This document shows, piece by piece, positions 1 to 64,000 of a DNA stretch of 64,000 nucleotides; within the stretch, counting starts at the first letter, position 1, and every line of letters begins with the position of its first letter. Position numbers and translations under genes: made by a program. The stretch is from Candidatus Gastranaerophilales bacterium. GTDB taxonomy: Bacteria; Cyanobacteriota; Vampirovibrionia; Gastranaerophilales; Gastranaerophilaceae. Under the pieces are notes generated by a model. The model did no database searches and was not told the origin of the DNA. It worked only from the letters and a program-made list of their open reading frames with translations. Location of the stretch: the NCBI GenBank assembly GCA_944323145.1, contig CALURJ010000002.1, positions 62,001 through 126,000 on the forward strand. The letters are read 5' to 3'.

Positions 1-121
1 AACATAATTAAGTATTAATAACCTAAAATATCCATTGTTTTCTTGTAAATCTGTTATTGAAAAGTTGAAAAATGTACCAAAGCATGTTAAAATATATATA
101 AATATTGTTTAAGGAGAGAGA

Positions 122-1906
122 ATGGAAATGTTAAAAAAATGTTAAGAATTTCGGGGGGGGGGCTGCTTTAAGCCTTGCTATACACTCGCAGAAATAGTTG
201 TCGTTATACTTATTATAGCTGTAGTTACTGCTGTAACTATTCGTGTAACTAAAGCTAAATTAGATAATATTGTCTTTTATACTTATAATACTGCTTATAA
301 TACTTTGAAGTCTGTAACATCTTCCATTTTAGCAGATTATAACCCTAAAAATGATGATTATATTTTGACATTTGTGCATAAATCCGGCAATTGTCTAAAT
401 CATTCTCTAAGTTTTTAGATTCTATGTTCAATAATATTATTTTGCCTGTCTATGCCGTAAATAGTGCAACGCATTATTATTTTTTATAGAGATTATCTTG
501 AAATTTATGATACTCAATACAGTTTTTCTCAAGTTTTAAAGTCATATAAACTCCCTGATGGTTCTAAAAAATTATTTACCTTCCCTGATGCTGAAGTAAA
601 TTGGCCTTATATTACAGCATCTGTTTATAATCTTGATGAAGATTTTGTAATGTGCCCCGGACATTATAGATCAGTCATACATTATGGCGGAGGAGATGCA
701 GTTGATAAGCATACTACGTATGATAAAAAAAGTGACCCTGATTTTTGTAAAAAAGCCTGCTATGTGCATGATGGAAAAAATAATAAAACAGAAGTCAATG
801 TGTATGACAAGGATAGTTGCGGAAGATATTTCTTTTTGGTCAGTGGCTGCAGTGCTGATGGATTGGGCACCGAAGATACGTATATATACAATATAGCATT
901 GAAGCAGAATGCGGTTAAGCCAAATCTTGCTACATATATAAGTGATTATCATAGTTATTATACAAATGAACTTGCTGATATGTGTAGTTTTTATATTACT
1001 AATGAACCTGATTCTGATGAACCGATTGAAGACGATAAAACCACCCCTGTAAATCCTGATGATGATAATCCAATTAATCAAGATCCTGATAATTCCGATG
1101 AACATTGTAAAGAAGCAGCTCCTGCTATTATGCCTTGTGGGAAACAATGGGATGATTCAACCTGTGCTTTAGTAGATATAAGTAATTTTCCACCGGAATG
1201 CGGTACAGGTTACGAATTTAACAGTAAGGATGAAGTTTGAGCTTGTGTGTCAACAGTTCGAACTATTCCGCGTAAGGGGGAAAATTTTTGTAAACTTGTT
1301 GCAGAACGCGTAAATACAAAACCAAATACTGTTGATTGTGCTGGTACTGCAATAGTATCGGGTATAACTGATTTTTCATCTAAAAAACCTGATATAGTTT
1401 TACGAAATGGAATGAAAATTTATAATATAAGCCAAAATCCTGTTTCTATACAGGTTTTAGCAAATAATATCGATGAAGGTTCTTACAGAGATTCTTCTGG
1501 AAATGAAATAAAAATAAATGAATATGGTTATACCGTATATGTCGATATTGACGGTGATAATGGGGCTTCTGTTTTATGGGATGATATTTACCCGTTTTAT
1601 ATAACTATGTCGGTGCATGTAATTCCTGCTTATGATAAAAAATTGAATCCGGATGGCTGCGGCGGTGATAGTAAACAGTTTTTGCAGGTAAGTGTATTGC
1701 ATGAAATGATATCTGACAGAGGTACAAGAAAGCTTTCTTGGTTAGCAAAGAGTGTAAGTTTTCAGGAAGGTGCTTGTATTGAAGGCTATGTCGGTGAAAA
1801 TACCCCATATTGCCGCAATGACAATTACCGTATACATGATTTTTGTATGGCGGACACTTCAGTGTGTAGACTAAAAATAGTCCGTCCATTGAGGTCATTT
1901 TTATAA
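122..1906 (+). pseudogene. Broken prepilin-like (type IV pilin/pseudopilin family) gene
   Basis: A ribosome site (aaggag, 112-117) precedes ATGs at 122 and 128. The reading frame then meets TAA at 143, a run of seven A and a run of ten G (153-162), and continues as CYTLAEIVVVILIIAVV, a prepilin-type cleavage motif and hydrophobic helix. One A more and one G fewer would restore a continuous N-terminus. Further damage is visible: TAG at 416 with the neighbouring frame continuing coherently from about 406 to 486, a return to the first frame near 480, and an in-frame TGA at 1238 after which the same frame runs on to 1906. The body is Cys-rich and secreted-looking, with an Asp/Pro/Asn linker near 1015-1100. 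Family assignment rests only on the N-terminal helix. Sequencing error, decay or switching could each explain the lesions. Confidence 0.65.
153..162 (+). repeat. Poly-G tract (10 G) just inside a prepilin gene
   Basis: Ten consecutive G follow a short start region and precede the prepilin motif. The same tract length recurs at 4024-4033 in another prepilin gene. Such runs are prone to slipped-strand length changes. Confidence 0.9.
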
Positions 1907-2021
1907 ATAAACATTGATTTCATTGTATAAAACTTGTCAAAGTGATAAAAAATGTTATAATGGTAATGTGAAACATTAATATTATAATAAGCAATCAGCA
2001 TTTACTCTTGCTGAAGTTCTT

Positions 2022-2714
2022 GTGACCTTAGGTATTATCGGCGTTGTTGCTTCCATGACTATGCCGACTTTAGTTAATAACCAGAAAAATAAAACACTTG
2101 AAGCTCAATTTAATGTTGCTCACTCTCTTGTCGCTCAGGCAATAAAGAGGATGAGCTCCGAAAATATTGATCTCGCAAGACAGTATTGTTATAACTACAG
2201 AGATAGAACGGAAAATATATTTATAAGAGATTTTGCAAAATATTTGAATGTTGTAAAAAGCGAATATGGTAATACTGCAGATTTAACAAAATTAGGTTAT
2301 TCTGATGCTACTTTTTTTCAGTCTGCACCAGGCAAGGTTATATTTAATTATGATTCTCACAATAATGGTGCAATATTTTTAAGCAATGGCATGATGATTG
2401 CATCGAGCGGGTGTTGGTGGACCTCCGGCGGTGTAGGGCTTGATTTTATTATCGATACAAACGGGACTAAAGGACCTAATAAATTTGGTTATGATGTTTT
2501 CTATTTCCAGCTGGATAAAGATAATAAATTACATCCTGATGCCGGTGATTATTTGTTTGCTACAACAGATTCGGCAAAAGCAGCATGTTGTAATTTTAAA
2601 AAGGCTAGTACGTGTTCTGTCCCGCAGGATACAGGTGTTTCTTGCGCCCAGTTTGCTATTACAAATACTTCCCCGCATGATAAAACAAAAAAATATTGGG
2701 ACAGCTTGCCTTAA
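2022..2714 (+). CDS. Prepilin-like secreted protein, 5' end disrupted
   Basis: The frame is open from 1980 to the TAA at 2714 and encodes a prepilin-type segment (QSAFTLAEVLVTLGIIGVVA) followed by a Cys-containing globular domain typical of pseudopilin-like proteins of this lineage. The GTG at 2022 is the only standard start after the upstream stop, but it lies inside the motif and would remove the cleavage site. A better start is GTG at 1968 (Met-Lys-His), yet it runs into TAA at 1977. No clear ribosome site is visible. The gene is therefore either silenced by a point mutation or uses something unusual. It follows the broken prepilin gene by about 60 bases and its stop overlaps the convergent GntR gene by 4 bases. 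Confidence 0.7.
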   Translation: MTLGIIGVVASMTMPTLVNNQKNKTLEAQFNVAHSLVAQAIKRMSSENIDLARQYCYNYRDRTENIFIRDFAKYLNVVKSEYGNTADLTKLGYSDATFFQSAPGKVIFNYDSHNNGAIFLSNGMMIASSGCWWTSGGVGLDFIIDTNGTKGPNKFGYDVFYFQLDKDNKLHPDAGDYLFATTDSAKAACCNFKKASTCSVPQDTGVSCAQFAITNTSPHDKTKKYWDSLP

Positions 2715-3865
2715 TTGTTATACACTTCTGCATATTTAGGATTGACGGCAAGCCATTTGAAAGTCTGTTCATCGGTTTCTGGAATATCTATTACAAATGT
2801 TCCGCCGTAGCGTCCGCGTGAAAATGCAAGATAACCTTCTTTTGCAAGGTTATGGAATGCTTTCCTTATTGTATTAGGGCTTAAATCAAGCTGTTTTGAC
2901 AATTCTATGATAGAAGGCAATTTTGCTCCGATTTCATAGTTTTCAGCGATAAGCTTTTTGATATGGTTCTGAGTCTTTTCATAATAGTAAAATGCCGTGT
3001 CAACTGCAGGTGCGAATATTGATGTTTCTTTTTTTATTGAAATATTTTTATCATAAGGCATTTTTACAACGGTTGTTCCGTAACGTCCCCTTCTGGCAAG
3101 CAAAATTCCTTCGTCAATTAATGTTTTCAGCGCATCGTGAATAGTTTTAATGCTGACTGACAAATTTTTTGAAAGAGTTTCATGAGGAGGAATTCTATCG
3201 CCGACATTCAGATTTTCCGTTATATAATTTTTTAAATCCGATTCAACTTTTTTTACAAGAGAAACATTTTCTTCAACGGCATCTTCAAGCGTAAAATCTG
3301 TTGATTTTATAATCCAGCCGTTTTCGTTAGAATTTTTAAATTTGTGCTCAAGTATATTTATTGTGGAAAGATATTCCAGAGCTAATCTTGTTGTATTTGC
3401 AGAGCTTTTGATATTAAGCGCAATATTCCTGGATGACGGCAAGGACTGGCCGGCTTTTAACCCCTTATCAATAATATATTTTTTTATTGCGGATATTGCT
3501 ATCTCACGTTTAGAGGTAAGTTTTCTGATAGAATTTTCAGGGTTGCTTCTGTCGCGGATAATAGTTCCTATACATTGTTTTGATTCAACATATCCCAGAT
3601 CTTCGATATAGCGTAAGGCGTTTTGAATAGTCCCGATACTTACGCCAAGAAGGTATGCCATCTCCGGTTTTGACGGCAATAAAAAGTTTGGTTTAATATT
3701 TTTATCACTGTCAATCCAGACCATAAGCCATTTTGCAATCGCAATCGCTTTTGATTCCGAAATATTTTTCAAATCAGGAAGTTCTGCAGTTATATCACTA
3801 ACCTTAATTTGATATAAATTAGCTTTTTGCGGGAGAATATATTTATTTTCTTTCATTTCACACAT
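2711..3865 (-). CDS. Multi-domain GntR-type winged-helix transcriptional regulator
   Basis: This 384-residue protein appears to consist of four tandem GntR-like winged-helix DNA-binding units, at roughly residues 40-105, 118-190, 205-270 and 295-365. Each shows the GntR pattern: a helix ending in (K)LPS or RIPP, a recognition helix such as LSPNTIRKAFHNL or VSIKTIHDALKTL, and a wing (RGRYGTTVV, RGRYGGTFVI). No ligand-binding domain (FCD, UTRA or aminotransferase) is seen, which is unusual for the family. The last two units are closest to canonical; the second is degenerate. It lies between two prepilin genes, so control of that cluster is a reasonable guess but not shown. Confidence 0.8.
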   Translation of the reverse strand: MCEMKENKYILPQKANLYQIKVSDITAELPDLKNISESKAIAIAKWLMVWIDSDKNIKPNFLLPSKPEMAYLLGVSIGTIQNALRYIEDLGYVESKQCIGTIIRDRSNPENSIRKLTSKREIAISAIKKYIIDKGLKAGQSLPSSRNIALNIKSSANTTRLALEYLSTINILEHKFKNSNENGWIIKSTDFTLEDAVEENVSLVKKVESDLKNYITENLNVGDRIPPHETLSKNLSVSIKTIHDALKTLIDEGILLARRGRYGTTVVKMPYDKNISIKKETSIFAPAVDTAFYYYEKTQNHIKKLIAENYEIGAKLPSIIELSKQLDLSPNTIRKAFHNLAKEGYLAFSRGRYGGTFVIDIPETDEQTFKWLAVNPKYAEVYNN

Positions 3866-3993
3866 ACCTTATCACATAATAATACACTATTTATAAAAAA
3901 ACATCAACTATTTTTTTGCTGTTTTATTACGATTAATTTACATTTTTTTTAATTAATCATTTCATGTTATCCTTTAAACAAGGAGGTATTATA

Positions 3994-5216
3994 ATGAGAA
4001 ATATAGAGAGATTTTGTAGCTTCGGGGGGGGGGCACTCTAGGCTCCGTTGAAGGTCAGGAAGAAGATACTTGTTTTACTTGTCATTCCGCATTAGTTGCG
4101 GGATCTGCCGAAGGCTCGGAAGATAAGAAGATAGGAAGATATGCCTTTATCGGTGAGTGCAGCCTCCAAAAAAATAAATTCCTTTCCTTATTAGGGAAGG
4201 TAAGGATGGATTTCAAACAATACCCGCCCCATCTCTTCAGAGAAATAAAGCCTTTTCTAAATAGGGAAGGTTTGGAAGGGTTTCAATTATTCTGTTTCTT
4301 AAAAAGATTGCTATTGCTACCCACCCCTAACCCCTGTCTTGCCCGCTTTGCGATAAACGGGCACGGCTCCGCCTTTGGCCCTATGCAAAGCGGATGTTCC
4401 CTAATCAGGGAGGGGAAGGATAATTTCCCGAAACACACTTATCGTCCTAATATCTTAACGTCTTATTGTCTTAAGAAAAAAGTTGCCTTCACTCTTGCCG
4501 AGGTTCTAATTACTCTGGGGATTATCGGCGTTGTTGCCGCTATGACGATCCCAGTATTAATTGCTAAATATCAGGAAAAACAATGGACAACTGCTTATTT
4601 AAGAGTATATTCTTTGTTGGAAAATGCATATCGTATGGCACAGAATGAAAATGGAACTTTTGAAAATTGGGCGGGTGTTACACTGTCAATTAGTGAAGGA
4701 GATGGCGGCACAGATAGAACCAAGTCTGATGGCATGGCTATTTATAATACTATGATAAAGCCATATCTAAAGCTGAATAATACGTTTTTCCAATCATCAT
4801 GGGATTATGCTGCAACATGTATGTCAGGCTCCCAATTATATACTTTGGCAAATGAATATATGCCGCATGATTACGGATTTCCTATTGTTAGTCTGGCCTC
4901 AGGAGAATGTATTTCTTTAGGCGATAGAAGCGCGGATTTTTGGGTGGACCTTAATGGCAAAAAGAAACCAAATACTTTGGGTAAAGATATTTTTATGATT
5001 TCTTTTGATATTGTTACACGGGAACGCCTAAAACCTGGTTACATGGATCGTTGGTGGACTGATGTACCGGAATATTGCAATAGAGAAACTTCTTCAGGAA
5101 CCGGTTGGACAACCGGAACTTCCTGCGGGTTCTGGATATTAAGACATCATAATATGGACTATTTGCATCTCCCGTATGAAGAAGTTAAAAAGAAATGGAA
5201 CGGCGGCTGGTGGTAA
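3994..5216 (+). CDS. Prepilin-like protein with poly-G interrupted start (out of frame as sequenced)
   Basis: A strong ribosome site (aaggagg, 3980-3986) sits 7 bases before ATG 3994, which reads MRNIERFCSF and then enters ten G (4024-4033). As sequenced this frame stops at TAG 4039. With one more G (or two fewer) the frame joins, without a stop, the long frame that contains ATG 4206 and ends at 5216. In that frame a prepilin motif, KKVAFTLAEVLITLGIIG, begins about 165 residues in, followed by a Cys/Trp-rich domain ending WNGGWW. The stretch between start and motif is low-quality protein built from sequence that resembles dispersed intergenic repeats. ATG 4206 has no ribosome site. The gene is phase-off, frameshifted, or misread in the homopolymer. 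Confidence 0.65.
4024..4033 (+). repeat. Poly-G tract (10 G) that sets the frame of a prepilin gene
   Basis: Ten G lie 30 bases after the ATG at 3994. Eleven or eight G would join this start to the long downstream prepilin frame; ten G ends translation at 4039. Confidence 0.9.
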
Positions 5217-5221
5217 TAATA

Positions 5222-5245
5222 AAAAAAACCGCCGCAGCGGTTTTA
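5222..5245. terminator. Bidirectional intrinsic terminator
   Basis: AACCGC-CGCA-GCGGTT hairpin with A-run before and T-run after. It separates the convergent prepilin and ribbon-helix-helix genes and overlaps the end of the latter. Confidence 0.8.
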
Positions 5246-5431
5246 TTCTAAAAGTGATTCCAAAAGTTCGGCATTTTTTACCGAAGTTGTTGACTGGCGA
5301 ACTTTTTGTTTGTAGATGTAAGTCCTCAGAGCCTCGCGAATTAATTCGCTGCGGGAACGATTTTCTCCGTCTGCAACCTGATCAATCCTGTGTAGAAATT
5401 CTTCGGGCATAGAAATTAATACTCGTGCCAT
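5243..5431 (-). CDS. Ribbon-helix-helix (CopG/Arc-type) DNA-binding protein
   Basis: This 62-residue protein starts MARVLISMPEEFLHRIDQVA, a beta strand followed by a helix, then the turn and second helix SRSELIREALRTYI, the classic MetJ/Arc/CopG fold. It binds DNA as a dimer through the paired N-terminal strands. An aaggaga ribosome site precedes the ATG. No toxin partner is adjacent, so it may be an autonomous repressor rather than an antitoxin. Its targets cannot be told from the sequence. Confidence 0.8.
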   Translation of the reverse strand: MARVLISMPEEFLHRIDQVADGENRSRSELIREALRTYIYKQKVRQSTTSVKNAELLESLLE

Positions 5432-5673
5432 ATATTCTCCTTTTCTTTATCTAAATAGTTCGCTTATATTTAAATAAAAACAATTTGATTTAAAAAAGTG
5501 CTATTTTTTATTTAAAAAATATATACTAATTTTGAAAACTCTTATATATCGCTTGTTTTAAGGGTATCAAAAGCCTTAACAATTCTTAATAAAAATACCA
5601 AAGATTGTGTAATTAATCTCTTTACAATACACTTATTTTACGCTAGTATAAGGGAAAAGAGGTATCCTAAGGC

Positions 5674-6384
5674 ATGAGATATAAAAGAATATTACTTAAA
5701 ATAAGCGGAGAAGCATTACTCGGGGATCAACAATTCGGTATTGATCAAAAACCTGTTAAAATGATAGCCGGAGAAATACAAAAGGCACGTGAATTAGGTG
5801 CTGAGATAGCTGTTGTTGTTGGTGGCGGTAATATTTTTCGCGGAATGCGAAACAGCGCAAAACTCGGAATGGATCAGGCTTCAGGCGATTATGTCGGAAT
5901 GCTTGCAACTGTTATGAACGCAATTGCCCTGCAAAGTGCCTTAAATCAGATGAATATACCTTGCAGAGTTCAAAGTGCAATAACAATTAATCAGGTTGCC
6001 GAACCATATATAAGATATCGTGCAATCAGACATCTTGAAAAAGGCAGAGTTGTTATTTTTGCTGCCGGAACAGGAAATCCCTTTTTTACAACCGATACTG
6101 CCGCGGCTTTGAGAGCTTCGGAAATTAATGCAGAAGCCATGCTGATGGCTAAGAACGGTGTAGACGGAGTTTATACGGATGACCCGAAAACTAATCCTCA
6201 AGCTAAAAAATTAGATAAAATAACTTATGATGACATTATAGTTAAAGGTTTAAAAGTTATGGATACATCTGCCTGCGCTTTGTGTAAACAGAATAATATT
6301 CCTATTGTTGTGTTTGATTTTGATGCAGAAGATGCCATTACAGATATCTTAAAAGGTAAAGAAATAGGAACGTATATTAATTAA
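5674..6384 (+). CDS. pyrH: UMP kinase
   Basis: This cytoplasmic hexameric enzyme phosphorylates UMP to UDP for pyrimidine nucleotide synthesis. At 236 residues it has the usual length. The amino-acid-kinase fold is shown by ISGEALLG near the start, the GGGNIFRG loop, the DTAAALRA region and the nucleotide-binding GVDGVYTDDP segment near residue 165. It opens a tight operon with frr (24-base gap), cdsA, rnc and rpe, and pyrH-frr is a widely conserved pairing. A plausible promoter (TTTACA, TAGTAT) lies around 5625-5655. Confidence 0.97.
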   Translation: MRYKRILLKISGEALLGDQQFGIDQKPVKMIAGEIQKARELGAEIAVVVGGGNIFRGMRNSAKLGMDQASGDYVGMLATVMNAIALQSALNQMNIPCRVQSAITINQVAEPYIRYRAIRHLEKGRVVIFAAGTGNPFFTTDTAAALRASEINAEAMLMAKNGVDGVYTDDPKTNPQAKKLDKITYDDIIVKGLKVMDTSACALCKQNNIPIVVFDFDAEDAITDILKGKEIGTYIN

Positions 6385-6408
6385 TAAAGTAAGTATAAGG
6401 AGAAAAAA

Positions 6409-6975
6409 ATGTCTGAGTCATTAGATGAATTATTTTTATTAGGTGAAGAAAAAATGGAAAAAGCTATAGCCCAGCTTCACAGAGAATTCGGTTCAATTCG
6501 TTCCGGAAGAGCTAATCCTATGATTTTGGATAAGGTTCTGGTTGATTATTACGGAGCTCCGACACCATTAAGACAGATGTCGCAGGTTACTGTTCAGGAT
6601 GGAACAACTCTTGTCATTACTCCTTATGACAAATCAATTTTAAAAGAAATTGAAAAAGCAATTATCAAAGCTGAAATCGGGATTACACCAAACAGCGACG
6701 GTATTTGTATAAGACTTGCTTTTCCGCCTTTAACAGAAGAAAGAAGACGTGAAACCGCAAAAGAAGTTAAAAAGCTTGGTGAAGAAAGTAAAGTTGCAAT
6801 AAGAAATGTCCGCCGTGATATGGCAGATGATTTGAAAAAAATTGAAAAAAGCGAAAACCTCCCTGAAGACACTGTAAAAGATAATCAGGATAAAATCCAG
6901 AAATTAACTGACAAATATACAGGTATTATTGATAAAGCAGTATCAGACAAAGAAAAAGAGGTCATGACCGTATAA
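6409..6975 (+). CDS. frr: Ribosome recycling factor
   Basis: With EF-G it splits post-termination ribosomes. The 188-residue length fits the family. Recognisable parts are the N-terminal helix with FGSIRSGRANPMILDKVLV, the LVITPYDKS segment, and the RRETAKEVKKLGEESKVAIRNVRR helix region. A consensus aaggag site precedes the ATG. Its TAA overlaps the cdsA ATG by one base (TAATG), indicating coupled translation. Confidence 0.97.
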   Translation: MSESLDELFLLGEEKMEKAIAQLHREFGSIRSGRANPMILDKVLVDYYGAPTPLRQMSQVTVQDGTTLVITPYDKSILKEIEKAIIKAEIGITPNSDGICIRLAFPPLTEERRRETAKEVKKLGEESKVAIRNVRRDMADDLKKIEKSENLPEDTVKDNQDKIQKLTDKYTGIIDKAVSDKEKEVMTV

Positions 6976-7850
6976 TGGAAGAAACAAAGGGCTTGAATAA
7001 AAACGCTACAAGAATGCTTACAGGCTTTATTATGGGAACAATTGCCATGGGCTGTATTATGCTCGGCGGGGTTGCTCTGTTAATTTTGCTTGCTTTTGTA
7101 ATTTATTTTGCCTCAAAAGAATATGTAAAAATTCTTGAGCACAAAGGGTTTTATCCGAGCCTGAAAATTATTCTTGCATCTGAAGCTTTGCTCGCAATAA
7201 TAACTTATTTTGACAGAACTCAGTATGTTGCCCTTGCGCTTACTTTATGTACTTTTGCGGCTTTTATGTGGGTGCTGTTCAGAGGTCGTCAGCCTTATAT
7301 TGCAAATGTTGCAACAACAATTCTCGGCTTTGTATATTGCGGATATTTCCCTCTGCATTTGCAGTTGTTGAGAGATATTCAATCTCCGCAATATAGTGAT
7401 GGATTAGGATTTGTTGTAATGATGTTTGTAGCTATAATGATGACTGATATTGGCTGCTATTATGCCGGTACAAGATTTGGGAAACATAAACTTGCTCCTG
7501 TAATAAGTCCGAATAAAACAATTGAAGGCTCTATTGGTGGTGCAATATCCGCTGTTATAGGAGCTTGTATTATAGGGCTGTTTATTAACTTTTTCTTTGT
7601 GGAAATTTCTTGGTACATACCGGTATTAACTGGCTTAATATGTACGATATTTGCACAAATAGGTGATTTGTGTGAATCCTTGATTAAGCGTGATGCAGGA
7701 GTCAAAGATTCGGGAAATTCTCTGCCCGGGCATGGCGGATTTTTAGACAGATCGGACAGTTTTATTTTTACAATTCCTGTAATGTATTATTTCTGTAAAT
7801 ATTTTGTGTTTTCGCATGATATTGTAAATTATATTAAAGGTTTGTTTTAG
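6975..7850 (+). CDS. cdsA: Phosphatidate cytidylyltransferase
   Basis: This integral membrane enzyme makes CDP-diacylglycerol from phosphatidic acid and CTP, the branch point of phospholipid synthesis. At 291 residues with about eight hydrophobic helices it fits CdsA. The family signature is present near the C-terminus (KRDAGVKDS followed by LPGHGGFLDR). In many bacteria uppS precedes cdsA and dxr follows. Neither is present here; rnc and rpe follow directly, starting at the next base after the stop. Confidence 0.95.
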   Translation: MEETKGLNKNATRMLTGFIMGTIAMGCIMLGGVALLILLAFVIYFASKEYVKILEHKGFYPSLKIILASEALLAIITYFDRTQYVALALTLCTFAAFMWVLFRGRQPYIANVATTILGFVYCGYFPLHLQLLRDIQSPQYSDGLGFVVMMFVAIMMTDIGCYYAGTRFGKHKLAPVISPNKTIEGSIGGAISAVIGACIIGLFINFFFVEISWYIPVLTGLICTIFAQIGDLCESLIKRDAGVKDSGNSLPGHGGFLDRSDSFIFTIPVMYYFCKYFVFSHDIVNYIKGLF

Positions 7851-8534
7851 ATGAAAGAATTGGAAGAAATTTTTAAAATAAAAATTGACAATCCGGATTT
7901 CTTTAAAAGAGCTTTAGCACATCCTTCTTATACAAAGGAAAAAGAACTTCCGTATACTGAAAATTATGAACGTCTTGAATTTCTCGGTGATGCTGTTCTA
8001 AAACTTGCGGCATCAACGGTTTTGTTTAACCGTTTCCCTGATTATGCGGAGGGTGATTTATCCAAAATTCGTTCTATAGTTGTGTCTGACAGTACATTAT
8101 CTAAAATTGCTCACGGTATAAATTTATGCGATTTGATAATAGCTGCTCCTCATGAGGCAAAACAGGGGATTACGCATATAGAATCTGTCTGTGCGTGTGC
8201 GTTTGAAGCGGTATTGGGTGCATATTACCTGGACGGGAAATTAACACAGTTAATTCCGTTTTTACAGGAGGTTTTAATGCCATATATTGAAGAAGTTGAT
8301 AAAAATTTCGAAAAATATAATGCAAAAGCAATGCTTCAGGAATACACGCAGTCAGTGAATAAGGAAATTCCTGTTTATACTATTGTAAAAGAAACTGGGC
8401 CCGCTCATAACAAAACATTTGAAATAGAGGTTTCTTATAACGGAAAAGTTATAGCTTCGGGCAGCGGTAAAACAAAGAAAGAAGCGGAACAACATGCGGC
8501 TTATGAGGCCTGTAAAATATTCGGAGTTGTATAA
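7851..8534 (+). CDS. rnc: Ribonuclease III
   Basis: This double-strand-specific endoribonuclease matures rRNA and mRNA. The 227-residue protein has the catalytic RNase III domain with the signature ERLEFLGDAVL near residue 42 and the second acidic cluster around FEAVLGAYYLDG (residue about 122), then a C-terminal double-stranded-RNA-binding domain (residues about 155-225, ending KTKKEAEQHAAYEACKIFG). It starts immediately after cdsA and overlaps rpe by one base. Confidence 0.97.
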   Translation: MKELEEIFKIKIDNPDFFKRALAHPSYTKEKELPYTENYERLEFLGDAVLKLAASTVLFNRFPDYAEGDLSKIRSIVVSDSTLSKIAHGINLCDLIIAAPHEAKQGITHIESVCACAFEAVLGAYYLDGKLTQLIPFLQEVLMPYIEEVDKNFEKYNAKAMLQEYTQSVNKEIPVYTIVKETGPAHNKTFEIEVSYNGKVIASGSGKTKKEAEQHAAYEACKIFGVV

Positions 8535-9169
8535 TGACAAATATTGTTTCCCCTTCAATTTTATCTGCTGATTTTGCGAACCTTGAACGTGACATAAAAC
8601 TTGTTGAAAAAGCGGGTGCGCAATGGCTTCATATAGATGTTATGGATGGACATTTCGTCCCTAATATTACAATAGGAGTGCCGGTTGTGGCCTCAATAAG
8701 AAAGATTACAAATCTTTGTCTTGATGTCCATTTGATGATTGAAAACCCCGAAAAATATATAGAACCATTTGCGAAAGCAGGTGCTGATATTTTAACTTTT
8801 CACTATGAAGCTGCAAAAGATATAACAGGGCTTATCAAATTAATTAAGTCTTACAATGTTAAAGCAGGAATGTCTATCAAGCCTAAAACTCCTGCTGATG
8901 TTGTAATTCCTTATTTAAATGATTTGGATCTTGTTCTTGTTATGACTGTTGAGCCGGGATTTGGCGGGCAGAAATTTATGAAGGATTGTGCAGAAAAAAT
9001 TCCTGTTATAAAAGAAAATGCACCCGAAGGTTTGATAATTCAGGTTGACGGTGGAATAAATGCTGAAACAGCAGGAATTTGCACCTCATTCGGCGCAAAT
9101 TCCCTGGTTGCAGGTAATTATATTTACAAATCAGATGATATTACATTAGCTGTTAAATCTTTATTCTAG
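8534..9169 (+). CDS. rpe: Ribulose-phosphate 3-epimerase
   Basis: This enzyme interconverts D-ribulose 5-phosphate and D-xylulose 5-phosphate in the pentose phosphate pathway. It is a TIM barrel of 211 residues with the metal-binding HIDVMDGHFVPN motif, DVHLMI, VEPGFGGQKF and QVDGGIN. It is the last gene of the pyrH operon and overlaps the 3' end of the convergent gene by 9 bases. Confidence 0.97.
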   Translation: MTNIVSPSILSADFANLERDIKLVEKAGAQWLHIDVMDGHFVPNITIGVPVVASIRKITNLCLDVHLMIENPEKYIEPFAKAGADILTFHYEAAKDITGLIKLIKSYNVKAGMSIKPKTPADVVIPYLNDLDLVLVMTVEPGFGGQKFMKDCAEKIPVIKENAPEGLIIQVDGGINAETAGICTSFGANSLVAGNYIYKSDDITLAVKSLF

Positions 9170-9694
9170 CCCGAGTTTTAGTTTACGTTTTCTGATTTCT
9201 TCGGGATCTGTATTTAAGGCAGGATCTGCTAATGTTTCGGCAGCATCGGTTTGTGCAGCTGCATCAGTTGGATCTTGAGTGCTTTGTGCGGGCGTGTCAG
9301 CAGCCATTCCCGGAGTTGCATTCATAAATATATTTTCATCTGCTGTTTCCGGATTAGCCTGTTCGGTAAGTGCGGGATCTTTTACCGCATCAGGCTGCTC
9401 TGTAGCAGTCGGAGCCTGAGCGTTAGCCGCTTCGGGACGGAATTGCGCCATCTCTTCCGGACTCAAGTTTAATTTATCTAAAGCATCAAGTCCTACGTCT
9501 CCGTCTACCTGTTCGTATGTTATATCATCGGGAATTTTTGCAAATGCTGCCATTTGCTGTGCCCAGGTTAAAATTTCTTCCGGAATTTCCTGTCCCCTGC
9601 TTTCTTCTTTTATAATTTCTTTTGCCGTAAGTTTTTTCCATCTTTCAAGATCAACATTCCTCGTTGATGTGCCTAAATTAATCTGGTCTGCCAT
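9161..9694 (-). CDS. Acidic Ala/Pro/Thr-rich protein of unknown function
   Basis: I do not recognise this 177-residue protein. The N-terminal half (about residues 1-85) is helical and charged, with KKLTAKEIIKEESRGQEIPEEIL and LSPEEMAQFRPE. The C-terminal half is low-complexity and rich in Ala, Pro, Thr, Asp and Glu, ending with the basic IRKRKLKLGLE. There is no signal peptide or membrane segment. A good ribosome site (agaaaggag) precedes the ATG. It may be a lineage-specific protein with a disordered tail. Confidence 0.7.
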   Translation of the reverse strand: MADQINLGTSTRNVDLERWKKLTAKEIIKEESRGQEIPEEILTWAQQMAAFAKIPDDITYEQVDGDVGLDALDKLNLSPEEMAQFRPEAANAQAPTATEQPDAVKDPALTEQANPETADENIFMNATPGMAADTPAQSTQDPTDAAAQTDAAETLADPALNTDPEEIRKRKLKLGLE

Positions 9695-9870
9695 TAACTT
9701 TCTCCTTTCTTATATATAATTTAATTTACGGCAATAAAGATTAAAAACTTTGGCTATTGTTAATTTTTGTAACAGATTTTATATAAATTGAATATAAAAA
9801 GTCAATATTTTTTTATAGAAATTTTTTATATAAGTACGAGAGCAAAATAAAGAAAAAGAGAGGTTTTAAA

Positions 9871-10047
9871 ATGGCAAATGCATTGTTATTTTCCAGTACA
9901 GTTTGTGATACTTATAAACAGACATCAGATGCAGTTAATTCTGTAGATTTAAATAAAAGACTTATAATCAAAAAAACTCTGGTTGATATGATGAGGCAGT
10001 CGTTCTTTCATGGTGCAAGCAGGTTTGGAACTAATTTTATTGCATAG
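9871..10047 (+). CDS. Small protein of unknown function (58 aa)
   Basis: An ATG at 9871 preceded by gagagg opens a 58-codon frame ending TAG at 10045. It reads MANALLFSSTVCDTYKQTSD at the start and ends SFFHGASRFGTNFIA. It occupies an otherwise empty 440-base gap and is followed 60 bases later by a strong terminator. The ribosome site, isolated position and terminator support a real small gene, but no family is recognised. Confidence 0.5.
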   Translation: MANALLFSSTVCDTYKQTSDAVNSVDLNKRLIIKKTLVDMMRQSFFHGASRFGTNFIA

Positions 10048-10108
10048 TCGCAGGAAAATCATAGGAAGAAACAGATAGGAAATATTTAGGATAGGTTGGG
10101 AATTAATA

Positions 10109-10136
10109 AAAAAGACCGGTTAAACAACCGGTCTTT
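10109..10136. terminator. Bidirectional intrinsic terminator
   Basis: AAAGACCGGTT-AAAC-AACCGGTCTTT: an 11-bp perfect stem flanked by A and T runs, between the small gene at 9871 and the convergent gene ending at 10142. Confidence 0.9.
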
Positions 10137-10141
10137 TAGTC

Positions 10142-10339
10142 TTAAAAGTGTTCATTTATTGTTTGTTGTGTTTCGTCTTTATTCTGTTGATCGGCGTCAA
10201 AGAATACTTTAATTGTTTTTTCCTGCTTCAAAGCATTTGTGGCTTCTTCATTTACCGTGTTATTAACTTTGTTAAAGTCGACGTTAAAATATGCCCATGC
10301 ACAGGCTGCGATTACAACTAATAAAACAATCCATTTCAT
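10142..10339 (-). CDS. Small membrane-anchored protein of unknown function
   Basis: The 65-residue protein has an N-terminal hydrophobic helix (MKWIVLLVVIAACAWAYF) and then a short hydrophilic tail rich in Asn, Gln and Lys. It is either a single-pass anchor with the tail outside or a secreted peptide. A ggtgaac-like weak ribosome site precedes the ATG. No family is recognised. It is monocistronic, with a terminator just beyond its stop. Confidence 0.55.
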   Translation of the reverse strand: MKWIVLLVVIAACAWAYFNVDFNKVNNTVNEEATNALKQEKTIKVFFDADQQNKDETQQTINEHF

Positions 10340-10406
10340 AAGTTCACCCTCATGTTTTTAATTCATCTTTATAATTGTATATTTAATTTGAATAAATCAC
10401 ATCAAG

Positions 10407-10964
10407 TTAATGATTGATATTTAAAATATATTTTTTTATATGTTTTTCAAGATTTGCTAAATATAAAGATATGTCGGGATTTTTTACAACATCATAAACT
10501 GCAAATGTTTCAATTTTTTCCATTCCGCAATACTGCTGCAGTTTATGCAGAGCGATAATTACTTCATCCAATCCTCTTCCGTCAAAAAATTTATCTGTTT
10601 GTTCAAAGGCATATTGCGGAGAATTCATGGTGATTGAGTACATATATTTTTTGTTTTTTAATAATCCGCCTTCTCCATAATTTTTACTTCCTTCATAAAA
10701 AATGCCGTAACGATATACGTTGTCGAAATATTCTTTAAGAATATACGGCACAGCAAACCAGTTCATAGGAGTTTGAAATATTATTATATCTGCCCATAAG
10801 AATTTCTCGATTTCTTCATCAGTATTATAGCCGTTTTCTATGATTGTTGTTTTAACATCATTGTCTAAAGAAATGAGTTCAATAATTTTATTAAAAAGAG
10901 TTTTATTCAATCTTCCCTGTGCAAAGGGATAGTATTTATGGCCGTTAATTACAAGTATTTTCAT
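10407..10964 (-). CDS. NAD(P)H-dependent oxidoreductase, flavodoxin fold (MdaB/KefF-like)
   Basis: The 185-residue protein starts MKILVINGHKYYPFAQGRLN, the FMN/FAD phosphate-binding start of the NQO1/MdaB flavodoxin-like family. It contains the characteristic IIIFQTPMNWFAVPYILKEY and a GLLKNKKYMYSITMNSP segment. Members are FAD-containing quinone reductases that transfer two electrons from NAD(P)H. It lies 60 bases downstream of larE on the same strand and could be the last gene of the lar operon or separately expressed. Confidence 0.85.
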   Translation of the reverse strand: MKILVINGHKYYPFAQGRLNKTLFNKIIELISLDNDVKTTIIENGYNTDEEIEKFLWADIIIFQTPMNWFAVPYILKEYFDNVYRYGIFYEGSKNYGEGGLLKNKKYMYSITMNSPQYAFEQTDKFFDGRGLDEVIIALHKLQQYCGMEKIETFAVYDVVKNPDISLYLANLEKHIKKYILNINH

Positions 10965-11025
10965 ATTTGAATAATAAATTTTTAAAATGAAAAATACATT
11001 AGCCGGTAATACATAAAATTTTAAG

Positions 11026-11808
11026 CTATATATCCATACTTCCGCTTCTCAACCCTTCAATGTCCAGGGTTAGATATTTCAGGCCTAAAGATTTAAGCTC
11101 AGAAATTAATTCTGCTTTTTTCTCAATGAATTTGTTGAATTGTTCTGTAGGAATCTCAATTCTTGCAATATCATTATGAAGCCTCAGACGGCAGTTGTTA
11201 AAACCTTGATTTTTTAAAATCTGCTCCCCGTTTTCAACCATTTTCAGTTTTTCTTTTGTAAGTTTTGTATTATACGGAAAACGTGTAGCAAGACAGGGGG
11301 TTGACGGTTTATCAAAAATTTCAATGCCGCATTCTTTTGCATAATTCCTTATTTCTTGTTTTGTAATTTCAAATTTTGCAAAAGGAGAAATTACTTTGAG
11401 TTCGGCAAGAGCTTTTCTGCCCGGACGATACACTTTTAAATCATCAAAGTTTGTTCCGTCAATCAAATATTTAATCCCCATTTCCTGCATTTTATTTAAA
11501 GCAGTTTCAAAAAGCATTTTTTTGCAGTGGTAGCATCTATCTTTAGGATTGTTACAAATTCGCTGATTTTTTAGAATATCTGTTTGAATTATCAATTGTT
11601 TCACATTGTATTGTTCACAGAGAATTTTAGTTGATTTAATTTCATCATCGGTCTGAAAGTCAGATTTGAAAGTTATTGCGAGGATATTCATATTTCTGCA
11701 GAGATAAAGCAGTAGCGTACTGTCAATTCCGCCTGAAAAAGCAAGGCATAAGCCCTGCTCTTTCAGTTCATTTAAATATTTAATTAAATTATCAAATTTA
11801 TTTTGCAT
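11026..11808 (-). CDS. larE: ATP-dependent sacrificial sulfur transferase LarE
   Basis: LarE adenylates the carboxylates of the pyridinium-3,5-biscarboxylate mononucleotide made by LarB and inserts sulfur, in the characterised enzyme taken from its own cysteine. The 260-residue protein has the PP-loop LAFSGGIDSTLLLY (residues 23-36) and the KPSTPCLATRFPY segment. Cys 172 there sits where the sacrificial cysteine is found in LarE proteins. A CxxC (RCYHCK, near 92) is also present. It overlaps nikMN by 11 bases and belongs to the larB-larC-nikMN-larE operon. Confidence 0.93.
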   Translation of the reverse strand: MQNKFDNLIKYLNELKEQGLCLAFSGGIDSTLLLYLCRNMNILAITFKSDFQTDDEIKSTKILCEQYNVKQLIIQTDILKNQRICNNPKDRCYHCKKMLFETALNKMQEMGIKYLIDGTNFDDLKVYRPGRKALAELKVISPFAKFEITKQEIRNYAKECGIEIFDKPSTPCLATRFPYNTKLTKEKLKMVENGEQILKNQGFNNCRLRLHNDIARIEIPTEQFNKFIEKKAELISELKSLGLKYLTLDIEGLRSGSMDI

Positions 11809-12709
11809 TTTCTTTAACCGTATTACGACTTATGATTAAACATATAAAGTACATTGCAGCGCCTACAATGAGCAAACCTGTTATATTGGCTGCAATTGGA
11901 TTAATTTGGCTAAGTATTGCAATTTTTGTCTGCAACGCTTCTGTGATATTGAAAAGCTGCCACTGAGTTTGTGCAACAACAGAATCCGAAATGTTTAATA
12001 ATGACCATTCAAGACCATCAGGTTTTTGAGATGCATATTGTGAAATTATACCTGCAAGTAAAAGAGAAATTCCGCCAAATGCATAAGAGAGCTTTTTAAT
12101 ATCAGCATATTTTGCAAGAACAGCAATAATACCTGTTACAACACCTTCAACAATTCCTATCGGAAGATGTATTGCCTGCATTAAACCTGTAAATCCGGCA
12201 ATCCCGGACATTGCTATTGAACCTGATAATGCACCTTCAATTACAACTGCAAAAGCTCCGAGCTGAAGCGCCGCTACTGAGGCCAAAATTGCTCCTGATA
12301 CCGGTTTATTAATTTTTTCCATAGGTTTAAAAATAAGCGGATAAGCAACAAAACATGCTAAAAATCCCATATTGAAAATGTTACATCCGAGAGCAAGCAA
12401 ACCGCCGTCAGCAAAAAATACTGCATGCACAAGCAAAATTGCACACATTGCTAAAAACGCTGCATAAGGACCTAACAATGCAGCGAGTAAAACGCCGCCC
12501 ACTATATGCCCGCTTGAACCCGTTGACGGGATTGCAAAATTTATCATCTGTAGTGCGAATACAAGACCTGTTATAGATATAACAGGAAGAATTTTGTCTT
12601 TTGAAAAATCTTTTTTAGCTTTTTTGTAAGCATAAAAAGCTGTAACGCCTGCAACTGCTAACATTGGAATCCCTGTGACGGGACAAATAATACCGTTTCC
12701 TAAATGCAT
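11798..12709 (-). CDS. Nickel ECF-type transporter component, NikM-NikN fusion (CbiM family)
   Basis: This 303-residue integral membrane protein begins MHLGNGIICPVTGIPM, the Ni/Co-binding N-terminus of CbiM/NikM substrate-capture proteins, and has about six helices with the conserved PSTGSSGHIVGGVLLAALLGPYAA. An extra C-terminal part holds the PDGLEWS motif of NikN/CbiN followed by one more helix. Placement between larC and larE indicates nickel uptake for the pincer cofactor. The partner ATPase and transmembrane subunits (NikQ/NikO) are not in the window. An aaaggat ribosome site precedes the ATG. Confidence 0.88.
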   Translation of the reverse strand: MHLGNGIICPVTGIPMLAVAGVTAFYAYKKAKKDFSKDKILPVISITGLVFALQMINFAIPSTGSSGHIVGGVLLAALLGPYAAFLAMCAILLVHAVFFADGGLLALGCNIFNMGFLACFVAYPLIFKPMEKINKPVSGAILASVAALQLGAFAVVIEGALSGSIAMSGIAGFTGLMQAIHLPIGIVEGVVTGIIAVLAKYADIKKLSYAFGGISLLLAGIISQYASQKPDGLEWSLLNISDSVVAQTQWQLFNITEALQTKIAILSQINPIAANITGLLIVGAAMYFICLIISRNTVKENAK

Positions 12710-12760
12710 ATTTTATCCTTTCCGCCGATATTCGTTCGACTTTCTGTATATTGTACTCTT

Positions 12761-13516
12761 TTATTTTATACTCATGACTCTTAAAATCGGATTTTCATAA
12801 GGTCGTTTTCCTGCTCCGTAACCAGTTTTTTCAATAACAAATTCGTCAGGCAGTTTTTCTCCCGTAAAAATAGCCGCTGCAATTGCCGCTCCGGTGGGTG
12901 TAATCATCTCTCCGTCATTATCTGTTATTTTTAAAGGCAGTTTGTATTTTGAAACTATCTCACACACGGCAGGTACCGGCACCGGAATTTTTCCATGCTG
13001 GCACATTACAAATCCTTGACCGTCCGTCAATGTCGAAATATAAACTTTTTCAGGCTTCAAATCGTCCAGTAAAACTGCAAAACTTACAATATCTGCAATT
13101 GAATCTATTGCGCCTACTTCGTGGAAATGAACATCTTTTATATCTTTTCCGTGAACTTTTGCCTCGGCCTCGGCAACAATTTTGAAAATCTTTTTTGCAA
13201 GATTTTTTGCATTATCTGTTGCAGAAGATTTATCAATAATTGCATTAACATCCTCAAGATTTCTGTGTTCGTGATGGTGATGATGTCCGCATTCGTGATT
13301 ATGCCCGTGATGGTGATGTTCGGGCAGAATTACGTCAAAATCTGTTGTCATAATTCCGTTTATTGATTTTTTTGTAATATTGTATTTAAACTCATTTTCT
13401 AAGTTCATTGAAGAAAGTACTTCATCAAGCTTTTCACGGCTTGCACCTAAATCCAAAAGCGCACCGACCGACATATCACCTGAAATTCCTGATTTACATT
13501 CAAAATATAAGTTCAT
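12761..13516 (-). CDS. larC: Nickel-pincer cofactor nickel-insertion protein LarC, short (LarC1-type) form
   Basis: LarC is the CTP-dependent nickel insertase that finishes the nickel pincer nucleotide. This 251-residue protein has the N-terminal family start YFECKSGISGDMSVGALLDLG and a histidine-rich nickel-binding stretch at residues 67-84. It also has VHFHEVGAIDSIADIV and the TPTGAAI segment, then ends at ILRVMSIK. The best-known full enzyme is about 400 residues and its second half carries the CTP-binding part. Only 51 bases separate this stop from nikMN, so no second half exists here. It starts on the base after the larB stop. Confidence 0.9.
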   Translation of the reverse strand: MNLYFECKSGISGDMSVGALLDLGASREKLDEVLSSMNLENEFKYNITKKSINGIMTTDFDVILPEHHHHGHNHECGHHHHHEHRNLEDVNAIIDKSSATDNAKNLAKKIFKIVAEAEAKVHGKDIKDVHFHEVGAIDSIADIVSFAVLLDDLKPEKVYISTLTDGQGFVMCQHGKIPVPVPAVCEIVSKYKLPLKITDNDGEMITPTGAAIAAAIFTGEKLPDEFVIEKTGYGAGKRPYENPILRVMSIK

Positions 13517-14194
13517 TTATTTCCCTTTCACTATTAATTTGTTTATTTGCGAAGCGCTGTAGCCTGCATTAAAGCCGTTATCAATATTTACGACAGTCAT
13601 CCCTTCGGCGCAGGAATTCAGCATGGTCAAAAGAGCAGAAAGTCCTTTCATAGAACTTCCGTAGCCAACAGATGTCGGAACTGCAATAACGGGAATATCA
13701 ACAAGTCCCGTTATAATTCCGCCTAATGCCCCTTCCATACCGGCGACAGCTATAATTACATTTGCTTTTTTTATATCGTCTATTTTGTTAAAAAGCCTGT
13801 GTATTCCTGCAACTCCGATATCATAATATTTTTTTACATTGCTTCCGTAAAACTCCGCAGTTTCAGCGGCCTCTTCAGCAACGGGAATATCTCCTGTTCC
13901 GCCGGTACATATTGCAATTTCGCCTAATTTTTCCGGCTGGTTTTGTATTAAAGTTACAACACGCCCTTGTTCATTATAGGTTATTTGCGGAAAAGCTTTT
14001 TTTAAAACTTCGGCCTGTTCTTTTAAAATTCTTGTGCCTATTACATTTTGTCCGTGATTTTTAAATTCGGTGAAAATTTTAACTAGCTGTTCACAGGTCT
14101 TGCATTCGCAAAATACTGCCTCTGACGTACCGCGGCGTTTTTCTCGTTCTATATCAAGTTTTGCAAAGTCAATATCTATATATTTATCACTCAT
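13517..14194 (-). CDS. larB: Pyridinium-3,5-biscarboxylic acid mononucleotide synthase LarB
   Basis: LarB carboxylates and hydrolyses nicotinic acid adenine dinucleotide, the first step of nickel-pincer cofactor synthesis. The 225-residue protein has the N-terminal FAKLDIEREKRRGTSEAVFCE typical of the family. Its PurE-like domain carries CTGGTGDIPVAEEAAETAE, YDIGVAGIHRLF, VAGMEGALGGI and PTSVGYG. It overlaps tatC by 8 bases and directly abuts larC. Confidence 0.95.
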   Translation of the reverse strand: MSDKYIDIDFAKLDIEREKRRGTSEAVFCECKTCEQLVKIFTEFKNHGQNVIGTRILKEQAEVLKKAFPQITYNEQGRVVTLIQNQPEKLGEIAICTGGTGDIPVAEEAAETAEFYGSNVKKYYDIGVAGIHRLFNKIDDIKKANVIIAVAGMEGALGGIITGLVDIPVIAVPTSVGYGSSMKGLSALLTMLNSCAEGMTVVNIDNGFNAGYSASQINKLIVKGK

Positions 14195-14915
14195 TTACTT
14201 TTTCCTTTTTAAGATTTAGTTTTGCAAACAACAGTCCTGCTTCAAAAAGTAAGTATGTCGGAATTCCGAGCATAAGCTGGCTTATAACATCAGGCGGTGT
14301 AAAAATTGCTGCAAGAATAAGTATGATTACAATTATATAAGGACGCATATTGCTTATTGATTCATAAGATATTACGCCTGATTTTATTACGCCTACGGTA
14401 ACCAGAGGGGTTTGAAACATTACACCGAATGCTATTGCCATCATCAGCGTCAGATTTATTATATTTGAAATCCCGAACATCGGATTGATATTGTTTCCGG
14501 CAAAACTTAAACCGAATTTTACCACCATCGGCATTATTACAAATATACAAAATGATGCTCCGAGAATGAAAAGCAAGGTGGACGAAAGCACAATATTTTT
14601 GATGAATTTTTTTTCGTTATCATAAAGTGCCGGCAGGATAAAATCCCATATTTTTTTTGCCATATATGGAAAGCATAAAATTATATCCAGTACCAAAGCC
14701 GTTTTAAGCTGAATGAGAAAAACTTCCATCGGCGAAAAATAATTAAATGTTATATTCCCTTCCCCTGCAATTGTTTTTACAAGCAGGTTAAGGGCGTATG
14801 GAGCCAAATACAGAGTAAACGGAATACCAACACAAAGAGAAATAATGCATTTCAGCAGGGTTTCCCTTAAGGCTTCCAGATGAGATATTAAGCTTTCTTC
14901 TTTATTATCGCTCAT
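14187..14915 (-). CDS. tatC: Sec-independent protein translocase TatC
   Basis: TatC is the membrane receptor for twin-arginine signal peptides. The 242-residue protein has the conserved N-terminus SLISHLEALRETLLKC, six hydrophobic helices, the FQTPLV motif near residue 165 and the PPDVISQLMLGIPTYLLFE end. It follows tatA by one base and overlaps larB. Co-transcription with two candidate Tat substrates upstream suggests a dedicated export unit. Confidence 0.96.
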   Translation of the reverse strand: MSDNKEESLISHLEALRETLLKCIISLCVGIPFTLYLAPYALNLLVKTIAGEGNITFNYFSPMEVFLIQLKTALVLDIILCFPYMAKKIWDFILPALYDNEKKFIKNIVLSSTLLFILGASFCIFVIMPMVVKFGLSFAGNNINPMFGISNIINLTLMMAIAFGVMFQTPLVTVGVIKSGVISYESISNMRPYIIVIILILAAIFTPPDVISQLMLGIPTYLLFEAGLLFAKLNLKKEKVNE

Positions 14916-14916
14916 T

Positions 14917-15132
14917 TTATACGTCTTTAGGTTTGTATTCTTCCGGTTTTTCAGCAGAATCTTCTATTGCATCCTTTAAACCCTGTGCCTCGTCCTTCAA
15001 TATATTTTTTGCTTTTTTATATTCGTAAGAGGCACGTCCCAATGCTCTTGCTATCTCTGGAATTCTTTTTCCTCCGAATAACAGCAAAATCGCTACCAGT
15101 ATCAGTAATATTTCAGTAAAACCAAGTGACAT
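14917..15132 (-). CDS. tatA: Twin-arginine translocase pore protein TatA/TatE
   Basis: The 71-residue protein shows the TatA architecture: a short N-terminal hydrophobic helix, the conserved [16 protein letters not shown] hinge and amphipathic helix (residues 19-34), then a charged tail ending KPKDV. It forms the translocation channel with TatC, encoded one base downstream. An aaggaga site precedes the ATG. No TatB is apparent, as in many two-component Tat systems. Confidence 0.95.
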
Positions 15133-15150
15133 TTTTTATCTCCTTATTTT

Positions 15151-16440
15151 CTATAATAATTTTTGTTCCTTAATCGGAAAAATTTCTATTGCTCCCGTTC
15201 TGCAAGCCTGTTTACAAGCCCCGCAGCCTATGCATTTTAATGCGTTCAAAACAGGTGGTTTGCCATTTTCTTTAATTATAGCATGCACGGGGCAGGCTTG
15301 AACACAGAGGCCGCACTGTGAGCATTTATCCTCATTTATCATTGCCATACCGATTCTTGTTTTCTGTTTCTCTTCAAGAGAAAGCTTTTTTATGGCTCCT
15401 GACGGGCAAACTTCGGAACATTTTCTGCAATCAAATTTGCAGGCGCCTTTTGTATAATCAATATGTACTGCTCCGTATTCTCTGTCGGCTTTTTGAATAA
15501 TTTTTGCCGGACAGTTTTCAACACAAAGATTACAGTTCAAGCATTTGTTGAGAAATCTTTCTTTGTTCTCTGCCCCTGCGGGAAGAATAACGTCTTTTAA
15601 TTTTTCGGTTACTTTGTCTTTAAGTTCTATACCTGCTTTTATCATTGCGCTGAATAGTGCAAAAGCTGTGCCCGCAATAAGTAATCTGCGTCTTTCTATA
15701 TTGAATTTGACTTCTTTTTTCGGCGCAAATCCGTATTTTATTCCGCCTTTAGGGCAGACATCAAGGCATTTCAAACATTTTATGCATGTTTCGTTATCAA
15801 CTGTTTTTTCTTTGGAATTTATGCAGACTGAAGGGCAATTCCTTTCGCATTGCCCGCAGGAAACGCAGGAATCTTTTGTGATATAAATTTTTGCCAGTGA
15901 TATTTTTGAAATTAAGCCCAACACAGTGCCGACAGGGCAAAGGTTTGTACAGAATATTCTGTTTTTAACAATAACCGTGGCAATAACAACTGCAAGAACT
16001 ATAAGTCCTGCTGCTGATATTGAAAAAGCGGAGCCGAAAACCGTATAAGGATCTAAATACCTCACGGCAACAGCTGAACCTCCCAAAAATATTCCCCAGA
16101 GAATTGCTGAGATAAAATATTTCAAAGGAAAATTAATCTGTTTTGTATTTTTATTCTTTACAAATTTATTTTTTACCCAGCCTGTAATTTCCTGCAAAAT
16201 GCCGAACGGACAAATAAGCGAGCAGTAAATTCTTCCGCACAGGAAAGTTATTCCGGCTATAATCAACAATAAAACTAATGCAATCAGCGAAAAATCGGTA
16301 ATTACTCGCTGAAGCAAAGGTATAAACTGGATATCAAAAATTCGTACAGGATAAAATATTCCCAAAATACCTGCCGCTGCAATAACAAATATTATTAAGG
16401 CGGCTGCTAATCTTATCCTGTACAGGATTTTATTGTTCAT
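15151..16440 (-). CDS. Membrane polyferredoxin, NapH-NapG-like fusion with internal twin-arginine motif
   Basis: The 429-residue protein has an N-terminal NapH-like part (residues 1-180) with four or more membrane helices and the paired motifs CGRIYCSLICPFG and CTNLCPVG. Ferredoxin motifs follow: CVSCGQCERNCP, CIKCLKCLDVCP, CLNCNLCVENCP, CKFDCRKCSEVCP, CSQCGLCVQACP and CIGCGACKQACR. Between the second and third, at about residues 250-268, lies ERRRLLIAGTAFALFSAMI, an arginine cluster plus hydrophobic stretch like the Tat signal of NapG/MauM. This suggests that the last four clusters are exported by Tat. Such proteins pass electrons from quinol or cytoplasmic donors across the membrane. It overlaps the aldo/keto reductase by 4 bases and precedes tatA. 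Confidence 0.85.
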   Translation of the reverse strand: MNNKILYRIRLAAALIIFVIAAAGILGIFYPVRIFDIQFIPLLQRVITDFSLIALVLLLIIAGITFLCGRIYCSLICPFGILQEITGWVKNKFVKNKNTKQINFPLKYFISAILWGIFLGGSAVAVRYLDPYTVFGSAFSISAAGLIVLAVVIATVIVKNRIFCTNLCPVGTVLGLISKISLAKIYITKDSCVSCGQCERNCPSVCINSKEKTVDNETCIKCLKCLDVCPKGGIKYGFAPKKEVKFNIERRRLLIAGTAFALFSAMIKAGIELKDKVTEKLKDVILPAGAENKERFLNKCLNCNLCVENCPAKIIQKADREYGAVHIDYTKGACKFDCRKCSEVCPSGAIKKLSLEEKQKTRIGMAMINEDKCSQCGLCVQACPVHAIIKENGKPPVLNALKCIGCGACKQACRTGAIEIFPIKEQKLL

Positions 16441-17667
16441 CGTTTACCCCCGGCCTGTTTAACTTCAGCATCAACTTTTTTCAGTAATGCCGGAATATCA
16501 AGTCCTTGGGGACAGTTTTTTGAACAAAGGTGACAGTTAATGCATTTATCTGCTCTTTCGTCTTCTTTAAGTGCATTATAATTTATTTCAAACATAAATC
16601 CCTGCCCGTTTGATTTATAAACATTGTACAAACCGAAGATTGCGGGAATATTTATGCCTCTGGGGCAGACTTCCATACAGTATCTACAGGCAGTACAGTT
16701 AATAGCTCCCTGCGACTGGATAATTTTTGCAACTTCATGAGCGATTTGTTCTTCTTCAGGTGTGAATTCCCTGAAATTAGTAAATGTATCAATATTTTCT
16801 TTTAACTGCTGCAAATTGCTCATTCCGCTGAGAATTGTAAATACTCGGGGCTTGCTTGTTACCCAGCGCAGTCCGAATGAAGCCTGTGTATCATCGGGAC
16901 ATTCGGCTTTTAGTTTTTCAGCAGCTTTTTCAGGCAGATTACAAAGCCCGCCGCCTCTCAAAGGTTCCATTACTATAACAGGAACTTTCGCTTCATCTGC
17001 TATTTCGTATAATTCTTTGCCGTTTATAACTTCCCAGTCAAGGTAGTTCAACTGAAGCTGGCAGAAATCCCATTTATGTTCTTTAATAACCTCTCTCAGC
17101 ATATTGGGATCTCCGTGGAAAGAAAATCCGAGATGTTTGATAAGTCCATCCTTTTTCAATTTTAAAAGTTCACCGTACATATCATTATCACGGTAATTGC
17201 TTATAGTATTTTTATTTATATTATGAACCATGTAGTTATCAAAATATTCGACCTGGCATTTTTTTAATTGTTCATTGAATATTTTATGAACATCACTTGG
17301 TGAATTTACAAGATATGCAGGGTTTTTGTCTGTTAAAAAGAAGCTTTCGCGCGGATATTGTTTGAGAACTTCACCGATAGCGTTTTCTGATTTCCCTTCA
17401 ACATACATATAGGCAGTGTCAAAATAATTAGCCCCGTGTGCCATGGCATATTCTACCATTTTATCAAGTTCCACCATGTCAATTTTACCGTCGCGCATAG
17501 GAAGACGCATACACCCCAAGGCTATTAAAGGAATTTCAAGGTTGTCAAATTTTTTTTTTTACAACTTCATTCTCTGCTTTTTTTATTTCTTTTTTACCGC
17601 ACCCGGAAAGCATTGCAGCTCCGCCTAATGCAAGTGCTGAATTTATTATAAATTCTCTTCTTTTCAT
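16437..17667 (-). CDS. Tat-signal lipoprotein aldo/keto reductase with C-terminal 4Fe-4S motifs (frame break at poly-A)
   Basis: The uninterrupted frame covers 16437-17519 only, but it lacks a proper N-terminus. An excellent ribosome site (aaggagaag) precedes an ATG at 17667-17665 that reads KRREFIINSALALGGAA then MLSGC, a twin-arginine signal with lipobox. That frame reaches a run of eleven A (17550-17560, T on the plus strand) and stops. With ten A it would join the reductase frame as KKKFDNLEIPLIALGCMRLP. The body is an aldo/keto reductase barrel, followed by CTACRYCMEVCP and CINCHLCSKNCP clusters. Mature length would be about 409 residues with signal. The break may be a sequencing error, transcriptional slippage or a real mutation. 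It is the first gene of the Tat/lar operon. Confidence 0.8.
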
Positions 17668-17722
17668 CTACTTCTCCTTATATAATTACCTTAATAAATT
17701 TTATATAATAGAATTATAAAGC

Positions 17723-17739
17723 CTGATAGTTACTATCAG
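17723..17739. promoter_or_regulatory. Inverted repeat upstream of the reductase-Tat-lar operon
   Basis: CTGATAG-TTA-CTATCAG, a perfect 7-bp inverted repeat, about 56 bases before the operon's first ATG. There is no T-run on the side expected for a tolC terminator, so an operator is more likely. The regulator is unknown. Confidence 0.45.
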
Positions 17740-17750
17740 TCAAGAGTTTT

Positions 17751-19271
17751 TTATAAATCAATTTCAGATTCTTTAATCGGCGCGCCTATAACACGTTCAA
17801 GTTCCGCCGCGTTAACATTGTAATTTAAAAGATTTGAGTAATAATCAAGCTGTGCATTCAAATATGAATTTTCGGCATCCTTAAATTCTATTGCATCTCC
17901 AAGACCTACCTGATATCGTCTAAATGCCTGGTATTGGCGTTCTTTGGCCTGCTGCAGCGCGAGTTTTGAAACACCTAAGCTGTCGTGGGAATTTAAAAAA
18001 TTTATGTATGCGCTTTTTACTTCAAGATAGACATTTTGACGCTGCTGTTCGTAGTCTGCAACAGCCTTTTTATAAGTTGCTGTTGCTTCATCAACCTGTT
18101 TTTTTAATAGCATTAAATTCAATGCGCTGTAATTTAGCTGAACCCCGAACTGATAACCGTAGTCGGCATCAATTTGTCTTCCGCCCTGATTGTAAGAACC
18201 AAACGCGCTGATATTAGGTGTAAACGCCCTTTTGGCACTTCTTACATTCATTTCTGCCGCATTTACCAGTTTTTTAGCGGAAAGGAGAGCAGGTCTTGAG
18301 GCCTCTGCAGTTTTTAAAAGGTCATTAAAATTTACGTCATATTTTTTTGTATTAAGCTTATCTTTTAATATAACATTTTCAAGTTCCGGAATACCTACAG
18401 AATTTGCAAGTTGTGCAGCGGCAAGTTCAAGAGTATTTTTTGCTTTAATAAGGTTTACTTTAGCATTTCCAAGGTTATATTCTGCTGTTGTTACATCAAT
18501 TTTTGCTTTTCTTCCGATTTCATATTGTGCTTTTGCCTGTTTTAATTGAAGTTCAAAGTCTTTTACCGTATCTTCATACACTGTTTTTTGAATTTCTGCA
18601 AACACAAGATTGTAGTATGCAACTTTAACATTATAAATTACAAGTTCAATACTTGTTTCCGCATCGTATCTTGATGCTTCAAAAGATCTTTTGGCATAAT
18701 CTGCAGTCGCTTTTGTTTTTCCGAAGTCGAACAGAAGTAAATCCGCAGATATTTGAGGCATATAATACATATTATATTTTTGGTTCATATTTCTCATAAA
18801 TGAACCTGACATTGTCATAAACATATCATTTCTTGAGTAATTTACTCCCGCGCTCAGAGTAGGAAAGTAATTAGACCAGGCCTGACCTATTCTTGACTTA
18901 TAAATTTCTGCGTTGCTTATTGCGGACATAATCGTCGGATTGTGTGTGATTGCAAGTTTGATACAGTCGCTTAAGGTCACTTCTCCGTTCATATCAGTGT
19001 ATTCAATCTTACTGTTTATAACGGGGAATTTTGTTTCATACATTCCTTCCGCTTCTTTGGAAGATTTCTGTTTCGTTTTAGCGTTCTCTATATTTTGTTT
19101 TTTCTGGCGTTTTAAATTAATTTTTTTTGTTTTTTCAGGTTTGACAATATGAATTTTTTCATTTTTATCTTTTTTGGCGACTTTATTTAAAGGAACTTCG
19201 TCGGCAAATACGTAATTCCCAAAAGTAAGTATAATTGCATATATTAAAAACAGATTAATGAACTTTTTCAT
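17751..19271 (-). CDS. TolC-family outer membrane efflux protein
   Basis: The 506-residue protein has a signal peptide ([23 protein letters not shown]) and a Lys-rich linker to about residue 90. Two outer-membrane-efflux repeats follow, with [14 protein letters not shown], the coiled-coil [21 protein letters not shown] and, in the second, [24 protein letters not shown]. It forms the trimeric outer-membrane channel of the tripartite pump encoded upstream and overlaps the RND gene by 17 bases. Substrate is unknown. Confidence 0.92.
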
Positions 19272-22200
19272 CTTCTACATACTCCAAATCTTTTTCGGTT
19301 ATGTCCTGTTTAGGGAACTTATCTACAAATTCCTGAATGATTACGTAAAATGCCGGTGTTAAAACAGCACCTATTGTTGCCGCTGCTACCATCCCGCCGA
19401 ATACCGTAGAACCTACCGATATTCGGGAATTAGCTCCTGCTCCTGATGCAAAAAGCATTGGAAGAACACCTATTACAAATGCTAATTCTGTCATCATAAT
19501 TGCTCTGAAACGAAGTTTAGCAGCTTTTACTGCAGCTTCTTTTACCGGCAGTCCGTATTTTTCGTGTTCTTCTTTTGCAAATTCAACAATCAAAATAGAT
19601 TGTTTTGCTGCTAGGCCTATTAGGGTTATCATGCCAACCTGAGAATAGATATCAAATGATTGGTTAATCATCATCTGGAATATAAGAGCTCCCAGAGCGG
19701 CAATCGGTGAAATCAAAAGTACTGCAATCGGAATTGTAAAGCTTTCGTACAGTGCGACAAGGAACAGGTAAACAAATACGAGAGCCATTGTAACTATAAC
19801 TATTGTTTGACCAGAAGCTTCTCTTTCTTGTGCGGATGTCCCTGACCAATCAAATGTTATATCAGCTGGAAGGACTCTTTTTGCAACATTTTCCATTGCT
19901 TTCATTGCATCGCCGGAACTCTTTCCGGCAGCCTCCTGCCCCTGTATTTGAACAGATTTATATAGGTTGTATCTTGTAATAGATGCCGTACCGATTGTTT
20001 GTTTTAATTTAACAATAGAAAGTATTGGAACCATTACCCCATTTGTATTTTTTACATAAATACCTGACAAATCAGTAGCAGTGTTCCTGAAATCACTTTC
20101 AGCCTGCATTTGTACTTTAAATACTCTGTCATATTTGTTAAAGTCATTTATGTAGTATGTACCAAGCATAGAGGCCAGTGTTGAATAAAGTTCCTGCAAA
20201 TCAACGCTTTGAGCCATTGCTTTTTCATAATCAATTTCCAATGTATACTGAGGTACATTTGCCTGGAAATTTGTATATACACTTGAAAGTGACTGGTCTT
20301 GATTTGCTGCTTGAATAAGTTTATTTGCCCAGCTTTCAAGTTCTTGAGGAGTGTATTCGCCTTGAGAAAGCATCTGAAATTCAAAACCGCCGAGCATACT
20401 CATACCGCTGATTGCAGGAGGTGAAAATACAACAATTGAGGCTTCTTTGGTATTTGAGGCAATTGCCCTTATTCTGCTTAATATAGCAGTATGTGACAAA
20501 TCAGTCGGGCGTCCGCTTATTTTTCTTTTAATCCATTCAGCCGGCGAGATTTTTCTGTCTGCGTAGTCGTCAAGTGATATGATGGCAGTTGCTGTGTTTG
20601 TTGCTCCGTTACCACCAAACAGCATAAGTCTGTTTTCATCAACCCCGTCCAAATCTCTTATTTGGTTTACAAGACGCATACCTACATCTTCTGTTCTGGA
20701 TAATGATGCTCCATCAGGTAATGTGATGCTTGCAAGTAATACGCCCTGATCTTCATCAGGGATAAAGCCTGTCGGTACAAGTTTGAAGCAAACAAGAGTT
20801 AAAGCAACAAGGCATAAATATAAAATAATTGTTTTCTTTTTGTCATGCACAAATAAATTTACATATTCAATGTAAAAATCTTCAGCTTTAGCAAAAAATT
20901 TGTTGAAGTCTTCAATTACGATAGCTGTTTTTCGTTTAATTCTTTCTATGATATGTTCAATATGGATTAAACATTCAGGTTTGTTTTGATTGTCGAATTT
21001 GTGTTCTTTTTTGCCGAGGAAGTGAGAACACATTGCAGGTGATAATGTAAGCGCACAAATTGCAGAAATTGCAATAGATACCGCAATACAAACCGCAAAC
21101 TGTTTATACATAACTCCTGTCATTCCGCCCATAAATATAATAGGTACAAATACTGCCATCAAGACAAGTGCCATCGCAACCAGCGCTGAGCCTACTTCCT
21201 GCATTGTCAGCTGAGTTGCAATTACTGCAGATTTCCCCTCTTCAAGGTGTCGTTTAACGTTTTCGATTACAACAATGGCATCATCTACAACAACTCCTAC
21301 TGCAAGTACAAGTGCAAAAAGTGATAACAGGTTGATACTCATATTTAAGGCTTTTAATGCTATAAATGTGCCGACTAATGATACCGGAATTGTTACACAT
21401 GGTACGAGAGTCGCCATTGCATCGCCTAAAAATAGGAAGATAATTATTACAACGATGATACCTGTTAAAATAATTGTAAACTCAACCTCTTTCATTGATT
21501 CGTGAATATAATCCGAATCATCTTTAATAATTTGAATTTCCAATCCGTTATCAAGTCTGGCGTTAATATCTTGAATCTTTGATTTAACAGCTTTTGACAG
21601 GTTTAAAATATTAGCATCCGATAACTGTGACACCATAATTAATGCAGCGGGTTTCCCATTTACTGTACCAAGGCTTGTATATGATGACGAACCTAGTTCG
21701 ACCCGTGCGATATCTTTGAGTCTGACTTTACTTCCGTCCATATTAGAACGGATTATAATATCTTCAAATTCTTTTACTTCTGACAGTCTACCTTTTGACT
21801 TTAATGTCAATTGCAATGCCTGTTCATCATCTGTAGGGAGTGCACCCAAAGAACCTGCAGTAACCTGAGTATTCTGTGACACAACAGCATTTTTAACATC
21901 TGTTGTAGAGATATTTAATCCTGCCATTTTCTGTGGATCAAGCCAAATCCTCATAGAATAATCACCTGAACCGAATACATCAATATCCGCAACACCTTCA
22001 ACACGTTTCAATTCATCTTTAATATAAATTGAACCGTAGTTTGTCATATCTAATTGTGTCCAGTTGCCTGATTTGGGAAAAATATTTAAAATAAGTGCCC
22101 CAGAACCTGAAGTTCTGCTTAATGCTGTAACCCCTGTTCTTTGAACTTCTTCCGGGAGCTGTGAAAGCACCTGCTGGATTCTGTTTTGAACATTCATAAG

Positions 22201-22530
22201 GTTGATGTTTCTGTCAGAACCGACTTTAAAATACATATTTAGCGAATATGAACCGTCATAAGAAGTTGATGACATATATGAAAGATCTTCAACCCCATTT
22301 AACTTGTTTTCAAGAACGGTTGCAATGGAAGATTCTATAACCTCTGCATTTGCACCGGTATATGAAGCGGATACTCTGACCTGGGGTGGGGTTACGTCAG
22401 GGTAGTTCTCTTGCTTTAATGTTGCCATTGATATTACACCCATAATCACTATACATATTGAGATTACAAGTGCAAATCTGGGTTTTCTTATAAAAAAGTA
22501 CAGCTTGTCTTTATCAAAAATTTTCTTCAT
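19255..22530 (-). CDS. RND-family inner-membrane efflux transporter (HAE1/AcrB type)
   Basis: The 1091-residue proton-driven transporter has the AcrB layout: N-terminal helix, porter domain, helices 2-6, a second porter domain, and helices 8-12. The RND motif [23 protein letters not shown] is seen near residue 410, as is [14 protein letters not shown] near the C-terminus, both typical of hydrophobe/amphiphile exporters. A charged insert of about 60 residues follows helix 6. It sits between the adaptor (1-base overlap) and TolC genes, forming a complete tripartite efflux operon. Confidence 0.95.
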
Positions 22531-23696
22531 TATTTACCCGCATTTAAATTTTTAGTATATTCTTCATTGTTAATCGTTTTTAACTTCTGCCCTTCTGCGG
22601 CTATGTTTTGTATACCTGATACTACAACTGTATCATTGTAATCCAGCCCGCTTTCCACTATCCAGTTGTTGTTTATGCTATCAGAGACTTCAATATCCTT
22701 ACGCACTGCTTTATTGTCTTTAACAGTCCATACATAATATCCGCTCATAGGATCCCCTTTTGTACAAGACTGCGGTACTGTCATATATTCAACCATTTTA
22801 GGTGCAATTAATTTTACTTTCATGTAATTGCCGGGAACAAGCCAGCCTTTGGAGTTGTCAAATACAGCTCGCATACTTATTGAGCCAGAATCTTTATCAA
22901 TTTTGTTGTCTACAAAATCAATGGTTCCGGTTTTATCGTACCATTGTCCGCCTTCAAATTGAACCTGAACCTGTACATCTTTAAATTTATCGCTAGCTTT
23001 TAAAATATTTACGTAGTCGTCGCTTTTCAAACTAAATGCTACATAAACAGGGTTTGTACTGGATATATTAACCAAGGAACCTGATGTGGCGGTTACGTAG
23101 TTCCCTTCTGTTATATTAACTTTTCCGATACGCCCGTCTATTGGAGATCTTATATCTGTATAACTCAGATTCACTTTTGCAAGTTCATATTGCTGTCTTG
23201 CTGCATCCAAAAGAGCTTTGTTTTGGTTGCGGGTTGCAAGACTTTGATCAACATCTGAACGGCTTATCAAATCTTCTTTTATAAGAGCATTCGCTCTATT
23301 CAATTCTTGTTGTGCATTTTTTAATAACGCACTGTATTGATTAACGTTTGCGAGAGAATTATTTACTTCTATCTGGTATTCTCTTGGGTCTATTTTAAAA
23401 AGGAGCTGGCCTTTTTTTACAAAATCTCCTTCTTTAAAATATTTTTTTATAAGAAATCCCGGAACTCTTGCAATAACATCAACAGAATATTTCGCTTCAA
23501 CACGTCCTGTTTCTTCTGCTGTAATAAAAGAATTTTCTTTTTGGGGATGATCAACTACAACTTCTTTTGGTATTGCGTTTAATCTGCTTTGTATTATTCC
23601 GGCAATTTTTCCGCTTATTTTGTTATAAATAATAGGAATTATAATAACCAGTAAGATTAGTACTGCTACTTTTTTACGTGTGACTTTTATATGCAT
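22530..23696 (-). CDS. RND periplasmic adaptor (membrane fusion protein, AcrA/HlyD type)
   Basis: The 388-residue protein has an N-terminal hydrophobic anchor ([16 protein letters not shown]). It continues with the lipoyl/hairpin region [33 protein letters not shown], the helical hairpin, and the matching half-lipoyl [21 protein letters not shown] near residue 175. The beta-barrel and membrane-proximal domains complete it. It bridges the RND pump to TolC. It is first in the operon; no regulator gene is adjacent. Confidence 0.94.
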
Positions 23697-23847
23697 ATCC
23701 CAGCTCCACTCTACTTAAAATAAATCCTTTAATTTTATAATAAATTATTAATAACTGCCTGTCAATTTAGTTAAGAATTTTATTAAATATAAAAATAAAC
23801 AGCAAAATATTTTTTTTTAGTTTTTTATATATGCGGGATTAAAATTT

Positions 23848-24153
23848 ATGAAAATATACAATTATACATCAACAATACAGTTTCAAGGATTAATTTCTTT
23901 AAAAGACTATAAGGGGCCGCTTTTAAATCTTACAGAAGCGGACAAAATAAAAATATCAGCATTGAAGGAAAATATTGCTCAAATGGAATTTGAACTTTAT
24001 CGTTTAAACAGTATTTACGGTAATAAACGATTAAGAACAGAAACTTTGGACTTTTATGCATCAAGGGTACATAAACTTACGTTACGTATTGATGAATTGC
24101 AAGAAATGATTCGTTCGATAAAAATTGACAGATTAAGTAAACAAAAAATATAA
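23848..24153 (+). CDS. Small coiled-coil protein of unknown function
   Basis: The 101-residue protein begins MKIYNYTSTIQFQGLISLKD and then forms long amphipathic helices (ALKENIAQMEFELYRLNSIYG and KLTLRIDELQEMIRSIKIDR). The F-Q-G motif near the start resembles the FNG start of the protein at 43.6 kb, a feature I associate with hypothetical proteins of this lineage. No ribosome site is clear. It is divergent from the efflux operon. Confidence 0.55.
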   Translation: MKIYNYTSTIQFQGLISLKDYKGPLLNLTEADKIKISALKENIAQMEFELYRLNSIYGNKRLRTETLDFYASRVHKLTLRIDELQEMIRSIKIDRLSKQKI

Positions 24154-24519
24154 ATTAAAAAATATATATTTACAACAAATTCAACTTTAATTTATCAATT
24201 CTTGTTTTTGCATTTTTTCTCAGGTTAAGAAAGTAGAATTGAAAGTCCTGCCCATGAAAGGCACCATTACCGAATAGTTTCGGTAATTTGATTTGAAATA
24301 TAAGGATTGATTTCTTGTTACAGCTGGTTTAATTTTTCAGGCAACTTCGCTTTAAATTTTCCTCAATAACAATGTCTATTTACAATTTTGTTTATCATAA
24401 TGTCTGTAATTATTGACATATACTATTTTGTAATATAATGAAATCTGTATATTTAAAAGATTAAATTTTATTGTTTTTATAAACTAATTTAGCTTAAAAG
24501 TAGACGACTGAATATAATT
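24154..24519. other. Gene-free 366-base stretch with one hairpin and a promoter
   Basis: It contains a perfect hairpin ATTACCGAA-TAGT-TTCGGTAAT (24266-24287) and, near its end, a sigma-70-like promoter TTGACA (24413-24418) with TATAAT (24434-24439, 15-base spacer) for the Nudix gene. I see no coding frame with support. Confidence 0.5.
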
Positions 24520-25023
24520 ATGAAGTTTGAATATTGTCCAATTTGCGGGAATAAATTAATATTAAAAAAAGCTGGCGATGACGGCTTAATTCCTTTTTGC
24601 GAGAAATGTAATCGTTTTTGGTTTGATTTATTTCCTGTCTGCGTAATTGTCTTGATTGCAAATCAATATGATGAAGTTGTTCTTTTGCGTCAGTCATATC
24701 TTTCTGATAAATATTCAACTTTTGTTGCCGGATATATGCAACCTGGAGAAAGTGCAGAAGATGCAACAATAAGAGAAATTAAAGAAGAAATTGGTTTGGA
24801 GATTTATGACCTAAGATATATTACATCACATTGGTTCAATTTAAAACAAATGCTTATGATTGGCTTTATTGCGAAAACGAACAAAAAATTTTTAAAATTA
24901 TCGGAAGAAGTAGACTCTGCAGAATGGGTCCCAATTGAAAAAATCCCTGAAAAAATATATCCTGAACATCCTGACAATGTTGCATATGTTTTATATAGAG
25001 AATATTTAATGCAAAAAAAATAA
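24520..25023 (+). CDS. Nudix hydrolase with N-terminal zinc ribbon (NADH pyrophosphatase-like)
   Basis: The 167-residue protein opens with a zinc ribbon, CPICGNKLIL...FCEKCNRFWF (Cys at residues 6, 9, 28, 31). It is followed by a Nudix domain whose box GYMQPGESAEDATIREIKEE fits the GX5EX7REUXEEXGU consensus (residues about 76-98), with the metal-binding glutamates present. The layout resembles NudC-type NADH pyrophosphatases, but it is shorter. It hydrolyses a nucleoside-diphosphate-linked substrate that cannot be named from sequence. It is the last chromosomal gene before the integrated element. Confidence 0.88.
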   Translation: MKFEYCPICGNKLILKKAGDDGLIPFCEKCNRFWFDLFPVCVIVLIANQYDEVVLLRQSYLSDKYSTFVAGYMQPGESAEDATIREIKEEIGLEIYDLRYITSHWFNLKQMLMIGFIAKTNKKFLKLSEEVDSAEWVPIEKIPEKIYPEHPDNVAYVLYREYLMQKK

Positions 25024-25291
25024 ATAAAAGGTGCAAGTGGGCATACCTGTCAAACGATAAATTGGATATTAATTGGATTCGGAATTTCCTTTGATTTTGG
25101 AAGTTTTTAGCCAAATTTAAAATATTCTTTGTAATCTTATATCCTGATAAAGTCCGTTTTCGTCCAGTTTGATTTTGGTATAATCAAACAACTTCCGATC
25201 GCTAATATTTAGTGTCATTGGGCAAATATACCTATCCTATCTAAAAAATACTTCCTACCAAATCGGACTTTAAAATATAATCCGCAAAATT

Positions 25292-25323
25292 AAATAACCA
25301 CCGTTAACACCGGTGGTTATTTA
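25292..25323 (-). terminator. Original tRNA-Asp terminator, displaced by integration
   Basis: AAATAACCACCG-(7)-CGGTGGTTATTT stem directly beyond the displaced tRNA 3' fragment on the minus strand. It is what would have ended the tRNA-Asp transcript before the element inserted. Confidence 0.65.
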
Positions 25324-25326
25324 ATT

Positions 25327-25368
25327 CGGGAACGACGAGGCTCGAACTCGCGACCTCATGCGTGACAG
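25327..25368 (-). repeat. Left attachment site (attL): 3' fragment of tRNA-Asp
   Basis: These 42 bases are identical to 35687-35728, the 3' part of the intact tRNA-Asp from the anticodon loop to the discriminator base. Homology ends at 25369. This marks the left boundary of an element integrated by site-specific recombination into the tRNA gene. Confidence 0.93.
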
Positions 25369-25452
25369 AGTTTTTTTAAGTATAAAAATGCTGTATTTGC
25401 ACCGCTTTTATCCCTATGCAACTTTTCAAAAACAGCCTAAACTACATAGCAA

Positions 25453-25472
25453 TTACCCACCCATTACACACA
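25453..25472 (+). repeat. Candidate integrase arm-site pair, left end
   Basis: TTACCCAC-CC-ATTACACACA here matches TTACCCAC-AG-ATTACCCACA at 35621-35640 in the same orientation. The pairs lie 84 and 46 bases inside the two attachment cores, as expected for arm-type integrase or accessory-factor sites. Confidence 0.55.
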
Positions 25473-25580
25473 GATTTTTATTAAATAAAATATCAACTTT
25501 AATTTCAAAATAACAAATAACAATTTGTCTGTAATTTAATATTCATAATACTTTTGGTGTTGTTATCTTTTGTTATTTTA

Positions 25581-25621
25581 TGTAGACATAAGTATCTACA
25601 TAAACATAATTATGCTATAAT
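25581..25621 (+). promoter_or_regulatory. Toxin promoter with operator, probable leaderless start
   Basis: TGTAGA-(8)-TCTACA inverted repeat (25581-25600) covers the expected -35 region, and TATAAT lies at 25616-25621, six bases before the ATG at 25628. Transcription would start at or next to the ATG, and no ribosome site is present. Confidence 0.55.
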
Positions 25622-25627
25622 AAACGC

Positions 25628-25984
25628 ATGACAAAGCGTACAGAGGCATTGGAAGTATATTTTTATCAAACGAGTTCGGGAAATGAACCTGTTAGAGAGT
25701 GGCTTAAAGATTTACCAAGAGAAGATAAGAAAGCAATCGGCTTTGATATCAAAACTGTTCAATATGGCTATCCTATTGGAATGCCTTTGACTAGAGTTTT
25801 GCATGGCACAAATGGCTTAGAAGAAGTCCGCAGTAATGTATCAAACGGGATTGCAAGAGTTATCTTTTATGTCGAAGATAATACAATGGTATTATTACAC
25901 GCATTCATCAAGAAAAGTCAAAAGACGCCGCAAAAAGATTTAGATGTTGCAATCAAACGGTATAAAGAGCTATGCAAAAGATAA
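25628..25984 (+). CDS. HigB/RelE-superfamily toxin (phage Gp49-like)
   Basis: The 118-residue protein matches the Gp49-like HigB family. It has VREWLKDLPREDKKAIGFDIKTVQ near the start, GMPLTRVLHGTNGLEEVRSN, then ARVIFYVEDNTMVLLHAFIKKSQKTP and a C-terminal helix. Such toxins are ribosome-dependent mRNA interferases. Unusually, the antitoxin gene is convergent, not downstream in an operon, and the two coding ends overlap by 15 bases. It starts from a promoter with no room for a leader. Confidence 0.85.
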   Translation: MTKRTEALEVYFYQTSSGNEPVREWLKDLPREDKKAIGFDIKTVQYGYPIGMPLTRVLHGTNGLEEVRSNVSNGIARVIFYVEDNTMVLLHAFIKKSQKTPQKDLDVAIKRYKELCKR

Positions 25985-26254
25985 AATAATACGTTTGCCC
26001 AAGTATTTAGCGACTTTTTCTATTGTATTCAAGGTGATTGAAGTGTTTTCAGGGTCTAAAATACGGCAAATAGCTGTTCTTGAAGTTTCAAGTTCTTTTG
26101 CTAAGCGATTTACTGAAATATTATCTTCAAGCATTTTTTGTTCTAAAGCGTATGCAATAACCCTTTTTATTGCAACAGCTTCTGATTCTTGAAGCATATC
26201 TTCTTCTTCAAGAAAACTGTCAAAACTGGAGCCTATATGTTTTTTATCAATCAT
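25970..26254 (-). CDS. XRE-family antitoxin (HigA-like)
   Basis: The 94-residue protein ends with a helix-turn-helix: ISVNRLAKELETSRTAICRILDPENTSITLNTIEKVAKYLGK (residues about 46-88), the pattern of HigA/XRE antitoxins paired with Gp49-type toxins. The first 40 residues are acidic (SFLEEEDMLQESEA) and may wrap the toxin. Its own promoter region contains a perfect 12-bp inverted repeat. Convergent orientation means antisense overlap with the toxin mRNA is possible. Confidence 0.83.
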   Translation of the reverse strand: MIDKKHIGSSFDSFLEEEDMLQESEAVAIKRVIAYALEQKMLEDNISVNRLAKELETSRTAICRILDPENTSITLNTIEKVAKYLGKRIILSFA

Positions 26255-26279
26255 TTTTAATCATCCTTTTCTTATATTT

Positions 26280-26305
26280 ATATTGTACCAAAATTGGTAC
26301 AATAT
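26280..26305. promoter_or_regulatory. Operator palindrome upstream of the antitoxin gene
   Basis: ATATTGTACCAA-AA-TTGGTACAATAT, perfect 12-bp arms with a 2-base spacer, 25 bases before the antitoxin ATG on the minus strand. It likely binds the antitoxin itself. The half-site TACCAAAAT recurs within an inverted repeat at 31770-31793 inside the helicase gene, possibly by chance. Confidence 0.7.
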
Positions 26306-26549
26306 TTCAACCCCTATGTCAAAAATTTGTTAAAAAGCCTTAAAACACAGTCAAAACGAATATGTACAGTGTACTTTATTCCAATTATAATAATAAAAAT
26401 GGCTATTTCAGGCACTTTTGAACATTCAAACAGAATTATTAAATCCAGAATAAACGAGATTAAACGGAAACAGTATTTTAAATATTAAATATATATAAAA
26501 TTCAAAAAAGTTCAACGAGTGTCAATCTCGTATCAGCAGAGGTAGTTTT

Positions 26550-27287
26550 ATGGAAAAGATAGATTATTTAAAAGAATTTATGGCAAAACTGCAATCTTTA
26601 GACCGTTCGAGAAGTTTAACGATAGTGTTTAAAGACTTTTTGACACTATGTACCTGTTCATTAGCACAGACAATTTACAAAAGTGATGAATTAGAGCAAA
26701 GATACTTACAAACAGTAAAACAATATACAAAAGAGCAAGCAGAAGAATTTTCAAAACTGCTTGCTTTTTTAGTTATGGCACTAGAAGAAAAGTATCAAGA
26801 TTTCTTAGGTGAAGTATTTATGCGGTTGAATTTGGGAAACTCTTCTATTGGTCAGTACGAGACACCTTACACAGTAAGTAAATTTATGGCAGAAATAAAT
26901 TTTTCAGAACTCGAAATTTCTCAAAAGATTGCGAATAATCACCTGATAACACTTTCAGAACCTTGTTGCGGAAGCGGTGGAATGATTATAGCTTTAGCTG
27001 AAACTATGAAAGAACATAATTTTAATTATCAAAAATATCTTTACGTTGAGGCGATTGATATAGATGAAATGAGCTTTATGATGGCATATATTCAATTAAC
27101 ACTGCTTGGAATTCCTGCAAAAGTAATACAAGGCGACACTTTGACCTTGAAATTTCAACAGGTGCTTTTTACTCCGTTTTATTTTCTGAGCGGAATTGAA
27201 CAAAAACTGAAAAAACAATGCAAATTTAATGATTTAAAATCTTCAAACAATGTCAAAAATCAACAGCTGACTTTGTTTAATTTTTAA
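26550..27287 (+). CDS. N6-adenine methyltransferase-like protein lacking the NPPY catalytic motif
   Basis: The 245-residue protein resembles the HsdM/N6-methylase fold. Residues about 108-145 align with the GQYETPYTVSKFM region typical of type I methylases, then motif I appears as SEPCCGSGGMIIALAE (about 144-159) and the acidic motif II as EAIDIDEMSFMMAY. After QGDTLTLKFQQVLFTPFYFLSG no NPPY/NPPF catalytic motif follows. It should therefore bind S-adenosylmethionine but probably not methylate adenine in the standard way. Similar small proteins are carried by integrative elements. A ACGAG-(7)-CTCGT hairpin lies just upstream of its start (26515-26531). Confidence 0.75.
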   Translation: MEKIDYLKEFMAKLQSLDRSRSLTIVFKDFLTLCTCSLAQTIYKSDELEQRYLQTVKQYTKEQAEEFSKLLAFLVMALEEKYQDFLGEVFMRLNLGNSSIGQYETPYTVSKFMAEINFSELEISQKIANNHLITLSEPCCGSGGMIIALAETMKEHNFNYQKYLYVEAIDIDEMSFMMAYIQLTLLGIPAKVIQGDTLTLKFQQVLFTPFYFLSGIEQKLKKQCKFNDLKSSNNVKNQQLTLFNF

Positions 27288-27304
27288 TGGAAAGGAATAT
27301 TTCA

Positions 27305-27541
27305 ATGAAAATATATAAAGCAATAATCGTACCAACTGTAGCAGGCGGCAATATTGAGGTTAAAATATCTGCAAACAGTATAGGTCAGGCTATCGGAATA
27401 ATTAAGACACTACCGTACTTTAAGAGTTTAGTCAGACAGCCTGTACAAGAGGACACAGAAGACAACAATCTTACAAAAATCAGTGATTTAATCAAAAAAG
27501 CTAATGCTAAAGCTCAAGCGGATTTGGCAAAAATTGATTAA
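27305..27541 (+). CDS. Small protein of unknown function
   Basis: A ggaaagga ribosome site before ATG 27305 makes this the better start. An ATG at 27287 overlapping the previous stop is also possible. The 78-residue product, MKIYKAIIVPTVAGGNIEVK followed by NSIGQAIGIIKTLPYFKSL and a basic helix KANAKAQADLAKID, has no family I recognise. The spacing suggests co-transcription and perhaps partnership with the methyltransferase-like gene. Confidence 0.6.
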   Translation: MKIYKAIIVPTVAGGNIEVKISANSIGQAIGIIKTLPYFKSLVRQPVQEDTEDNNLTKISDLIKKANAKAQADLAKID

Positions 27542-27569
27542 TATAATACTGCTACTATATCTTATCTTA

Positions 27570-28085
27570 TTATATATATTTAGAATTCCAATTTTTAAAC
27601 AAATTAATATAGCTTGGCAATAAGCCACCGCAAGCCATCAGGTATATCATTATCACCATTATAAAAATACTTAAAATATTTTGCTCATTATTGTTAGTAC
27701 TATAAAAATTAAATAATAAAATGACTCCGGTAATATCCAATAAACATGCAATCAACAAAGTTATTTTCTGCCATTTTTTGTTAGTTTTAAATTCATCTAT
27801 TATTTTGGCAACAGTCAACTCTGAATATTTATCAAGAATACAATTATAAAGTTTAATTAAACCTTTCATTTTAATTTGCCAATGCACTATAAACAAAAAT
27901 AAAAACAATGGTATATATACAAATAGTAAGATTAGTAATATAAAAAAAGCATCTTCTGAATATAGTAGAAAAACTACAGCATAAAAAAAGATCACAGCAA
28001 ATAAAATAAACGAAATATTGAAATATAATAAAGTATTAATTAACACAATAAATATAATAGATAATATGTTAATAAGTTTTTCCAT
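27570..28085 (-). CDS. Four-helix membrane protein of unknown function
   Basis: The 171-residue protein has two hydrophobic hairpins (about residues 5-45 and 50-70, then 105-125 and 140-160) around a central hydrophilic segment (MKGLIKLYNCILDKYSELTVAKIIDEFKTNKKW). The central segment and layout resemble the protein at 28704-29144. It has no ribosome site and is divergent from the gene at 28154. It is a likely cargo gene of the element. Confidence 0.6.
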   Translation of the reverse strand: MEKLINILSIIFIVLINTLLYFNISFILFAVIFFYAVVFLLYSEDAFFILLILLFVYIPLFLFLFIVHWQIKMKGLIKLYNCILDKYSELTVAKIIDEFKTNKKWQKITLLIACLLDITGVILLFNFYSTNNNEQNILSIFIMVIMIYLMACGGLLPSYINLFKNWNSKYI

Positions 28086-28128
28086 AATTAATATATACCA
28101 GAAAAATTGTTTAGTCGGAAATTTATTA

Positions 28129-28147
28129 GCACATATTGTGCTATAAT
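28129..28147 (+). promoter_or_regulatory. Promoter with overlapping palindrome, probable leaderless start
   Basis: GCACA-TAT-TGTGC (28129-28141) abuts TATAAT (28142-28147), which is six bases before the ATG at 28154. The arrangement closely matches the toxin promoter (gctataataaa then five or six bases to ATG). Confidence 0.5.
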
Positions 28148-28153
28148 AAAAAC

Positions 28154-28654
28154 ATGAAACAGAAGGTGCTACAAATCGGCTTAATTATAATCATTCTTAC
28201 TATTTTGGTTTTAGTGTTTATTTTCGTAAAAATTACTAATAATTCAAATATATCTGATGTCGAGAAAAACTATCAAAAATCATTGAAATATATAACAAAT
28301 CAATCAGGAGTTAAACATTTCCCTGAAAAAATACCTGAGGATGCTAGAAATATAACAATATATAAAAATGCGGATTATTTTGGAAGTGAGAAAATTTATC
28401 TTAAATTTATAACAAATAAACAATATATTCAGAATGAACTTTCAAAATATGATTTTGTGGAAGTTGAAAAACCGGAAGAAAGAAATCGAAACTTGGAATT
28501 TTTGTCCTTATCTCCCGGAAACATAAGTTTATATACTTATAACCTTTATATAATTAAGAAAGGCTGTAATGAGCGAAGGAGATGTTTTTCATACGGGATT
28601 GCCGTAAACAACGAGTTAAATGAAATATTATATTATTACAGTTCTCCGGATTAA
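28154..28654 (+). CDS. Membrane-anchored protein of unknown function
   Basis: I choose ATG 28154 (MKQKVLQIGLIIIILTILVL), placed six bases after a TATAAT box. A longer frame from 28136 would start within the promoter. The 166-residue product has one N-terminal helix and a hydrophilic domain, presumably outside the membrane, with a C-terminal pair of cysteines (GCNERRRC). No family is recognised. It sits between two related membrane-protein genes in opposite orientation. Confidence 0.6.
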   Translation: MKQKVLQIGLIIIILTILVLVFIFVKITNNSNISDVEKNYQKSLKYITNQSGVKHFPEKIPEDARNITIYKNADYFGSEKIYLKFITNKQYIQNELSKYDFVEVEKPEERNRNLEFLSLSPGNISLYTYNLYIIKKGCNERRRCFSYGIAVNNELNEILYYYSSPD

Positions 28655-28703
28655 AAATAAAAAAGATGTTCCGTTTTGCAGGAATAAAATTCAAATAAAT
28701 TCT

Positions 28704-29144
28704 TTATCTGTCACTTAAGAATTTATCTTTAATCCACCACCAAATATACAAAATAACATAACTTGTAAATCCGGTCAGGCAAATTATATTAAACGGAAAT
28801 CGTTCCGGACAGTTAAAATCAAAGATAATTGGGGATATCATTGTAATTAACAAAATTCCGATTTTCCATTTCCAGCTGTGCTTTAGATTATGGATAAACT
28901 TTAACAGTATAGTTTCTTTGCTATGTTTTTCCATATATCCGTATAATATCGGTAATGCTACAATTCGAATAATAGTAGCTAATAACATCAATAATAAAAG
29001 AAAATATAAAATATAATTAGGTGTAGATTCACTAAGTAAAGCAAAAATCGTAAAAAACAAAAGAGTGGTTTTATAATCAATTAAAAAATAATTAACAGCC
29101 AAGACTATAATTACGTCATTCCAATAATATTTTAAAATATTCAT
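28704..29144 (-). CDS. Membrane protein of unknown function
   Basis: The 146-residue protein has about four hydrophobic helices with a central segment YGYMEKHSKETILLKFIHNL then HSWKWKIGILLI, comparable to the gene at 27570-28085. It lacks a ribosome site; a TAAAAT box lies six bases before the ATG on the minus strand, suggesting a leaderless transcript. It is a candidate element cargo gene. Confidence 0.55.
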   Translation of the reverse strand: MNILKYYWNDVIIVLAVNYFLIDYKTTLLFFTIFALLSESTPNYILYFLLLLMLLATIIRIVALPILYGYMEKHSKETILLKFIHNLKHSWKWKIGILLITMISPIIFDFNCPERFPFNIICLTGFTSYVILYIWWWIKDKFLSDR

Positions 29145-29167
29145 AAATGTATTTTATCAAAAACAAA

Positions 29168-29187
29168 GAGGGGAAAAGTTTCCCCTC
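29168..29187 (-). terminator. Intrinsic terminator
   Basis: GAGGGGAAA-AG-TTTCCCCTC stem followed on the minus strand by a T-rich tail, just past the end of the gene at 29195-29713. Confidence 0.75.
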
Positions 29188-29194
29188 CTCATAA

Positions 29195-29713
29195 TTAATA
29201 CATTTTAAATTTTATAGGTATTAAAATATAATAATTTTTCAGTAATCCAATTTGTTGAAGTATAAAAGCACTATTATTTATCCCTGCAGTACGCCAATTA
29301 TCAAGATGAAATTTTATCCAATCATAATCGTACAAATCAAACAGTATTCCTTTAAAATACCCGTTTTTATCAACGTTGGGTCTTATTATAGTGCCATGCC
29401 CGACAGAGTAATGTAAGTTTTTGTCCTGATTTAATTCAATAGGAATTTTGTCAGATATAAATTCCCCATTTCTGTATAATGATACAACTTGTTGTTGAAG
29501 CTGAGGTGAATTAGACAAATTTTGAGAGGTAGGGCTGTTATCCTCAAAAGCAACTCCGTTCCAGTCTAGAGGAATATCTACATTTAAATGTTTACTAATT
29601 GCTTTATTAAATTTTTTAGGAATTATCATATATTCAGGAGTCCTTGCATATGCATCCGGGAATGCTAATGCCATATCAATAAATTTCTTTGCATCCGGAC
29701 GATCTTGGTTCAT
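29195..29713 (-). CDS. Unknown protein, probably the C-terminal remnant of a larger gene
   Basis: The 172-residue frame starts MNQDRPDAKKFIDMALAFPD without a ribosome site. The same frame stays open further upstream (FFVDKFINDT before the Met), as if the gene once continued. The C-terminal region (VGHGTIIRPNV, GILFDLYDYDWIKFHLDNWR, QQIGLLKNYYILIPIKF) looks like a compact folded domain, but I cannot name it. A truncated effector or phage-derived protein is possible. Confidence 0.45.
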   Translation of the reverse strand: MNQDRPDAKKFIDMALAFPDAYARTPEYMIIPKKFNKAISKHLNVDIPLDWNGVAFEDNSPTSQNLSNSPQLQQQVVSLYRNGEFISDKIPIELNQDKNLHYSVGHGTIIRPNVDKNGYFKGILFDLYDYDWIKFHLDNWRTAGINNSAFILQQIGLLKNYYILIPIKFKMY

Positions 29714-29793
29714 TGTATCATTTATAAATTTATCGACAAAGAAACTCTAAAATTGATAAGAAAGAAGCATATCAACGTTTTATTACAACATCT

Positions 29794-30273
29794 ATGTCTA
29801 GAATAAAAACTAAGATTACCAAAGCTGTCGTTGAAGCATGCATTAATCGTATTGATGTTAATAAATATAATCCATTCATTGTAGGCAAGGATTCCGATAG
29901 AAGAAATTTTACTGCTATAGATAGTTTGAAAAATGATAAAACGTTCACTTCAAATATTATGTCTGCTAATCTCAATTTGATAAAGATATTTCCGTATTTG
30001 CTGAATTTTGTAAGCATGTATGATAAATACTATTCTTCTTTTGTGTTAAAAAAAGCTTTTACTTCATTAATCTGTTCACCAAAAGGACAAAAACAACTGG
30101 CTTTACACAGGCACTATAAGACAGATTTTATATTTAGCACCCAAAAATTTTGTAGAAATTATACTCAACGTGCTCGTCTGCGTATTAAAGATGAAAATTT
30201 TTCTTATGCTAAAACAACTCCTACCAAGTATAATCTGTACAATTTTGTCAATTATCAGCAATACTCTGTATGA
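29794..30273 (+). CDS. Doubtful frame, possibly a truncated gene
   Basis: This 159-codon frame (MSRIKTKITKAVVEACINRI onward) has no ribosome site, and its frame stays open upstream of the ATG to about 29745, where it meets the equally open end of the opposite-strand gene. The protein is basic and Asn/Lys/Phe-rich with no recognised family. It may be a 5'-truncated relic created by a rearrangement near 29.74 kb, or chance. Confidence 0.3.
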   Translation: MSRIKTKITKAVVEACINRIDVNKYNPFIVGKDSDRRNFTAIDSLKNDKTFTSNIMSANLNLIKIFPYLLNFVSMYDKYYSSFVLKKAFTSLICSPKGQKQLALHRHYKTDFIFSTQKFCRNYTQRARLRIKDENFSYAKTTPTKYNLYNFVNYQQYSV

Positions 30274-30509
30274 ACCCTATGTAAAGATTTTTTTTAATTG
30301 TATTGTTACTGTATTTAGTACGAAATTTAAATTATTTTTCAGGTGGCTTATTGTATTGATTTTTCAGGTTTTTGAGGCGTTTTTCAATTTTTTTGAAACT
30401 TGGGTGCTCGCTTTGACAGCCGGTTCTGTTATGTGTTGTAATGAAGAATGTAAGGAATGTAAAACGGCTGAAACGCTGTCTTAACAGTCCTTTACAAAGT
30501 ATTACTCTT

Positions 30510-30773
30510 GATAAAATCCAAATATAATAATAAAAATAAGGATTTTATCGTAACAGACCCAAGCGGTCAGAAAGGATAAAGTTATGAAACCGAAATAAAA
30601 GAGCCTCAGTAAATTGACCAAGACTCCAAAAATAAATTTCCATTTATATTATATAAAAAATACAAGAGTCTTTCAAGCCCCTTTGGTCAATTTACGTAAC
30701 AAATTGAAACTTATCTCGCAGACAGTGGTCTATCCGACCCTCCGCGAGGCATGGGGAAGTTTCAAATTGTACG
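30510..30773. other. Highly structured region upstream of prim-pol; candidate replication origin or structured RNA
   Basis: There are three large inverted repeats in 264 bases. First, GATAAAATCC (30510-30519) pairs with GGATTTTATC (30540-30549). Second, GTAAATTGACCAA (30609-30621) pairs with TTGGTCAATTTAC (30683-30695), with an inner GACTC/GAGTC pair. Third, CGTAACAAATTGAAACTT (30695-30712) pairs with AAGTTTCAAATTGTACG (30757-30773), with inner CTCGC/GCGAG and AGAC/GTCT. The second and third stems share base 30695 and the core AAATTGA. No gene fits here. Position just before the replication genes favours an origin. Confidence 0.5.
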
Positions 30774-30802
30774 TTGACAATTAAATAGAAGGAGAAAAGA
30801 CT

Positions 30803-31654
30803 ATGTCTGAACCTTTAGATAAAATTGTTCTCCCGATAGAAAAACTCGCTTTCATTAAGGTTATTTCTAATGGCAAGAGACCTGCTGAAAAACACGGTTT
30901 TAAGGATGGTCAAACGGGTTTTGATGTCGCGGGAACACTAGCTTCGGGCTACAATTTAGGTTTTGTTATGGAACCTGATTTTATAGCCATAGATATGGAT
31001 GAAGACGCTGAAAAAGGTTACGAAGGCATAAAGGTTATTGAAAATCTTGAAAAAGAATTAGGTAATCTGCCTTCAACCTATACTCAACGGACTCCGCGAG
31101 GAGGTTTACATAAGGTGTTTTTAGCAAAAGGTTTGAAACATAAACCTACTGGTAAAATTACACCTGCTGTAGATGTGAAGTATTCAGGTTATATTCTTTT
31201 TCATGGCTCTTGCATAAATGGTAGATACTATCAAGCTGTTGAGGGTGTTACTGAAAACGGTCAACTGATTTTTTCAGCACTGCCGCAACAATGGCTTGAT
31301 TTTATAGAAACCAGTACAGCCAAAAAGAAGACTCCTTCAAATAGCCATAGTGAATACAAGCCTGTGGTTATTGAGGGAGATTTTGGCAAAATGTATGAAA
31401 ATTGCCCATTTGTTCGCAGATGTGTTGATTATTCATACTGTTTGTCTGAGCCGGAATGGCATCAATTTGCTCGTCTAATGAATAATTTTGAACGAGGTGA
31501 AGAATTGTTTATAGAATTCAGCAAAAACCATTCAGAGTTCAATCCAGAAGAAGCTAAGAAAAAATTCTTGTATGCACGGAAATACCCAGTTAATTGCCGA
31601 ACAATTAGCGAAGTATCAAGTGCATGCAAATCTTGTAATAATTTTATAAAATAA
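30803..31654 (+). CDS. Bifunctional DNA primase/polymerase (prim-pol domain)
   Basis: The 283-residue protein matches the N-terminal prim-pol domain of archaeal/phage/plasmid replication proteins: VISNGKRPAEKHGFKDG, the catalytic acidic IAIDMDED (residues about 72-79), QRTPRGGLHKVFLAKG, and VDVKYSGYILFHGS. A Cys-containing C-terminal region (CPFVRRC, CKSCNNF) may bind zinc. It primes and possibly extends DNA for the element. An aaggag site precedes the ATG, and the helicase gene follows by 13 bases. Confidence 0.85.
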   Translation: MSEPLDKIVLPIEKLAFIKVISNGKRPAEKHGFKDGQTGFDVAGTLASGYNLGFVMEPDFIAIDMDEDAEKGYEGIKVIENLEKELGNLPSTYTQRTPRGGLHKVFLAKGLKHKPTGKITPAVDVKYSGYILFHGSCINGRYYQAVEGVTENGQLIFSALPQQWLDFIETSTAKKKTPSNSHSEYKPVVIEGDFGKMYENCPFVRRCVDYSYCLSEPEWHQFARLMNNFERGEELFIEFSKNHSEFNPEEAKKKFLYARKYPVNCRTISEVSSACKSCNNFIK

Positions 31655-31667
31655 GGAGAAAATAAAA

Positions 31668-33572
31668 ATGACAAACGAGGTCAATAAGAGTATTCAAGCG
31701 GTTAAAACACCGCTTGAATTTGCAAAAAAAGATTTTGCAATCTGGCTAGAAAGCACCAAAACGAGCATACCAAAATATGCTCATTTTGGTACAAACTGGT
31801 CTATAAAACTTCCAAAAGATGTAGCCGAACCTGACATAAAAAAAGAAATCTTCTTTTATGAGAATTGTACTTATTGCTATTCTCAAAATTATGTCGGGAA
31901 GGATAAAACACCTACTGTTGTTATTAAAAAACTTGTAAACGGTGTACCTTTCAAGGTTGATTTACAGCTTTTAATTAGTAATAACAGAACGGAAGAAAAG
32001 CCTGTTGCAACAATCTGCATAGTCTTTAAACTTAACAATGGGAAACAGTCAAAACCTATTCTTTTAGACAGTAGAGCAAAAACAAAATATAGCGATTTTG
32101 TTCATGCGACTAATAAATCGAATAATAGATTACAGTTCAATCTTGATGATGAAAGTTTTATTTTGCTGATGGAAAAGCTAAATAAACTGAAAGCTGATAC
32201 AACTCTTGTTTTCAAGAACGCAGGAAATGTAAAATATCAAGATTTTAAAGGGCGTTTATATCAAAATTGTTATATTAGCAGTAACGGAATAATTGAAGCT
32301 GATGAAGATGGCATTGTTCATGTTGATGAATCTGCTATTAAATTGGGTGATAGTTATAAAGATAAACTGCCGAAGCTCTACTTAGATGAAATTGATGTGA
32401 AAGATTTATTACAAAAATTCTTTTCACAAGCAGAACAGGTCTATAGACAAAGGTTTGATGTTTTTCTAGCGTTAGGGGCTTCAGTAATGACTATTTTCAT
32501 TGATGATATTTGGCAAAGATATCTGGGATTTCCTGTGATTTACTTGTACGGTGCCACTAAACAAGGTAAAAGCATACTGCAAGGGATTATTAGTAATATT
32601 TTCGGATATTCAAACAAAAATGTATCAATGGGTAATAGTACTGATAATGCTATTGCAATGAAATGTCATAGGGCAAATGCAATCTCTGTACTTATTAATG
32701 ATTTTGATTATTATAAGTCGCAGGGAGTTGCTTTTGAAAACAACATAGTACAATTCTATGAAGGCGGAGTTAGAGAAAAGATGTATGACGGCGTTGTTAT
32801 GAATCGTATGCCGATTAATACAACAGCTATCTTTTCATCCAATTATCTTCCTGCTGATAAACCCAAAGTTTTCAATCGAATTTTGCCGGTATATTTCCCT
32901 GAAAATGGTATTGAAACAAAGTTTATTGATGACAAATTCGTAAATGATGAAAAACGTTCACGAATCATCGCTGAACTTATGAAATTTTCTAAAGAAACCA
33001 TACTGAATAAAATAAGCGAAGTTGAAAACTGGCTGTTACAATCAAAATTCTTTAATTCAAAGGATAGAGAAAGTAATAATGTCGCAATAGCATATACCGG
33101 ATTACTTTTACTAGAAGCAATTTCAGGCTATAAACTGTCTAATCAAGAAGCAAAATTAAGAGATTACTGTTCCTGGTATGAAAATCTATTTTCATCTGAA
33201 AATTCTCCAGTTGAAAGATTTTTAAATTCTTTACCAGGATTAGTCAATACTTCAAAGTTAAAAAAGGGAATTCATTTTCACGCGAAAATAGAGGATAGAA
33301 AATTTCTTTTTACTTTTGATTTTGCTAATTGCCTTAGAGTATACAATGATTTGGCTGTGCAGGGTGATACAACCCGATACATTGATAAGAGAATGTTTGG
33401 GACAGACCTTGCATCGTCAAAGTATTTTGTTAAAAGAGGCAATCAACGCTTTAATAATCCTCAAGGGCAAGCCTACGCTTATACTTTAGATATAACTTCA
33501 CATTCAGTTGTACCTTATATTAAAGTATGGGCTCAAAAACTTGATGAATTAAACAATAATGATTCTCAATAA
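31668..33572 (+). CDS. Replicative helicase-like ATPase (DUF927-type)
   Basis: The 634-residue protein contains a Walker A-like GATKQGKSILQGIIS (about residue 300) after FPVIYLY, an acidic Walker B-like segment SVLINDFDYY, and a sensor-like region NTTAIFSSNYLPADKPKVFNRILPV. This is the pattern of DUF927/D5-like helicases that follow prim-pol genes in plasmids and satellites. The first 230 residues are element-specific. It likely unwinds the origin upstream. Confidence 0.78.
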   Translation: MTNEVNKSIQAVKTPLEFAKKDFAIWLESTKTSIPKYAHFGTNWSIKLPKDVAEPDIKKEIFFYENCTYCYSQNYVGKDKTPTVVIKKLVNGVPFKVDLQLLISNNRTEEKPVATICIVFKLNNGKQSKPILLDSRAKTKYSDFVHATNKSNNRLQFNLDDESFILLMEKLNKLKADTTLVFKNAGNVKYQDFKGRLYQNCYISSNGIIEADEDGIVHVDESAIKLGDSYKDKLPKLYLDEIDVKDLLQKFFSQAEQVYRQRFDVFLALGASVMTIFIDDIWQRYLGFPVIYLYGATKQGKSILQGIISNIFGYSNKNVSMGNSTDNAIAMKCHRANAISVLINDFDYYKSQGVAFENNIVQFYEGGVREKMYDGVVMNRMPINTTAIFSSNYLPADKPKVFNRILPVYFPENGIETKFIDDKFVNDEKRSRIIAELMKFSKETILNKISEVENWLLQSKFFNSKDRESNNVAIAYTGLLLLEAISGYKLSNQEAKLRDYCSWYENLFSSENSPVERFLNSLPGLVNTSKLKKGIHFHAKIEDRKFLFTFDFANCLRVYNDLAVQGDTTRYIDKRMFGTDLASSKYFVKRGNQRFNNPQGQAYAYTLDITSHSVVPYIKVWAQKLDELNNNDSQ

Positions 33573-33589
33573 CAAAAAATAACAATACC

Positions 33590-33614
33590 GCGATGTACTC
33601 ATAGAGTACATCGC
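33590..33614. terminator. Strong hairpin between helicase and excisionase genes
   Basis: GCGATGTACTC-ATA-GAGTACATCGC, an 11-bp perfect stem. It extends outward through imperfect AATAACA-rich and TGTTATT-rich arms (about 33570-33637). The tail lacks a clean T-run, so it could be a terminator or a protein site. Confidence 0.6.
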
Positions 33615-33621
33615 AGGTAAT

Positions 33622-33642
33622 TTGTTATTTGTTATTTTGAAA
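33622..33642. repeat. 21-base inverted copy of a sequence near the left attachment site
   Basis: These 21 bases (TGTTATTTGTTATTTTGAAA core) are the exact reverse complement of 25503-25523. Each contains tandem TGTTATT units. They could be excisionase or integrase arm sites. Confidence 0.55.
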
Positions 33643-33673
33643 AATAACTATATTTATATAAGGAGAAAAAATA

Positions 33674-33862
33674 ATGAATAATTTAATAACTTTTAATGAA
33701 TTTACTAAACTGTTAAAGGCTAACCCGAATACAGTTAAATCTTGGAAAAGACGTGGAGATTTACCGCCCGAGATATTTTTCAAAATAGGCGGAACACTTT
33801 ATGTCTTGGAAGATAAGTTTAATGATTGGATTACAAAACAACAGGCAAAGATTGGAGCTTAA
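33674..33862 (+). CDS. Excisionase-like helix-turn-helix protein
   Basis: The 62-residue protein begins MNNLITFNEFTKLLKANPNT, then VKSWKRRGDLPPEIFFKIGG, a MerR/Xis-type winged helix-turn-helix. The wing LYVLEDKFNDWI is typical of excisionase/AlpA-like DNA-binding proteins. An aaggag site precedes it, and the integrase starts one base after its stop. This supports a role in excision or in control of the integrase. Confidence 0.8.
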   Translation: MNNLITFNEFTKLLKANPNTVKSWKRRGDLPPEIFFKIGGTLYVLEDKFNDWITKQQAKIGA

Positions 33863-33863
33863 T

Positions 33864-34940
33864 ATGAGTGTATATAAGAAGAAAAATAATAAATGGTATT
33901 ACCAGTTTATGTTAAATGGTGAAAGGAAGCACGGGATTTGTCCCGGTGCTTCCGATAAAAAAGAAGCTGAACAATACGAAAATAGTATCAAGTTCAGACT
34001 GGCACAACAACAAAACGGATTTATGCCAAGAGAAGAAAAGAATGTTCCACTGTATAAATTAAGAGAAGTTTATAAAATTTATGCAAAAAATAATAAGAAA
34101 AGTTATAAAAGCGATAAGTATGCATTACAAGTGATTTTATTCTACTTTGGTGCAAATGCTATTGTTCAGCATATAACACCTACTCAAATAGAAAAGTTCA
34201 AAGAATGGTTAAAAACAGAAAGAGAAGTTAAAAATTCCACAATTAATCATTATTTAGTGCTGTTGAGCAAAATGTTTAATGTCGGCATTGATAATGCAAT
34301 TATAAGAAATAACCCTATTCAAAAAGTATCAAAGTTAAGAGAAGACAATCATAAAATCAGATACTTAACTAAAGCAGAAGAAAGTCGATTATTTGATGAG
34401 ATTGAGCGTGAATATGAGGTTTTAGACAAATATACAAAGAAAACAAAAATTGTTCAGCCTTATTTATATCTAAAGCCTATCATTATAACGGCATTACACA
34501 CTGGTATGCGTAGAGGTGAAATATTGAACTTAAAGTGGAGTAATATTGATTTTGCTCAAGGATTTATAGAACTTCTTGAAACAAAATCTGGCAAGTCAAG
34601 AAAGATACCGATTTCAGCCTCTTTACATCAAGTTTTGAAAAATATTAAGCCTACTTCTGAATATGTATTTGTTAATCCACAGACAAATGAACCTTATAAA
34701 GATTTGAAAAAATCGTTTCATACAGTTCTTGAAAAAGCAGGAATTAAGAATTTCCGCTTTCATGATTTAAGACATACTGTTGCAACAAGACTTGTTGAGA
34801 AAGGCATAGATTTGACAGTTGTACAAGAAATCTTAGGGCATTCAAAGATTACAACAACACAAAGATATGCTCACCCTGTACCACAACGAAAACTCGATGC
34901 AATCGAAGTTCTTAACTCCTATATAAATGAGAGCCCTTAA
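33864..34940 (+). CDS. int: Tyrosine recombinase (phage-type integrase)
   Basis: I place the start at ATG 33864 (MSVYKKKNNKWYYQFMLNG), just after the excisionase stop; a longer frame from 33801 overlaps that gene. The 358-residue protein has the N-terminal AP2-like arm-binding region, a SAM-like core-binding domain, and the catalytic domain. Arg appears in HTGMRRGEILNLKW, His-x-x-Arg in FHDLRHTVATR, and GHSKITTTQRYAH contains the nucleophilic tyrosine. It would catalyse insertion into the tRNA-Asp 3' end 0.75 kb away. Confidence 0.95.
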   Translation: MSVYKKKNNKWYYQFMLNGERKHGICPGASDKKEAEQYENSIKFRLAQQQNGFMPREEKNVPLYKLREVYKIYAKNNKKSYKSDKYALQVILFYFGANAIVQHITPTQIEKFKEWLKTEREVKNSTINHYLVLLSKMFNVGIDNAIIRNNPIQKVSKLREDNHKIRYLTKAEESRLFDEIEREYEVLDKYTKKTKIVQPYLYLKPIIITALHTGMRRGEILNLKWSNIDFAQGFIELLETKSGKSRKIPISASLHQVLKNIKPTSEYVFVNPQTNEPYKDLKKSFHTVLEKAGIKNFRFHDLRHTVATRLVEKGIDLTVVQEILGHSKITTTQRYAHPVPQRKLDAIEVLNSYINESP

Positions 34941-34947
34941 CATTACG

Positions 34948-35529
34948 TTAAGGGCTTTTAGTGTGTTTATATTTTTCAAAATATTTAGATATAATATCAT
35001 AGTAAAATTCATTTATCCTTAAAATTGTATGAGTAAACGTAGAAGATAAGATTATATTCAATCCTATGCCAAACAATCTTGCATTTATATAATTTGCATC
35101 AGCGGGTACGCTACTATAACCGCTCTCATTATTTGGGAAGGCAACTTCGCAGCTATTTTCTTCAATAAATTGATATAGGATATCTTTTTGCATAGGCGTT
35201 AGTTTCATAATTACCTTTTCAGCCATTTTATATATATGTTCTAACTCGTTTAAATATTCTTCTTCCTGTTGTTTCTCAATTTGTTTTTGTCTAATATATG
35301 CTCTTACATAATTACAAGTTTTATCAAATAAAAAAATAATACTAAACAACCATATAATAAAGAAAGTACTTCGTAATATATCTGTAAAAATAGTATGAAT
35401 CATATAATGTCTAATAACGAAAAAGTCAAAGACAAAATAAGCTGTTGATATAAACAATGTGAATATAATAGTGGGATAGTTAAAGTTTTTAATTTCTTTT
35501 ATAAATAGTTCTAAAAGACTTTTATCCAT
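34948..35529 (-). CDS. Two-helix membrane protein, SieB-like (possible superinfection exclusion)
   Basis: The 193-residue protein has two membrane helices (about residues 18-40 and 48-68), a charged helical linker (RQKQIEKQQEEEYLNELEHIY), then LTPMQKDILYQFIEENSCEVAF and a C-terminal globular part. This layout resembles the SieB superinfection-exclusion family, though I judge by pattern only. Its place between integrase and attachment site, on the opposite strand, is a typical spot for defence cargo in satellites. A consensus caaggag site precedes its ATG. Confidence 0.55.
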   Translation of the reverse strand: MDKSLLELFIKEIKNFNYPTIIFTLFISTAYFVFDFFVIRHYMIHTIFTDILRSTFFIIWLFSIIFLFDKTCNYVRAYIRQKQIEKQQEEEYLNELEHIYKMAEKVIMKLTPMQKDILYQFIEENSCEVAFPNNESGYSSVPADANYINARLFGIGLNIILSSTFTHTILRINEFYYDIISKYFEKYKHTKSP

Positions 35530-35620
35530 TTTGTACTCCTTGATGAATTTTATTATAACATAACTGATGAACTATTTATGTATAAGTTGCTCAATATGAA
35601 CAAAAGTTGAGTTTATAGAA

Positions 35621-35640
35621 TTACCCACAGATTACCCACA
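35621..35640 (+). repeat. Candidate integrase arm-site pair, right end
   Basis: TTACCCAC-AG-ATTACCCACA, partner of the pair at 25453-25472, lying 46 bases from the right attachment core. Confidence 0.55.
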
Positions 35641-35653
35641 CGAATTTTCGCAT

Positions 35654-35680
35654 TAAAAAAGAGAGTCTTAAACCCTCTTA
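35654..35680 (-). terminator. Element-supplied terminator for tRNA-Asp
   Basis: On the minus strand AAGAG...CTCTT followed by a T-run lies just past the tRNA 3' end, replacing the displaced original terminator at 25292-25323. The stem is short. Confidence 0.5.
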
Positions 35681-35683
35681 AAA

Positions 35684-35761
35684 TGGCGGGAACGACGAGG
35701 CTCGAACTCGCGACCTCATGCGTGACAGGCATGCGCTCTAACCAAACTGAGCTACGCTCCC
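35684..35761 (-). tRNA. tRNA-Asp (GTC), with encoded CCA
   Basis: The minus strand folds as a full cloverleaf: acceptor GGGAGCG with CGTTCCC, D-arm GCTCAGTTTGGTTAGAGC, anticodon loop CTGTCAC (anticodon GTC), and T-arm containing GTTCGAG. A discriminator G and CCA complete the 3' end. Bases 35687-35728 are the right attachment core. Its 3' end is the element's copy. The displaced fragment at the left end lacks CCA, as does tRNA-Trp in this window. Confidence 0.96.
35687..35728 (-). repeat. Right attachment site (attR) within tRNA-Asp
   Basis: Identical over 42 bases to 25327-25368; marks the right end of the integrated element. Confidence 0.93.
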
Positions 35762-35863
35762 ATATTCTTTTGTCAATGTCTTTCGACAAGGTTTATTATA
35801 TAATGCTGAATTTTTTTTTGCAAGAGTTTTGTTTAATTTTTTGTATAAATATTTAATGTAGCA

Positions 35864-35893
35864 AAAAACAGCCCTAAATTTAGGGCTGTTTTT
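35864..35893. terminator. Intrinsic terminator
   Basis: AACAGCCCTAAA-TTTAGGGCTGTT perfect palindrome with flanking A and T runs, 11 bases beyond the stop of the GH57 gene. Confidence 0.9.
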
Positions 35894-35903
35894 GTGATGT
35901 GTG

Positions 35904-37622
35904 TTAGTTATATAAAGGAGCTAATTTCGCTGATTGCTGCGGTATAACACCTTCTTCAATTGATTGATATACTCTGTAATCAATTACAGGGAAGCAGTTG
36001 TCAATGCTTTCAATCTGTTTTAATGCGTTATCATCAATATTACCGCTTTCAATCATGTCAGCAATTTTTTCAAATCTGTCAACATGTTCTCGGAATCTGT
36101 CTGTTGCATAATCTTTTGCCTGCCATGTTGTAATTAAGAATGGCCAGTCTGAACTTTGCAACAACAAATTTTCTCTTGCAAGCTGGTTTAAAGCTCTGTG
36201 GAGAAGTTTATCTTCCGGAATTTGAGGGTATTTGTCAGCAATTGCATTAATTCTTTTTTCGCAAGCATGGATAATAGGCCACATCCATTCTGTTAAGTGG
36301 TTATTCCATACATAGAAGTGTCCGCCTTGCCCCCAAGAACTTTCGGGGATTTGTATAGCTTCTTTGGGCGGATATTTATGAATATATTCACCTGCTGTCA
36401 TTCTTTCAACTTCTGGAAGATATGTAGCAAATTTTTTGATAACCTGTTTGATAAATTCAACACCTTCAAACCACCAGTGGCCGAAAAGTTCTGTGTCAAA
36501 TGATACCATTACAAGTCCTTCTTTACCGGTAGCTTTTTTATAGTCATTAAGCATGTGGTAAATTAAAGTTGTGTAGTGATCAGAGTTTTCGTTAACTTTA
36601 TTTAGAGCCAAAACAGGATCATACAGCATTTTGTCGCCAAGATCAGTTGTCGGAGAAGTTATTCTCCAATAATGCATGCCTGATTTGTCATCTTTTTTGT
36701 GGAATTCTCTGAAACATCCGTCACCGGGATAGCCGTCTGCTGCTGACCAAACTTGGTAGCCTGCTCTGTCATTTCTTCCCATGACTGCGACCTGTGCATC
36801 AGGAAGCCAGTATGCCGAATATGTATCATAACCTGTTGCAGGACGTTCCGGAAGCGGGATGTATTCGATGTTTCCGTAAACACCAATTACACGTCTGTTC
36901 CCGATAGAATTTCCTCCTTCTATTACATGTGATTCCGTAAAGAAGTATTCAATGCCGTTGTTTTGGAGTGTAACTTCAATAGCCGGTCTCCAGTGTTTTT
37001 TACCGTCTTTCCCTACATATTCGTAACCTTGTCTGTAAGCACATTCAGGAAGCCAGCAACCGCAGGCTTTTTTGCCAAATAATCTTTTTGTAGTATCTGA
37101 ACCTATTTTAAATTGTGCGTTAAGGTTGCTGTCAGTCGCAAGAAGCGGAGAGAATCCGTGAGTTGCTCCGGATGTAGTAATTTCGATGCATCCGAGATCT
37201 TGATACTTTTTAAATTGGGCAATCAAATCCATTCCGTATTTATTAACAAAAGAGTCTTTGATATGGGTAAACCAGTCAAAATAGTATTTAGCAAGATATT
37301 TCAAATGTTGAGAATGCGCAACTTTCGGGTCAGGATATCTTTCCAAATCTTTAGAAACTTGAGCAATTCTTGAATCAAGATATTTAACAAATCCTTCCTG
37401 CAAATATCTGTCGTTGAGCTGCTCTGCCAAAATAGGTGTTATACCTACCGTAAGTTTAGCTTTAATCCCTTCTTCATATAATTCTGAAATTGCGTTCAAT
37501 AAAGGGACGTAAGTTTCTGCCATACATTCATAAAGGTTTTCTTCCCCGAAAGGCCACATACCGGCTTTTCTATAGTAAGGAAGGTGGCTGTGTAACATAA
37601 ATACGAATTGTCCTACTGACAT
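35904..37622 (-). CDS. 1,4-alpha-glucan branching enzyme, GH57 family
   Basis: It transfers glucan chains to make alpha-1,6 branches in glycogen. I choose ATG 37622 (MSVGQFVFMLHSHLPYYRK) because ggagg lies 5 bases before it; a start 12 bases upstream would include that site. The 572-residue protein has GH57 motifs: MLHSHLPYY (motif 1), GATHGFSPLL (motif 2), CWLPECAYRQGYE with the nucleophile Glu, and FDTELFGHWWFEGVEF with the acid/base Asp. The WGQGGHFYVWNN region and C-terminal domain are typical of branching enzymes. Confidence 0.9.
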   Translation of the reverse strand: MSVGQFVFMLHSHLPYYRKAGMWPFGEENLYECMAETYVPLLNAISELYEEGIKAKLTVGITPILAEQLNDRYLQEGFVKYLDSRIAQVSKDLERYPDPKVAHSQHLKYLAKYYFDWFTHIKDSFVNKYGMDLIAQFKKYQDLGCIEITTSGATHGFSPLLATDSNLNAQFKIGSDTTKRLFGKKACGCWLPECAYRQGYEYVGKDGKKHWRPAIEVTLQNNGIEYFFTESHVIEGGNSIGNRRVIGVYGNIEYIPLPERPATGYDTYSAYWLPDAQVAVMGRNDRAGYQVWSAADGYPGDGCFREFHKKDDKSGMHYWRITSPTTDLGDKMLYDPVLALNKVNENSDHYTTLIYHMLNDYKKATGKEGLVMVSFDTELFGHWWFEGVEFIKQVIKKFATYLPEVERMTAGEYIHKYPPKEAIQIPESSWGQGGHFYVWNNHLTEWMWPIIHACEKRINAIADKYPQIPEDKLLHRALNQLARENLLLQSSDWPFLITTWQAKDYATDRFREHVDRFEKIADMIESGNIDDNALKQIESIDNCFPVIDYRVYQSIEEGVIPQQSAKLAPLYN

Positions 37623-37943
37623 TTGTGCCTCCATATCTTATTTTAAACGAATTATTATATAACTATAATTCTTACTTATATATTATTTATACCACAAATG
37701 GGTAAAAAATATAATCCTTAAGAACTAATTCTTGTGTATACTGTTACATTTTTTAACAGTAAAAAATACACTTAATACTATGATTGTAATAATAATCTAA
37801 AAATCCGCTGGTTGAGAAATCTTAACAAAGGGTAATTGCCGTATTGCAAATTGAAAAATTTTAGTTTAATATAAACTTACTCACATCCTCAAATTGTCCG
37901 AAGTCATTAATCGGACTAAGAGAAAAGAAAGGCAAAATATAAA
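37623..37943. other. Gene-free divergent promoter region with S20 leader hairpin
   Basis: It separates the GH57 gene from rpsT. GTCCGA-(9)-TCGGAC (37896-37916) forms a hairpin in the rpsT leader, about 28 bases before its ATG, and could serve autogenous control. Otherwise I see only AT-rich sequence. Confidence 0.5.
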
Positions 37944-38213
37944 ATGGCAAATATTAAATCTGCTAAAAAAAGAGTATTAACAGCTGAAAGAAACAGATTA
38001 AGAAATGTTGCTTTCAAATCTTCCATAAAAACTGCTGTTAAGAAAGTATTAGAACTGGCTAAAGCTGATGATAAAAATGCTTTAAATGCAGCTATGTCAA
38101 AAGCATATCAATTATGTGACAAAGCTGTATCAAAAGGTATTTTACATAAAAATACAGCTGCAAGAAAAAAATCAAGATTAACTAAAGCCGTAAACAAATT
38201 ACAGGCAAAATAG
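37944..38213 (+). CDS. rpsT: 30S ribosomal protein S20
   Basis: The 89-residue basic, all-helical protein begins MANIKSAKKRVLTAERNRLR and continues SSIKTAVKKVLELA and KGILHKNTAARKKSRLTKAVNKL, the S20 signature. It binds the 5' domain of 16S rRNA. It is monocistronic, with a hairpin in its leader and a terminator after it. Confidence 0.97.
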   Translation: MANIKSAKKRVLTAERNRLRNVAFKSSIKTAVKKVLELAKADDKNALNAAMSKAYQLCDKAVSKGILHKNTAARKKSRLTKAVNKLQAK

Positions 38214-38234
38214 TTAAATTTTGAATTGTGAGAT

Positions 38235-38273
38235 AAAAAGTACACTGTTTTATAAGGCGGTGTACTTTTTTAT
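38235..38273 (+). terminator. rpsT terminator
   Basis: AAAGTACAC-(14)-GTGTACTTTTTT stem and T-run 20 bases after rpsT. Confidence 0.85.
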
Positions 38274-38340
38274 TAATAAATATTTATATAATATTTTAAA
38301 ACCAGTTGCAGTAATTGAAAAAAAGTGGTAAAATAAATAT

Positions 38341-38970
38341 ATGGTTTCTGCAGCTCTTTTATTATTTATTATCGTATTGTTGGTTTCTTATATTGTTTTC
38401 TGGTCTTCCAAGCATTTAATATATAAGCTTAATAAACGTGTTTTGGCGCGTAATCTTGCTGTAATTAAAAACGGTAAATATATAGCTGATATTGGCAATT
38501 TATCGGAGGATGAAATAAGAGAAAACATTATTCTGCCGTTTTTTATGGTTTTAGGATACAACACTTATGACAGACGTGAGTTTCCTGTATTTCAAAAACG
38601 TGCCCCTTTTCTGCCTGACTATATTACTAAAAAATGGGACAGTAGCAGGCTTTGTAAGAGGTCTTTGTACATAAAATATGATAATTTTTCAGAAGAGTCT
38701 GTTGATTTTAAAAACAAAAAATATAATGACAGCAGAATTCAGGGTGTAAATATTGATGAAATAATGAATAAACTGTATTTCTGGGGTGAATATTATATTT
38801 TAACAAACGGATATTTATACTTATTTTTTGATAAACATTATAGAATGGGAAGCAACAAATTTAAATTCTGCTTTAATTTGAAGAATTTTAGTAAAGAAGA
38901 TGTGGCTAAACTCGCATATTTCACAAAGCAATATATGTTTTTAGATATATCAGATGTTTACCGTGCATAA
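38341..38970 (+). CDS. Membrane-anchored protein with degenerate type I restriction N-terminal (HsdR_N-like) domain
   Basis: The 209-residue protein has one N-terminal helix (LLLFIIVLLVSYIVFWSS). A region resembling the nuclease-fold N-domain of HsdR-type proteins follows: LSEDEIRENIILPFFMVLGYNTYDRREFPVF, LPDYI, and the late YYILTNGYLYLFF, which matches the LTNG strand of those domains. The expected catalytic E-x-K is not evident (SLYIKYDN stands there), so it is probably inactive. A TAAAAT box lies six bases before the ATG with no ribosome site. Confidence 0.5.
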   Translation: MVSAALLLFIIVLLVSYIVFWSSKHLIYKLNKRVLARNLAVIKNGKYIADIGNLSEDEIRENIILPFFMVLGYNTYDRREFPVFQKRAPFLPDYITKKWDSSRLCKRSLYIKYDNFSEESVDFKNKKYNDSRIQGVNIDEIMNKLYFWGEYYILTNGYLYLFFDKHYRMGSNKFKFCFNLKNFSKEDVAKLAYFTKQYMFLDISDVYRA

Positions 38971-39092
38971 TTTTGAAATTTTGAAATGTTGCGAAATGTA
39001 AATTTAATTGCAATTAGGACAATTTTTTCTATGTTCCTACTTTAATAACTTGTGTAGTAAAAAATTTATCCGGCAGAAAGGAATAGTATGAA

Positions 39093-39860
39093 ATGATTAC
39101 GTTAGGAACTCAACAAATAGGAAATAAACTGGTAAGAATTATAGGAGAAGGTAAAGGTTTAAAACGTGTTATAACCGAAGTCGTTGACGGAAAGACATTG
39201 ACACATGTGTTTGATGCTGACGGTAACAGAATTTTGAGCAGAGCAAAAGAAATATCAACTGACAGAGTCGGAGACAAATTTGTCCGGACAACTACAAAAG
39301 TTATAAATGATAAATGCCGTTCAAGTATGGCTGTTGAACCCGATACGTTTAGAAAAATTGTTACTGACAGAATTTACGATAGTAACGGTAAACTTGTAGG
39401 TTCAAGAACTGTATTTGCAAACGGTGATTCTATTGACAAAATGGTAAAATTCGCGGTGTCAAAGCAGGGCAGCGATGATATAAGACTTACAAAATATTTT
39501 TCTCCTGAAAATGGCCGTGTAGTAAGAAAAGAAGCGTTCACAGATATTAATACAGGAGCTGTGTATAATCGGAAGCATTCCGGATTAATAATGAAGTATA
39601 ATGACAGGGGGCTTCCTATGCCTGATAGTAAGAAAAGTTTAATCGGATATGTTGCTCCTAAGCATTTGCCGTCATCTGATATGTCGCTGCGCCAGATGAT
39701 TGATTGGAAAAACGTTAATTTCCCGAAAGATTCTTATACAAGACCTGAGTTTAAACTTCAAAAGTTAGATGTTGTAGACGGAAAAACAACGCTGTCGTCT
39801 ATTAAGAATATTGGAAATGTCGATAATATAAACAGTATGTTAGGAGCTTTTCTTAAATAG
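39093..39860 (+). CDS. Protein of unknown function with repeated beta-strand pattern
   Basis: The 255-residue protein has no signal peptide or membrane helix. Its first 150 residues are made of short strands with recurring Asp-Gly-Lys/Asn turns (VVDGKTLTHVFDADGNRIL, IYDSNGKLVGSRTVF), as in YD-repeat-like or RHS-like strands, then a basic C-terminal part. An aaagga site precedes the ATG by 10 bases. A strong terminator follows. No family assigned. Confidence 0.6.
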   Translation: MITLGTQQIGNKLVRIIGEGKGLKRVITEVVDGKTLTHVFDADGNRILSRAKEISTDRVGDKFVRTTTKVINDKCRSSMAVEPDTFRKIVTDRIYDSNGKLVGSRTVFANGDSIDKMVKFAVSKQGSDDIRLTKYFSPENGRVVRKEAFTDINTGAVYNRKHSGLIMKYNDRGLPMPDSKKSLIGYVAPKHLPSSDMSLRQMIDWKNVNFPKDSYTRPEFKLQKLDVVDGKTTLSSIKNIGNVDNINSMLGAFLK

Positions 39861-39885
39861 CAATAGAATATATATAATAATTACA

Positions 39886-39916
39886 AAAGACCCGCCATCC
39901 GGCGGGTCTTTTGTTT
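39886..39916. terminator. Intrinsic terminator
   Basis: AAAGACCCGCC-ATCC-GGCGGGTCTTTT, perfect stem with T-run, 28 bases after the gene ending at 39860. Confidence 0.92.
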
Positions 39917-40019
39917 ATGTGCGGTCTGCTGAATTAATATTATGTAAAGATAGTGGCAATTAATTATTTATTGAGTATAATTATCTTATTAATAGATTAT
40001 TAAGTTAAGAAAGATAATT

Positions 40020-40814
40020 ATGCAAAGTACTTTAGAAAAAAGAGCTATAAAAAATATTGATTTTAATATCGATCTGGCACAAAGTTTTGGAATATATAAA
40101 AATAATTCGGAATTTGATTTGCTTGATTATGCTAGCTCGGTGAATATTTCCTGCGGATTTCATGCTGGCGATCCTTTAACAATAAAAAATGCACTTTTGA
40201 AAGCGAAAGAAAAAAATGTTGTTGTCGGGGCGCATATCGGTTTTGATGATATTCAGGGATTTGGCTATCGTGATATGGATTTGACGGATGATGAGATTGA
40301 AGCTCTTGTTATTTATCAGGTGGGGGCTTTGATGTCATTTGCAAAAACTTTTAATATGGAAATTGAACATGTTCGTCCGCACGGCGCAATGTATAAACGT
40401 TGTGCAAGCGACTTTTCTTTTGCCTGCGCTGTTGCTAAAGCCGTTCAAAAATGTTCAAAATGGCTTGTTTATTACGGAGCTGCAGGCGAAATTACCGAAA
40501 AAACTGGCGAACTAATAAATATCCCTGTTGCACAGGAAGTTTGTCTTGAAAAGATGTATAATGTTGACGGCACAGTTAATACTGTTGCAAAAGATAATGA
40601 AAATACGGAAGTAGAAATTCAAAGACTAAAACACCTGTTGGCAACTTCTCAGGTGTCAAATATTGAGGGCGGAAAAACAATAGTCACTGCTGATACAATC
40701 CATTTCTCAAACAGACTTTCAAATTCTTTGGAATTGATAAAGCAGGCGCACGATGTGATTACCCCGGTTCCCGTAAATTATAAAAATGCATGTTTATCCG
40801 GATGGGTGGAATAA
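40020..40814 (+). CDS. pxpA: 5-oxoprolinase subunit A family protein (LamB/YcsF)
   Basis: The 264-residue protein matches the LamB/YcsF family: IDFNIDLAQSFGIYKNN, SVNISCGFHAGDPLTIKNAL, VVVGAHIGFDDIQGFGYRDMDL, YQVGALMSFA and EHVRPHGAMYKR. In the three-part bacterial enzyme it works with PxpB and PxpC to cleave 5-oxoproline to glutamate using ATP. Those partners are absent here, and the N-terminal motif is less canonical than usual (NIDLAQSFG). It lies 3 bases before the yvcK-like gene. Confidence 0.85.
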   Translation: MQSTLEKRAIKNIDFNIDLAQSFGIYKNNSEFDLLDYASSVNISCGFHAGDPLTIKNALLKAKEKNVVVGAHIGFDDIQGFGYRDMDLTDDEIEALVIYQVGALMSFAKTFNMEIEHVRPHGAMYKRCASDFSFACAVAKAVQKCSKWLVYYGAAGEITEKTGELINIPVAQEVCLEKMYNVDGTVNTVAKDNENTEVEIQRLKHLLATSQVSNIEGGKTIVTADTIHFSNRLSNSLELIKQAHDVITPVPVNYKNACLSGWVE

Positions 40815-40817
40815 AAA

Positions 40818-42188
40818 ATGAGTAATAAGGTGATGACTAATTTTAGAAAAAGTATGAAAATGCCTGTGGAAGCAAGATGGTTAATGCCCGGTCTACAGGT
40901 AAAAAGATGGTTCGCTTTGATATTTCTGGGCGCTGTTTTAATGACCCTTGGAGTCCTGATTTTATTTGATATTAAACCTGTATTTTATACGATGGAGTTT
41001 ATCCGCAGAATTGCTATGAAGGTTTCTACGGAATGGATTGCCTTTGCAATAGTGATGTTTGGCGCCGGTATATTTTTTAAAGGCTGGCAAAAAACGAATT
41101 TATCAATGATTGACGGCAGTGACAACGAATCTTTGCTTGAAAATTTATACAGACGAAGAAAATTGAATAGAGGCCCGAAAATTGTTGCTGTGGGCGGCGG
41201 TACCGGTTTATCTATGCTTTTGAAAGGTATTAAAAATATCACAAATAATATAACAGCTGTTGTAACCGTTGGTGATGACGGCGGCAGTTCCGGAAGATTG
41301 AGAGAAGAAATGGGAGTTCTTCCGCCCGGCGATATAAGAAACTGTATTGCAGCTCTTGCTGATGATGAAGATCTGGTTACCAAGTTGTTTCAATACCGCT
41401 TTAAAACTGGTGAAGGTCTGGAAGGACACAGTTTCGGAAATTTATTTCTGACCGCTTTATGTTCAATTACAGGCGATATGGTTCGAGCAGTAAAAGAATC
41501 GTCTAATGTTCTTTCAATCCGCGGCAGAGTTTTGCCATCAACTCTTGATGATATGAAACTTGTAGCAGAAATGGAAGACGGCAGAATTATTCATGGTGAA
41601 TCAAATATTCCGGAGGCTCACGGTAAAATAAAGAGATTGTTTACGGATCCTAAAAACTGCAAGGCTCTTGATGATGTAATAACGGCAATAAGAGAAGCAG
41701 AATTGATTATTCTCGGCCCGGGAAGCCTTTTTACAAGTGTTATTCCTAACCTTTTAATCCCCGAAATTTCTCATGAAATTGCAAAATCAAAGGCAAAAAA
41801 GATATATGTTTGTAATATTATGACTCAACCTGGTGAAACTGACGGTTTTTCTGTGAGCGATCATGTGAACGCTCTAATCAGGCATGCAGGAAGTAAAAGA
41901 ATTGTTGATACTGTACTTGTAAATGATTTTATGCCGTCAAATCTTGCAAAAAAATACCAGATGTCAGGTTCTTATCCGGTTAAGGTTGATTATGATAATT
42001 TGAAAAAAGCAGGTATAAAAGTATTTTCAAGAAAACTTATTGAAGATAATAAAGAGGGTTTTGTAAGACACAGTTCAAATCGTGTTGCGAGGGCTATTTA
42101 TTATTGGTTCAGGAAGGAACATAAACAGGACAAAGGAGTTTTCTTTTCATCGCATAAAGATACTGAAAAACAGGGCTGTAATGTATAA
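40818..42188 (+). CDS. YvcK/CofD-like protein (UDP-sugar-binding gluconeogenesis factor) with N-terminal membrane helices
   Basis: The 456-residue protein has two N-terminal hydrophobic segments (about residues 30-50 and 75-90). The YvcK/CofD fold follows: KIVAVGGGTGLSMLLKGIK, VTVGDDGGSSGRLREEMG, LPPGDIRNCIAAL, GHSFGNLFLTAL, and ILGPGSLFTSVIPNLL. YvcK binds UDP-GlcNAc and influences cell wall and carbon metabolism in Bacillus. The membrane extension is like cyanobacterial homologues. Its stop overlaps the panB ATG by one base. Confidence 0.9.
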   Translation: MSNKVMTNFRKSMKMPVEARWLMPGLQVKRWFALIFLGAVLMTLGVLILFDIKPVFYTMEFIRRIAMKVSTEWIAFAIVMFGAGIFFKGWQKTNLSMIDGSDNESLLENLYRRRKLNRGPKIVAVGGGTGLSMLLKGIKNITNNITAVVTVGDDGGSSGRLREEMGVLPPGDIRNCIAALADDEDLVTKLFQYRFKTGEGLEGHSFGNLFLTALCSITGDMVRAVKESSNVLSIRGRVLPSTLDDMKLVAEMEDGRIIHGESNIPEAHGKIKRLFTDPKNCKALDDVITAIREAELIILGPGSLFTSVIPNLLIPEISHEIAKSKAKKIYVCNIMTQPGETDGFSVSDHVNALIRHAGSKRIVDTVLVNDFMPSNLAKKYQMSGSYPVKVDYDNLKKAGIKVFSRKLIEDNKEGFVRHSSNRVARAIYYWFRKEHKQDKGVFFSSHKDTEKQGCNV

Positions 42189-42988
42189 TGATTAAAAAAG
42201 TTAATGTTAAAACAATTCAAAAATATAAAGATAATAAAGAAAAATTTTCTGTTTTAACGGCCTATGACTATTCTACAGCAAAATATCTTGATGAAGCCGG
42301 TATTGATATTATTTTAATAGGAGATAGCCTTGCAATGGTCGCTCTTGGTTATGAAACAACCCTTTCGATTGGAATGAATGAAATGTCAATTTTTACCGGA
42401 GCGGTTGCAAGAGGAGTGCAAAGAGCAATGGTTGTAACCGATATGCCTTTTTTAAGTTATCATACGGATATTTCTTCTGCGGTTAAGAATTGCGGAGAAA
42501 TGATTAAACTCGGCGCAAATGCCGTTAAAATTGAGGGTTTTAGCGAATATATTTTGGACGTAATAAAACGCCTTGTAGAAACGGGGATTCCTGTTATGGG
42601 GCATTTAGGGTTTACTCCGCAGTTTTTGAATACTCTTGGCGGTTATAAAATTCAGGGAAAAACCCAAGAGGCAGCCGATGAAATTTTAAGGCAGGCACAG
42701 CAGCTTGAAAAAGCAGGAGTATTTTCCATTGTGTTGGAGATGGTGCCTGATAAAAGTGCAAAATATATTACCGAAAACCTTAGAGTGCCGACTATTTCAT
42801 GCGGAGCTGGAAGATATTGCGATGCACAGGTTCTTGTATCGGATGATGTGTTTGGAAAATTTTCTGATTTTAAACCAAAATTTGCACGTAAATACGGCGA
42901 TATGAAATCACTGATTTGTGATTGTGCAAAACAGTTTAATGAAGATGTTAAATCAGGTAAATTTCCATCGGAAGATGAAATTTTCTAG
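42188..42988 (+). CDS. panB: 3-methyl-2-oxobutanoate hydroxymethyltransferase
   Basis: PanB makes ketopantoate, the first step to pantothenate and CoA. The 266-residue TIM barrel has KFSVLTAYDYSTAKYLDEAG, ILIGDSLAMVALGYETTLSI, DMPFLSYH, NAVKIEGF, GHLGFTPQ and a conserved SCGAGRYCDAQVLV. It is translationally coupled to the yvcK-like gene and lies close to panC, from which it is separated by an opposite-strand gene. Confidence 0.96.
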   Translation: MIKKVNVKTIQKYKDNKEKFSVLTAYDYSTAKYLDEAGIDIILIGDSLAMVALGYETTLSIGMNEMSIFTGAVARGVQRAMVVTDMPFLSYHTDISSAVKNCGEMIKLGANAVKIEGFSEYILDVIKRLVETGIPVMGHLGFTPQFLNTLGGYKIQGKTQEAADEILRQAQQLEKAGVFSIVLEMVPDKSAKYITENLRVPTISCGAGRYCDAQVLVSDDVFGKFSDFKPKFARKYGDMKSLICDCAKQFNEDVKSGKFPSEDEIF

Positions 42989-43641
42989 GTATTAGCATCT
43001 ATTATAGTTTTTTCCAAATCTACAAATCTCCGGCCATGAAGCTTGTAATTTTTTACATTGTAGTTATGTGAACTTTGGAAACCCTTTAGTGCATTATCCA
43101 TATCTGATGCATCTACAAGATAACCTGATGGGTAATCTTTAGGTCTTACAAAACCTAATTCTCTGCAAAATGCTTTCATTGATTTAGTCAAATTTTTTGC
43201 AGGGATAATTAATGCAAAATCTTTCAATTTTTTGGTTTCTTCAAGCATTGTATGCAAAAGGCCTTTTCGGGTATTTCTGTCTCTATTCCATACTGCCATT
43301 CCTGTAACGTTGATATCACCTTTATCTTCAGCTTTAAGAATACCTGTGATATATTTGTCGTTTTCAACACTTAGTAAAACTTTAGGAGTGTAGTCATCTT
43401 CTGTTATTTGTGCAGCTTTTTTCAATGCACTTAATGTAATTTCTTCGGTTGTTTCATTTCCGATTTTTAAAGTACTTTTAGGAATAGCATCATTATCTTC
43501 AATTAAATTAACTAATCGAGTTATAAAACCTTTATCTCTGCTGTCCAGACTGTAAATATCAATTTTTTTCCCCTGATTTGTAATTGTTCTTAATTTTATA
43601 CCGTTGAAATTTATTCTGTTATCAGTGCTGTTAATTCTCAT
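42985..43641 (-). CDS. GNAT-like protein of unknown function
   Basis: The 218-residue protein starts MRINSTDNRINFNGIKLRTI, with the FNG motif shared by other small proteins of this lineage. The later part (ITGILKAEDKGDINVTGMAVW, RKGLLHTMLEETKKL, SMKAFCRELGFVRPKDYPSGY) has the strand and helix order of an acetyltransferase, though the acyl-CoA loop is not canonical. It is inserted between panB (4-base overlap at the ends) and panC. Confidence 0.6.
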   Translation of the reverse strand: MRINSTDNRINFNGIKLRTITNQGKKIDIYSLDSRDKGFITRLVNLIEDNDAIPKSTLKIGNETTEEITLSALKKAAQITEDDYTPKVLLSVENDKYITGILKAEDKGDINVTGMAVWNRDRNTRKGLLHTMLEETKKLKDFALIIPAKNLTKSMKAFCRELGFVRPKDYPSGYLVDASDMDNALKGFQSSHNYNVKNYKLHGRRFVDLEKTIIDANT

Positions 43642-43744
43642 GTTTTCTCCTTTTTTTATTTATGTTTATAGAAAATTCAAACAGAAATTTTTTTGCTATA
43701 TTTTTTTATGGTAAAATATAGTTTAAGAAGTGAGGCTTGGAATT

Positions 43745-44599
43745 ATGTTAGTTCATACAATAGATGAAGTTAGAGAAAAGATAAAAGAATGGAAAAAAGA
43801 GGACTTAACAATAGGTTTAGTGCCTACTATGGGGGCATTGCACAACGGGCATTTAAGCCTTATTAAAAGAAGTGTTGGAAAATGTGATAAAACTGTAGTT
43901 TCTGTTTTTGTAAATCCAATTCAATTCTGTCCGGGTGAAGATCTTGATAAATACCCGAGAACTCTTGATGCAGATGAAAAACTTTGCAATGAAGCCGGTG
44001 TTGATATTGTTTTTGCTCCATCGCCAAAGGAAATGTACGGAGAAGGCCATATTATGTCAAATGATTTTTTGACATATGTTATTCCCCCGTTTTTTTATGT
44101 TAATAAATTGTGCGGGAAATCAAGAGTTGGGCACTTTGATGGAGTTTGTACAGTTGTAAATAAATTGTTTAATATTGTTCAGCCGGATTTTGCATTCTTT
44201 GGAGAAAAAGACAGGCAGCAGTTAATAATTTTAAAAAAAATGGTAAAAGATTTAAATATTCCGGTTGAAATTATTCCTTGTCCTATAGTTCGTGAAGAAA
44301 GCGGGCTTGCATTATCTTCAAGAAATAAATACTTATCTGAACAGGATAAAGAATACGCACTTGCTTTGAGCAAGATTTTGTTTAATATAAAAGCCTGCTA
44401 TAATAAAGGTATAACAGATGTTCAAGCTCTTTATGAAACGGCTTATTCTTATCTGAATGAACACCACTCTCTTGAATATTTGGAATTCAGAGATGCGGAT
44501 GATTTGGATGAAAAAAAGATGGCAGATAATAACACAATAGTGTTTATTGCTTTAAAAATAGGTAATGTACGTTTAATAGATAATATAGCTCTCGGCTGA
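43745..44599 (+). CDS. panC: Pantothenate synthetase
   Basis: PanC condenses pantoate and beta-alanine using ATP. I prefer ATG 43745 (MLVHTIDEVREKIKEW), preceded by gtgagg; a GTG 15 bases earlier falls in that site. The 284-residue protein has VPTMGALHNGHLSLIKRS (ATP-binding HxGH), VFVNPIQFCPGEDLDKYPRTL, FDGVCTVVNKLFNIV, FGEKDRQQL and ALSSRNKYLSEQ. It is followed closely by a membrane-protein gene. No panD is seen. Confidence 0.96.
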   Translation: MLVHTIDEVREKIKEWKKEDLTIGLVPTMGALHNGHLSLIKRSVGKCDKTVVSVFVNPIQFCPGEDLDKYPRTLDADEKLCNEAGVDIVFAPSPKEMYGEGHIMSNDFLTYVIPPFFYVNKLCGKSRVGHFDGVCTVVNKLFNIVQPDFAFFGEKDRQQLIILKKMVKDLNIPVEIIPCPIVREESGLALSSRNKYLSEQDKEYALALSKILFNIKACYNKGITDVQALYETAYSYLNEHHSLEYLEFRDADDLDEKKMADNNTIVFIALKIGNVRLIDNIALG

Positions 44600-44606
44600 G
44601 GTTTGA

Positions 44607-45530
44607 ATGATAAAAATTTATGAATTAATATCGAAATTTCTTCATTTTTTAATTAACGTGTTGTTTGTTCTGCAGATAATTATAATGATTGTTGTTTTTT
44701 TGACGGCTTCGTACTGGTTTTTTGATCTTTTGAACTCCGATATATTCAGTTTCGCAGAACCTCTTGCTGCTTCAATAAGTGATTTTGTGCGACTTTTTTA
44801 TGACAGAGAAGTTCAGGCCGGAGGAGTCTATGTCGACGGTTCGCTCCTTCTATTTGATATTATTGCGATTGTTGTAGTTTTTCTTATTGCAAAATCCAAA
44901 TACTATATTTACTTGGCAATTGACTCGGTTAACATTGCTATTAAAGAGTGCAAGGCTCAAATAGAAGAAAAATTTAACCTTGAATTACAAAAAGAAGCGG
45001 AGATGAATATAAAAAAGGCAAATAATGTTGCTGTTTTGGTTCGTTTTACCGCAAAAAATATGTTGATAGATGCGACTTGGGGCGGTGACACCGGTGACGG
45101 AGTAAAGGAAAAAGAAGATGAGGCATTTAAAACATTTTATTCATCAATAAAAAATTTCACGGGTTGTAAATTCGCTAAAACCGATGATAAGATGCTTATT
45201 CTTATTAATGATTTTAATAAGGTGGATAATCTGTTGTCATTTATAGAAGTATCCGTTAACAAGATAAGTACTGAAATGCGCAAGCAAAAGTGGCTCTTAT
45301 ATGCCAATATTGCAGTCGATGTTTACGATAATAAAATCAACTTTAAAACGGGAGTCTATCCGGTATTGGAAAGACTATTGTCTATAAATCATAAAAATGA
45401 ACCTTTATGTCTGGGGAATTTTACAATACGCTATAAATTACAGCCAAATTCAGCATTTACGCCCTTTGTGAAAGGCCGTTATAATTTGGGTGAAGAATAT
45501 GAAGTATGGGTTTTAGTTAAGAAAAATTAA
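44607..45530 (+). CDS. Membrane protein with soluble domain, unknown function
   Basis: The 307-residue protein has three hydrophobic helices in the first 95 residues. A helical linker follows (NIAIKECKAQIEEKFNLELQKE), then a domain of alternating strands and helices (NVAVLVRFTAKNMLIDATWGG, KMLILINDFNKVDNLLSFIE, LLYANIAVDVYDN). The pattern faintly recalls nucleotide-cyclase-like or GGDEF-like folds, but no catalytic motif is visible. It starts 8 bases after panC and is probably co-transcribed. Confidence 0.6.
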   Translation: MIKIYELISKFLHFLINVLFVLQIIIMIVVFLTASYWFFDLLNSDIFSFAEPLAASISDFVRLFYDREVQAGGVYVDGSLLLFDIIAIVVVFLIAKSKYYIYLAIDSVNIAIKECKAQIEEKFNLELQKEAEMNIKKANNVAVLVRFTAKNMLIDATWGGDTGDGVKEKEDEAFKTFYSSIKNFTGCKFAKTDDKMLILINDFNKVDNLLSFIEVSVNKISTEMRKQKWLLYANIAVDVYDNKINFKTGVYPVLERLLSINHKNEPLCLGNFTIRYKLQPNSAFTPFVKGRYNLGEEYEVWVLVKKN

Positions 45531-45558
45531 CCTGCTCTTGATTTTTAATTTGTTTTCA

Positions 45559-45751
45559 TATAATATAAATTTATAACCGCAGACAGTTAGCGGGGGTGGG
45601 GCGGAATAAACAAGCCTCGGGACAATGAAGAATATCTTGTTTCCCCCTTAATAAATCAGCTAACCGAGGTGAAACAGTCGAAATATATTACTTAGATTTG
45701 TTAACCTGTTAGATTTTGCGGTCTGAATATTAAAGAAGCAAAATCTTTTTT
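45559..45751 (+). promoter_or_regulatory. rplJ leader: L10-type ribosomal RNA-mimic region and attenuator
   Basis: A TATAAT box at 45559-45564 starts a leader in which GTTAGC plus GGGGG (45586-45596) pairs with CCCCC and GCTAAC (to 45664). An inner ACAAG/CTTGT stem is also present. The right side ends GCTAACCGAGG, like the L10 leader element where L10(L12)4 binds. Downstream, AGATTTTGC (45711-45719) and GCAAAATCT (45738-45746) with six T form an intrinsic terminator before rplJ, so control is likely by attenuation. Confidence 0.7.
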
Positions 45752-45824
45752 AGTATTCGGGTAACAAAAAAAGGTCGATAAATGTCTTTTTTAAGACGAA
45801 GGAATACTAGCAAAGGAGCTAAAC

Positions 45825-46346
45825 ATGGCAACAAAAGCTTTTAAATCTGAAAAAATAGATGCTATAAAAGCAAAAGCAGAAAAAGCCCAGGTAGCTATTT
45901 TAACAGAGTATAAAGGTTATACTGTAGAAGAAATTACCAATTTGAGAAGAAGCCTCCAAAAAGACGGCGGCGATTATATGGTAACTAAAAATACTCTTGC
46001 TAAAATCGCTTTAAAGGGTACTGATTTTGAAGTTCTTACTGATTCTTTAACAGGACCTGTCGCTATTGCGTTTGGTTTTGAAGATCAGGTAAGCCCTGCA
46101 AAAGCAGTTGCAAAATTTATTAAAGACACCAAAAAAGGTGCTATTTTAGGCGGTGCTTTAGACGGTAAATTGTTAACGGCTAAGGAAGCAGAAGCATTAT
46201 CAAAAATGCCTTCAAAAGAAGAACTTATTGCAAAAATTCTCGGTTCTATCAACTCACCTGCTTCTGGCATCGTTGGATCTATCAATGCAGTTATGTCACA
46301 GCTTACAAGAACTATGGCTGCTGTTAGAGATCAGAAAACCGCATAA
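45825..46346 (+). CDS. rplJ: 50S ribosomal protein L10
   Basis: L10 anchors L7/L12 dimers in the ribosomal stalk. The 173-residue protein has AKAEKAQVAILTEYKGYTVEEITNLR, YMVTKNTLAKIAL, and a C-terminal helix (SGIVGSINAVMSQLTRTMAAV) that binds L12. An aaggag site precedes the ATG. rplL follows after 45 bases. Confidence 0.97.
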   Translation: MATKAFKSEKIDAIKAKAEKAQVAILTEYKGYTVEEITNLRRSLQKDGGDYMVTKNTLAKIALKGTDFEVLTDSLTGPVAIAFGFEDQVSPAKAVAKFIKDTKKGAILGGALDGKLLTAKEAEALSKMPSKEELIAKILGSINSPASGIVGSINAVMSQLTRTMAAVRDQKTA

Positions 46347-46391
46347 GTTTTTTAATGTATTAAACTAAAACAATTTAAAAGGAGAAAAATA

Positions 46392-46769
46392 ATGAGTAAC
46401 GTAGAAACTATTTTAGAATCAATCGAAAAATTGACTTTATTGGAAGCAGCTGAATTAGTAAAAGCTATGGAAGAAAAATTCGGCGTATCTGCAGCAGCTC
46501 CTGTAGCAGTTGCAGCAGCAGCTCCTGCAGCAGCAGGTGAAGCAGCAGCTGATGAAGCTTCTGAAGTATCTGTAATCTTGGCATCAGCTGGTGCTAACAA
46601 AATCGCTGTATTGAAAGAAGTTAGAACTATCACCGGTCTTGGCTTGAAAGAAGCTAAAGATTTAGTAGACGGTGCACCGAAACCTATTAAAGAAGGTGTT
46701 AAAAAAGAAGATGCTGAAGCTATTAAAAAACAGCTTGAAGCAGCTGGCGCTACTGTTGAAATCAAGTAG
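46392..46769 (+). CDS. rplL: 50S ribosomal protein L7/L12
   Basis: The 125-residue protein has the N-terminal dimer domain ([25 protein letters not shown]), an Ala/Pro hinge and the factor-binding C-terminal domain ([34 protein letters not shown]). It is unusual that rpoB does not follow: a terminator and a convergent nuclease gene do. Confidence 0.98.
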
Positions 46770-46789
46770 TAACAGGTTAATTCCTAAAA

Positions 46790-46822
46790 ATAAAAAACCT
46801 CTCTGCCTGAGAGGTTTTTTAT
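46790..46822. terminator. rplL terminator, bidirectional
   Basis: AAAACCTCTC-TGCCT-GAGAGGTTTT stem with flanking A and T runs. It serves rplJ-rplL and overlaps the 3' end of the convergent gene. Confidence 0.92.
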
Positions 46823-47487
46823 TTTATACAAATCTTTTTGTATTCGCAAAAATCACATTGAGCTGTATATTCGGCTTCTTCCGGAAATTGAGCATTTGTG
46901 ATTTTATCACAAATTTCAATCAACATTTTTTCATATTCCTGTTCTTTTTCCAAAGAAAAATCTATTAAGACATTTTGGTTATTTTTTAAATCAATGTATA
47001 CAAATTTAATATTGTATGCGTCACCCTGCACTTGTTTCAGGGGCTGATTTTTTAGTAATTTTGATGTGCACAGCAGATAAACCATAGTTTGATAATCGTA
47101 TTCGGGATTTTTAGGAGTTGAGCCGGTTTTGTAATCAAGAATATAATAATTTTTTTCATCTTTCATCAGGGCGTCTAATCTTCCGCCAATCCAGTAATCT
47201 CCGATTTTGCAGGAAAGGTTATATTCTGAGTTTATGTAATTTTTTTGAAAAAATTCGTTTTGTTTAAGATGCTCCCAGGTCAGTTTTTCTTCACAATTCA
47301 AAGCTTTTTCCATTTTGGTTATATCATCTCCGCGAAGATAATAGTTTGCGAGTGCGTGAACCTTTTTCCCTTTTTCAAAAAGACTGATTTTTTGCGGCAT
47401 TGAAATCTTTTGTATATATTTAAAATAGTATTTTTTAGGACAGGTTTTAAAGGTTTTGAGCATATTGGGAGAAAAGCTATTCATCAT
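46819..47487 (-). CDS. PD-(D/E)XK nuclease of the RecB/AddB type
   Basis: The 222-residue protein begins FSPNMLKTFKTCPKKYYFKYI. It contains GGRLDALMKDEKNYYILDYKTG, the D-x(n)-(D)-x-K nuclease motif (residues about 103-123), then QTMVYLL. It ends with the CDFCEYKKIC cysteine cluster, which in AddB/Cas4-like nucleases ligates an Fe-S cluster together with the early Cys. It overlaps the helicase gene by 11 bases, so the two form a recombinational repair pair. Confidence 0.88.
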   Translation of the reverse strand: MMNSFSPNMLKTFKTCPKKYYFKYIQKISMPQKISLFEKGKKVHALANYYLRGDDITKMEKALNCEEKLTWEHLKQNEFFQKNYINSEYNLSCKIGDYWIGGRLDALMKDEKNYYILDYKTGSTPKNPEYDYQTMVYLLCTSKLLKNQPLKQVQGDAYNIKFVYIDLKNNQNVLIDFSLEKEQEYEKMLIEICDKITNAQFPEEAEYTAQCDFCEYKKICIK

Positions 47488-50400
47488 ATACCTCCGTACA
47501 ATCCAGAATTTCCGAAAAAATCAAGTTCGGTTCTTGTTCAATAATCTTTTCAAATGATTTAACCTTGCGGCTTGTTGTAAAATAAAGATGTTTTTTGGCT
47601 CTTGTGATTGCGACATAAAGCAGCCTTAAATTCTCTGACACAAGCTCCTGTTTCATGTCAAATTCTGTTTTAGGTTTGTAATCTGTATTTAGCCGCTTAA
47701 GATTTTCCATAAAATCAGAAGATTTGAGTTTAATTTGTTCAAAATCAATAGTTAAATTTTTTTCGGACATTTCGGGAATAAATACATAATCAAACTCATC
47801 TCCTTTAGATTTATGCATTGTCATAACCTGAACTTTTCCGGCAATATATTCTTTGCTGCTTTCTTCTTCTTCGGAGAAAAATTTAAATCCGCTGAGAGAA
47901 GGCTTTTTCGCCAATTCTCCCAAACGCTCGACAAGTATCGGGAATTCTTTATAGTTTATGCTCAATCTTTTTATAAGAGTTGAAATAAGGTATACATTAG
48001 ATTTTTCTATTTCTGATGAAAAATAGTGCAGTCCTATTTTTATTGCAAGTTCATCCGGCGTGAGATGCGGGAATGACAGCCAGTAGGTTAAATCCCAATA
48101 GAACTGTGTAAGATAAGGATTTTCGATATCATCGCAGTTTGTTTGTATAAACGGGTTTTCAAACTCCCTTATTTCAAGTCCGAGCCGCTGCTTATAAAAA
48201 CCCATTTCTGCAAGGATTTCATAGTTATCTGCAATAATATTGTTATCAAAAGGATGAATAATCATTTGCATAATTGCAAAGATTGTTTTAAAGATTGATT
48301 TCTGTTCAAGGGATTCGCTTCTTGTAATAGTTTTTAATCCGCTGTTATTAATAAAGTTCATCCACTGGGCAACCTGATAATTATTTCTTAAAAGTATTCC
48401 GATTGTACATTTTTCATCTTTGGAAAGAGCTGATTTAATCTCTTTTAATATGTAGTTTCTTTCTTCGAGCGGCTTTTCAAAGATTATAGAATGCAGAGCA
48501 TTTTCGGATAAAGGATTTTTTCCCTCAACAGGATGCATAAATATTTTGTAAAATGCATTTTTAGTTTCCTGCCGTTGTTCTGCCCATTTTACAAGATTAT
48601 TAGCAAGAGTCCAAACATCTTTTGTACAGCGTTGGGAGCAATCCATACTTACGTCGGTGCTTTCTTGTATAAATTTTCTGAACCCTTCCACATCGGCGTT
48701 TGAAAAAGTTGTTGTAATCGCCTGATTTATATCCCCGCAGCGAATTAAATTTTTGTGTTTCCCGCTTAAGAGATTGATTAACCGTTGTTGAATAGATGAG
48801 GAATCCTGAGCTTCATCCTCAATAATATAATGACAGATATCCTGATAATATTCTCGGATATCGGCATTTTCTTCCAGCAGTTTAACTGATGATGTAAGCA
48901 TATCATCGTAATCTATCAAATTTGATTCTCTTAAAACTCTTTGGTATTCATCGAAAAATGTTTGAAATTTTTGAATTTTATTGTCTGTCGGATTGTTAAA
49001 TTGTCCGTTCCCGATTTTAAATACGGAAATTCCTCTGTCAAATTCATCCGTTTCAGATTTTTTTAATTTGAGTTTGGTTGAAATTTCTCTTATTATTCTT
49101 GTTCTTTGCGTGTCATCGCATATTTCAAAATCTGATGACAGCCCTAATCTTTCATAATTGCCGTTTTCTTTTAAAATTCTCAAAGCAAGCCCGTGTATTG
49201 TGCTGATATTAGGAATTTGTGATGAGTTTTGCCTGATATTTTTAATTCTGTCGCGGAAATTTCTTGCGGCGGATTCCATATAAGTCATAACAAATATATT
49301 TTCAGGATTTATCCCTTTATCAAGAAGTTTTAGAATAAGAGCAAGTAATATTGTTGTTTTTCCGGCACCCGGAACAGCTGAAATTGCCATCTGCCCGTGT
49401 TCATATTCAAGTACTGGCTTTTGATCATCACGCGGAATAATTTTGAAAGCTCCTGCGTCATTGCGGACTTGTTCCTTAATCTCTTCGACTTTTATATATT
49501 CTTCAATTCCTCCGAAGTTTTCAATTCCGTTTCCGTCAAACAGGCTTGAATAAGTGTAAACATGTTCTGATGCGCAAAGGGTAAGTTTTCTTAAAATCCT
49601 TGCTGTTTTATCTTTGGAAAGCTGGATATTATCATCAATTGTGTATTCATCTTTTGCCCATCCGCGCTGAAACACCCATGCATTATATAAAGGTCCGGTG
49701 TCGCTTTTAATCCATTCGTCGCTTGAGATATCCAACCAGAATTGATATTTGGTTTTAATTTGATTATCAATGATTTTTTGCGGAGTTGAAATTACAATAT
49801 CATTGTCCGAAATTTCAAGGGTTGAATACGGATTTTCCGCAATAATTGAATTTTCAATCTGGGTTATAATATCTTCCTGCCTGTTTTCAAATTCTTTCCC
49901 GAGTACATTTTCAAAATCCTGAAGCTGTTTTATAAAAAAGTTAAACTTATTCATTTCAACAGAATTTACATAATAAAATCTGGCAAGCTCATTGTAAATA
50001 TCATATACTTTTTCTGATAACTTAGATTTGCTTGATTTTAATACTTCAATCAGATCTTTAAATTTTTTGTATCTGCCTGTGTATTCCTCTAAATTAAATT
50101 CAAACGGGATTAATTCGTTATTCTGCTCAAAGTTTTCCAAAATGTCTTTACAGTATTTAACCGGAATTCCCAAAAATTCTGAAAGGACAACTCTGAGTTC
50201 AAACTCTGTAACTTTAAACCCGCTGTTAATTTTTAATATTGTTAAAACAGATTTTACAAGCCTGTTTTGTATAAGCTTTTCACTGCCGGAGAGAAAAAGC
50301 AAATTCGGACGAAGGTTTTCATTCAAAGAGAATTTGAGCATGTCATCTACAACAGGTGTAATTATAGAAATGTCAGACGGCTTTATATTCTTTTCCAGGA

Positions 50401-51340
50401 GTTCATTGATTTTGCAGACGGCAGTTTCTATCATGGATGCTCTCTTTGATGGCGACTGAATAGAAAAATTTCGTAAAGTGCCGGTTTCCACTCCGGTAAT
50501 ATTAGAAAATAAAGTTTCTGCGTCAATGGAAAGTTTATTTGTTGATTGAATTTTTTCTGCTTTTTGTTTAAATAATTCCTCAAATTTCCACACTGCAGTT
50601 TTGTCTGCACTTAAATACCCTGCCCTGCTTGCTCCTTTTTCGTCAAATCCGATAAACACATCTTTTAACTGCGGAGCTAAGTGTGAAATAAAATCAAAAC
50701 ATACAGGAGTGATTTCATCACCGTCATCCAATATAAGATATTTTATTTTTTTGAAGTAGTTTGTGTTTTTATAAATATAATTAAAAACAAGAGTTTGTCT
50801 GAGGTAATCGAAATCTCTAAGAGCGAGAGTGTCAGCAAGCAGTTTTTTTAATGTTTTTTTTGCATCATCCGCAAAACTTTCACCTAAAACGCGTGAGCGC
50901 CATTCAACTTCTTCATCGGATAAATTGTTTTGTACAATTAGAGAATATCTTCTGAACAGCTGATGTAAAAGTGACTTTTTTGAATTGTAACCTTTAAAAG
51001 GTATTTCTTTCAAAATATCTTTTAAAAGAAATTGCGATACTTCTAAACCTGTCATATTAGGAAGGATTGACGGCTTGTTGAAAGGATTAATATTCTCAAC
51101 AAAAGCCCAGTTATCGTTAATTGTGTTATAAACAAGAGAAAAGAATGAATGTACGTTTAATTTCTCTATAGAATCAATTTTTAATAATTCTAAAGTTTTG
51201 TTTATGAAGTTTTGTTTAAGGTTTGAATTTTGAACAAGAACCAAAATTTCAGAAGAACTTATGCCGGTATTTAAAAGATTTGCATAGCTTTTTATCAGAA
51301 AATCAGTCTTATTAGTGGATAAATCACCCGAAATTAACAT
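47477..51340 (-). CDS. UvrD/AddA-like helicase with N-terminal degenerate helicase half
   Basis: The 1287-residue protein has a C-terminal superfamily 1 helicase (from about residue 645). It shows Walker A ISAVPGAGKTTILL near 655, the Walker B-type IIEDEAQDSSSIQQRLI, RCGDINQAITTTF, and a late VMTMHKSKGDEFDYVFIPE and LLYVAITRAKKHLYF. The first 640 residues look like a second, inactive helicase half (SGDLSTNKTDFLIKSYANLL where an AddB P-loop would stand, and YLILDDGDEITPVCF). With the overlapping nuclease gene it resembles an AddAB-type break-repair enzyme rearranged so that the AddB-like part is fused to the helicase and the nuclease is separate. Confidence 0.82.
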   Translation of the reverse strand: MLISGDLSTNKTDFLIKSYANLLNTGISSSEILVLVQNSNLKQNFINKTLELLKIDSIEKLNVHSFFSLVYNTINDNWAFVENINPFNKPSILPNMTGLEVSQFLLKDILKEIPFKGYNSKKSLLHQLFRRYSLIVQNNLSDEEVEWRSRVLGESFADDAKKTLKKLLADTLALRDFDYLRQTLVFNYIYKNTNYFKKIKYLILDDGDEITPVCFDFISHLAPQLKDVFIGFDEKGASRAGYLSADKTAVWKFEELFKQKAEKIQSTNKLSIDAETLFSNITGVETGTLRNFSIQSPSKRASMIETAVCKINELLEKNIKPSDISIITPVVDDMLKFSLNENLRPNLLFLSGSEKLIQNRLVKSVLTILKINSGFKVTEFELRVVLSEFLGIPVKYCKDILENFEQNNELIPFEFNLEEYTGRYKKFKDLIEVLKSSKSKLSEKVYDIYNELARFYYVNSVEMNKFNFFIKQLQDFENVLGKEFENRQEDIITQIENSIIAENPYSTLEISDNDIVISTPQKIIDNQIKTKYQFWLDISSDEWIKSDTGPLYNAWVFQRGWAKDEYTIDDNIQLSKDKTARILRKLTLCASEHVYTYSSLFDGNGIENFGGIEEYIKVEEIKEQVRNDAGAFKIIPRDDQKPVLEYEHGQMAISAVPGAGKTTILLALILKLLDKGINPENIFVMTYMESAARNFRDRIKNIRQNSSQIPNISTIHGLALRILKENGNYERLGLSSDFEICDDTQRTRIIREISTKLKLKKSETDEFDRGISVFKIGNGQFNNPTDNKIQKFQTFFDEYQRVLRESNLIDYDDMLTSSVKLLEENADIREYYQDICHYIIEDEAQDSSSIQQRLINLLSGKHKNLIRCGDINQAITTTFSNADVEGFRKFIQESTDVSMDCSQRCTKDVWTLANNLVKWAEQRQETKNAFYKIFMHPVEGKNPLSENALHSIIFEKPLEERNYILKEIKSALSKDEKCTIGILLRNNYQVAQWMNFINNSGLKTITRSESLEQKSIFKTIFAIMQMIIHPFDNNIIADNYEILAEMGFYKQRLGLEIREFENPFIQTNCDDIENPYLTQFYWDLTYWLSFPHLTPDELAIKIGLHYFSSEIEKSNVYLISTLIKRLSINYKEFPILVERLGELAKKPSLSGFKFFSEEEESSKEYIAGKVQVMTMHKSKGDEFDYVFIPEMSEKNLTIDFEQIKLKSSDFMENLKRLNTDYKPKTEFDMKQELVSENLRLLYVAITRAKKHLYFTTSRKVKSFEKIIEQEPNLIFSEILDCTEVYDE

Positions 51341-51491
51341 TCATACTCCTTACAAAAATAATTGTATCATGAACAATAAAAAAATTATTTTGTCCTCATC
51401 CTAACGAACTATTGCATTTTTTTTTACATTCTACTATTATATAAGCATAAACGGAGATGTAAGATATACAAGTAAATGCATGGAGGTTAGT

Positions 51492-51698
51492 ATGCAAGAA
51501 TTACAAGAACAAATCGGACAATCAGCAGGTCAAATCTACAACTATTTGAACAATAACGGAGAATCTTCATTCTCTAAAATGAAAAAAGAATTAGACCTTA
51601 AAGGAAACTTCGCAGATTTAGGTCTTGGCTGGTTGGCTAGAGAAGACAAAGTTGAAATTTCTAAAAAAGGAACTTCAGTAAGTGTAAGACTTAAATAG
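51492..51698 (+). CDS. Small winged-helix protein (DUF2582-like)
   Basis: I place the start at ATG 51492 because ggagg lies 5 bases before it; a frame from 51480 includes that site. The 68-residue product, MQELQEQIGQSAGQIYNYLN then SFSKMKKELDLKG, LGLGWLAREDKVEISKKG, has the helix-turn-helix and wing pattern of the DUF2582 family. It is probably DNA-binding, monocistronic and ended by a strong terminator. Confidence 0.78.
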   Translation: MQELQEQIGQSAGQIYNYLNNNGESSFSKMKKELDLKGNFADLGLGWLAREDKVEISKKGTSVSVRLK

Positions 51699-51727
51699 TA
51701 ATTAATTTTACGTAAACAAGACATTTT

Positions 51728-51757
51728 AAAAAAGCTCCCATTTCGGGAGCTTTTTTA
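51728..51757 (+). terminator. Intrinsic terminator
   Basis: AAAAAGCTCCC-ATTTC-GGGAGCTTTTT stem and T-run 30 bases after the winged-helix gene. A second hairpin, GAGCTTCT/AGAAGCTTTT, follows at about 51774-51800. Confidence 0.9.
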
Positions 51758-52407
51758 ATGTATATAAAAATAAAAAGAGCTTCTAATAAATCAGAAGCTT
51801 TTAAAATTTTAGTGATTTCTCGTGTAAAAGGTTAGTAGGTAGAAAGTGTAGTAGGTAGTGTGAAAATTTATTAATTATTGCTTTTGCAATTTATTTATCT
51901 CTTATATATTAATAAAGTATTTCTAGAGTATATAATTGCGTTATATTTGATATATTTTAACAAAACTTTACATAATAAATATTATAGGAAATATAATTTA
52001 CCCTCTCCTTGGAGAGGGATTAAGGGAGAGGGTTTATTTTATATGCGGGAACTCTGCGTCCCCGCACCCCGCACCAAATGTTCTTTTTCTTTGTTGCGAT
52101 GCAAAGAAAAAGAACATTGGATAAGAAAAAGAAACACGCAAATCGTTTAATCTGCACTAAATTCAACCCGTGCGGATGAATTCGCTATATCTTTCCGTCA
52201 TTCCGAACTCGTTTCGGAATCTCTTTCCCGCTCAAACAGCATCCGCTTTGTTATTGTTTCATTAAGTGCAGATTATTATATTTTTTCGTGCGCATTTGCG
52301 CACCGTTATGACTTAACGTCTTATCGTCTTAACGACTTATTAACTTCTAATAATATTTATTATGCTATTTTTGTTTTATAATAAAAGAATAAAAAAGGAT
52401 TTATGAT
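51758..52407. repeat. Non-coding island of nested inverted repeats (dispersed-repeat type)
   Basis: No supported gene. It contains CCCTCTCC-rich and GGAGAGGG-rich inverted sequence (51999-52034) and TGTTCTTTTTCTTTG/CAAAGAAAAAGAACA (52079-52116). A nested structure follows: AATCTGCACT (52149-52158) pairs with AGTGCAGATT (52265-52274), with GCGGATG/CATCCGC inside it and ATTCCGAA/TTCGGAAT (52200-52220) at its centre. Last is GTGCGCA-TT-TGCGCAC (52288-52303) and a TTAACGTCTTATCGTCTTAACG tract near 52313-52336 (split arms of TTAACG). Similar GTCATTCCG, CTTAACGTCTTA and AAAGCGGATG motifs occur at 4.08-4.48 kb. Confidence 0.6.
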
Positions 52408-52890
52408 ATGAAAATAGCGATTTATCCGGGTAGTTTTGACCCGATTACAAAAGGACATTTGGATATATTAAAAACAGCAGCCGGAATTTTTGATAAAGTT
52501 ATTATTGCTGTTGCAAGAAATTCTGAAAAACACGGTTTTCTGCCTGTTGATGTAAGAGTAAAACTTATAAAAGAAAGTGTAAAAGATTTAGATAATGTAG
52601 AAGTGGATTTTTTTGAAGGGCTTACAATCAACTATGCCCGTCAAAAAGGTGCAACCGTTTTGATAAGAGGTTTGCGTGCTGTATCTGATTTTGAGTATGA
52701 AATGCAGCTTTCTCAGGCTAACAGCGCTCTTGCAGATGAGGTAAAAACGGTATTTTTAACAACAAAACCAAAATACAACTTTATTTCTTCTAGTACGATT
52801 AAAGAAATTTTTTTGAATAAGGGGGATATTTCTAAATTTGTTCCCGAGCCTGTATTTAATTATTTAGATAAGGAATATGAAAATGTCTGA
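52408..52890 (+). CDS. coaD: Phosphopantetheine adenylyltransferase
   Basis: CoaD makes dephospho-CoA from 4'-phosphopantetheine and ATP. The 160-residue protein has IAIYPGSFDPITKGHLDILKTA with the nucleotidyltransferase TxGH motif, RGLRAVSDFEYEMQLSQANSAL, and FISSSTIKEI. An aaaagga site precedes it. With panB and panC it gives three CoA-pathway genes in the window. Its end overlaps the next gene. Confidence 0.97.
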   Translation: MKIAIYPGSFDPITKGHLDILKTAAGIFDKVIIAVARNSEKHGFLPVDVRVKLIKESVKDLDNVEVDFFEGLTINYARQKGATVLIRGLRAVSDFEYEMQLSQANSALADEVKTVFLTTKPKYNFISSSTIKEIFLNKGDISKFVPEPVFNYLDKEYENV

Positions 52891-53209
52891 ATTAAAATCG
52901 ATAGATTATATAAATCAAATTAATAATATAATACATTCAAATAAAAGATTGGCATGTTATGTATTTGTCAAAAAATATGAAATAGAAGAACGTATTGATA
53001 AAATATATTCATCAGTGCCGGTTGAAATTATGGAAGCTAAGGCTTTGGGCAATAAACCTGGATTCGGTGAAGGTTTGTACAACGAATTGAAAAATTTTGA
53101 AATATATTTGGATGATAGTTTAAAGATATTTAATTTTTGTATTCTGAATATTAATAAAACCGAACAATTACTTAAAAAAATTGCGGGAAATATCTCCTCA
53201 GGCGCATAA
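52877..53209 (+). CDS. Unknown protein related to the N-terminus of the neighbouring coiled-coil protein
   Basis: The 110-residue protein (ATG 52877 or 52883, both inside coaD's end) has CYVFVKKYEIEERIDKIYSS and VPVEIMEAKAL. This resembles VVKTKEIETLIDRIYASLPV and EVQEARAF in the next gene, so the two share a domain of about 40 residues. No enzyme motif is seen. Linkage to coaD and a coiled-coil protein is reminiscent of a cyanobacterial arrangement, which I recall only generally. Confidence 0.65.
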   Translation: MKMSELKSIDYINQINNIIHSNKRLACYVFVKKYEIEERIDKIYSSVPVEIMEAKALGNKPGFGEGLYNELKNFEIYLDDSLKIFNFCILNINKTEQLLKKIAGNISSGA

Positions 53210-53319
53210 TGAATTACTTGTACAAAAGTTAACATATATAAATTTAAAGTTAAAAATATATTTGACAATTAAAATACGCTTATGTAGAATATAATTATAT
53301 TTAAGTGAAAGGTATATGT

Positions 53320-53934
53320 GTGACAACAATGCAGCAAAATAACGGTGTATATGACTTATTGAAAATGTTGGAAATTTCTTTGGAGGAAGGTTTTCCTATC
53401 GTTCCTAGAAAATTCACTGTTGTAAAAACCAAAGAAATTGAAACATTAATTGATAGAATTTATGCTTCATTGCCTGTAGAAGTTCAGGAGGCAAGAGCAT
53501 TTTTAAGACGCAGAGATGAATTACAGCTGGAAGCTCAGCAGAAAGCTGAAAAAATTGTTAAAGATGCTCAGATGGAAGCAGATAGAAAATTGTCAGAGGC
53601 TGATTTTATAAAAGCTCTGGAAAGAGAAGGAATAAGAATAAGAACTCAGGTTCAGGAAGAATGCGAAGAAATTAAACGCAAAGCATTGGAAGAAGCTGAT
53701 AATATCAGAGCTCAAGCAACGGAAGATGCGATGAAAACAAAAGAAGGTGCGGAACTTTATGCTGAACAGGTTTTGACAAATCTTGAAAAAAATCTTACAC
53801 AGCAGCAGCAAATTGTAAAAAACGGTCAGGTTTATATGGAAAAACTTCGTTCGGAATCTTTTAGAGGTTATGATATGCCGTCACCTTATTCCTCCGAAAG
53901 AGTTTCTTCGAGTTCGGATTTTACAATTAATTAA
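53320..53934 (+). CDS. Coiled-coil protein (ATP-synthase-B/DivIVA-like helix), unknown function
   Basis: A GTG at 53320, 7 bases after aaagg, is the most likely start; GTG 53305 and ATG 53329 are alternatives. The product of about 204 residues has an N-terminal domain of 65 residues shared with the previous gene. A long charged helix follows (about residues 70-170, EAQQKAEKIVKDAQMEADRK, QEECEEIKRKALEEADNIR) like the stalk of ATP synthase b or DivIVA-type proteins, then a Ser-rich tail. A scaffold or division-related role is a guess. Confidence 0.7.
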   Translation: MTTMQQNNGVYDLLKMLEISLEEGFPIVPRKFTVVKTKEIETLIDRIYASLPVEVQEARAFLRRRDELQLEAQQKAEKIVKDAQMEADRKLSEADFIKALEREGIRIRTQVQEECEEIKRKALEEADNIRAQATEDAMKTKEGAELYAEQVLTNLEKNLTQQQQIVKNGQVYMEKLRSESFRGYDMPSPYSSERVSSSSDFTIN

Positions 53935-53949
53935 AAAACAGGTTTTAAT

Positions 53950-53986
53950 CAAAAAAACAATCGGTTATATTAGCCGGTTGTTTTTG
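53950..53986 (+). terminator. Intrinsic terminator
   Basis: AACAATCGGTT-ATATT-AGCCGGTTGTT with T-run, 20 bases after the coiled-coil gene; the stem uses wobble pairs. Confidence 0.8.
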
Positions 53987-54167
53987 TTATATTAGCTTAT
54001 TGTTTGTTAACAAAACGTTTGCAATTTATTTTGTTTGTTTTATTATGTTAACATAAGCCGATTTAATTAGAATGTGAGTGATATCACATTCTTTTTTAAA
54101 GCGGAACGGGCGGTAAAAAGCGGTCTGTAAGATGAATAATTAATCAATTGAAAAGGAAATAAAAACA

Positions 54168-54335
54168 ATGGGTATCAAAGGAAAAAACGACAGAATGGTA
54201 GTTCTTGCTTGTGAAGATTGTAAAGAAAGAAACTACACAACAACAAAAAACAAAAAAAACATTAAAGAAAGACTTGAGTTGAGCAAATACTGCCCGACTT
54301 GCAAAAAACACACCAACCACAAGGAAACAAAATAG
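54168..54335 (+). CDS. rpmG: 50S ribosomal protein L33
   Basis: The 55-residue frame reads [20 protein letters not shown], then [20 protein letters not shown] and [15 protein letters not shown]. It has the two CxxC zinc-binding pairs of the zinc form of L33. An aaaagga site precedes the ATG. It starts the conserved rpmG-(tRNA-Trp)-secE-nusG-rplK-rplA run. The 88 bases after it, before the tRNA, contain a hairpin-like repeat of GCAAAGA/TCTTTGC sequence. Confidence 0.95.
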
Positions 54336-54422
54336 ATGCAAAGAAGCTAAGAGGCGAAGAGGTTGAGTCTTTATCTTAAATAGCTTTGCATCTTTGCCTC
54401 TATTCATCTTAGCATCTGATTT

Positions 54423-54495
54423 GCGTCCTTAGTTCAGTTGGTAGAACGTCGGTCTCCAAAACCGGATGTCGAGGGTTCGAGTCCTTCAGGGCGCG
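54423..54495 (+). tRNA. tRNA-Trp (CCA)
   Basis: Cloverleaf of 73 bases: acceptor GCGTCCT with AGGGCGC (one G-T pair), anticodon loop CTCCAAA with anticodon CCA, T-arm GAGGGTTCGAGTCCTTC. The 3' CCA is not encoded. Its location between rpmG and secE is a common bacterial arrangement. Confidence 0.96.
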
Positions 54496-54523
54496 ATTTA
54501 TAAAGTTATAAGGGAACAAAAAT

Positions 54524-54748
54524 ATGATAGGTTCAGAAAATTCAACACCGGCATGGTTAGAAAGTACAACAAATTCAGTCAAAACATACTTCAGAGGCGT
54601 AAGAACCGAATGGGGCAAAATCAGCTGGCCTGAAAAACGTCAGGTTGTTACGGAAACTGTTTTTGTTATTGTTATCGTATTTGTTTTCACTGTTGCAGTA
54701 TATTTGATGGATGTAATTTTTAAAGGTTTGCTAGGATTAATTAAATAG
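54524..54748 (+). CDS. secE: Preprotein translocase subunit SecE
   Basis: The 74-residue protein has the conserved amphipathic segment KTYFRGVRTEWGKISWPEKR and one membrane helix (VFVIVIVFVFTVAVYLMDVIF). It clamps SecY in the Sec translocon. nusG follows after 28 bases, as in most bacteria. Confidence 0.96.
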   Translation: MIGSENSTPAWLESTTNSVKTYFRGVRTEWGKISWPEKRQVVTETVFVIVIVFVFTVAVYLMDVIFKGLLGLIK

Positions 54749-54776
54749 TCCGGTTTACAAAACATAAAGGTGGCTT

Positions 54777-55415
54777 ATGACTAAAAAAGAAAAATCAATG
54801 GAAGAACAGCTTAATGAAGATAAAGCTCAGGAAGCTTTAGAAGCTAAAGCGCAAGAAGAAGCAGAAGCTGAAAAAAAAGAAGCTAAGAAAAATCAAAAAC
54901 GCTGGTACATTGTTCATACATATTCAGGGTATGAAAATAAAGTAAAGGTAAACCTTGAAAAACGTATCGAATATATGAACATGGGCGATAAAATATTCAG
55001 AATTGAAGTTCCTCAAAAGACTGTTACCCAGATGAAGGGCGGTAAAAAACAAGAACGTGAAGAAAAAATCTTCCCCGGATATGTTCTTGTTGAAATGATA
55101 ATGGACGAAGACAGCTGGTATGTTGTAAGACACACTTCAGGCGTTACCAAATTTGTTGGTTCTGCCAAAAAACCGATACCTGCTAGGGATAGCGAAATTA
55201 AGAAGATTATTAACCGTTCATCATCTACTCAACAAAAAATTGAACTTGATGTTAAAGCAGGCGACAAGGTCAGAATTACATCAGGACCATTCGCAGACTT
55301 TATCGCAGATATTATCGAAGTTTATCCTGATAAATCAAAACTTCGTGCAAATGTTTCAATCTTTGGACGTGAAACTCCGGTTGAACTTGAATACAAACAA
55401 ATTAACAAATTATAA
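54777..55415 (+). CDS. nusG: Transcription termination/antitermination factor NusG
   Basis: The 212-residue protein has a charged N-terminal extension (about residues 1-38, QEALEAKAQEEAEAEKKEAK). The NGN domain follows (KRWYIVHTYSGYENKVKVNL, KIFPGYVLVEMIM, VRHTSGVTKFVG), then the KOW domain (AGDKVRITSGPFADFIADI). The acidic/Ala-rich extension is longer than in typical NusG. It contacts RNA polymerase and Rho or ribosomal S10. Confidence 0.96.
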   Translation: MTKKEKSMEEQLNEDKAQEALEAKAQEEAEAEKKEAKKNQKRWYIVHTYSGYENKVKVNLEKRIEYMNMGDKIFRIEVPQKTVTQMKGGKKQEREEKIFPGYVLVEMIMDEDSWYVVRHTSGVTKFVGSAKKPIPARDSEIKKIINRSSSTQQKIELDVKAGDKVRITSGPFADFIADIIEVYPDKSKLRANVSIFGRETPVELEYKQINKL

Positions 55416-55436
55416 TAAATAAATAGTACAAAGAAT

Positions 55437-55490
55437 GTGGAAGGACCCTCCATATAGCAAATACGGAGACCGTTAGTACCACAAAAGGAG
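55437..55490 (+). promoter_or_regulatory. Structured leader of rplK, copy 1 of a repeated motif
   Basis: GTGGAAGGAC...GACCGTTAGTACCACAAAAGGAG lies directly before rplK (shown in parts). A closely similar block, TGGAAGGAC-(4)-GTCCGTTATTACCAC then AAAGGA, lies before rplA. Pairing TGG with CCA brackets each. Likely a ribosomal-protein (L1) or ribosome site. Confidence 0.55.
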
Positions 55491-55496
55491 AACAAA

Positions 55497-55925
55497 ATGG
55501 CAAAAAAAGTAGTAGGAAAAATCAAGCTTCAAATTGAAGCAGGTAAAGCAAATCCGTCACCGCCGGTAGGCCCGGCTTTAGGTCAGCACGGTGTAAATAT
55601 CATGGATTTCTGCAAGCAATTCAATGCTAAAACAGAATCTCAAGCTGGATATATTATTCCGGTTGTAATTGATGTTTACGAAGACAGAAGTTTTTCTTTC
55701 ATCGTAAAATCACCTCCGGCACCTGTTCTTATTAAGAAAGCATTAAACCTTCCTAAAGGTTCAGCTGTTCCTAATAAGGATAAAGTTGGTGAAATTACAC
55801 AAGCTCAGCTTGAAGAAATCGCTAAAATAAAAATGAATGACTTGAACGCAACATCTATGGAAGCAGCTGTGAACATGATTAAAGGTTCTTGCAGAGCTAT
55901 GGGTGTTACAGTAAAAGAAGGTTAG
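55497..55925 (+). CDS. rplK: 50S ribosomal protein L11
   Basis: The 142-residue protein has [51 protein letters not shown] and a C-terminal [11 protein letters not shown]. It binds the GTPase-centre RNA of 23S rRNA. It is flanked on both sides by the repeated leader motif. Confidence 0.98.
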
Positions 55926-55926
55926 A

Positions 55927-55964
55927 TGGAAGGACGTAAGTCCGTTATTACCACGAAAGGAATT
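55927..55964 (+). promoter_or_regulatory. Structured leader of rplA, copy 2 of a repeated motif
   Basis: TGGAAGGAC-GTAA-GTCCGTTATTACCAC followed by AAAGGA. GGAC/GTCC forms the hairpin and TGG/CCA closes it. It fills the 46-base rplK-rplA gap. Confidence 0.55.
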
Positions 55965-55971
55965 AAAAATA

Positions 55972-56697
55972 ATGAGTAAATTAACTAAAAAACAGAAAAA
56001 AATGCAGGAAATGCTGGAAGGATTTGTTCAGCCGGCTTCTGCTGTTGATACAATTAAGAAATTAAAAGAAATTTCAAAAGAAGTTTCTAAATTCAACGAA
56101 ACAGTTGAATGCCACATGAGATTAGGTATTGATGTTCGTCAGGCTGATCAGCAAATCAGATCAACTGTTGTATTGCCCGCAGGTTTGGGTAAAACAGTTA
56201 AAGTTTGTGTAATTGCAAAAGGTGCTAAAGCTACAGAAGCTAAAGATGCCGGAGCTGATTATGCAGGCGCTGAAGAAATTATTGATAAAATTTCAGGCGG
56301 TTGGTTTGACTTTGATACATTGATTGCAACTCCTGATTGTATGGGTATGTTAGGTAAATTAGGACGTGTTTTAGGTCCTAAAGGTTTGATGCCTAACCCG
56401 AAAACAGGAACTGTTACAATGGATGTAGCTAAAGCTGTTAAGGATGCTAAAGCAGGTAAAGTGGAATACAGAGCTGACAAACAGGGGATGATTCACTGTC
56501 CTGTAGGTAAAATTGAATTCAGCGAAGAAGATTTATTGAAAAACTTTGCAACTTTAGCTGATGCAGTATTAAGATCAAAACCATCTTCTGCAAAAGGTAC
56601 ATTTGTAAAATCTGTTTACTTATCAACTACAATGGGCCCCGGTATCAAGTTAGATCCGAAAAACATTGCTGCAGAAGTTAAGGAATTAATTTCTTAA
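55972..56697 (+). CDS. rplA: 50S ribosomal protein L1
   Basis: The 241-residue protein has a short N-terminal extension, then [55 protein letters not shown]-like [15 protein letters not shown] and [17 protein letters not shown], ending [21 protein letters not shown]1 forms the ribosomal L1 stalk and commonly represses its own operon. The expected next genes rplJ-rplL are 10 kb away in this window. Confidence 0.98.
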
Positions 56698-56728
56698 TAT
56701 TCAAAGTTAATAAATTTAAACAATTTAA

Positions 56729-56758
56729 AAAGAGCATCTTCAATAGATGCTCTTTTCT
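56729..56758 (+). terminator. Intrinsic terminator after rplA
   Basis: AGAGCATCT-TCAAT-AGATGCTCT with T-rich tail. Confidence 0.88.
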
Positions 56759-56811
56759 TCTAATATTATTTAAAGCTTGTATTTCAGTTATATTTTACTT
56801 ATAATTTAGTT

Positions 56812-57633
56812 ATGGAAATTAAAAAAATTAAACTGAGAGACTTTGAAATAGGTGGGGATAAACTTACAATTCTTGCAGGCCCCTGCGCTGCCGAAAGTCA
56901 AGAAATTCTTGATGTTACGGCTAAAAGATTAAAAGAAATCACTGATAAATTGGGTATAAATTATGTGTTTAAATCCTCTTTTGACAAGGCTAACAGATCG
57001 TCAATAAATTCCTATCGCGGTCCGGGGCTTGAAAAGGGGCTTGAAATGCTTAAATCCGTTAAGGAAAAATTTGATGTTCCGATAGTAACGGATATTCATA
57101 CACCTGATCAGGCTGAACCTGTAAGTAAGGTTGCGGATATATTACAAATTCCCGCATTTTTATGCAGGCAGACTGATTTGCTTGTCGCAGCTGCTAAAAC
57201 GGGTAAAATAGTTAATATTAAAAAAGGACAATTTCTTGCACCCGAGCAGATGGGAACACTTGTTAAAAAAGTTGAGGACAGCGGCAATGATAAAATTTTG
57301 TTGACGGATAGAGGATGTTCATTCGGGTATAACAATTTAGTTGTAGATTTTAGGGCAATTCCTATAATGCAGACATTTGGATATCCTGTTGTTTTTGATG
57401 CAACGCACAGTGTGCAGCTTCCCGGAGCGCAGGGAGCATGCTCAGGCGGTGACAGAAGATTTGTTCCGACTCTTGCTAAAGCGGCAGTAGCTGCGGGTGC
57501 TAATGTTTTATTCTTTGAGGTTCATCCGGATCCTGATAAGGCAAAATGCGACGGCCCTAATATGGTTGCACTTGATAATGCGGAAGAACTTTTTAATATT
57601 TGTAATGAAATTTTTAAATTGGTGCGTAAATGA
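56812..57633 (+). CDS. kdsA: 3-deoxy-8-phosphooctulonate synthase
   Basis: KdsA condenses arabinose 5-phosphate with phosphoenolpyruvate to give Kdo 8-phosphate for lipopolysaccharide, indicating an outer membrane. The 273-residue TIM barrel has LAGPCAAESQEI, FKSSFDKANRSSINSYRGPG, VTDIHTPDQA, IPAFLCRQTDLLVAAAKTG and DATHSVQLPGAQG. The promoter TTGTAT-17-TATAAT (ending 56805) leaves six bases before the ATG, so the mRNA is probably leaderless. The stop overlaps the next gene (ATGA). Confidence 0.97.
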   Translation: MEIKKIKLRDFEIGGDKLTILAGPCAAESQEILDVTAKRLKEITDKLGINYVFKSSFDKANRSSINSYRGPGLEKGLEMLKSVKEKFDVPIVTDIHTPDQAEPVSKVADILQIPAFLCRQTDLLVAAAKTGKIVNIKKGQFLAPEQMGTLVKKVEDSGNDKILLTDRGCSFGYNNLVVDFRAIPIMQTFGYPVVFDATHSVQLPGAQGACSGGDRRFVPTLAKAAVAAGANVLFFEVHPDPDKAKCDGPNMVALDNAEELFNICNEIFKLVRK

Positions 57634-58247
57634 TTATAAAACAGTTTATTGCAGGACCTTTAGAAAATAATATATATCTGCTTGTAGATGATGATACAAA
57701 GCAGGCTGTTTTAATTGATGCAACAGCGCTGACTTCAGATATTACGGATACAGTAAAGAATCTTGGCGCAGATGTTAAATATATTCTGCTTACTCACGGG
57801 CATTTTGACCATATTATGGGGTTAAATGACTTAAAAAATGCATTAGGGGCTCAAGCGGTAATTAATAAAAATGACCTGGTTTTGTCTGATAAAATTAATG
57901 AGTTTACAAGAATGTTTAATATACCTGAATCTACCCCGCCTGTTTATGAAAGATATGTTGATGACGGTGATATAGTTACTGTCGGCAATATGAATATAAA
58001 AGTTATTACAACTCCAGGGCATACAGAAGGCGGTGTGTGCTACCTTGTTGACGATAATTTGTTTTCGGGAGATACTTTATTTAGAGATAGTGTCGGAAGA
58101 ACTGATCTGTGGGGCGGAAATTTTGAAAAATTATCTGACAGTATAAAAAATAAACTGTTCAAGCTCGATGATAATATAAAAGTATTTCCCGGACACGGCC
58201 CGATGACTACAATCGGTTACGAAAAAAAATATAATGAAATAATATAA
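57630..58247 (+). CDS. Metallo-beta-lactamase-fold hydrolase (glyoxalase II-like)
   Basis: The 205-residue protein has ILLTHGHFDHIMG (metal motif HxHxDH, residues about 55-60), then TTPGHTEGGVCYLV, FSGDTLFRDSVGRTDL and a terminal FPGHGPMT. These residues bind two metals. The family hydrolyses thioesters or related substrates; the natural one is unknown. It is translationally coupled to kdsA. Confidence 0.92.
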   Translation: MIIKQFIAGPLENNIYLLVDDDTKQAVLIDATALTSDITDTVKNLGADVKYILLTHGHFDHIMGLNDLKNALGAQAVINKNDLVLSDKINEFTRMFNIPESTPPVYERYVDDGDIVTVGNMNIKVITTPGHTEGGVCYLVDDNLFSGDTLFRDSVGRTDLWGGNFEKLSDSIKNKLFKLDDNIKVFPGHGPMTTIGYEKKYNEII

Positions 58248-58285
58248 GAAGAATTGAAAAATTTTTTTGATATAGAGGTTAAAAA

Positions 58286-59320
58286 ATGAAGGAACAACTG
58301 GAAAAAATATATAAATGTGCAACTGATGATTTGTCAAATGCAGCTTCAATTTCTGATATTGATGAAATAAGAGCAAAATATTTAAGCCGTAAGGGTGAGT
58401 TTAACGAAATTAAGAAAAATCTTAAAAATTTATCTGATGAAGATAAAAGGGTTATTGGTTCGCTTGCTAATGAAATTACCCAGAAGCTTGAAAATGCTTT
58501 AAAGGAAAAGCATGCTGAATTTTACAGAAAAGAACTTAATGCGAAACTTTTAACTGAAAGAATTGATATTACTCTTCCGGGAAAATATACTCCTACGGGT
58601 AAAATTCATCCTTTAACATCAACAACAAATGAAATTGTTTCAATATTTCAAAGTTTAGGTTTTTCGGTTGTTCCTCAGGAACAATCTCCCGAAGTTGAAA
58701 CAGAGTATTATAATTTTGATGCTTTAAATGTCCCCAAAGACCATCCTGCGCGTGATGTTCAGGATACTTTCTACACTGAAATTGCTAAAAATGTTGTATT
58801 AAGAAGCCAGACTTCCGGTGCACAAATTCATGCTATGGAAGGCAAAAATCCCCCTATAAGAGTTGTATCTCCGGGCAGGGTTTACAGAAATGAAAACATA
58901 AATGCGCGTAAGAATAATTTATTCCACCAGATTGAAGGTCTTTATGTTGATAAAGATATTACTTTTGGAGATTTGAAAGGTGTTTTGAACGAATTTATCA
59001 GAATATATTTTGGAGCAAGCCGTCCTACACGTTTCAGGAGCAGTTTCTTCCCGTTCACGGAACCGTCTGCTGAGGTTGATGTTCAATGTATTATGTGTGA
59101 AGGGAAAGGCTGCAGAACATGTTCCGGAACCGGTTGGCTTGAAATTCTCGGATGCGGAATGGTTGATCCGAATGTCTTAAAGGGCGTTGGAATTGATCCT
59201 GATGTATATTCGGGATTTGCCTTTGGCATGGGAGTTGAAAGACTTGCAATGCTGAAATACGCTGTTGATGATATAAGACTTTTCTTCAACAATGACGAAA
59301 GATTTTTGAAACAGTTTTAA
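58286..59320 (+). CDS. pheS: Phenylalanyl-tRNA synthetase alpha subunit
   Basis: The 344-residue catalytic subunit has an N-terminal coiled coil and LPGKYTPTGKIHPLTSTTNE. It continues with FDALNVPKDHPARDVQDTFY (motif 2 region), RVVSPGRVYRNENINARKNN, FHQIEGLYVDK, SFFPFTEPSAEVDV and the motif 3 FGMGVERLAMLKY. A CxxC-rich segment (CIMCEGKGCRTC) is typical of some PheS. The beta subunit gene pheT is not downstream; a terminator is. Confidence 0.97.
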   Translation: MKEQLEKIYKCATDDLSNAASISDIDEIRAKYLSRKGEFNEIKKNLKNLSDEDKRVIGSLANEITQKLENALKEKHAEFYRKELNAKLLTERIDITLPGKYTPTGKIHPLTSTTNEIVSIFQSLGFSVVPQEQSPEVETEYYNFDALNVPKDHPARDVQDTFYTEIAKNVVLRSQTSGAQIHAMEGKNPPIRVVSPGRVYRNENINARKNNLFHQIEGLYVDKDITFGDLKGVLNEFIRIYFGASRPTRFRSSFFPFTEPSAEVDVQCIMCEGKGCRTCSGTGWLEILGCGMVDPNVLKGVGIDPDVYSGFAFGMGVERLAMLKYAVDDIRLFFNNDERFLKQF

Positions 59321-59337
59321 AATTAATATCAAGTACA

Positions 59338-59381
59338 ATAAAAAACAGACTGCATTATAAACTGCAGGCTGTTTTTTATTA
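59338..59381 (+). terminator. pheS terminator
   Basis: AAACAGACTGCA...TGCAGGCTGTTTTTT stem with T-run, 20 bases after pheS. It also faces the end of the convergent SIS gene. Confidence 0.85.
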
Positions 59382-59403
59382 TATATTCTGTTTCATTTCC
59401 CTT

Positions 59404-60462
59404 TTATTTTACAACTTTGTCTAATCCGTGCGGTTTATCAACATTACGTCCAAGAGAAAGCGCAATTTCTAAGGCCAGAAGCTGGCTGATTACTACTATG
59501 CAGAAGGACTTTACAATCTCGCTTTCGCAGTTTATATCTATATGGAATTTTGTTTTTATTTTTTCGTTTGTACAGCCGATTACGAATAACGGAGGGTTGT
59601 AATCTTCTTCTATTTTATTTAAATTCTTTATTGCAGTGTATGACAGTTCATTTATTGATACGTGAATCATAGCAGGTTTGTTGTTCAAAATTGCAACATG
59701 GCCGTGCATAAATTCACCCAGAATATTTGAATAAACATTGATATATGATGTTTCCTTAATTTTTAGCGAGGCTTCTTTTGCAATTGCATAAGATATGCCG
59801 TCTGCAGTGATTACTATATTTTTGAATTTACTAAGCTGTTTTGCCATTTCTTTTATCTGCGGATGAAGCAGATATGTTTTCTCAATAAATGAGGGCAGAG
59901 TTTTTAATTCATTAATATAGTTTGAAATATCAATACCTTTATGCGCGGCATATTTAAGAACAAGCAGCGTGCAGCAAAGCATCTGGGCTGTCAGAGATTT
60001 GGTTGCTGCAATACTTTTTTCTTCCCCTGCATGGCAGTCTATTTTGAAATCTGCAGCTTCCCAAATGGTTGAACCTTTTTTGTTAGTAATTGCAAGTGTT
60101 CTCATATTGAGTTCTTTTGCTTTTTTTAAGGCCGAATTCGTATCAGAGGTTTCTCCTGACTGTGTTATAAAGACATACAAAATATCGTTGTCATGCGGTA
60201 CAGTTGATTTCAGTAAAAATTCGCTTGAATATATTGCACGTGCTTCAATACCTGCAATATTACCGAACAGGTCTGCCGTATATCTTGCACAATGATATGA
60301 AGAACCGCTAGCAACAAGTACAATCTTAGCAATATCTGTCGGAATATCAAAAAGTATATAGTTGTTATCATTTACATGTGTGCGAAACAGGTTTTTGAGC
60401 ACTTCAGCCTGCTCAAAAATTTCTGTTTCCATACATGTCGGTTTATTATTTTGTAAAAACAT
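59404..60462 (-). CDS. SIS-domain sugar-phosphate isomerase/deaminase (GlmS isomerase-domain-like)
   Basis: The 352-residue protein has two SIS domains like the isomerase half of glucosamine-6-phosphate synthase, without the glutaminase domain. Visible parts are ILVASGSSYHCARYTADLFG-like IVLVASGSSYHCARY, FITQSGETSDTNSALKKAKE and EKSIAATKSLTAQ. It also has KETSYINVYSNILGEFMHGHVAIL and the C-terminal NVDKPHGLDKVVK, which is close to the P-R-x-L-x-K-x-V end of AgaS/FrlB-type deaminases. The substrate is probably an amino-sugar or fructosamine phosphate. It follows gatB by 5 bases. Confidence 0.82.
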   Translation of the reverse strand: MFLQNNKPTCMETEIFEQAEVLKNLFRTHVNDNNYILFDIPTDIAKIVLVASGSSYHCARYTADLFGNIAGIEARAIYSSEFLLKSTVPHDNDILYVFITQSGETSDTNSALKKAKELNMRTLAITNKKGSTIWEAADFKIDCHAGEEKSIAATKSLTAQMLCCTLLVLKYAAHKGIDISNYINELKTLPSFIEKTYLLHPQIKEMAKQLSKFKNIVITADGISYAIAKEASLKIKETSYINVYSNILGEFMHGHVAILNNKPAMIHVSINELSYTAIKNLNKIEEDYNPPLFVIGCTNEKIKTKFHIDINCESEIVKSFCIVVISQLLALEIALSLGRNVDKPHGLDKVVK

Positions 60463-60467
60463 AATAT

Positions 60468-61910
60468 TTAACCTAATATTTCTTTTAATATTTCGTTAAC
60501 GGCTTTCGGATTTGCTCTGCCTTTTGTTTCTTTCATAACCTGTCCTACAAAGAAACCGAGAAGCTGAACTTTTCCGTTTTTGTAAGCTGTAACCTGATCA
60601 GGATTTGCGTCACATACTTTTTGCGCAATTTCTTTAATGGCGCCGGTATCAGAAATCTGGCTTAAGCCTCTTTTTTCAACGATTTCTGAAGCTTTTGAAC
60701 CATCTTTCATCATATCAACTATGATTTGTTTGCCTATGTTATTTGAAATTGTATTTTTCTCAATAAGAGAAATTAATTCAACAAGGTTTTCCGGTGTTAA
60801 TTTAGTTTCATTAATTTCAAGTTTTGTTTCTTTCAAGTAAGCTGCAATTTCACCCATAATAAAGTTTACTGCAATTTTAGGAGATGCACCGAGTTTTAAA
60901 ACTTCATCAAAGAAAAGAGCAAGTCCCATCTGTTCAACAATAACAGATGCATCGTATTCACTCAAACCAAGGCTCATGTAGCGTTCGCGTTTTGCCTGAG
61001 GCAGTTCGGGCATTTTAGCTCTTATTTCTTCAACCCATTCTCTTGAAATTTTTAGAGGCATTAAATCCGGTTCCGGGAAGTATCTGTAATCATGTGCATC
61101 TTCTTTCCCTCTCATAGATTTGGTTTCTTTTGCATTATCGTCCCACAATCTTGTTTCTTGAACAACTTTTCCGCCTTCTTCAACAATTTCGATTTGTCTG
61201 TCAATTTCGTATTCGATAGCTCTTTGAAGGGCTGAAAAACTGTTTACATTTTTGATTTCAGCGCGGGTTCCGAACTCTTTTGAACCTTTAGGCATAATAG
61301 ATATATTTGCATCACATCTCATTGAGCCTTCTTCAAGGTTGCCGTCGCAAACTCCTATGTAACGGACAATATTTCTCAATTCTTCCATATAATTTCTGGC
61401 CTCTTCTGAGCTTCTCATATCAGGTTCTGAAACTATTTCAAGAAGCGGTGTGCCTGCTCTGTTTAAGTCTACAAGAGAATAAGAAGAACCTGCAAGGCCG
61501 TCTGCGCCTGCGTGAACAAGTTTCCCTGCATCTTCTTCCAAATGTGCACGAGTGATACCTATTCTTTTGCCTTTTACATTCAGATATCCGTTAACACAAA
61601 TCGGTTCATCATATTGAGAAATTTGATATCCTTTTGGAAGATCAGGATAAAAATACTGTTTTCTGTCGAATTTGCATCTTTCCGGTATTTCGCAATTCAA
61701 TGCAAGTCCTGTTAAAATCCCCATATTAACTGCTTCTTTATTTAAAACAGGCAAAACTCCCGGCATCCCCAAAGTAATCGGGCTTGTTTCCGAATTAGGC
61801 TCTTTCCCGAATTCACAGCCGTCGGGTGCAAATATTTTTGATTTGGTTTTTAACTGTGCATGAACTTCCAAACCTATAACAACTTCGTATTTATCTCTTA
61901 AATCTTCCAT
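60468..61910 (-). CDS. gatB: Asp/Glu-tRNA amidotransferase subunit B
   Basis: GatB activates the mischarged Glu-tRNA(Gln) or Asp-tRNA(Asn) for amidation. The 480-residue protein has YEVVIGLEVHAQLKTKSKIF, TLGMPGVLPVLN, FDRKQYFYPDLPKGYQISQYD, HLEEDAGKLVH, VDLNRAGTPLLEIVSEPD and the C-terminal YqeY-like tail. Presence implies that Gln-tRNA and/or Asn-tRNA are made indirectly. gatA and gatC are not in the window. Confidence 0.97.
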   Translation of the reverse strand: MEDLRDKYEVVIGLEVHAQLKTKSKIFAPDGCEFGKEPNSETSPITLGMPGVLPVLNKEAVNMGILTGLALNCEIPERCKFDRKQYFYPDLPKGYQISQYDEPICVNGYLNVKGKRIGITRAHLEEDAGKLVHAGADGLAGSSYSLVDLNRAGTPLLEIVSEPDMRSSEEARNYMEELRNIVRYIGVCDGNLEEGSMRCDANISIMPKGSKEFGTRAEIKNVNSFSALQRAIEYEIDRQIEIVEEGGKVVQETRLWDDNAKETKSMRGKEDAHDYRYFPEPDLMPLKISREWVEEIRAKMPELPQAKRERYMSLGLSEYDASVIVEQMGLALFFDEVLKLGASPKIAVNFIMGEIAAYLKETKLEINETKLTPENLVELISLIEKNTISNNIGKQIIVDMMKDGSKASEIVEKRGLSQISDTGAIKEIAQKVCDANPDQVTAYKNGKVQLLGFFVGQVMKETKGRANPKAVNEILKEILG

Positions 61911-62027
61911 TTTATCTCCTTGTAGTACTTTTTAATGCTGTAAAGATATTTATTAAAGCATTAGTCCCTGATTTTCCGGTCCCATTTTATTTTACCATAA
62001 ATAAAGATTTGTAGTAAAGAGATAAAA

Positions 62028-62795
62028 TTAATAAGTCATTTTCCAACCATCTTCCATAATTCTTGCCGCACAACCGTAGCCGCTGACGTTTTCGGGTGCT
62101 TTATTTAAAATTCCTTCCCCTGCACATAATTCTTCATTTGTCCGCCAATAACTGTTCCCTGAAGCTGCACCGGTCATAACTTCTGAATAATCAACCCCAT
62201 ACATTGGATATAAGTGACCGTTCTGTGCGACTATAAATTTAAATAAGTCTCTTCCGTATTGATTTGGGCGTCTTATGCTGTTTACATCTATTGTAACTTC
62301 CGCGCATATGCTTTGAATTACGTTTAAATCAGGAAACGGCACTGTTTCACAATTTTTCGGGATAACAAGATACATTACTCCGTCCAGAGTCATAAATTTA
62401 TAGCCTTCTGTAGAACGCCAATCAAGAGCTTCTGTTAATTGAGTATTTTTAGGTTTTAAAGGCCCTGATTTCAGATCTGGTTCCAGTGCGGTTCCGTTTT
62501 CTGCAGATTTAAGAATTTGAACAGATTTTTTTATTTCTTCGTCAAATTTCTTATTCCATGCGGCATCAGCAGATGTTCCGTCAAATACTCCTGTGCATAC
62601 CATATCAGTGCATTCATGTCGAAACATAATATATTGCATAGCTTGTTCAAATGAGCTTAATGATTTTAGGAGCTGACTGACATACTCTTTTTCGTGATAA
62701 TGTGCAACAATTCCAGGCATAGTAAAAGCTGCAACGACTCCTATTACCCCTATAGTTATCATCACTTCCGAAAAATTAAAGGCATTTTTTCGCAA
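62028..62795 (-). CDS. Prepilin-like secreted protein (type IV pilin/pseudopilin family)
   Basis: The 255-residue protein begins MRKNAFNFSEVMITIGVIGV, a type III prepilin signal with its cleavage-site phenylalanine region and the conserved glutamate at +5, followed by the hydrophobic stalk helix. The rest is Cys-containing and ends SGYGCAARIMEDGWKMTY. Unlike the three at the start of the window it has an intact start, with no poly-G tract or repeat leader, and a plausible (weak) ribosome site. It lies between gatB and folP. Confidence 0.85.
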   Translation of the reverse strand: MRKNAFNFSEVMITIGVIGVVAAFTMPGIVAHYHEKEYVSQLLKSLSSFEQAMQYIMFRHECTDMVCTGVFDGTSADAAWNKKFDEEIKKSVQILKSAENGTALEPDLKSGPLKPKNTQLTEALDWRSTEGYKFMTLDGVMYLVIPKNCETVPFPDLNVIQSICAEVTIDVNSIRRPNQYGRDLFKFIVAQNGHLYPMYGVDYSEVMTGAASGNSYWRTNEELCAGEGILNKAPENVSGYGCAARIMEDGWKMTY

Positions 62796-62831
62796 AACAG
62801 ACTCCTAATTGTAATATATATTTATTATAAC

Positions 62832-63965
62832 CTATTTTTCGAAATTTTCAAGCAATTCAACAAGCTTTTGGTGCATTTTTACATTATGAACGCGTATATA
62901 ATCAGCCCCATTTTCAATTGCTATTGAATTTAGTGCTGTTGTATAAATATCTTTTGAAAAATTATCGGCATCTTTCATATTAAGTAAACTTTTTCTTGAC
63001 AGGCCTATCATAACGGGATATCCTAACGATTTGAATTCTTTAATTCGTTTAATTATTTCAAAATTGTCTTCTCTGTTTTTTCCAAAACCTATCCCGGGGT
63101 CAACTATAATGTTTTCTATCCCTTTGGAAAGTGCAAAATCAATTTTTACCTTGAGAGCCGAGAAAATTTCTTCTATAACATCATTGTATAGCGGACAATC
63201 CTGCATATTTTCAGGGGTTCCTTTGGAATGCTGGATTATAATCGGGACATTATACTTCGAGATAACATCTGCCATTTTCCCGTCATAGTCAAATCCGGAA
63301 ACATCATTTATAATATCGGCACCTGCGTTTATGCATTCTTCAGCAACAAGCGCGCTTCTTGTATCTATACTGATTTTTATTTTACCTTTTGCAAAGTCAA
63401 CAACAGGCAGAAGTTTTTTTAATTGTTCTTCCGCACTCACAGGAGCTGAATACGGTTTTGTGGACTCTGCTCCGATATCAATAATATCAGCGCCGTCGCG
63501 TATCATTTCAAGAAGGTGTTCTTTTGCCTTTTCAAAGTTGTTGTACATTCCGCCGTCAGAAAAAGAGTTGTCCGTAAGATTTAATATCCCGACAATTTTA
63601 CATTTATTCTTTTTTGGAGATGATACATATTCTATAAGTTTTTCTCCTAATATTTTCAGACCAAACGGTTGGGATTTTAATTTTTCTCCTATCTTAAGAA
63701 TTTCTGATGTACTTCCGCCTAAAATACAATTTGATTTTTTAATGTTGCCTGTAATAACTTCTCTGTGTGTAGCACAGTCAGCACCTGCAGAGATAGCCGT
63801 TTGTTTTAAAATATTTGCCTGAGCAGGTGTCAGAGAATATATTTTTATATTTTTATATCTGAACTTATCAGCACCTCGTTTTGCGTATGATTTGTCAAAG
63901 CCAATATTTAACAGCTCTTTTTCTAAATTTGTATTTTGTAACTCTCTTAAACTAAAATCGTGCAT
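62832..63965 (-). CDS. folP: Dihydropteroate synthase with N-terminal extension
   Basis: FolP joins p-aminobenzoate to the pterin pyrophosphate in folate synthesis, the sulfonamide target. The catalytic TIM barrel (from about residue 120) has VGILNLTDNSFSDGG, ADIIDIGAESTKPYSAPVS, SIDTRSALVAEECINAGADI, IIQHSKGTPENM and VDPGIGFGKN. The first 115 residues are an extension, making 377 residues against about 270-290 in the usual enzyme. It includes ATHREVITGNIKKSNCILGG. The start codon lies inside an inverted repeat. Confidence 0.93.
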   Translation of the reverse strand: MHDFSLRELQNTNLEKELLNIGFDKSYAKRGADKFRYKNIKIYSLTPAQANILKQTAISAGADCATHREVITGNIKKSNCILGGSTSEILKIGEKLKSQPFGLKILGEKLIEYVSSPKKNKCKIVGILNLTDNSFSDGGMYNNFEKAKEHLLEMIRDGADIIDIGAESTKPYSAPVSAEEQLKKLLPVVDFAKGKIKISIDTRSALVAEECINAGADIINDVSGFDYDGKMADVISKYNVPIIIQHSKGTPENMQDCPLYNDVIEEIFSALKVKIDFALSKGIENIIVDPGIGFGKNREDNFEIIKRIKEFKSLGYPVMIGLSRKSLLNMKDADNFSKDIYTTALNSIAIENGADYIRVHNVKMHQKLVELLENFEK

Positions 63966-63995
63966 AAGCTTAGCTTAGCACGATTTTAGTTTTTT
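63952..63995. promoter_or_regulatory. Inverted repeat enclosing the folP start codon
   Basis: CTAAAATCGTGC (63952-63963) and GCACGATTTTAG (63978-63989), perfect 12-bp arms, followed on the plus strand by six T. On the minus strand the ATG is partly paired, so it could mask folP translation or act as a terminator for plus-strand transcripts. Confidence 0.55.
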
Positions 63996-64000
63996 AACAA

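Follow-up and report, generated by a model that had tools for sequence, protein, structure and literature searches.

The window, a 64,000-nt stretch of a Candidatus Gastranaerophilales genome, carries two prepilin-type genes close to its left end, gene 1 (122-1906) and gene 2 (3994-5216), each with a run of ten guanines shortly after its start codon (Table 1). G runs in the window number 39 of four, seven of five, none of six to nine and two of ten, and no G or C run longer than five was found there besides both G10 tracts. As an earlier note on this DNA had described, both tracts consist of exactly ten G, follow a TTC and are close to the start codon, about 30 bases past the ATG. Its claim for gene 2, that a good ribosome site and one extra G would give more than 390 codons, was borne out by translation: from ATG 3994 behind AGGAGG, one added G produces a 407-codon frame running into an FTLAEV prepilin. 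The body of gene 2 and its syntenic ortholog in another genome of the set (G015), both out of frame as assembled, differ with dN 0.030 and dS 0.459.

Table 1 Features of the two tract-bearing genes (window coordinates)
Feature	Position	Strand	Remarks
Gene 1 start ATG	122..124	+	AAGGAG ahead; in pilin-body frame at G10; stop at 143-145
Gene 1 G10 tract	153..162	+	context TTTC-G10-CTGCTTTAAGCC
Gene 1, decayed large prepilin	122..1906	+	YTLAEI motif 179-196; in-frame stops 143, 416, 458, 1238
Gene 2 ribosome-binding site AGGAGG	3981..3986	+	
Gene 2 start ATG	3994..3996	+	30 nt upstream of tract
Gene 2 G10 tract	4024..4033	+	context CTTC-G10-CACTCTAGGCTC
TAG closing gene 2 G10 frame	4039..4041	+	two codons past tract; early stop here conserved in family
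Gene 2 leader of dispersed repeats	4034..4487	+	open in frame reached with one extra G
Gene 2 prepilin body	4488..5216	+	FTLAEVLITLGIIGVVAAMT

For gene 1, the start had been thought to lie out of frame with the prepilin body at G10. This was wrong: ATG 122 already shares the frame of the YTLAEI motif and stops block that frame, so the frame argument fails for this gene. With four stops in its pilin frame, gene 1 is a decayed version of a large type of prepilin that also occurs at another place in the genome; a tblastn comparison aligned it with a tract-bearing paralog of its own genome (locus L035) at 29% identity over 471 positions (E 4e-31). As read from its frames, gene 1 cannot be switched by tract length alone.

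Two further genes lie between these. A third prepilin gene (1975-2714) is without a tract, and its frame into FTLAEV has a TAA near a TATAAT-like promoter. On the minus strand, 2711-3865 encodes a 384-aa protein with several GntR/winged-helix matches in Pfam (four GntR stretches), an unusual multi-domain regulator adjoining pilin genes, and this synteny is kept in G015.

Distribution and frame design of the tracts

The genome that contains the window (1.885 Mb in 35 contigs) holds 26 tracts of the form TTC-G8 or longer, against two for the reversed control pattern, and 48 runs of at least seven G altogether. Tracts were present in 29 of the 33 genomes of the genus, with a maximum of 58 each, and the exact pattern TC-G10-C occurred up to 115 times per genome within the genus, against zero to four for the reversed pattern, while it was absent or rare in the sampled other genera of Gastranaerophilales. 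As at contingency loci, these homopolymers are long enough for slippage and occur far beyond chance. Named records with the tract and its flank belonged to Candidatus Gastranaerophilales, Melainabacteria and uncultured MAGs; one contig labelled Methylacidiphilum (L077) matched the pattern but in an unrelated context, and a search of viral contigs for the tract with its flanks gave no match. Our literature search found no paper linking Gastranaerophilales with phase variation.

Tract-bearing prepilin genes share a common layout: the start codon is followed after about ten codons by the tract, which is G10 or, in reversed genes, C10; next comes a stop in the G10 frame, and the body is open at one added base. 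The tract mostly lies about 30 nt inside the gene. Prepilins were recognized in the sequence by an FTLAEV-type cleavage motif followed by a hydrophobic helix, and the Pfam N_methyl match of the prepilin (E 3e-4, 20.6 bits) falls slightly below the cut-off of 21.2. Among 187 distinct tracts followed by a prepilin motif in the fetched loci, the motif frame was open from tract to motif in 179, while the other two frames were open in 28 of 374 cases; for leaders of at least 15 codons the figures were 132 of 140 against 5 of 280. Pilins were counted by searching for the motif and for a start behind a Shine-Dalgarno-like site; on this basis, 195 of the 219 prepilins with an upstream start require a tract of 8 or 11, that is, one base added or two removed, and 18 prepilins are already in frame at G10. 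The G10 frame is closed within five codons past the tract in 175 of these 195, compared with 39 for the third frame, and the early stop is found in 137 of 143 genes with G on the coding strand and in 38 of 52 with C on it. By translation, a unit change of length therefore toggles between an intact and a truncated product. The same layout, with its slippery run, close 0-frame stop and body in the -1 frame, is also that of a programmed -1 frameshift. In relatives devoid of tracts the leaders are plain and short (for example MKKGFTLAEV). Dispersed repeats sit between tract and pilin and are kept as open frame, both in gene 2 and in other leaders.

The bodies are under purifying selection. In the comparison of two species (G026 and G004), dN/dS was about 0.05 to 0.3 in four pairs, two further pairs being too similar to judge and two probably not orthologous; together with the values for gene 2, these ratios indicate that the bodies are used. 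The pilin loci are mosaic, with promoter and leader replaced and the body conserved. In one orthologous pilin body (L138 and L139), dS was 1.4 in the first 70 codons against 0.24 in the rest, a contrast that would be a sign of mosaic exchange.

The non-pilin tract genes tested were mainly family-2 glycosyltransferases and similar genes, together with a sugar epimerase and a HipA gene, and mostly they are in frame at ten. Surface or variable functions (prepilins, family-2 glycosyltransferases, epimerase) are enriched among tract genes, and the presence of the same tract in glycosyltransferases, epimerase and HipA fits a reading as contingency loci. Roughly nine in ten tracts have a C at both -1 and +1, unrelated genes included. 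Whether the conserved 3' flank is purely a DNA motif was considered; the conserved early stop explains part of it, but not a like flank upstream of C-oriented tracts. In a radical-SAM gene (G000:C6, L039/L249; orthologs L250-L261), C-G10-C was gained through synonymous changes only, and these are clustered: two genomes (G000 and G022) read CTC GGG GGG GGG GCG where orthologs read, for example, TTA GGC GGC GGA GCT for identical amino acids. In a third genome (G032), 99.7% identical around the site, the run is broken by one A (GGG GGG GGA GCG). In a second gene, PPP is encoded with C10 in G026 and G004 and without a tract in G031.

Length and strand of the tracts

Tract lengths were in every case taken from the assembly consensus, each species was represented by one genome, and loci L076-L137, fetched by the G10 pattern, were excluded from the length statistics. 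In the 112 loci sampled without length bias (runs of at least eight), 86 tracts were G10 and 25 genes were ON as assembled, the latter figure being 11 of 32 in the genome of the window; the length distribution was independent of which length is ON. One 397-kb contig (C1 of G026) carried 45 runs of exactly ten and two of eight; lengths 7, 9 and 11 did not occur on it. Other forms nevertheless exist, namely G8, G9, G11, G12 and G13. Different lengths in siblings had been named in advance as a sign of switching, and length differences between close relatives or copies were found in 8 of the 32 tract pairs whose flanks match by at least 88%, including one near-identical pair with 10 against 12 and a single mismatch across 80 flanking bases. 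By contrast, a position comparison of the syntenic G026 and G004 (about 90% alike) gave ten in both for 11 of 12 tracts and 10 against 11 in the remaining one. Loss of mismatch repair was ruled out as the cause, since genes for MutS and MutL are present, and the open-frame length of MutS showed no clear relation to the number of tracts.

Along a contig, tracts preceded by C stay on the same strand; a genome has one or two flips, and only 5 of 266 neighbouring tract pairs were discordant in a tally of five genomes. On the G026 contig described above, tracts numbered 45 on one strand and 0 on the other, while long open reading frames (107 against 105 per strand) and runs of two to six were balanced. 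In G025, the flips coincide with the change of sign of the GC skew and the G run lies on the G-rich strand; the skew on the tract strand was positive in all ten 20-kb stretches scored. GC skew served as the guide to the origin because dnaA, tried as a marker, does not lie at the polarity flip in G026. The tracts thus have a strand bias relative to replication, as do Chi- or KOPS-like polar chromosome sites. Gene direction was rejected as the cause of this uniformity: about a fifth to a quarter of tract genes run in reverse and show C10, and G- and C-oriented genes share one tract strand.

Proposed slippage and its alternatives

The frame design and the length changes point to switching, and the polarity of the tracts points to a process of DNA replication. 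Together with the in-frame tracts of the enzyme genes, these features are best accounted for by default-OFF slippage with an equilibrium at ten, and we lean towards reading the tracts as contingency switches that would vary by replication slippage at a polar tract. In such a scheme a G would be gained or lost at the tract during DNA replication, with a strong equilibrium at ten; each pilin would be OFF in most cells and ON in a minority of them, those with G11 or G8; enzyme genes that are in frame at G10 would be ON by default, and the strand rule would arise if G10 slippage depends on which replication strand bears the G run. For C. jejuni, an insertion bias at G8-G9 and a deletion bias at G10-G11 are cited at second hand in PMC4085013, and biases as given in that citation would yield an equilibrium at ten. 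The phase-variation switch proposed in the earlier note is therefore retained in part: slippage-prone tracts occur genus-wide at a fixed prepilin site with ON one base away, gene 1 drops out of the argument, and the switching itself is what we infer from them. As a whole, the ten-G runs of Gastranaerophilales look like a large, unusually uniform system for random switching of surface genes.

Several observations count against slippage. Tract lengths cluster at ten much more closely than free slippage should allow, the flanking C bases and the clustered synonymous gain of a tract are not predicted by simple slippage, and the intact MutS and MutL genes also weigh against it; in mismatch-repair-proficient meningococcus, G10 switching occurs at only ~1e-7 (PMC4085013). 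The centring of lengths on ten, the strand polarity, the C on both sides and the early G10-frame stop go beyond ordinary slippage and had not been foreseen. It is possible, though we would not bet on it, that C-G10-C is a dedicated, replication-strand-specific DNA element actively held at ten, at which a controlled one-base gain, as opposed to ordinary random slipping, would turn on single pilins of a large repertoire. A different proposal leaves the DNA unchanged: by programmed recoding, a fixed share of ribosomes would shift by -1 at a constant ten-base tract, or RNA polymerase would add a base, setting a low pilin level. The constant length, the same shift needed in 195 of 219 genes, the early G10-frame stop and the strong purifying selection acting on bodies that lie out of frame in both species compared would suit it, but at the RNA level neither replication-strand polarity nor a choice of G10 or C10 by replichore would have a reason, tracts persist where G10 is already in frame (the 18 prepilins and the enzymes), and forms from G8 to G9 and G11 to G13 exist; we consider recoding unlikely.

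The strict polarity and exact length, the C bases that flank the tract at -1 and +1 in unrelated genes too, the radical-SAM tract reached by clustered synonymous changes and the mosaic pilin loci, in which promoter and leader are swapped around a conserved body, would also be compatible with C-G10-C as the target of a replication-fork protein, for instance one that starts recombination among pilin copies of which most are silent donors. This is rather improbable, as the body frame stays open all the way from the start codon ahead of the tract across the leader, and a frame kept open in this way means that translation across the tract matters. An assembly artefact, in which the true length would be eleven and the consensus would lose one base, is very unlikely. 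Breaks and errors at G tracts are frequent in short-read assemblies (PMC4235727), and some contigs here end at tracts, but several genomes have enzyme genes whose frame is intact with a tract of exactly ten and would be broken by a uniform one-base loss. The same assemblies also give G11 to G13 at other places, and in G021 shared flanks account for the contig ends at tracts. Contig ends were likewise dropped as proof of a mixture of lengths, since the two G021 contigs share flanks and differ upstream. In these contigs (C71 and C72; L387, L388), the tract and its flanks are common to both while the upstream sequence differs, a pattern that suggests a possible recent duplication or exchange of promoter regions.

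The genomes studied here have mismatch repair genes, unlike Campylobacter, which to our knowledge is without them. In Neisseria, pilC has a G tract in the signal-peptide region of a pilus gene, and we know of no such polarity or flank rule for poly-G phase variation in that genus. Where Neisseria poly-G loci include a few pilus genes, Gastranaerophilales have dozens of prepilin paralogs. C. jejuni NCTC11168 has 29 poly-G/poly-C loci of seven or more (PMC4965091), and many G/C tracts of this species, mostly 8-11 long, lie within or beside surface-structure genes (PMC4965091; PMC5135748). Many G/C tracts in surface-structure genes are thus common to both groups, but those of Gastranaerophilales are mostly in prepilins, are far tighter at ten, have C on both sides and follow replication-strand polarity. 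In Neisseria, hmbR and hpuAB undergo translational ON-OFF switching by poly-G (PMC4235727; PMC4085013), the kind of switching proposed for Gastranaerophilales, and the guanine quartet at pilE serves in moving sequences of silent partial copies into a single expression locus (PMC4235727). Both at pilE and in Gastranaerophilales a G-rich DNA element lies near pilin genes, and that of pilE drives variation; unlike at pilE, every copy in Gastranaerophilales has its own tract within the reading frame. Homopolymeric tracts at 5' ends have been described as a general means of prokaryotic regulation, with efficient frameshifts shown for the 5' poly-A of inlA (PMC2831843); as in inlA, the tract lies inside a coding gene, but it is G10 with fixed flanks rather than a short A6/A7. 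If the slippage reading is true, uncultured gut relatives of cyanobacteria own one of the larger G-tract contingency sets, mostly pilins and default-OFF. With tract strand tied to replication direction and mismatch repair genes present, they would also provide a natural data set on replication direction and homopolymer stability.

Promoters in leaders and a HipA-type gene

In 27 of the 187 tract leaders (for example L011, L020 and L021), a TATAAT-type promoter is followed by a start codon, which may allow some pilins to be produced independently of the tract as well. The translation of these 27 leaders contains a recurring CYNxDMxHH segment. The HipA-type gene (L219) has G10 in its N-terminal part and is open only with one extra G; it is possibly a switchable toxin-type kinase.

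Follow-up and report, generated by a model that had tools for sequence, protein, structure and literature searches.

A probable countertranscribed-RNA control locus in the prim-pol operon leader of an integrative element from Gastranaerophilales

Introduction

Control of copy number by antisense RNA is textbook biology for plasmids. In the I-complex plasmids, the leader ahead of repZ/repA forms a pseudoknot, and this pairing of a loop with a downstream segment acts as the switch; the leader peptide of these plasmids is longer than the four-codon ORF that we describe below. Satellite phage P4, an integrating element, directs a small RNA, CI, at the leader of its replication operon, for immunity, and the gene for this RNA shares the strand of the leader that it targets.

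In pSK41, one of the staphylococcal RepA_N plasmids, RNAI is complementary to a part of the rep leader that lies about 100 nt before the start; once bound, it brings about a stem in which the ribosome-binding site (RBS) is hidden, without attenuation. In pT181, a leader segment, the ‘pre-emptor’, takes up the 5′ arm of the inhibitory stem by pairing as long as no antisense RNA is bound (both PMC5703833). The I-complex plasmids (IncI, IncB and IncK) possess both an RNAI and a leader peptide (PMC10286972 and PMC10724649). SGI1 is a chromosome-integrated island that replicates after excision and has a leader-peptide gene before repA (PMC10954446). PrimPol-PV1 genes have been described in tRNA-integrated elements, in a paper whose main text never says ‘antisense’ (PMC5862659). 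Within the open-licence PMC literature, we found no paper that joins antisense control to integrative prim-pol elements. Antisense copy control is known; its setting here, an integrative prim-pol element with a minigene, appears to be new.

The locus lies in a 64,000-nt stretch of DNA from a Candidatus Gastranaerophilales bacterium, the whole of which we call the window. We put at roughly 0.7 the probability that region 30510–30773 is a countertranscribed-RNA control locus in the leader of the prim-pol operon, where binding of an antisense RNA shuts prim-pol translation. Judged from its letters, the region contains a candidate sigma-70-type promoter and a predicted terminator hairpin, both on the minus strand, and a downstream sense-strand complement to the loop of the hairpin.

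The element and its operon

The prim-pol, helicase-like, HTH and integrase genes belong to an integrative mobile element, approximately 10.4 kb long, situated at tRNA-Asp. We class it as integrative because it carries an integrase gene and two identical 42-bp direct repeats, copies of the attachment site: the left at 25327–25368, and the right at 35687–35728, inside the tRNA-Asp gene (35684–35761, minus strand), for a span of ~10.36 kb. The operon is on the plus strand. The Shine-Dalgarno sequence (SD) at 30787–30794 precedes prim-pol (30803–31654; PF09250), which is followed by a putative P-loop helicase/ATPase (31668–33572), an excisionase-like HTH_17 protein (33674–33862) and a tyrosine integrase (33864–34940). 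The putative helicase matches no Pfam family and has a Walker-A-like motif by eye; its fold prediction is poor (pLDDT 61, and below 50 in the P-loop part), and no convincing relative was found among solved structures.

The element has other contents. At 26550–27287 is an N6-DNA-methylase-like cargo gene that strongly matches PHROG 5696, a family without an assigned function there. A Gp49 (PF05973) toxin-like gene (25628–25984, plus strand) and a small convergent ORF (25970–26254, minus strand) are also cargo, and possibly form a toxin–antitoxin pair in which the antitoxin is putative. Between the helicase and HTH genes, at ~33588–33617, is a strong palindromic hairpin, CCGCGATGTACTCATAGAGTACATCGCAG, with a minus-strand terminator score of 17.0, which could be a terminator or, alternatively, an origin or operator. 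Related elements occupy the same tRNA-Asp elsewhere. In L103 (G024:C15:84000-98500), the left cargo is 93% identical to 25340–29729 and the right end 98.6% identical to 34826–35702, and ~1.4 kb of other DNA replaces the prim-pol/helicase/integrase block. In L104 (G020:C25:1-8000), at 4317–6359, another element at tRNA-Asp, its integrase end 98% identical, has a different 353-aa ORF between the integrase and the tRNA; the integrase–tRNA interval looks like a cargo site. Farther along the window, 45559–45760 matches the ribosomal protein L10 leader (RF00557), barely over the gathering score.

Three stems in the leader

A first-pass annotation had described 30510–30773 as a gene-free stretch filled by three large stems, two of them sharing base 30695 and a common core, and had offered three explanations: an origin recognized by the prim-pol/helicase pair, a single-strand origin, or a structured regulatory RNA. 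The stems are present, on the plus strand, where it placed them. Stem 1 (30510–30519/30540–30549), in the 5′ part of the leader, pairs at 10 of 10 bp with its arms 20 nt apart; stem 2 (30609–30621/30683–30695) pairs at 13 of 13 bp with its arms 61 nt apart; and stem 3 (30699–30712/30757–30770) pairs at 13 of 14 bp with its arms 44 nt apart. As plus-strand RNA (z −3.5), minus-strand RNA (z −5.1) and plus-strand DNA (z −5.7) alike, the region has a better fold than any of 100 dinucleotide shuffles. The core, AAATTGA/TCAATTT, is found in two stems as claimed; the shared base depends on where the stems are cut, for a short extension takes stem 3 back to ~30694. ‘Gene-free’ needs correcting, too, since the stretch contains a conserved four-codon ORF with its own SD and, on the minus strand, a predicted antisense RNA gene.

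In the sense RNA, stem 2 joins the loop of a hairpin, P1, to its complement farther downstream, P2′, and stem 3 is situated between P2′ and the RBS. In L036 (genome G252), the sole leader that aligns with the window DNA throughout, a hairpin of other sequence occupies the position of stem 1, and stem 3 keeps its lower stem with the tip swapped for a different hairpin. A sequence before the SD that we take to resemble boxA was considered. An invertible promoter (inverton) was dropped as a candidate: the two arms are not symmetric, and the −35 box lies in a bulge that only one of them has.

A predicted antisense RNA gene

Searching the genus with the DNA of the whole region returned the region itself and short AT-rich matches only, and single prim-pol sequences matched nothing among IMG/VR and GTDB contigs; an alignment of five prim-pols did find relatives, of which those with an organism name are Candidatus Gastranaerophilales records. 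Prim-pol homologues occur in 30 of 383 genomes of the family, and in 31 of 383 drawn from the order (the sets overlap). Prim-pol had no matches in a phage collection and one distant match in a plasmid collection. The module tests below cover upstream stretches of relatives other than those from IMG/VR (L069–L080).

The constant parts of L036 and other leaders can be interpreted on the minus strand only: TATAAT and a TTGA-type −35 box sit in the AT-rich loop and 3′ arm, and a hairpin and T-run come next. The leader of the prim-pol operon is predicted to carry a minus-strand antisense RNA gene. In the window, the −35 box TTGAAA (30671–30676) and −10 box TATAAT (30648–30653) are separated by a spacer of 17; the predicted RNA, ~50 nt, spans 30592–30641 if the start is set 7 nt beyond the −10 box; and the terminator hairpin, which on the plus strand is the target hairpin P1, occupies 30600–30627, with a T-run reaching 30592. 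An independent consensus scan ranked the same promoter (11/12 matches) and terminator best in the region. The predicted 50-nt RNA has a fold of −12.6 kcal/mol, which none of 200 shuffles matches, and the region scored above the gathering score of no Rfam family of copy-control RNAs.

Scored as a module—minus-strand promoter plus terminator, within 400 nt before 32 prim-pols—this arrangement reaches 12, a cut-off picked after the scores were known, in 14 of 32 leaders; the plus strand does so in one of the 32, and 1.4% of 9600 shuffles do. The module is wholly absent from nine of the 32 homologous leaders (L033, L047–L049, L051, L053–L055 and L057), and L040 has a promoter and, by eye, no terminator. 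When the scan was lengthened to at most 1500 nt upstream in 17 leaders, minus modules appeared in seven. The full anatomy precedes the first gene of the operon, prim-pol being second, in L032, L035, L042 and L043 (as well as L044 and L045); L034 is doubtful, its P1–P2′ pairing (P2) weak and its sense hairpin almost equally stable. The distant minus modules of L027 and L056 were taken as ordinary terminators. Sense promoters are inconsistently placed among leaders.

A control survey took in 67 genes with an upstream gap of at least 150 nt, from 13 sequences. Twelve had a minus module of at least 12 inside that gap, and seven of these were prim-pol leaders. The module together with P2 (p ≤ 0.01, dG ≤ −12) preceded six of the 67, five of them prim-pol and the sixth an integrase-like ORF in L104. 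The prim-pol enrichment for module plus P2 has a Fisher p of 3.3e-5, with eight of the 67 genes taken as prim-pol leaders by our own count.

Predicted pairing between P1 and P2′

P2′ (30665–30695, plus strand; core 30683–30695) is the complement of the P1 loop and the proposed anti-RBS strand. In 12 of the 14 module leaders, tested against 500 shuffles, P1 is complementary (p ≤ 0.01) to a downstream segment before the start codon; the exceptions are L025 and, at its first, nearest hairpin, L032. After extension to 19 leaders p is ≤0.010 in all, in a set that was partly selected for P2, and so is not independent, and in which L043–L045 are identical here and L039/L041 nearly so.

L025 has a minus-strand module without significant P2; by eye its loop could pair with an anti-SD strand, which we did not count. 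Upstream of prim-pol, L025 and L021 have a variant leader in which a 10-bp inverted repeat pairs straight with the SD (CTCCTTGTTG/CAACAAGGAG), and a longer, different antisense module farther upstream.

Covariation, the check that the first-pass annotation had proposed, is found in P2. Across L043, L042, L032 and L035 the 13-bp helix is 94% paired, six of its 13 pairs have changed on both sides, and one of 500 shuffles reaches the covariation score; sliding the partner by 1–3 columns drops pairing to 35–49%. For L028, L031 and L026 (the A4 test) the signal goes in the same direction, weakly (56 of 500 shuffles are as high). The window and L036 have identical P2, and hence do not covary, and the Group G alignment (L039, L041, L058, L029 and L037) has 18 broken P2 cells, mostly from the misaligned L029 and L037. 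Because the arms differ between relatives while complementarity is kept, with changes on both sides of pairs, the third of the early explanations, a structured regulatory RNA, gains support.

A proposed switch on prim-pol translation

If the parts work together as we propose, the P1 loop of the sense leader would pair with P2′ in a loop-to-downstream pseudoknot, the RBS would stay open, and prim-pol would be made. The antisense RNA, an exact complement of P1, would bind P1 and release P2′, and the released P2′ would pair with the SD or start region, instead, turning prim-pol translation off and perhaps, further downstream, that of the helicase, excisionase and integrase. Antisense RNA increasing with the copies of the element would limit copy number after excision, and the same switch would keep the element quiescent while integrated and render those that share a loop incompatible with each other.

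The RBS-hiding step was modeled by folding leaders in which P1 and the antisense stretch were barred from pairing, as if antisense RNA were bound, with or without P2′ barred as well. Free P2′ makes the SD costlier to open in 16 of 17 leaders (11/12, plus 5/5 that are operon-leading). Blocking any strand tends to lower the cost of opening the SD, hence a control with shuffled P2′; against this, SD cost is higher at p ≤ 0.05 in five of 12 leaders, and Fisher p for the 12, which are related and not independent, is 2.6e-6 (SD) and 3.9e-7 (RBS). For the five operon-leading leaders Fisher p is 0.023 for the SD, and singly p is 0.06–0.25. L035 goes in the wrong direction over the RBS, and L026 is not significant. 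In the window the SD becomes harder to open when P2′ is occupied, from 2.6 to 4.2 kcal/mol, against the model; the cost over SD-to-AUG falls from 8.8 to 7.5 kcal/mol, the right direction (p = 0.14), and in the minimum-energy antisense-bound fold P2′ pairs with the stretch before the AUG. The folding suggests that free P2′ hides the RBS and P1 pre-empts it, a step that the window's own leader fits weakly.

Directly before P1, the window has an SD and a four-codon ORF (30569–30598, plus strand; ORF 30584–30598), ATG AAA CCG AAA TAA, which encodes MKPK. An SD followed by ATG AAR CCN AAR TAA occurs at this place in the window, L036, L032, L035, L042 and L043–L045—eight of the 19 leaders, six of them distinct—and is missing from the others; in the leaders examined, changes in it are synonymous only. 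A pattern search of 383 genomes found the ORF in 10 (reversed control, 0), seven being prim-pol leaders and three elsewhere; the pattern misses L042, whose SD is AGAGGAG. The SD–MKPK ORFs outside prim-pol leaders (L099, L100 and L101) lie by eye beside phage late genes, in prophage late regions, and in L100 and L101 the ORF is followed directly by a shared hairpin. In the subgroup with MKPK, window included, a ribosome finishing this ORF would halt at the base of P1, on its 5′ side, where it could act as a gate on the switch.

Other readings

The same antisense switch might serve quiescence or superinfection immunity of the integrated element, not copy number. We hold this as a tentative possibility: the prim-pol, helicase, HTH and integrase genes are co-oriented behind the leader, and L032 and L034, whose prim-pols are close, have different leaders, both points in its favor, but no evidence separates it from a role in copy number, and both may hold.

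Antisense control could operate, instead, by transcription attenuation of the pT181/pIP501 type, binding of the antisense RNA letting a plus-strand terminator form before prim-pol. The antisense anatomy would be identical; L031 (8.0) and L041 (7.6) have weak plus-strand terminator-like hairpins, and L033, which lacks the module, has a T-tailed plus-strand hairpin by eye. Between P2′ and the start, however, 15 of 19 leaders, the window's included, have no plus-strand terminator, and the other four have weak ones. Because of this, the switch most likely acts on translation, and attenuation seems rather unlikely.

We doubt still more that the region is a replication origin or single-strand origin for the prim-pol/helicase pair, with the stems as DNA hairpins flanking an AT-rich unwinding region. 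Strong folding as DNA, the AT-rich loop and the place before replication genes would suit an origin, but the minus-strand promoter accounts for the loop, the arms vary freely with complementarity kept, the module is 640–810 nt ahead of prim-pol where another gene intervenes, there are no iteron-like repeats in 30300–30900, and the hairpin folds better on one strand: the antisense fold beats the sense fold in 19 of 19 leaders, some near-identical and all chosen as minus-strand terminators. Both origin proposals of the first-pass annotation are left unsupported, though an origin in or near the region keeps a small probability.

That the modules are intergenic terminators arisen by chance, together with AT-rich sequences that merely look like promoters, might be suggested by the five of 12 module-bearing control-survey genes that are not prim-pol; it is very unlikely given the module's frequency in leaders and shuffles, P2, and covariation.

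Possible exchange of leaders

On the prim-pol tree the module needs seven changes, four forced by supported branches, and is no more clustered than expected by chance (64 of 500 shuffles need no more changes). P1 and P2′ are almost the same in L039/L041 and L058, whose prim-pols are distant, and L032 and L034 show the converse; this mismatch of leader and prim-pol fits a swapping of control cassettes. From here one can speculate, and we rate it a good deal below an even chance, that Gastranaerophilales has lineage-wide integrative prim-pol replicons with interchangeable antisense ‘incompatibility cassettes’, swapped to escape incompatibility, in which the P1 loop mimics the RBS, P2′ complements both, and a ribosome terminating on the MKPK minigene waits at the foot of P1, gating the switch.

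If our reading of the locus is true, a brake on replication of the kind that plasmids have is built into these chromosome-integrated elements, which probably also fall into incompatibility groups, and this in bacteria from whose lineage few replicons have been described. The MKPK ORF would then rank among the shortest regulatory ORFs.

Comparison with known systems

Set against the papers cited above, the locus resembles pSK41 in having an antisense RNA gene in the leader of its replication gene, here as a predicted promoter and terminator. RNAI of pSK41 is ~83 nt long with two stem-loops, whereas the RNA predicted here is ~50 nt with one. The initiator there is RepA_N; here we find a PF09250 prim-pol, in an integrative element of a non-Firmicute host, with a four-codon ORF in a subgroup of leaders. 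Folding supports an RBS-hiding stem of the pSK41 type across leaders, the window itself not being significant. The model has in common with pT181 a leader segment that pre-empts the inhibitory pairing until antisense RNA binds; pT181 acts mainly by transcription termination, and most of the leaders here lack such a terminator.

With the I-complex plasmids the locus shares a predicted antisense RNA to a leader stem-loop, a leader ORF in eight of 19 leaders and, judged by complementarity alone, pairing of the target loop with a downstream leader segment. It differs from them in that their initiator is of the RepA type, and in that the anti-RBS strand here appears to be none other than P2′. Like P4 CI, the RNA would be a small one acting on a replication-operon leader, but from the opposite strand. 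SGI1, finally, has an IncN2-type RepA and is controlled by activators (PMC10954446); the element described here, by contrast, would have an antisense RNA before its prim-pol, instead.
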